The notes beneath the pieces were generated by a model. It was not told the DNA's origin, did no database searches, and saw only the letters and a list, made by a program, of their open reading frames with translations. Made by a program: the position numbers and the translations under genes. Shown one piece after another: positions 1 through 14,772 of a stretch of DNA of 14,772 bases (the first letter of the stretch is position 1; each line of letters starts with the position of its first letter). This DNA is from Cohaesibacteraceae bacterium (GTDB lineage Bacteria; Pseudomonadota; Alphaproteobacteria; Rhizobiales; Cohaesibacteraceae): NCBI GenBank assembly GCA_016764535.1, contig JAESRR010000186.1, positions 1 to 14,772 on the forward strand. Reading direction: 5' to 3'.

Positions 1-9
1 CACCCGCTG

Positions 10-195
10 TGTCACACTGAACTTGTTTCAGTGTCCATAGTTCAGAACCAAAGCCCCTAACAACTGTAGCGATCCACCTGAGCGCTGAACCGGTTTCAGG
101 ACAAACGGGAAGAAACGTGAAAGCAGTGCGTCATAACCAGCACATGGGTTTGCCGCAACGCCGAGCTATGGATGCTGATCTACATCAGCATGACA
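10..195. repeat. Composite REP-like element: paired hairpins L1 and R1 with core
   Basis: Left hairpin at 10-40 is TGTCA, then arms CACTGAA/TTCAGTG around loop CTTGT, then TCCATAG. Right hairpin at 166-195 is the same frame inverted: CTATGGA, arms TGCTGAT/ATCAGCA around CTAC, then TGACA. The two ends therefore act as terminal inverted repeats, each containing its own stem-loop, and both carry an outer CACCC/GGGTG-like extension. The core of about 125 bp has no convincing open frame. Its first 60 bp resemble 2826-2886. No transposase is present, so this looks like a non-autonomous REP/MITE-like element. The hairpins are seen directly; the element class is inferred. Confidence 0.7.
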
Positions 196-264
196 GGGTG
201 GGTTCAGCAAAGTTGGAGAAACCCAAACAATCAGTAATCTGCTCCCGCATTGCCCCACCCTCTG

Positions 265-295
265 TGTCACACTGAACTTGTTTCAGTGTCCATAG
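265..295 (+). repeat. REP-like hairpin L2
   Basis: This is an exact copy of the left-type hairpin at 10-40 (TGTCA, arms CACTGAA/TTCAGTG, TCCATAG). It also shares the flanks CACCC...CTG before and TTCAG after. It lies 65 bp beyond the stop codon of the convergent MFS gene, so it could stabilise that transcript's 3' end. No right-type partner is seen before the gene. Confidence 0.7.
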
Positions 296-359
296 TTCAG
301 CCACACAGCTTGTTTGATCTTTGCTTTGATAAACCTCCGGTGCAACACACATTGGTGCC

Positions 360-1547
360 TCAACCTGTCGCTTCAAACGTCTGCCGCCGCAACATGATAC
401 CAATAATCAATGTTATCACCATTGCAACACCCACCACAGGCAAAGTCAGCACGGCAATAGCCGTCCAGCCAAGCCCGGCATAGAGTGCACCCGAAGTAAA
501 CGCGGCAATTGTTGTTGTCAGCGATATCAGTGTATCGTTAATGCCCTGCAATCCGGCGCGTTCGTTAACGGACAGCAAAGTTTGCAACAGATAGGTGCCG
601 CCGGTAAATCCAAAATTCCAGCCAATGCCGAGCAGGATAAGTGAACCGTAAAAATGCAACAAATGAACGTCAATTATCGCAATAATTGCCGAGAAAGCCA
701 ACAGCGCCATACCCACAAATATGATCAGGATCGGCCCAAACCGGTTGATCAACCAGCCGGTGAAAAACCCCGGCGCAAACATCGCCACCACGTGCCAGCC
801 GATAACTTCGCCTGCCTGGGTTTCTGAAAATCCACTGTCCAGCATTGCAAGGGGTGTGGGGATCATCAGCACCGCCATAATTGCTTGCGCGATCGCCGCA
901 GCGAAGATTGCAAACATCACCGGTTTGCGTTTCAGCACCGCCAGCACATCGACTTTCCTTGTTCCATCCCCTGAAGCAAGCGCGGGTTTTTTCAGGCGCA
1001 ATCCCGATACCGGTAATATACCAATTAGCCCCAGCGCCGCGACGGCCAGATAAGCCCCGGCAAATACCGCCGTTTCAAGATAGTTTTTGGATATCTCGAA
1101 AATTTCCGGCGCGACCAGCGCCGCAACCAGGCCCGAGGCGAGCGTGAACGAGATCGCAGTGGATTTCCATTTGTCCGCCACAGCTTCCGCAGCAGCGAAA
1201 CGAATATATCCAACGCACATCAAAGCGCCACCGAGACAAAAATGCGCCAGACAAAGCAACAGGAAACTCGACCAGACCAACGACAGGGCACCGAGCCCGC
1301 CGCCGGTTATAACAAGCAACGCGCCAACAAGAAAACCGGCTCTGCGTCCAAATCGTCCCATAAACAATGAGACCGGTGCGGCAAAAACCATTCCTGCAAA
1401 AAGCTGGATCGACGGAGGTAACGTTGCAAAGGCCTGATCCGACGCGAGATGGCTCCCTGCCAGAGCACCCAGAATGATCAACATCGGCATTGAAGCGCCA
1501 AGAATGATGTTACTGACCAGCAACAGTATAAAATTGCGATTAAACAT
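360..1547 (-). CDS. MFS transporter, drug-efflux-like
   Basis: This is a 395-residue inner-membrane protein with about 12 hydrophobic segments, the normal length for a major facilitator superfamily permease. The loop between the second and third segments carries GRFGRRAG (residues 64-71), a form of MFS motif A. The start ATG at 1547 is preceded on the minus strand by GGAG with a 5-nt spacer. The protein ends in a short basic tail. The gene is divergent from a GlxA-type regulator, a common arrangement for exporters of small molecules, so that regulator may control it. The substrate cannot be told from the sequence. It could also be a sugar or amino-acid exporter; the MFS assignment is firm, the efflux direction is inferred. 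Confidence 0.85.
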   Translation of the reverse strand: MFNRNFILLLVSNIILGASMPMLIILGALAGSHLASDQAFATLPPSIQLFAGMVFAAPVSLFMGRFGRRAGFLVGALLVITGGGLGALSLVWSSFLLLCLAHFCLGGALMCVGYIRFAAAEAVADKWKSTAISFTLASGLVAALVAPEIFEISKNYLETAVFAGAYLAVAALGLIGILPVSGLRLKKPALASGDGTRKVDVLAVLKRKPVMFAIFAAAIAQAIMAVLMIPTPLAMLDSGFSETQAGEVIGWHVVAMFAPGFFTGWLINRFGPILIIFVGMALLAFSAIIAIIDVHLLHFYGSLILLGIGWNFGFTGGTYLLQTLLSVNERAGLQGINDTLISLTTTIAAFTSGALYAGLGWTAIAVLTLPVVGVAMVITLIIGIMLRRQTFEATG

Positions 1548-1642
1548 GGAAACTCCATACTACTATTTGTGCCACCCGGGGCCGGGCCTGATCCGGCAAG
1601 AATCAAGACTTGACGAAACTGTTGTATCACAGCACTATTTGG

Positions 1643-1671
1643 CCATATTGACATTTAACCTTCAAATATGG
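1643..1671. promoter_or_regulatory. Inverted repeat in divergent promoter region (possible operator)
   Basis: CCATATTG at 1643-1650 and CAAATATGG at 1663-1671 form an almost perfect dyad with a 12-bp gap. It lies between the MFS start (1547) and the regulator start (1679), ending 7 bp before the regulator's ATG. A TTGACA hexamer overlaps the left arm (1648-1653). The placement fits autoregulation by the GlxA-type protein, but no binding is shown. Confidence 0.4.
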
Positions 1672-1678
1672 ACAATTT

Positions 1679-2635
1679 ATGCGCAAGCTGGACATCTTTC
1701 TGTTTGATGGCGTCAACGCACTGGATGTAACCGGAGCGTCTCAGGCTTTTGACGTTGCGAGACGCGCAAACGGTCCCGCCTATGCGCTTTCATATGTCAC
1801 CTTGTCCGGACAATCGGTCACGGCTTCCTGTGGGTTGCGCCTTGGTGCCGACGCGATATTGTCGCTAAAAAGTGAAGCTGATGATCTGCTGGTGCCAGGC
1901 GGAAGTGTTGATCCGCTGCTGCAGGAAACTTACCTGCTGAAAGTTATATCACAATGGCAGGATCGCAAGTCGGACGCACGGCTCATCTCGGTATGTTCGG
2001 GTGCATTGCTTCTTGCCGGAGCCGGAGTTCTGGATGGTCACAAGGCCACAACACACTGGTCACGGCGGGAACAGGCGCTGCGCGATTATCCTCAAATCGA
2101 CTGGCAAACCGATGCAATATTTACCCAAAGCGAAACATTGTTCACATCGGCCGGGGTCACCGCAGGCATCGATCTTGCGTTGGCGATCATTGAACGGGAT
2201 TGCGGGGAAACCGAGGCTTTAAAAGTCGCGCGCGAGCTGGTTGTTTATTTGCGCCGTTCCGGCGGGCAAACCCAGTATTCCGATTTGCTCACTGCACAAT
2301 TCCCCCATGAAGATCGGATTGAGAAACTCATCGCATTGCTCGTTAGCTTCCCTGCACGCCTGTGGACGCTGCAAGCCATGGCCGACGCGGCAGGGATGAC
2401 CGCACGCACCCTGACCCGGAAATTTCAGCACCGTTTTCGGATGCCGCCAATTATGTTTCTGGAGCAAATCCGGGTCCGGCACGCATCGGATTTGTTGACG
2501 TCAGGCACGCAACTTGCCCGGGCCGCCAGCCAAAGCGGATTTGGTGATATGCAGACGATGCGGCGCAGTTTCAAACGCCAGCTCGACATCACTCCGACAG
2601 ATTTCATTCGCAATTTTACCCGGACAGAAGCATGA
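1679..2635 (+). CDS. GlxA-family transcriptional regulator (DJ-1/PfpI + AraC HTH)
   Basis: This 318-residue cytoplasmic regulator has two domains. Residues 1-185 form a DJ-1/PfpI class I amidotransferase-like fold, with the N-terminal LFDGVNALDVTG stretch, the nucleophile-elbow Cys106 in SVCSGALLLA, THW at 125-127 and TSAGVTAGIDLAL near 156. Residues about 215-315 form an AraC-type double helix-turn-helix, with MADAAGMTARTLTRKF in the first unit and AASQSGFGDMQTMRRSFKR in the second. In this family the first domain usually senses a ligand rather than acting as an enzyme. The length is normal. The start at 1679 places the DJ-1 strand at the very N-terminus, as in relatives. A weak GGA lies 8 nt upstream. 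The divergent MFS gene is its likely target. The ligand is unknown. Confidence 0.9.
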   Translation: MRKLDIFLFDGVNALDVTGASQAFDVARRANGPAYALSYVTLSGQSVTASCGLRLGADAILSLKSEADDLLVPGGSVDPLLQETYLLKVISQWQDRKSDARLISVCSGALLLAGAGVLDGHKATTHWSRREQALRDYPQIDWQTDAIFTQSETLFTSAGVTAGIDLALAIIERDCGETEALKVARELVVYLRRSGGQTQYSDLLTAQFPHEDRIEKLIALLVSFPARLWTLQAMADAAGMTARTLTRKFQHRFRMPPIMFLEQIRVRHASDLLTSGTQLARAASQSGFGDMQTMRRSFKRQLDITPTDFIRNFTRTEA

Positions 2636-2700
2636 TTCTCCGTGGCGCAAGCCGGAATGATTGAGTGCAATCGAACTCCATCCCACGCTGCCAGCCGGAG

Positions 2701-2730
2701 CTATGGATGCTGATCGACATCAGCATGACA
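2701..2730 (-). repeat. REP-like hairpin R2
   Basis: CTATGGA, arms TGCTGAT/ATCAGCA around CGAC, then TGACA. This is the right-type hairpin also seen at 166-195, with a two-base change in the loop. It begins 65 bp after the regulator stop codon. No left-type partner lies on its left side; the next hairpin, L3, is 72 bp to its right in the opposite orientation. Confidence 0.65.
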
Positions 2731-2801
2731 CAGTGGATGGAGCGATACCCGCATTACACAACAAATGCCGCTATGTTTCACCAACGTGAATACACCCTCC
2801 A

Positions 2802-2887
2802 TGTCATTCCAGCGAAGGCTGGAATCCATAGTTCAGAACCAAAACCCCCGCCAACTGTAGCGATCTACCCAAGCGCTGGACCAGTTC
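2802..2887 (+). repeat. REP-like hairpin L3 with variant stem, plus conserved core
   Basis: TGTCA, arms TTCCAGC/GCTGGAA around GAAG, then TCCATAG (2802-2831). The frame matches the other left hairpins, but both arms of the stem are replaced together so pairing is kept. The following 55-60 bp match 35-95 with roughly nine substitutions, including AACTGTAGCGATC. The match fades near 2887, where a reading frame resembling a HAD hydrolase takes over. Confidence 0.65.
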
Positions 2888-3093
2888 TCGGTTGAACTGG
2901 AACCGGGTGCGCGAAACTGCATTGCTTTTAAAGACAGCCGTAACAATATCTTGTCAGCCAAATCGGCAGGGCTTATGGTACTGCCACACCGGGCTGGTAT
3001 GCTGGCGGAGATAATTTCCCGGTCTGGCTGGTGGGTGATCTGACAAACCCGCTTGTTTATCAGCTCCTTGCGACCCCGACTGTTCCTGCCTGA
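2876..3093 (+). pseudogene. C-terminal remnant of a HAD-superfamily hydrolase, frameshifted
   Basis: Frame 2 from 2876 reads through a stretch resembling the third motif region of HAD phosphatases of the beta-phosphoglucomutase/CbbY type: NCIAFKDSRNNILSAKSAGL, where FKDS replaces the usual FEDS. Near 2981-2983 the family-like reading moves to another frame, continuing ATPGWYAGGDNFPVWLVGDL and on to a TGA at 3091. Loss of one base at that point would explain it. Nothing corresponding to the N-terminal catalytic DxD, the cap domain or motif II remains upstream; repeat element L3 sits there instead. It is not a paralogue fragment of the intact downstream HAD gene in any obvious way, since the motif sequences differ. 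The remnant call is by pattern and not by alignment search. Confidence 0.6.
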
Positions 3094-3106
3094 TGGATTA
3101 TCATAT

Positions 3107-3775
3107 ATGAAAGCTATAGTTTTTGACCTTGATGGCACACTCATTGACAGTGCGCCTGACCTGCATCAGGCAGCGAATAAATTGCTGGCCGATCTGGATG
3201 ATGACCCTCTGGACCTTGCAACAATAAGATCCTTCATCGGCAATGGTGTCCCCAAACTTGTCGAGCGCTTGCTTGCCGCGCGAAACAGGACGAAGGACAT
3301 TGCGTTTCAGGCGGAGATGACTGAAAATTTTCTGGGCCATTACAATGCAGCGCTTTTTGACAAAACCAGAACCTATCCAGGTGTCATCACTTCCCTTGAA
3401 GTCCTCAAAGGCATGGATATTAAACTTGGTATCTGCACAAACAAACCAGAGCAACCAACCCTCGCCATTCTGGCAGGTTTAAATCTGAATCGTTTTTTCA
3501 CCAGCGTTGTCGGGGGAGACAGTCTCACGGTTAAAAAACCCGCTCCCGAACCACTTTTTCGTGCCTTCAATGCGCTTGGAATCAATGCCGACATGCAGTA
3601 TTCAGACTGTCTTTATGTCGGGGACAGTGAAGTGGATCAGGCAACAGCAAAAGCGGCAAATATTCCGTTTGCATTGTTCACTGAAGGGTACAGAAAATCC
3701 TCCCTTGAAGACATGGCATGTGAGAAAACCTTCAGACATTTTGATCAATTGATAAAAATGGTGCGACCTGGTTGA
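3107..3775 (+). CDS. gph: HAD-IA phosphatase, phosphoglycolate phosphatase-like
   Basis: This 222-residue soluble enzyme has all HAD motifs: DLDGT with the nucleophile Asp7 and acid Asp9 (motif I), Thr111 in ICTNKP (motif II), Lys143/Lys144 in VKKPAPEP (motif III) and VGDSEVD with Asp173 and Asp177 (motif IV). The helical cap follows motif I, and SAPD directly after it is typical of Gph. Gph hydrolyses 2-phosphoglycolate to glycolate and phosphate, clearing a by-product of oxygenation or DNA repair. A longer frame from 3053 exists, but the ATG at 3107 puts the motif I strand at the N-terminus, as usual, with TGATGGA upstream. Related HAD enzymes act on other phosphoesters, so substrate identity is moderate in certainty. 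The gene stands alone between repeats. Confidence 0.8.
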   Translation: MKAIVFDLDGTLIDSAPDLHQAANKLLADLDDDPLDLATIRSFIGNGVPKLVERLLAARNRTKDIAFQAEMTENFLGHYNAALFDKTRTYPGVITSLEVLKGMDIKLGICTNKPEQPTLAILAGLNLNRFFTSVVGGDSLTVKKPAPEPLFRAFNALGINADMQYSDCLYVGDSEVDQATAKAANIPFALFTEGYRKSSLEDMACEKTFRHFDQLIKMVRPG

Positions 3776-3782
3776 CTGTGGG

Positions 3783-3807
3783 AGCAGAGCATCCGCTTTG
3801 CTCTGCT
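3783..3807 (+). terminator. Hairpin after gph, possible terminator
   Basis: AGCAGAGC (3783-3790) and GCTCTGCT (3800-3807) pair perfectly over 8 bp with a 9-nt loop, starting 8 bp after the gph stop codon. There is no following T-run, so it is at best an atypical or Rho-assisted terminator, or a 3'-end stabilising hairpin. Confidence 0.35.
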
Positions 3808-3809
3808 GC

Positions 3810-4037
3810 GTCAGCGAAATACACTCATTTCAGTTATTTACACCGGCATTTCTGCACACTCTGTGTCACACTGAACTTGTTTCAGTGTCCATAGTGCGGC
3901 CATAATGAACCTAATTGCTGTAGTTTGTTCAAGGGCACAGGCTGCCACAAAGGAGTTCGTTCAAGCTCCTGTAATGCACCGCTATTCAAAGTGAAGGATG
4001 CTGATCCACATCAGCATGACAAGATGGGTTTGGCAAG
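3810..4037. repeat. 228-bp tandem repeat, copy 1 (contains hairpins L4 and R4)
   Basis: This copy contains a left-type hairpin at 3864-3894 (arms CACTGAA/TTCAGTG) and a right-type hairpin at 3996-4021 (arms TGCTGAT/ATCAGCA, loop CCAC). Between them is a core of about 100 bp with ATAATGAACCTAATTGCTG and AAAGGAGTTCGTTCAAGCTC. The whole unit recurs 228 bp later with few changes inside the element and more in the outer 50 bp. The short open frame at 3925-4122 is repeated in copy 2 only because the DNA is duplicated, and is not treated as a gene. Confidence 0.8.
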
Positions 4038-4262
4038 GTCAGTGAAACACGATCATTTCAATTATTTACACCAGAAATTCTGCACACTCTGTGTCACACT
4101 GAACTTGTTTCAGTGTCCATAGCGCGGCCATAATGAACCTAATTGCTGTAGTTTGTTCAAAGGCACAGGCTGCCACAAAGGAGTTCGTTCAAGCTCCTGT
4201 ATTGCACCGCTATTCAGAGTGATGGATGCTGATCCAAATCAGCATGACAATGTGGGTTGGGG
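4038..4262. repeat. 228-bp tandem repeat, copy 2 (contains hairpins L5 and R5)
   Basis: This copy sits at a fixed offset of 228 bp from copy 1. Hairpins lie at 4092-4122 and 4224-4249; the second has loop CCAA instead of CCAC. The junction flanks (GTCAGTGAAACACGATCATT here against GTCAGCGAAATACACTCATT in copy 1) show that the duplication covers DNA outside the hairpin pair. This argues for unequal recombination or slippage rather than a second independent insertion. Confidence 0.8.
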
Positions 4263-4305
4263 AACGCTGAAAAAAAGCAATCGTGGTTGTGTTTGTCCAA
4301 CAACA

Positions 4306-4330
4306 CCGTGTCATTACGGCTCCGACACGG
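4306..4330 (-). terminator. Hairpin downstream of the DoxX-like gene
   Basis: CCGTGTC (4306-4312) and GACACGG (4324-4330) pair perfectly with an 11-nt loop, 35 bp beyond the stop of the minus-strand gene. On the minus strand a run of seven T follows only about 30 nt later, so intrinsic termination is uncertain. Confidence 0.3.
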
Positions 4331-4364
4331 AATCCACTCTTTCATCTCCCTGCAACCAATTATT

Positions 4365-5414
4365 TCAGGTCGGCGATTGTTCACGTTTTTTGAACGGATG
4401 CAATACATGGGTGCCATGACGGGCCCGGCCAAAAATGATCAGGATCAACAGGCTGGCAAACAACAGGCTGTGGCCAAGCAGCTCTTCCAGAGATTCCTGA
4501 TAATCCGCAAAAATGAAGAACGTGATATTGCTGGTCATCAACAATGCGAACAGCACAAGACTGACGGTCCGGGTGAACATCCCCAATACGAGGAATATAC
4601 CAACCGTGATTTCAACAATCGCGGCAGATAGAATGAACAAATCATCGGGATAGGTGAGCCCGATATACTCCATAAAATTCCAGTGATAGGTGGAGAGGAA
4701 CTGCCGCGCCAGACCGGGATTAAGCAGTTTTTCGGTAAAACCAAGGGTGATCAGGCTAACGCCGAATATGATCCGCAATACCTGCACAGACCAGGCTTTG
4801 TACGCAAACAGTGGATTACTTTCCGGCACAGCAAGCAGGCTGACATAGAATGTGAGCGCCAGCACGCCAAGATATTCCAGCGTAGGCACAATACCAAAAA
4901 ACCCGAATAATCCGAAGAACATTATGGTCGATAAAACCGCCACATAGCGCACCATAATATTGGCGATCAGCAACACCCCTGCGACCATTTCCAATATACA
5001 TAAAACAACCCAGACCCAGTCTGGATCATATGACCCGATCTGAATATGCGAGGCGATAATCGCGCCCTGGGACGCAGAAAGGACGAAAGGAACCCCGATC
5101 AATATCTGGACGAAACGCAGAATATAATCGCGATTTCTCTTGCCAAAATCGACAAAGAACTGTGGCGTCTCGGTATAATCGGTAAGAATGTATCCGACGA
5201 TAATTGCAATAACAGCCAGCGCGGTAAAAATCAGCACCGGCGTATCGGTCAGCCCATATAGCATTTCATTATTTGACGAATGCGGGTCCTCGACAAACCA
5301 CTTCACATGCGCGAATGCCGCACGCGGTGCAAGCACCAGGGCAGTGGTTGCCATCGCCAGGCCATATCGATAGATGGATGTGCAATTGGTATGAGCAGGA
5401 TTGAAAACAGACAT
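4365..5414 (-). CDS. DoxX-family-like membrane protein
   Basis: This 349-residue polytopic inner-membrane protein has a hydrophobic N-terminal segment ending AFAHVKWF (residues 33-40), a loop, then about eight or nine more hydrophobic segments between residues 59 and 329, and a short basic tail. The C-terminal half resembles DoxX-type four-helix modules: GFTEKLLNPGLA at 225-236, and ELLGHS before the last helix. The ATG at 5414 was chosen over the longer frame to 5534 because ACGGAG lies just upstream on the minus strand and no such site precedes the longer start. DoxX-like proteins are mostly uncharacterised; some partner oxidoreductases or redox-stress proteins, so no reaction is assigned. 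It is longer than a plain DoxX protein (about 130-150 residues) and may be two modules. It stands alone. Confidence 0.6.
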   Translation of the reverse strand: MSVFNPAHTNCTSIYRYGLAMATTALVLAPRAAFAHVKWFVEDPHSSNNEMLYGLTDTPVLIFTALAVIAIIVGYILTDYTETPQFFVDFGKRNRDYILRFVQILIGVPFVLSASQGAIIASHIQIGSYDPDWVWVVLCILEMVAGVLLIANIMVRYVAVLSTIMFFGLFGFFGIVPTLEYLGVLALTFYVSLLAVPESNPLFAYKAWSVQVLRIIFGVSLITLGFTEKLLNPGLARQFLSTYHWNFMEYIGLTYPDDLFILSAAIVEITVGIFLVLGMFTRTVSLVLFALLMTSNITFFIFADYQESLEELLGHSLLFASLLILIIFGRARHGTHVLHPFKKREQSPT

Positions 5415-5736
5415 ATCAAACTCCGTATGTCGCGTTAAACGATCGTGTGCTACACGCCTCCCGACACCAGCCGTAAGGCACTGCAAATAAAGATGCGCAT
5501 GATTTAAATCTTTTGCACCATTTTGCCGCAGCAATTATCCCCTGTGATATTTTTTGTGGTGATCCCGGTTATCATCCTGACAGATATCCTTTAAAATATG
5601 GTCTTCAAAAACAGGCGAAGAACCGCGTCACATACCGAACGTCCCGTTAACCCGAATACCATTTAACCATTTCGATTCAACTTTTTACAGCGTTCTGCAG
5701 GCACAATATTGCAACTCAATCTGGTGGGGTGGACGC
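5415..5736. other. Divergent intergenic region, 322 bp
   Basis: This region separates the minus-strand DoxX-like gene from the plus-strand solute-binding protein gene and must hold promoters for both. It contains none of the hairpin repeats. No promoter with good -35 and -10 boxes could be picked with confidence. Two TTTAAC/TTAACC-like motifs (near 5647 and 5663) do not have the spacing of a CtrA site. Confidence 0.5.
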
Positions 5737-6510
5737 ATGAAACTTTATCATCAAATCAAACAACTTCTTTGCAAAATATTATCCCGGGGAATTGTCTTGT
5801 TGGCCTTTTGGGTAATGCCTCACAATGCGATGGCAGGAGAGCTGGTGTTTGTGACGGACCATTATCCGCCGTACGAATTTATGGATAAAAACAACACACC
5901 AACCGGGTTTGACGTTGATGTTTTAATGGCTGCTTTTGCCCGTCTGGAAATTCCGATCAGGATAGAACTCCGCCCATGGAAGCGCGCTGTCGATGATACC
6001 CGGCTTGGCAAAGTCACCGGTATGTTCTCCTGCTCCAAAACACCGGGGCGCGAAAAATTCGCGCATTATTCCGATGTGCTCAGCCAGACCACACCATCAC
6101 TGATTGTCAAAAAATCGACTTATGAAGGCAGCAAATCCCCAAATCTTGAAGACATGCGCAAGATGACGATAGGCGTCATCGCCGGATATTCTCATGCCGC
6201 TGAATTACGCGCGGAAAATGTTCCGGTCGTGGATATTCCCGAAGTCAGCTATGGCCTCACAATGTTGATGGGTGATCGATTTACCGGTTTCCACATGGGC
6301 CGCGAAACCGGTCTTTACATGGCGGCGCAAGCCGGGTTGGCAGACAAGGTCTCTGTCATACCAATTGGAGATCAGCCACGGCTGCCATTCCATCTGTGCT
6401 TTTCCAAAAAAGTGCCGGGCTATAAAGAACTCGCCGCCAAATTCAACAAGGCACTCAAACTGATGCGTCAGAATGGTGAACTTGACGCCATCTATGCAAA
6501 ATATCGCTAG
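5737..6510 (+). CDS. Periplasmic solute-binding protein, family 3-like, orphan
   Basis: This 257-residue exported protein has a basic N-terminus, a hydrophobic stretch (residues 18-27) and likely signal-peptidase cleavage after AMA at 33. The mature part begins like an SBP_bac_3 amino-acid-binding domain: YPPYEF (43-48), GFDVDVL (57-63), the hinge arginine in KTPGREK (101-107), and a C-terminal LMRQNGELDAIYAKY helix. Proteins of this form bind polar amino acids or related solutes for an ABC importer, or act as sensor domains. No permease or ATPase gene lies near, so it is an orphan that may borrow a remote transporter or serve another role. GGGGTGGA precedes the ATG. It is the first of the plus-strand exported-protein run, but 91 bp separate it from the next gene, so co-transcription is uncertain. 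Confidence 0.8.
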   Translation: MKLYHQIKQLLCKILSRGIVLLAFWVMPHNAMAGELVFVTDHYPPYEFMDKNNTPTGFDVDVLMAAFARLEIPIRIELRPWKRAVDDTRLGKVTGMFSCSKTPGREKFAHYSDVLSQTTPSLIVKKSTYEGSKSPNLEDMRKMTIGVIAGYSHAAELRAENVPVVDIPEVSYGLTMLMGDRFTGFHMGRETGLYMAAQAGLADKVSVIPIGDQPRLPFHLCFSKKVPGYKELAAKFNKALKLMRQNGELDAIYAKYR

Positions 6511-6601
6511 TTTGCCAAAATCACGCCACATCAACAGAGTTGATTTGATTTAACTCAAACAATTGTCCATTTGCATAAACCAATAGCTGCGATGGAAGAG
6601 G

Positions 6602-8068
6602 ATGTGGATTTTGATCAAACCAGTAATGTTGCTTTGTGCTTTCAGTTTTATTGTCGGCATCGGCTCAATTGCATTTGCCGGTGATCCGGTAACAACAGAA
6701 CAGCTCTTCCAGTCGGCTCAATCTTCCAAACTTCGCGCCGATAATGCCGACGTTTATGCTGTCAGGTCCTACCGGGACGCTGCTGCGCGCGGTCATACTG
6801 ACGCTCTGGAACGCCTTGGCTTCATGTATGAGCATGGCCGGGGAATAGACCAGAGCTTTCGCAAGGCACTGATATGGTATCGCAAGGCTGCCAAAAAGGG
6901 GCATAAATTCGCTCAGGAACGTATCGGGTTTTTCTATCAACACGGTCTGGGTGTCACGACAGATACAAAACAGGCGCAGGAATGGTATCGCAAAGCCAAC
7001 AGGCCAGACCAAACCAGCGAACAAAATAACCCCGACAGAATTTACAAATATGGTGACGTCAGCAAAGGCTTGAAACGCCAATTTGTTTCATCCCTTGTTT
7101 CCGCACAGAACGGCGATATTGATGCTCAACAACGCATTGGATCAATGTTTGAATATGGCAGAGGTGTTACGCAAAACCAAAAGAAAGCAATTATCTGGTA
7201 CCGCAAAGCAGCCGAACAGGGCCACGCAATCAGCCAAAACCATCTTGGCAATTTATACGCCAACAGCGACGATGATTCTCCAGACTACAAACCGGCGGTG
7301 GCATGGTACCGCAAGGCCGCCAACCAGGGACTGGTTGCTGCGCAATTCAATCTCGGTAATATGTACACCATAACATTTCGCTATGGATACGGCGTTGCTG
7401 AAGATCCAAAGCAGGCGTTTGAGTGGTATCAAAAGGCTGCCAGTCAGGGCCATGCCGGAGCGCAATATGAACTCGCGCAACTGTATCGATTTGGCAGCGG
7501 TGTTGCAGAAGACAGAAGCCTGGCAACTTACTGGTATACGCAAGCAGCCGATCAGGGTGACCCGGCCGGGCAGGAGATGCTCGACCATATAAACGGGGTC
7601 GACCCCGATAACTCAGAGCCTTCCCCTCCGACTTTGGCGCGCAAAATCAAGTCCGCTGAACAAGGGGATGCTTCTGCGCAAATCAAACTCGCCCGCTTGT
7701 ATGAAAATAGCGTTGGCAGAACTCCAGACCACAGGAAGGCTGTTTACTGGTATCGCAAAGCAGCAGTCCAGGATGATGTGGATGCGCAATATGCCCTTGC
7801 CAGCAAGCTGGAAAAAGGCGAAGGCACAGCAATAAATCCGCAGGAAGCCGCGGAATGGTATTTCACCGCAACAAGCCTCGGGAAATTCGGAAGATACTAT
7901 TATTCATTGACCGAAAGGGAGCAGGACGACTGGAACCCTGCATCTCTAATGGCGTTTCAAACATTGCTCCGCAATGCCGGGTATTATACCGGTTCCATTG
8001 ACGGAGAAACCGGCCCGGGCACCAAAGCCGCAATCAGGGAACTTTGTGATTGCATTTTTGGAAGTTAG
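6602..8068 (+). CDS. Exported Sel1-repeat protein with peptidoglycan-binding-like C-terminus
   Basis: This 488-residue protein has a signal peptide (residues 1-26, ending IAFAG). About eight Sel1-like repeats follow, near 67-102, 103-135, 173-208, 209-244, 245-284, 285-320, 357-392 and 393-428, with the hallmark LGxxYxxGxGV...KAxxWYRKAAxQGH. Sel1 repeats are alpha-helical solenoids that mediate protein-protein contacts. Residues about 444-484 (LMAFQTLLRNAGYYTGSIDG, then GPGTKAA and LCDC) resemble the start of a PG_binding_1 domain. The same tail ends the caspase-like protein at 9823-11496. Repeat 4 is unusual, with acidic NSDDDSPD in place of the glycine loop. The ATG at 6602 abuts GAGG; a TTG at 6611 has better spacing and aligns with the second Sel1 gene, so the start may be three codons later. 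Exact function is unknown. Confidence 0.8.
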   Translation: MWILIKPVMLLCAFSFIVGIGSIAFAGDPVTTEQLFQSAQSSKLRADNADVYAVRSYRDAAARGHTDALERLGFMYEHGRGIDQSFRKALIWYRKAAKKGHKFAQERIGFFYQHGLGVTTDTKQAQEWYRKANRPDQTSEQNNPDRIYKYGDVSKGLKRQFVSSLVSAQNGDIDAQQRIGSMFEYGRGVTQNQKKAIIWYRKAAEQGHAISQNHLGNLYANSDDDSPDYKPAVAWYRKAANQGLVAAQFNLGNMYTITFRYGYGVAEDPKQAFEWYQKAASQGHAGAQYELAQLYRFGSGVAEDRSLATYWYTQAADQGDPAGQEMLDHINGVDPDNSEPSPPTLARKIKSAEQGDASAQIKLARLYENSVGRTPDHRKAVYWYRKAAVQDDVDAQYALASKLEKGEGTAINPQEAAEWYFTATSLGKFGRYYYSLTEREQDDWNPASLMAFQTLLRNAGYYTGSIDGETGPGTKAAIRELCDCIFGS

Positions 8069-8132
8069 CAAGAAGCGATGATTAATCGCCGTAAGCCGAT
8101 CCATTGCGGATTTTGGCTTGCGGAGGGGTTTT

Positions 8133-8354
8133 GTGCTTTTGCAGATAATCCGGCGGTGGCAATTCAGAAAACTGCCAAAGCAGCACCGACCGGTAATTTC
8201 TGCGGCTGTTGATACATTGCAAGACCTGAAAACCGCGCGCAATATCAAACGCCTGACCAATCATCAAAGTGAATACAAGTTACGGGTGGGCAATTACCGG
8301 GTGATTTTTGATCATTTTATTGGCTTGAAAATTATATCTACCAGGGAAGTGTAA
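8133..8354 (+). CDS. RelE/ParE-family toxin, probably shortened at both ends
   Basis: The predicted protein is 73 residues. A perfect GGAGG at 8122-8126 lies 6 nt before a GTG at 8133, which decides the start. The core FRKLPKQ, NIKRLTNHQSEYKLRVGNYR and VIFD is the classic RelE/ParE pattern; such toxins cleave mRNA at the ribosome or poison gyrase, and are neutralised by the adjacent antitoxin. Two oddities stand out. The N-terminus is several residues shorter than usual before the KLPK helix. The protein also stops at STREV just where relatives continue with a basic tail of the kind VKKRxExxY. The next codons after TAA read AAC AGG, so an AAA-to-TAA change could have truncated it. Toxicity is therefore doubtful. 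The antitoxin begins 6 nt after the stop. Confidence 0.65.
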   Translation: MLLQIIRRWQFRKLPKQHRPVISAAVDTLQDLKTARNIKRLTNHQSEYKLRVGNYRVIFDHFIGLKIISTREV

Positions 8355-8360
8355 AACAGG

Positions 8361-8708
8361 ATGACCGGCGATATTGATGTGCAAATTTTATATGATGACG
8401 GCAAACCGGTATTTGCTGTTTTGCCCTGGGAGGATTATCGCCGCCTGATGCGCAGGGCCGATATGCGACCAACCGTGCCCCATGAAGTCGTTGAAGCTGT
8501 GACGATTGAAGGCGTTCCGGCAATCAAAGCGTGGCGAGAATATAGACAAATGACACAGGCCGAAGTGGCGGAGCGTGCCGGGATTACCCGGCCTGCCCTC
8601 GCGCAGCATGAGACAGGCGAGAATTCAATGCGTCAATCCACTCTTGAAAAACTGGCGCAGGCGCTGGGCGTGGTGCCCGAACAACTGACTTTTGACGATG
8701 ATGACTAA
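8361..8708 (+). CDS. XRE-family antitoxin of the RelE-type pair
   Basis: This 115-residue protein has an N-terminal part (residues 1-35: VQILYDDGKPVFAVLPWEDY, then RRLM) resembling the Phd/RelB-like segment of antitoxins that bind RelE-type toxins. A helix-turn-helix of the Cro/C1 type spans about 57-105 (MTQAEVAERAGITRPALAQH, ending LAQALGV), and the tail is acidic (FDDDD). Such antitoxins neutralise the toxin and repress their own operon. The toxin-first order with a 6-nt gap is usual for HigBA-like pairs. No clear ribosome-binding site precedes the ATG (AGG abuts it), so translation may be coupled to the toxin. The antitoxin looks complete although the toxin may not be. Confidence 0.8.
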   Translation: MTGDIDVQILYDDGKPVFAVLPWEDYRRLMRRADMRPTVPHEVVEAVTIEGVPAIKAWREYRQMTQAEVAERAGITRPALAQHETGENSMRQSTLEKLAQALGVVPEQLTFDDDD

Positions 8709-8866
8709 TCAAAAATTCGTGCGTGAGCGGTGCTAACGGGCGGTTTTATTACACCGGATAATTATATGAGCCGGATATGCATCTCTCAGGCGTCGTTCAG
8801 GTTTCGTTCAGCCCCGCTGAAGGAGATTGGCGATCAAAGGATTCTGTCTGTAATTCAGAATTTGGC

Positions 8867-9661
8867 ATGGTGTTCGGAGGATCGTTTGTTTTGATCAGGG
8901 CTGTTATATCAATTTGCGTTCTGCTTGGCTCATTTGCCAACACGCTGACTGTCCAGGCTGCCGGGTCGGTTTCTCCCGCAGAACAAATTGTGCCGATATT
9001 GCCCCACCTCCGTGGCAAGAATTTAAACGGAAACTATCCCAAATACAGATTGTCCCATCAGGTAGCCGCACAACAGGGTGATGCCGAAGCCCAGTACAAT
9101 CTCGGTCTTTTGTACTCCGGGGGTAAAGGTGTTGCGAAAGACTACCGGCAAGCTGTCAAATGGTATCGCAAGGCCGCTGAGCAGGGATATGTTTTCGCGC
9201 AAAACAATCTTGGATTTATGTATCAGACCGGTCGTGGAGTCATCAAGAGTCACAATCAGGCCGCGCTTTGGTATCGAAGAGCCGCCAGACAGGGACATGC
9301 ACGCGGACAATATAATCTGGGCCTTTTATACTATTATGGCAACGGCGTTCCACAAAACTTCCGCGAAGCTGCGATATGGTATCGCAAGGCAGCCGGACAA
9401 GGGCACAGAGCAGGCCAGTTCAATCTTGGATACATGTACGATTATGGCAAGGGCCTTGGCAAAAACCACATCCAGGCTGCGACATGGTACACAAAGGCTG
9501 CGGACCAGGGGCATCGCGCCAGTCAGTACAATCTTGGAATTTTATACGAATTTGGCAAAGGCGTTACGATAAACCATCAGCAAGCGATCTACTGGTACAG
9601 GAAAGCCGCAAAGCAGGGACATATCAAAGCTCGAAATCAACTCCGAAAGCTGCTCAAATAG
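8867..9661 (+). CDS. Exported Sel1-repeat protein (short)
   Basis: From ATG 8867 the protein is 264 residues. A signal peptide runs through LIRAVISICVLLGSF and TVQAAG (cleavage near residue 32). From residue 73 there are five full 36-residue Sel1 repeats in perfect register and a sixth partial one ending the protein. They are very regular, each of the form QYNLGLLYxxGKGVxxxxxQAxxWYRKAAxQGH. Start choice is open: TTG 8891 has GGAGG 10 nt upstream and gives a tidier signal peptide (MIRAVISICVLLG), while ATG 8867 and ATG 8777 lack good sites. Unlike the other two Sel1-bearing proteins nearby it has no peptidoglycan-binding-like tail. It is probably a periplasmic adaptor; partners are unknown. 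It follows the antitoxin gene and precedes the caspase-like gene by 161 bp. Confidence 0.8.
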   Translation: MVFGGSFVLIRAVISICVLLGSFANTLTVQAAGSVSPAEQIVPILPHLRGKNLNGNYPKYRLSHQVAAQQGDAEAQYNLGLLYSGGKGVAKDYRQAVKWYRKAAEQGYVFAQNNLGFMYQTGRGVIKSHNQAALWYRRAARQGHARGQYNLGLLYYYGNGVPQNFREAAIWYRKAAGQGHRAGQFNLGYMYDYGKGLGKNHIQAATWYTKAADQGHRASQYNLGILYEFGKGVTINHQQAIYWYRKAAKQGHIKARNQLRKLLK

Positions 9662-9748
9662 TATTTGAAACATGAGCGCGCACTGCTGTGCGGGAGATTG
9701 CTCCCCTTCCACCTGCAAACCCCGTTCATTTCCCATTCAACAAAAATA

Positions 9749-9761
9749 TACAATACTTGTA
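9749..9761 (+). promoter_or_regulatory. Possible -10 element and small dyad upstream of the caspase-like gene
   Basis: TACAAT at 9749-9754 is one base from TATAAT and lies about 70 bp before the ATG at 9823. It overlaps a small palindrome, TACAA-TAC-TTGTA. The -35 position holds only a weak TTCATT. This is offered as a candidate promoter because the caspase-like gene is separated from its upstream neighbour. Confidence 0.25.
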
Positions 9762-9822
9762 ATACGCGAGATTCTACACGTAACTGTGCGGATCGGTACC
9801 GCGTTTGGGGGGACTGCCTGTT

Positions 9823-11496
9823 ATGATATCTCGGCTCATCACATACACATTTGTATGGGTTTCACTAATAGTGGTGACACAGGTAAATGCTGCAAGCCGT
9901 GTCGCTTTGGTCATTGGCAATTCGGCCTATACCGAGGTCACAGCACTTCGCAACCCTTTGAACGACGCAAATGCCCTCGCACAATCGCTAGAGGATCTCG
10001 ATTTCAAGGTCGTGCTGGGCATTGATCTTGACCATCGCTCATTTGCAAAAATAATTCGCAAGTTTGAGAAGGTTTCTACCGGAGCCGATGTAGCACTGTT
10101 TTTCTATGCCGGGCATGGTCTGCAAGTCGATGGCTCCAACTTTCTGTTGCCGGTAGATGCCGCGATTGAGAGTGAAACCGACCTGGCATTTGAAGCAATT
10201 GACCTCAATATAGTTCTCAAAATGATGGAGCGTGAGAAGCGGATCAATCTGGTATTTCTGGACGCATGTCGGGATAATCCGATGTCCCGGAGCCTGTCTC
10301 GATCCATGGGCACGCGGTCATCATCAATTGGAAGAGGACTTGCTCAGGTCAAAAGCGGCTCGGGTACACTCATTGGCTTTGCCACTGAACCCGGCAACGT
10401 CGCACTCGATGGCGAGGGTACGATAAACAGCCCGTTTACGACGGCTCTTCTTAAGCATATCAAGACTCCCAATCTGGATGTTGCACGGCTCATGCGTCGC
10501 GTGCGGGTCGACGTGATGGAAGCAACAAATGGCCGTCAGGTTCCATGGACAAGTGAGTCCCTCACCAGTGATTTCGCGTTTAATACGGGGCGTTCAATTG
10601 CAGTGGTTCCAGCAAAACCCGATTTGCCCGTCAAGGCAGCCGTCATAGAGCCGGTGGTGATTGGTTCCAAAACCAATAATACCCAAACAGAACTGGCGTT
10701 ATGGGATGCCGTGAAAAACAGCAATAGCGTAGAGCTGCTGGAGGAATATCTAAAGCAATACCCCAAAGGAAAGTTTGCTGTTGTCGCACGGTTTCATATC
10801 AAAAACCTATCGCGCGTCAAAACCGCTGCTATTTCAGACGTACCCTTGCCAACAATCTCAAAGAAAACCACGCTCCAATCTCGAAATGCCAGCATAATAG
10901 CCTGTGATCTTGCTGCTGCCGTCCCGTTTAATCCCGACAATCCAGACAACGTCCCCGGTGTATCGTGGAGGGATTTGAGAGCATCGAATGCCATTCAGGT
11001 CTGTGAAACTGCGCGAGCAGAAAACCCGCAAAATTTAAGAATCGCATTTCAGTTGGCGCGTTCATATCAGCGGGGTGGTCAATATAAATCAGCTGCAACT
11101 CTTTATAAACAGGGTGCTGCTGCCGAATACACTTTGGCGCAAACCAGCCTGGCGGAAATATATTTTTTTGGCAAAGGCGTGATGAAGGACCGAAAACAGG
11201 CAGCAAATTGGTATCGCAAGGCTGCTGAACGGGGGGATGCGTACGCGCAAGACAGACTTGCATTTATGTACGAAAAAGGATGGGACATCACAAGAGATCC
11301 AAAGCTGGCCGCTGAATGGTATTACAAAGCCCTTGCTGGCAAACTGAAAAGGGTTTCAAAAATGGATTGGGACATTTCAACTCTGAAAGAGTTACAGCAG
11401 CTTCTCCAAAATTCCGGGTATTATGGCGGAGTGATTAACGGCAAAATGACCACGGGCACAAAGCGTGCAATGGCAGCGCTGTGTAACTGCGGTTAA
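9823..11496 (+). CDS. Secreted caspase-fold peptidase (C14) with Sel1 repeats and PG-binding-like tail
   Basis: This 557-residue protein has a signal peptide (1-24, ending QVNAA) and a caspase p20-like domain at about 25-255. VALVIGNSAY opens the fold, His98 lies in FFYAGHGL and Cys149 in FLDACRDN; both catalytic residues are present. Such peptidases cleave after basic or acidic residues. A WDAVKNS...EEYLKQYPKGKF helical segment (292-322) follows, then a helical region with CDLAAAVPFNPDNP (361-374), two Sel1 repeats (about 436-507) and a tail LQQLLQNSGYYGGVING with GTK and LCNCG (524-557). That tail matches the end of the 6602-8068 protein. The start is ATG 9823, preceded by GGGGGGA; an in-frame TTG at 9805 lies before that site and is rejected. 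The domain order is like that of rhizobial caspase-Sel1 proteins. Substrate and role are unknown. Confidence 0.88.
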   Translation: MISRLITYTFVWVSLIVVTQVNAASRVALVIGNSAYTEVTALRNPLNDANALAQSLEDLDFKVVLGIDLDHRSFAKIIRKFEKVSTGADVALFFYAGHGLQVDGSNFLLPVDAAIESETDLAFEAIDLNIVLKMMEREKRINLVFLDACRDNPMSRSLSRSMGTRSSSIGRGLAQVKSGSGTLIGFATEPGNVALDGEGTINSPFTTALLKHIKTPNLDVARLMRRVRVDVMEATNGRQVPWTSESLTSDFAFNTGRSIAVVPAKPDLPVKAAVIEPVVIGSKTNNTQTELALWDAVKNSNSVELLEEYLKQYPKGKFAVVARFHIKNLSRVKTAAISDVPLPTISKKTTLQSRNASIIACDLAAAVPFNPDNPDNVPGVSWRDLRASNAIQVCETARAENPQNLRIAFQLARSYQRGGQYKSAATLYKQGAAAEYTLAQTSLAEIYFFGKGVMKDRKQAANWYRKAAERGDAYAQDRLAFMYEKGWDITRDPKLAAEWYYKALAGKLKRVSKMDWDISTLKELQQLLQNSGYYGGVINGKMTTGTKRAMAALCNCG

Positions 11497-11530
11497 TCCG
11501 ATTTAACTATCCTTAATCCGGGAGAGTGAT

Positions 11531-12010
11531 ATGAAACATGCTGCCATATGTCTGGCAATGTTTGGACTGACCATTAATCCTGCAAATGCATTGGAATGCA
11601 CGCAGGAAAAGGCAATTTATCAAAACGGCAATGGGTTTGAACTTCGATTTATTGCGGGTGAATACGCCACGACACCATATCTTTTAAACCTCACAAATTT
11701 GACGTCAGGTGAAACATACGCAGGACAAATTGTGTACGGGAATGGATTTTCTGTGCCACACACATCTATTGGGTCGGGGTGCAAGATCAATGAATACAAC
11801 ACATATGATTGCAAGCTGGATATTTACGAAGATCTGATTTATCAAATTAACAATAATCATGCAGAAATGGGTGTTCCAGGTATGGGCACCCCGGCCGTCA
11901 AAGCTGTTTTGTTTCCCGGATTGCAATATCAATTCTATATGGCCTTTCGAAGTTCTCCCGATACAGATCTCCCGCTGGATGCGTTCAAAATCTCTGCCTG
12001 TAGCGAGTAA
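11531..12010 (+). CDS. Small exported four-cysteine protein, unknown function
   Basis: I do not recognise this 159-residue protein. It has a clear signal peptide (1-20, cleavage at ANA before LEC). The mature chain has four cysteines (23, 84, 94, 157), enough for two disulfides. It is rich in Tyr, Asn and Gly with alternating polar and hydrophobic residues, suggesting a small beta-sandwich in the periplasm or outside. GGAGAG lies just before the ATG. It starts 34 bp after the caspase-like gene's stop on the same strand with no terminator between, so the two are probably co-transcribed. It could be a substrate, inhibitor or partner of the protease; that is inference from position only. Confidence 0.7.
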   Translation: MKHAAICLAMFGLTINPANALECTQEKAIYQNGNGFELRFIAGEYATTPYLLNLTNLTSGETYAGQIVYGNGFSVPHTSIGSGCKINEYNTYDCKLDIYEDLIYQINNNHAEMGVPGMGTPAVKAVLFPGLQYQFYMAFRSSPDTDLPLDAFKISACSE

Positions 12011-12015
12011 ACACC

Positions 12016-12822
12016 TCACCGCCCTTCATAAACCGGTGCACGACGTTCCATCCATGCGGTGAGCGCCTCCAATGTATTATTCGACGCGGCAACACGCGCG
12101 AATTGCTCCCCCTCAATCTGTAACCCGTCATGCAGTGAAACATTCAGCCCGCGATTAACAGCGGAAAGGATCGCCCTCGCCGTTCCTGCTGAATGGCAGA
12201 TAATCGATTGCGCCATCGCAAATGCCTCCTTCATCAACTCACCATGCGGCACGACCTTGTTGACCAACCCCATTTCGAGTGCCGTCCGGGGTGAAAAGCT
12301 GTCCCCTGTCAGCAATAATTCCAGCGCCCTTTTGCGCCCGGCGACACGCGGCAGTCGCTGCGTCCCGCCAAATGTCGGTGGAATGCCCAGTTTGATTTCC
12401 GGCTTGGCAAACATCGCCCGATCACTGGCAATGGCCAGCGCCACGGCTTCGGTAATTTCACAACCGCCGCCAAAGGCAATACCGTTTACCGCTGCGATGA
12501 TCGGTTTGGGGAATGTCTCAAGCCGTGTGGTCATCGCCTGTCCGCGCCGAACGAAGGCCTTCATCACCACATCCACCCCCTGGGCAATGCTCGATGAAAA
12601 CTGTTCAATATCACCCCCGGCACTAAAGGCTCGCTCCCCTGCCCCGGTGAGAATTACCGCTCGAATGGTTTGGTCGTCTTCAATTTGATCAAGCAATAAA
12701 AGCAGGCGATCAATGGTGGCGTAATCAAGCGCATTGAGTTTTTCCGGGCGATTAAGTGTCAACAAGGCAATCGCGTCGCGTACTTCAAATAGAACAGGAT
12801 CAGGCATGGTTCCAACTTTCAT
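12016..12822 (-). CDS. Enoyl-CoA hydratase/isomerase family protein
   Basis: This 268-residue protein has the crotonase fold. The oxyanion-hole elements are FSAGGD (66-71) and NGIAFGGGCE (113-122). Both catalytic glutamates expected of a true hydratase are present: Glu122 (GGGCE) and Glu142 (KPEIKLGIPP), followed by FGGTQRLPR. It would add water to trans-2-enoyl-CoA in beta-oxidation or a related CoA pathway. Start 12822 or the in-frame ATG at 12807 are both possible; the second has GGA close by. Its 3' end lies only 5 bp from the convergent gene at 11531-12010. It is divergent from a TetR regulator with a dyad in front of that gene, so that regulator may control it. Exact chain-length preference is unknown. 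Confidence 0.9.
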   Translation of the reverse strand: MKVGTMPDPVLFEVRDAIALLTLNRPEKLNALDYATIDRLLLLLDQIEDDQTIRAVILTGAGERAFSAGGDIEQFSSSIAQGVDVVMKAFVRRGQAMTTRLETFPKPIIAAVNGIAFGGGCEITEAVALAIASDRAMFAKPEIKLGIPPTFGGTQRLPRVAGRKRALELLLTGDSFSPRTALEMGLVNKVVPHGELMKEAFAMAQSIICHSAGTARAILSAVNRGLNVSLHDGLQIEGEQFARVAASNNTLEALTAWMERRAPVYEGR

Positions 12823-12858
12823 AATCGGGGCTTGATCTCGATGCTGAAACAGTTTTCA

Positions 12859-12888
12859 ATGTATGTACACTCACTGGTCGGTATACAT
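12859..12888. promoter_or_regulatory. Imperfect palindrome before tetR, probable operator
   Basis: ATGTAT at 12859-12864 pairs with ATACAT at 12883-12888 about a common centre. The inner parts (GTACAC against GTCGGT) pair only partly, giving 8 of 12 matched positions per arm. It ends 3 bp before the TetR ATG at 12892 and lies in the divergent region with the enoyl-CoA hydratase gene. Size and place fit a TetR-family operator. Confidence 0.45.
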
Positions 12889-12891
12889 AAT

Positions 12892-13479
12892 ATGAAGACA
12901 ACAGTTTCCCCTACAAAAATCGCAATCACCGAGGCTGCCAACAAACTGTTTTATGCCAAAGGCATTCGTGCAGTGTCTGTTGACGCGATCGCTGAAAAGG
13001 CGGGCCTTACCAAGAAGACGCTGTACTATCATTTTAAAAGCAAGGACCTGTTGATCGAAGCCTATCTGCAAGCCCGGGCCCGGCCTAATCTGGATGCTTT
13101 CAAATCCTGGTTTGAGGATGCAAATGGTTCCCTGCCTCAGCGTATTGAGGCAATTTTTAGTAATCTTGAGGTCCATGCCAGTCACCCCAAATGGCGCGGC
13201 TGCGGATTTTTGCGTACAGCCGGCGAACTCGCCCATTTACCCGGACACCCGGCAATCAAGGCTGCGTCAAATCACAAAAAGAATGTCGAAGCCTGGCTGA
13301 CTGACATATTGCATGATGGCGGTTGCGATAATCCGCCCCTGCTCGCCCGTCAGGTTCAGATGTTGATCGATGGTGCATTCACCATTGTCCTCGTCCACCA
13401 TGACACTGCCTATGTTCGCGATGCAGGCAAAGCTGCCGCGATGCTTGTTTCCGCTAATCTGCCATCATCAAATCACTGA
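12892..13479 (+). CDS. TetR/AcrR-family transcriptional regulator
   Basis: This 195-residue protein has an N-terminal TetR helix-turn-helix at about 8-55 (VSVDAIAEKAGLTKKTLYYH, then FKSKDLL). The C-terminal ligand-binding domain begins near residue 60 and contains WRGCGFLRTAGEL (101-113), a pattern found in a TetR subgroup. The ATG at 12892 is preferred over 12832, since the longer form would place coding sequence across the candidate operator and adds no conserved residues; the ribosome-binding site is weak either way. It is divergent from the enoyl-CoA hydratase gene and 24 bp upstream of an AEC carrier, so it may repress both together with itself. The ligand is probably a small organic acid or acyl-CoA, which is inference only. 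Confidence 0.9.
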   Translation: MKTTVSPTKIAITEAANKLFYAKGIRAVSVDAIAEKAGLTKKTLYYHFKSKDLLIEAYLQARARPNLDAFKSWFEDANGSLPQRIEAIFSNLEVHASHPKWRGCGFLRTAGELAHLPGHPAIKAASNHKKNVEAWLTDILHDGGCDNPPLLARQVQMLIDGAFTIVLVHHDTAYVRDAGKAAAMLVSANLPSSNH

Positions 13480-13503
13480 CCAAATTTAAGAGACCACTCA
13501 AAT

Positions 13504-14427
13504 ATGTTCGACGTTTTTTTCAATGCTGTACTGCCGATATTCGTCGTTGTTGCCATTGGCTTCGCCTTCGCGCGCAACGGCTCGATGGATATGTCCGTCG
13601 CCACGGGACTCAACCGGTTTATGTTTTATTTCGCGGTTCCGATCCTGTTGTTCCGCCTTGTATCGAGGGTCCAGGTCGACCAGTTTGAATGGCTGTTCCT
13701 GTTGGCCTATTTCATCGCCGAATTGACGATCTATGTCGCGGGCTATGCCATTGCGCGAAAGGTATTTAGGCGGAAAAAGGATGAAGCCCTGCTACTCGGC
13801 ATGGCCGTATGTTTCTCCAACCATGTGTTTTTTGTCTTGCCGATAAGCAGTGCATTGTTTGGCGAAGCGGCAACCCTCCCTGTCGTCGCGATTATCAGCC
13901 TTGATGCAGTGGTGCTGTTTGCCGGAACAATCCTGATCCTTGAAACCGCAAAGAACAAACAGGACGGAAAATCCCTGTTCTCACTATTGCCTTTGATTGC
14001 CAAAAATCCACAGATCCTCGCGATAGCCACGGGCGTTCTTTTCAATTTTTTCGACCCGGCGCGGTCAGTTGGGTTTGATCTGTTCACCAAATTTGTGGGT
14101 GATGCCGCCGCCCCCTGCGCCCTGTTCGCTCTTGGCATCATCCTTGCGCAACAAAGATCGCAGGATGGATTAACACTGCCACTGGTATTTGCAGGTTTAA
14201 AGCTGGTCGCCATGCCTGCAATTGCATGGGTTTTGATCGCCAATCTTGTTCAAATGGATTCCAGCTGGACAGCCCCGACATTGCTGGTAGCCGCAGGTCC
14301 TGCCGGAGCGATGCCTTTTGTCTTTGCCCTGCAATACAAAATACCGGTTTCCGATATTGCCATGACAATACTTCTTTCGACCCTTGGGTCTTTAATCACG
14401 GTGACGCTTGTCGGCCAGATGTTTTAA
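13504..14427 (+). CDS. AEC-family transporter (auxin efflux carrier/malonate-type)
   Basis: This 307-residue membrane protein has about ten hydrophobic segments in two blocks of five, the usual form of the AEC (bile/auxin transporter-like) family. Recognisable stretches are the N-terminal FFNAVLPIFVVVAIGFAFAR, ALLLGMAVCFSNHVFFVLPI in the first half, and APCALFALGIILAQQ in the second. Bacterial members move dicarboxylates such as malonate or malate, or other small organic anions. It lies 24 bp after tetR on the same strand, probably in one operon. With the nearby enoyl-CoA hydratase this suggests uptake or export of an organic acid handled as a CoA ester, but the substrate is not shown by the sequence. 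Confidence 0.88.
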   Translation: MFDVFFNAVLPIFVVVAIGFAFARNGSMDMSVATGLNRFMFYFAVPILLFRLVSRVQVDQFEWLFLLAYFIAELTIYVAGYAIARKVFRRKKDEALLLGMAVCFSNHVFFVLPISSALFGEAATLPVVAIISLDAVVLFAGTILILETAKNKQDGKSLFSLLPLIAKNPQILAIATGVLFNFFDPARSVGFDLFTKFVGDAAAPCALFALGIILAQQRSQDGLTLPLVFAGLKLVAMPAIAWVLIANLVQMDSSWTAPTLLVAAGPAGAMPFVFALQYKIPVSDIAMTILLSTLGSLITVTLVGQMF

Positions 14428-14451
14428 AACCAGCTCCCCGGAAAAGCAAAA

Positions 14452-14477
14452 GGCCCGGAGTTGGTGAACTCCAGGCC
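14452..14477. terminator. GC-rich hairpin after the AEC gene
   Basis: GGCCCGGAGTT (14452-14462) pairs with AACTCCAGGCC (14467-14477) with one C-A mismatch and a GGTG loop, 24 bp after the stop codon. The plus-strand side continues CCTTCG rather than a T-run. The minus-strand side would read TTTTGCTTTT. It may therefore work for the AEC operon, for transcripts entering from the right, or both. Confidence 0.5.
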
Positions 14478-14772
14478 CTTCGACGACCATCACAGACAGC
14501 CGTTCGGTTTCACGAGGCGGACAAACGGTACATTTGCGTTTGTCCTATTGTTTCCGCATGTTCGGCAAAACAGACACTGAAAACAAAGATTAGGTTAATA
14601 CCGCTTTTGGAAGTTTGTAGTATTACCTCAAACCTCTCATACAAATTTGAACAAATATGATTACAAATTGGTAAACCGGAAATATATATATGATAAAAAT
14701 ACTTGAACGATAAGTATTCAAAACATATTGACTGACGAAATATTAAAAGAATTATAAGCATTAAACATAGTT
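14478..14772. other. Non-coding, increasingly AT-rich right edge
   Basis: No coding region is supported here. Base composition becomes strongly AT-rich after about 14580. AATACTT (14698-14704) and AAGTATT (14712-14718) form a perfect 7-bp inverted repeat with a 7-nt spacer. ATATATATATG lies just before it. The stretch may be the upstream region of a gene beyond the window. Confidence 0.4.

Follow-up and report, generated by a model that had tools for sequence, protein, structure and literature searches.

Unlike hairpins that fit the CGTC REP superfamily stand head to head in a conserved, REPIN-like unit of a Cohaesibacteraceae genome

Results

The conserved entity among the repeats of this Cohaesibacteraceae bacterium is a head-to-head pair of hairpins, a REPIN-like unit of about 131 bp in which the hairpins stand about 72 nt apart. 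In the window, i.e. the whole analysed stretch of 14,772 nucleotides (contig JAESRR010000186.1), there are three complete inverted pairs (166/265, 2701/2802 and 3992/4092) besides incomplete ones (Table 1). This pairing is absent from the preliminary description of the DNA, which listed nine hairpins with a common frame and three stem versions, none in an intact gene. Those hairpins are all present, in or beside the same places, seven with the exact frame TGTCA(18-19 nt)TCCATAG (0 in 200 dinucleotide shuffles) and two in relaxed form (3992-4021 and 4220-4249, both on the minus strand, counting the altered tails CCTTCA and CCATCA). The three stem versions, given here as 8-bp stems (ACACTGAA/TTCAGTGT, ATGCTGAT/ATCAGCAT and ATTCCAGC/GCTGGAAT), are perfectly paired in all nine, as had been claimed, and ORFs of at least 150 aa contain none of the nine (and 3 of 131 in the larger hairpin set).

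Table 1. Repeat features of the window. R1 is a unit model built from 49 copies, unit 1 among them.
Position	Strand	Feature	Stem, loop, spacer or period	Match and remarks
10-40	+	Right-type hairpin	ACACTGAA, loop CTTGT	Exact frame; the contig starts at window base 1, and a left partner would fall before it
34-111	+	Flank downstream of right hairpin, family D5		79% shared with 2825-2902
166-195	-	Left-type hairpin of unit 1	ATGCTGAT, loop GTAG	Exact frame
166-295	+	Unit 1, head-to-head pair	69-nt spacer	R1 111.8 bits
265-295	+	Right-type hairpin of unit 1	ACACTGAA, loop CTTGT	Exact frame
2701-2831	+	Unit 2: left 2701-2730 (-), right 2802-2831 (+)	Left ATGCTGAT, right ATTCCAGC; 71-nt spacer	R1 111.8 bits; both hairpins exact frame; begins 65 bp past the stop of an AraC-type gene
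2825-2902	+	Second copy of D5 downstream flank
3810-4258	+	Tandem duplication, unit and flanks	Period 228	TRF, 2.0 copies, 92% matches
3864-3894	+	Right-type hairpin, left partner unrecognisable		Exact frame; weak model match 3776-3894, 41.2 bits
3992-4122	+	Unit 3: left 3992-4021 (-) with decayed tail, right 4092-4122 (+)	70-nt spacer	R1 95.6 bits; right hairpin exact frame
4220-4249	-	Left-type hairpin of decayed unit		Model match 4220-4339, 58.6 bits

The same layout recurs across the assembly. From 131 hairpins come 52 head-to-head pairs, drawn from 16 of 17 sources and with a spacer of 69-73 nt in 46, and the two stems of a pair are unlike in every case: like stems occur in 0 of 52 against 18.5% expected from the pooled stems, a count unaffected by one right stem misread as GTCATTCC for the correct ATTCCAGC. 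Further copies in the genome, which the preliminary description proposed to look for, are many, 115 matching a loose stem pattern whose reversed control matches none. The frame itself gives 64 matches, three of them not hairpins (C4, C68 and C285), versus 5 for the reversed pattern, and R1 finds at least 148 unit matches on 21 contigs, with 150 of 1243 candidates scored and the two strands of one place counted apart. Among 100 relatives searched besides the organism's own genome, with 33 candidates scored per genome, 16 hold weaker matches of the paired layout. The units are intergenic, and convergent-gene gaps are commoner for them than for other gaps, making up 8 of 21 classified repeat clusters versus 4 of 67 repeat-free gaps (Fisher p 0.0008; 37 clusters, 16 at contig ends dropped). 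Composition deviates in 17 of the 21 repeat contigs from that of 24 sampled other contigs. No tRNA gene was found in 16 repeat stretches, and Rfam families gave only two sub-threshold chance matches; the frame had no match in viral contigs and the unit none in plasmids or phages, and a phage, plasmid or viral origin of the hairpins was set aside on these searches.

Units often lie in tandem arrays and multiply locally by tandem duplication, flanks included; the duplication at 3810-4258 is another feature absent from the preliminary description. No insertion or empty site of a unit was demonstrated, so that mobility is unproven. Within the arrays, divergence is 73/1394 (0.052) in stems versus 1697/7783 (0.218) in other columns, the stems being less divergent in 9 of 9 arrays and shifted masks falling as low in 0 of 5000. 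Because the rate of change in stems is about a quarter of that in the other array columns, constraint on the stems is supported: the rates show that hairpins are still constrained after duplication, from which we infer selection. It is the stem sequence that is kept within arrays, not pairing alone.

Among the copies at large, pairing is perfect in 92 and imperfect in 12 of the 104 stems that belong to pairs, the perfect share being an upper estimate because the search pattern favours intact cores; the expectation that stems elsewhere would be paired is borne out to this extent. Paired cells amount to 93.5%, versus 24-42% in slid controls, and two-sided changes to 102 cells versus 31.4 in shuffles (sd 4.2; 0 of 500 shuffles reach the observed value), in a test where related sequences can exceed such shuffles. 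One of five covariation measures, further pair types, was not raised (22 versus 23.9 in shuffles). The preliminary description had read the joint change of both arms as selection on structure, and the two-sided excess and the array constraint uphold part of that reading, but stem versions also change as blocks that comprise stem, loop, loop length and adjoining spacer end. Of 59 unit pairs alike in their spacer cores, 44 have one or both stems in different versions, and there are six arm chimeras, with non-complementary arms, two of which, with a single base-pair difference, could be the product of point mutation. Since blocks move and arm chimeras exist, arms that change together are insufficient proof of compensatory evolution, and compensatory mutation is, judging by the sequences, only part of stem-version change. 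Whole blocks that carry a stem version seem to pass from copy to copy, as suggested by shared spacers that carry different hairpins and by the chimeras.

Folding predictions allow a four-way junction for the single-stranded unit. The RNAalifold consensus of 49 units takes this form, with two-sided change in 10 of 23 pairs (alignment A1, 49 of 52 units, three units of C233 with 88-90 nt spacers being omitted), and the predicted junction has an outer ATGG/CCAT stem, two side hairpins, an inner GACA/TGTC stem and a loosely structured central spacer. As ssDNA, unit 1 (z -5.4 and -5.1 on the two strands) and unit 2 (z -6.7 and -6.1) are predicted to form the junction; unit 3 gives no such fold (z -1.9). 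The centroid of 2 of 8 folded strands contains two hairpins only, and one RNA strand of unit 1 yields a single long hairpin instead of the junction. Extending the alignment to the flanks (46 units) leaves the outer stem and both hairpins in the consensus but removes the inner stem, and no conserved fold was found in the flanks.

No trans-acting enzyme for the units was identified. The absence of a RAYT gene, noted before for the window, extends to the whole assembly (87% complete), in which PF01797 and NF047646 find none over cut-offs, let alone one flanked by the same frame. In the relative G001 a PF01797 gene is found at a distance of about 180 bp from the top-scoring unit match (C1:2722712-2722817), an arrangement that resembled a CGTC REPtron; this gene bears its own terminal repeats, of GTAAACTGTCACCG type, on both sides, and the 12 kb stretch with the second RAYT copy contains no hairpin pair. 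For the two RAYT genes of the relative G027, one stretch (L168) has no CGTC hairpin and the other (L169) has none closer than about 3.7 kb. RAYT as a dedicated mobiliser in the relatives was rejected on these own repeats in G001 and the lack of near hairpins in G027. An integron integrase (TIGR02249) was likewise absent over cut-off from the assembly, which gives seven weaker matches of a kind also found in control genomes, and integron attC sites were rejected on that absence, with 13% of the genome possibly missing. IS110 target sites were discarded too, the 3.2 kb stretches around the two IS110-type genes of the assembly containing no hairpin.

Discussion

The hairpins agree with the CGTC/TGTC superfamily of REPs as described in the literature, a class that is known but still little understood. 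Its definition is an unpaired CGTC tag, or a TGTC or CCTC variant, at one end (PMC3733652); TGTC is present in all nine window hairpins and TGTC, CGTC and some GGTC are found elsewhere, the GTAG/GTGG tag of RAYT type at the hairpin foot being replaced by TGTC. CGTC REPs have a stem of 8-9 bp, its first two pairs almost always A-T and T-A, a loop of 4 (CGTC-1) or 5 nt (CGTC-2) and a CCA tail (Di Nocera et al. 2013, PMC3733652). Here the stem is 8 bp throughout, the loop 4 nt (CTGAT and CCAGC stems) or 5 nt (CTGAA stems and CCGGA), and the tail CCATAG or CCATCA in most hairpins. The likeness extends to the predominance of head-to-head dimers, with heterodimers common in the superfamily (PMC3733652) and accounting for all 52 pairs here, to the predominance in Alphaproteobacteria and to the lack of an adjoining transposase. 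What differs is the longer tail, the near-fixed 72-nt spacer, the stems that start otherwise than AT (ACACTGAA, ACCCTGAT, AATCTGAA and GTCCTGAA, versus an AT start in the ATGCTGAT, ATTCCAGC, ATCCTGAA and ATTCTGAA versions) and the frequency of tandem arrays, grouped CGTC elements being rare outside Neisseria and Wolbachia (PMC3733652). The analogy first drawn with REPs mobilised by RAYTs therefore named the right kin in REPs, but that kin is the CGTC superfamily, which has no dedicated transposase (PMC3733652).

Pseudomonas fluorescens REPINs, going by parts of the published account (Bertels and Rainey 2011, PMC3116915), likewise have two inverted REPs per unit, a spacer of set length less conserved than the REPs, compensatory changes and tandem clusters that take in flanks; they belong to the GTAG/RAYT system, whereas here the stems are unlike, the tag is TGTC and no RAYT was found. 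Neisserial mosaic elements with dRS3 also place short CGTC-type inverted repeats among longer modules in intergenic arrays, according to portions of a further report (PMC3898611). In the same portions dRS3, itself a CGTC-1 repeat (PMC3733652), is ATTCCC(N8)GGGAAT, sits in repeat arrays of 200-2700 bp and is an integration target of phage Nf1, whose integrase acts there, whereas none such was identified here.

We think it probable that these are REPIN-like CGTC units under constraint, duplicated locally and exchanging stems as blocks, with a protein acting in trans as the likeliest cause of the constraint. Two unlike REPs head to head form the unit, whose single strand is computed to be able to fold as a four-way junction; intergenic units duplicate in tandem with their flanks, the stems being held while spacers and flanks drift, and new stem versions would come partly from two-sided point changes and partly from whole-hairpin block exchange between units. 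What the protein would recognise is the fold or the palindrome of the site, in the manner of RAYT on GTAG REPs.

It is possible, though on balance we doubt it, that the main role of the hairpins is in RNA, where they would form structures at 3' ends that terminate or protect upstream transcripts, which would explain the kept stems and the convergent placement. The excess of units in convergent gaps, the wobble pairs of some stems (e.g. ATGCTGAC/GTCAGTAT) and the reported position of REPs of this class downstream of genes (PMC3733652) speak for such a role; however, pairing is alike on both strands, with no clear one-strand wobble preference by eye, and transcription explains neither the unlike-stem rule nor the fixed spacer. 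A T tract is generally missing after the hairpins, and intrinsic terminators (GC-rich stem plus T run) were rejected because just one of the nine window hairpins (4017-3998, minus strand) resembles a terminator in the scan and shuffles give more such sites on average (5.7) than the scan does in all (4). That a dedicated recombinase uses the units as its sites, comparable to integron attC or Neisseria dRS3, with the blocks between them as shuffled cargo, is improbable: the modular exchange of hairpins and spacers, the chimeric arms and the example of dRS3 would agree with it, but ordinary homologous recombination between repeats suffices, and the integrase search, the surroundings of the IS110-type genes and the viral, plasmid and phage searches all gave nothing. 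It is a distinctly long shot that the unlike-stem junction is the substrate of a non-RAYT enzyme cutting and rejoining at hairpins, by which stems and spacers would reassort and units spread; because the two hairpins cannot pair together, the strand would be forced into a four-way junction. Template switching within quasi-palindromes, a known mutational process, would copy arm onto arm and yield two-sided changes without selection, in keeping with the 12 imperfect stems, but as the source of concerted stem change it is very unlikely, being already weakened in that it predicts pairing and not a lower rate, and leaving unexplained the loops and spacer ends that change with the stems.

The constrained, REPIN-like units that we favour bear on how CGTC REPs spread. 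CGTC REPs are widespread, and the question has been raised whether they are relics on the way out or owe their movement to enzymes of another kind (PMC3733652); this assembly gives a measurable partial answer, since stems that do not decay like their surroundings are evidence against mere remnants. Its arrays, shared spacers and chimeric arms are a natural record of stem-version exchange, and its pairs offer a simple testable rule, that two like stems never share a pair. Were an enzyme acting on the unlike-stem junction to exist, it would account for the mobility of CGTC REPs, for which a system has been missing.

Results and discussion

CGTC REPs in pairs of unlike stems

The repeats are CGTC REPs, members of a superfamily of repetitive extragenic palindromes (PMC3733652), arranged in tandem arrays and in REPIN-like units of about 131 nt, each unit comprising two hairpins head to head with unlike stems. 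The exact frame TGTCA(18-19)TCCATAG occurs seven times in the 14,772 bases of the window and in none of 200 dinucleotide shuffles, and two more hairpins (3992-4021 and 4220-4249) keep the stem and the TGTC tag but not the tail, bearing out the hairpin family of the preliminary description. Copies are plentiful across the assembly, which is 87% complete and comprises 3.86 Mb in 302 contigs. Allowing a gap of 15-25, the frame has 64 matches, three of them not hairpins, against 5 for the reversed pattern, and a tail-free stem pattern has 115 matches against none in the control.

A stem-core pattern identifies 131 hairpins in the window and 16 repeat contigs, of which 104 form 52 inverted pairs with tags facing each other. 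The spacer measures 69-73 nt in 46 of these pairs, and spacer sequences differ widely. The left hairpin is of CTGAT/CTGAC type in all 52, the right mostly CTGAA, CCAGC or CCGGA, with ACTCTGAT in two pairs. Like stems within a pair are absent (0/52), against 18.5% expected from the pooled stems.

Hairpin units in the window
Unit	Position
Complete unit 1	166-295
Complete unit 2	2701-2831
Complete unit 3	3992-4122
Incomplete unit	10-40
Incomplete unit	3864-3894
Incomplete unit	4220-4249

As described in PMC3733652, CGTC REPs have a CGTC tag frequently altered to TGTC, stems of 8-9 bp, a CCA tail, loops that measure 4 nt in family 1 and 5 nt in families 2-4, and a predominance of head-to-head dimers. 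The hairpins fit this superfamily. The ATGCTGAT and ATTCCAGC hairpins share 8-bp stems and 4-nt loops with family 1 and the CTGAA hairpins share 5-nt loops with family 2, whereas some stems lack the AT start termed "almost invariable" in the paper. Kinship with REPs, proposed earlier through the REP/RAYT analogy, holds but should be narrowed to CGTC REPs. The literature searched contained no report of an unlike-stem four-way junction, which does not prove absence.

The exact frame with CTGA stems is also present in 55 stretches of named genomes (L009-L063), with many in MAGs of Bacteroidetes and Ignavibacteria, so as a motif it is not exclusive to Cohaesibacteraceae bacterium; it recurs in MAGs of Dependentiae and others, and the loops CTTGG, CTTGT and TTTAT reappear in frame hairpins across phyla. 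Of 121 genomes, 2 carry the pattern GTCA..CTGA..TCAG..TCCAT: our own (97) and the same-order G027 (28). A model of the unit matches 17 of 101 genomes, our own included, weakly outside it (best 56 bits, G036), in alignments that keep the head-to-head layout with GC-rich and at times like stems (G090).

Predicted fold of the unit

Folded as a consensus, 49 units give a four-way junction of 23 pairs, 10 of which show two-sided changes. In the 49-unit alignment 93.5% of cells on this structure are paired, compared with 86.9% in shuffles and 24-42% in slid controls. Two-sided changes affect 102 cells against 31.4 in shuffles and 12 pairs against 9.9 (0 and 10 of 500 shuffles as high, respectively), while further pair types are not raised (22 against 23.9). 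The two outermost pairs fail to form in 25 and 32 of the 49 units. As single-stranded DNA the junction is the minimum-energy fold for 7 of 8 strands tested, window units 1 and 2 giving z of -5.1 to -6.7 and the decayed unit 3 forming no junction (z -1.9). RNA folding gave a mixed outcome, and the inner stem is not predicted once flanks are included in the consensus fold. The predicted junction is therefore well supported in intact units, but is not universal.

Genomic setting and search for an enzyme

Neighbouring ORFs of at least 150 aa allowed 21 of 37 hairpin clusters to be classed: 8 lie in convergent, 11 in codirectional and 2 in divergent gaps, against 4, 46 and 17 repeat-free gaps on the same contigs (Fisher, convergent p 0.0008, divergent p 0.22). 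With repeats masked, repeat contigs have a mean GC of 0.503, higher than the 0.470 of 24 sampled contigs (Mann-Whitney p 1.4e-7); by tetranucleotides 17 of 21 unit-bearing contigs (including the window, C234 and C150) cluster apart from all 24. The repeat contigs may represent islands or a second replicon, or derive from a different, co-binned strain. The window's HAD-type gene has one match in this assembly, and the best relatives of the gene lie within the same family, which mildly favours one organism. By eye, window ORFs 6602-9661 and 9805-11496 have Sel1-type-looking repeats, one resembling a caspase-fold protein with such repeats. Elsewhere, L076:6210-7239 holds an in-frame tandem repeat (period 318/159) within a 983-aa ORF, and in L066:1190-3082 two neighbouring ORFs (312 and 311 aa) resemble each other at the DNA level, the first having no Pfam match.

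The reported lack of a RAYT (the Y1 transposase of GTAG REPs) in the window extends to the assembly, in which PF01797 and NF047646 found none; no integron integrase exceeds the cut-off, and two IS110-type genes have no hairpin nearby. These negatives apply to an assembly possibly missing 13% of the genome, repeat-flanked genes being likeliest lost, and if the repeat contigs are foreign RAYT absence says less. They agree with PMC3733652, which states that CGTC REPs have no dedicated transposase. PF01797 is present in 15 of 41 genomes of the relatives search. In one relative (G001) a 227-aa PF01797 (RAYT-like) gene (L156:8712-9648) has GTAAACTGTCACCG-type repeats on both sides, between which a CGTC hairpin pair lies just upstream of the gene. 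RAYT was rejected as a dedicated mobiliser of the units there, as the gene has its own terminal repeats and a twin copy is without hairpins.

Proposed exchange of stem versions and constraint on stems

Some stem versions differ by apparent paired point changes (ATTCTGAA/TTCAGAAT against ATCCTGAA/TTCAGGAT; closing pair T-A to C-G in ATGCTGAC). Units C234:10159 and C234:10610, on one contig, have spacer cores 94% alike and right hairpins of ATCCTGAA (loop ATTTG) and ATTCCAGC (loop GAAG), respectively; the last spacer bases differ as well, indicating a block change. Where the spacer cores of two units agree to 75% or more (59 pairs of units), 44 pairs differ in a stem. Stems are perfect in 92 of the 104 paired hairpins, and six of the 12 imperfect stems combine an arm of one perfect version with an arm of another (a single mutation could account for two of the six), while contig C233 carries a reciprocal couple, ACACTGAA/TTCAGGAC and GTCCTGAA/TTCAGTGT. 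From the block changes, mixed-arm stems and reciprocal couple we infer that stem versions are exchanged between units by recombination.

In nine tandem arrays, cut by period and then aligned, stem columns differ at 0.052 per site (73/1394), tag at 0.077, tail at 0.076, loops at 0.137 and the remaining columns at 0.218 (1697/7783). Stems lie below other columns in all nine arrays, and none of 5000 shifts of the stem mask gives as low a rate. Mutational copying of one arm onto the other would preserve pairing, yet is not expected to slow change. Since stems change less than the rest, we take their low divergence to reflect selection acting either on the hairpins or on whatever recognises them. 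The structural-selection reading originally proposed is largely right, with block exchange of stem versions to be added to it.
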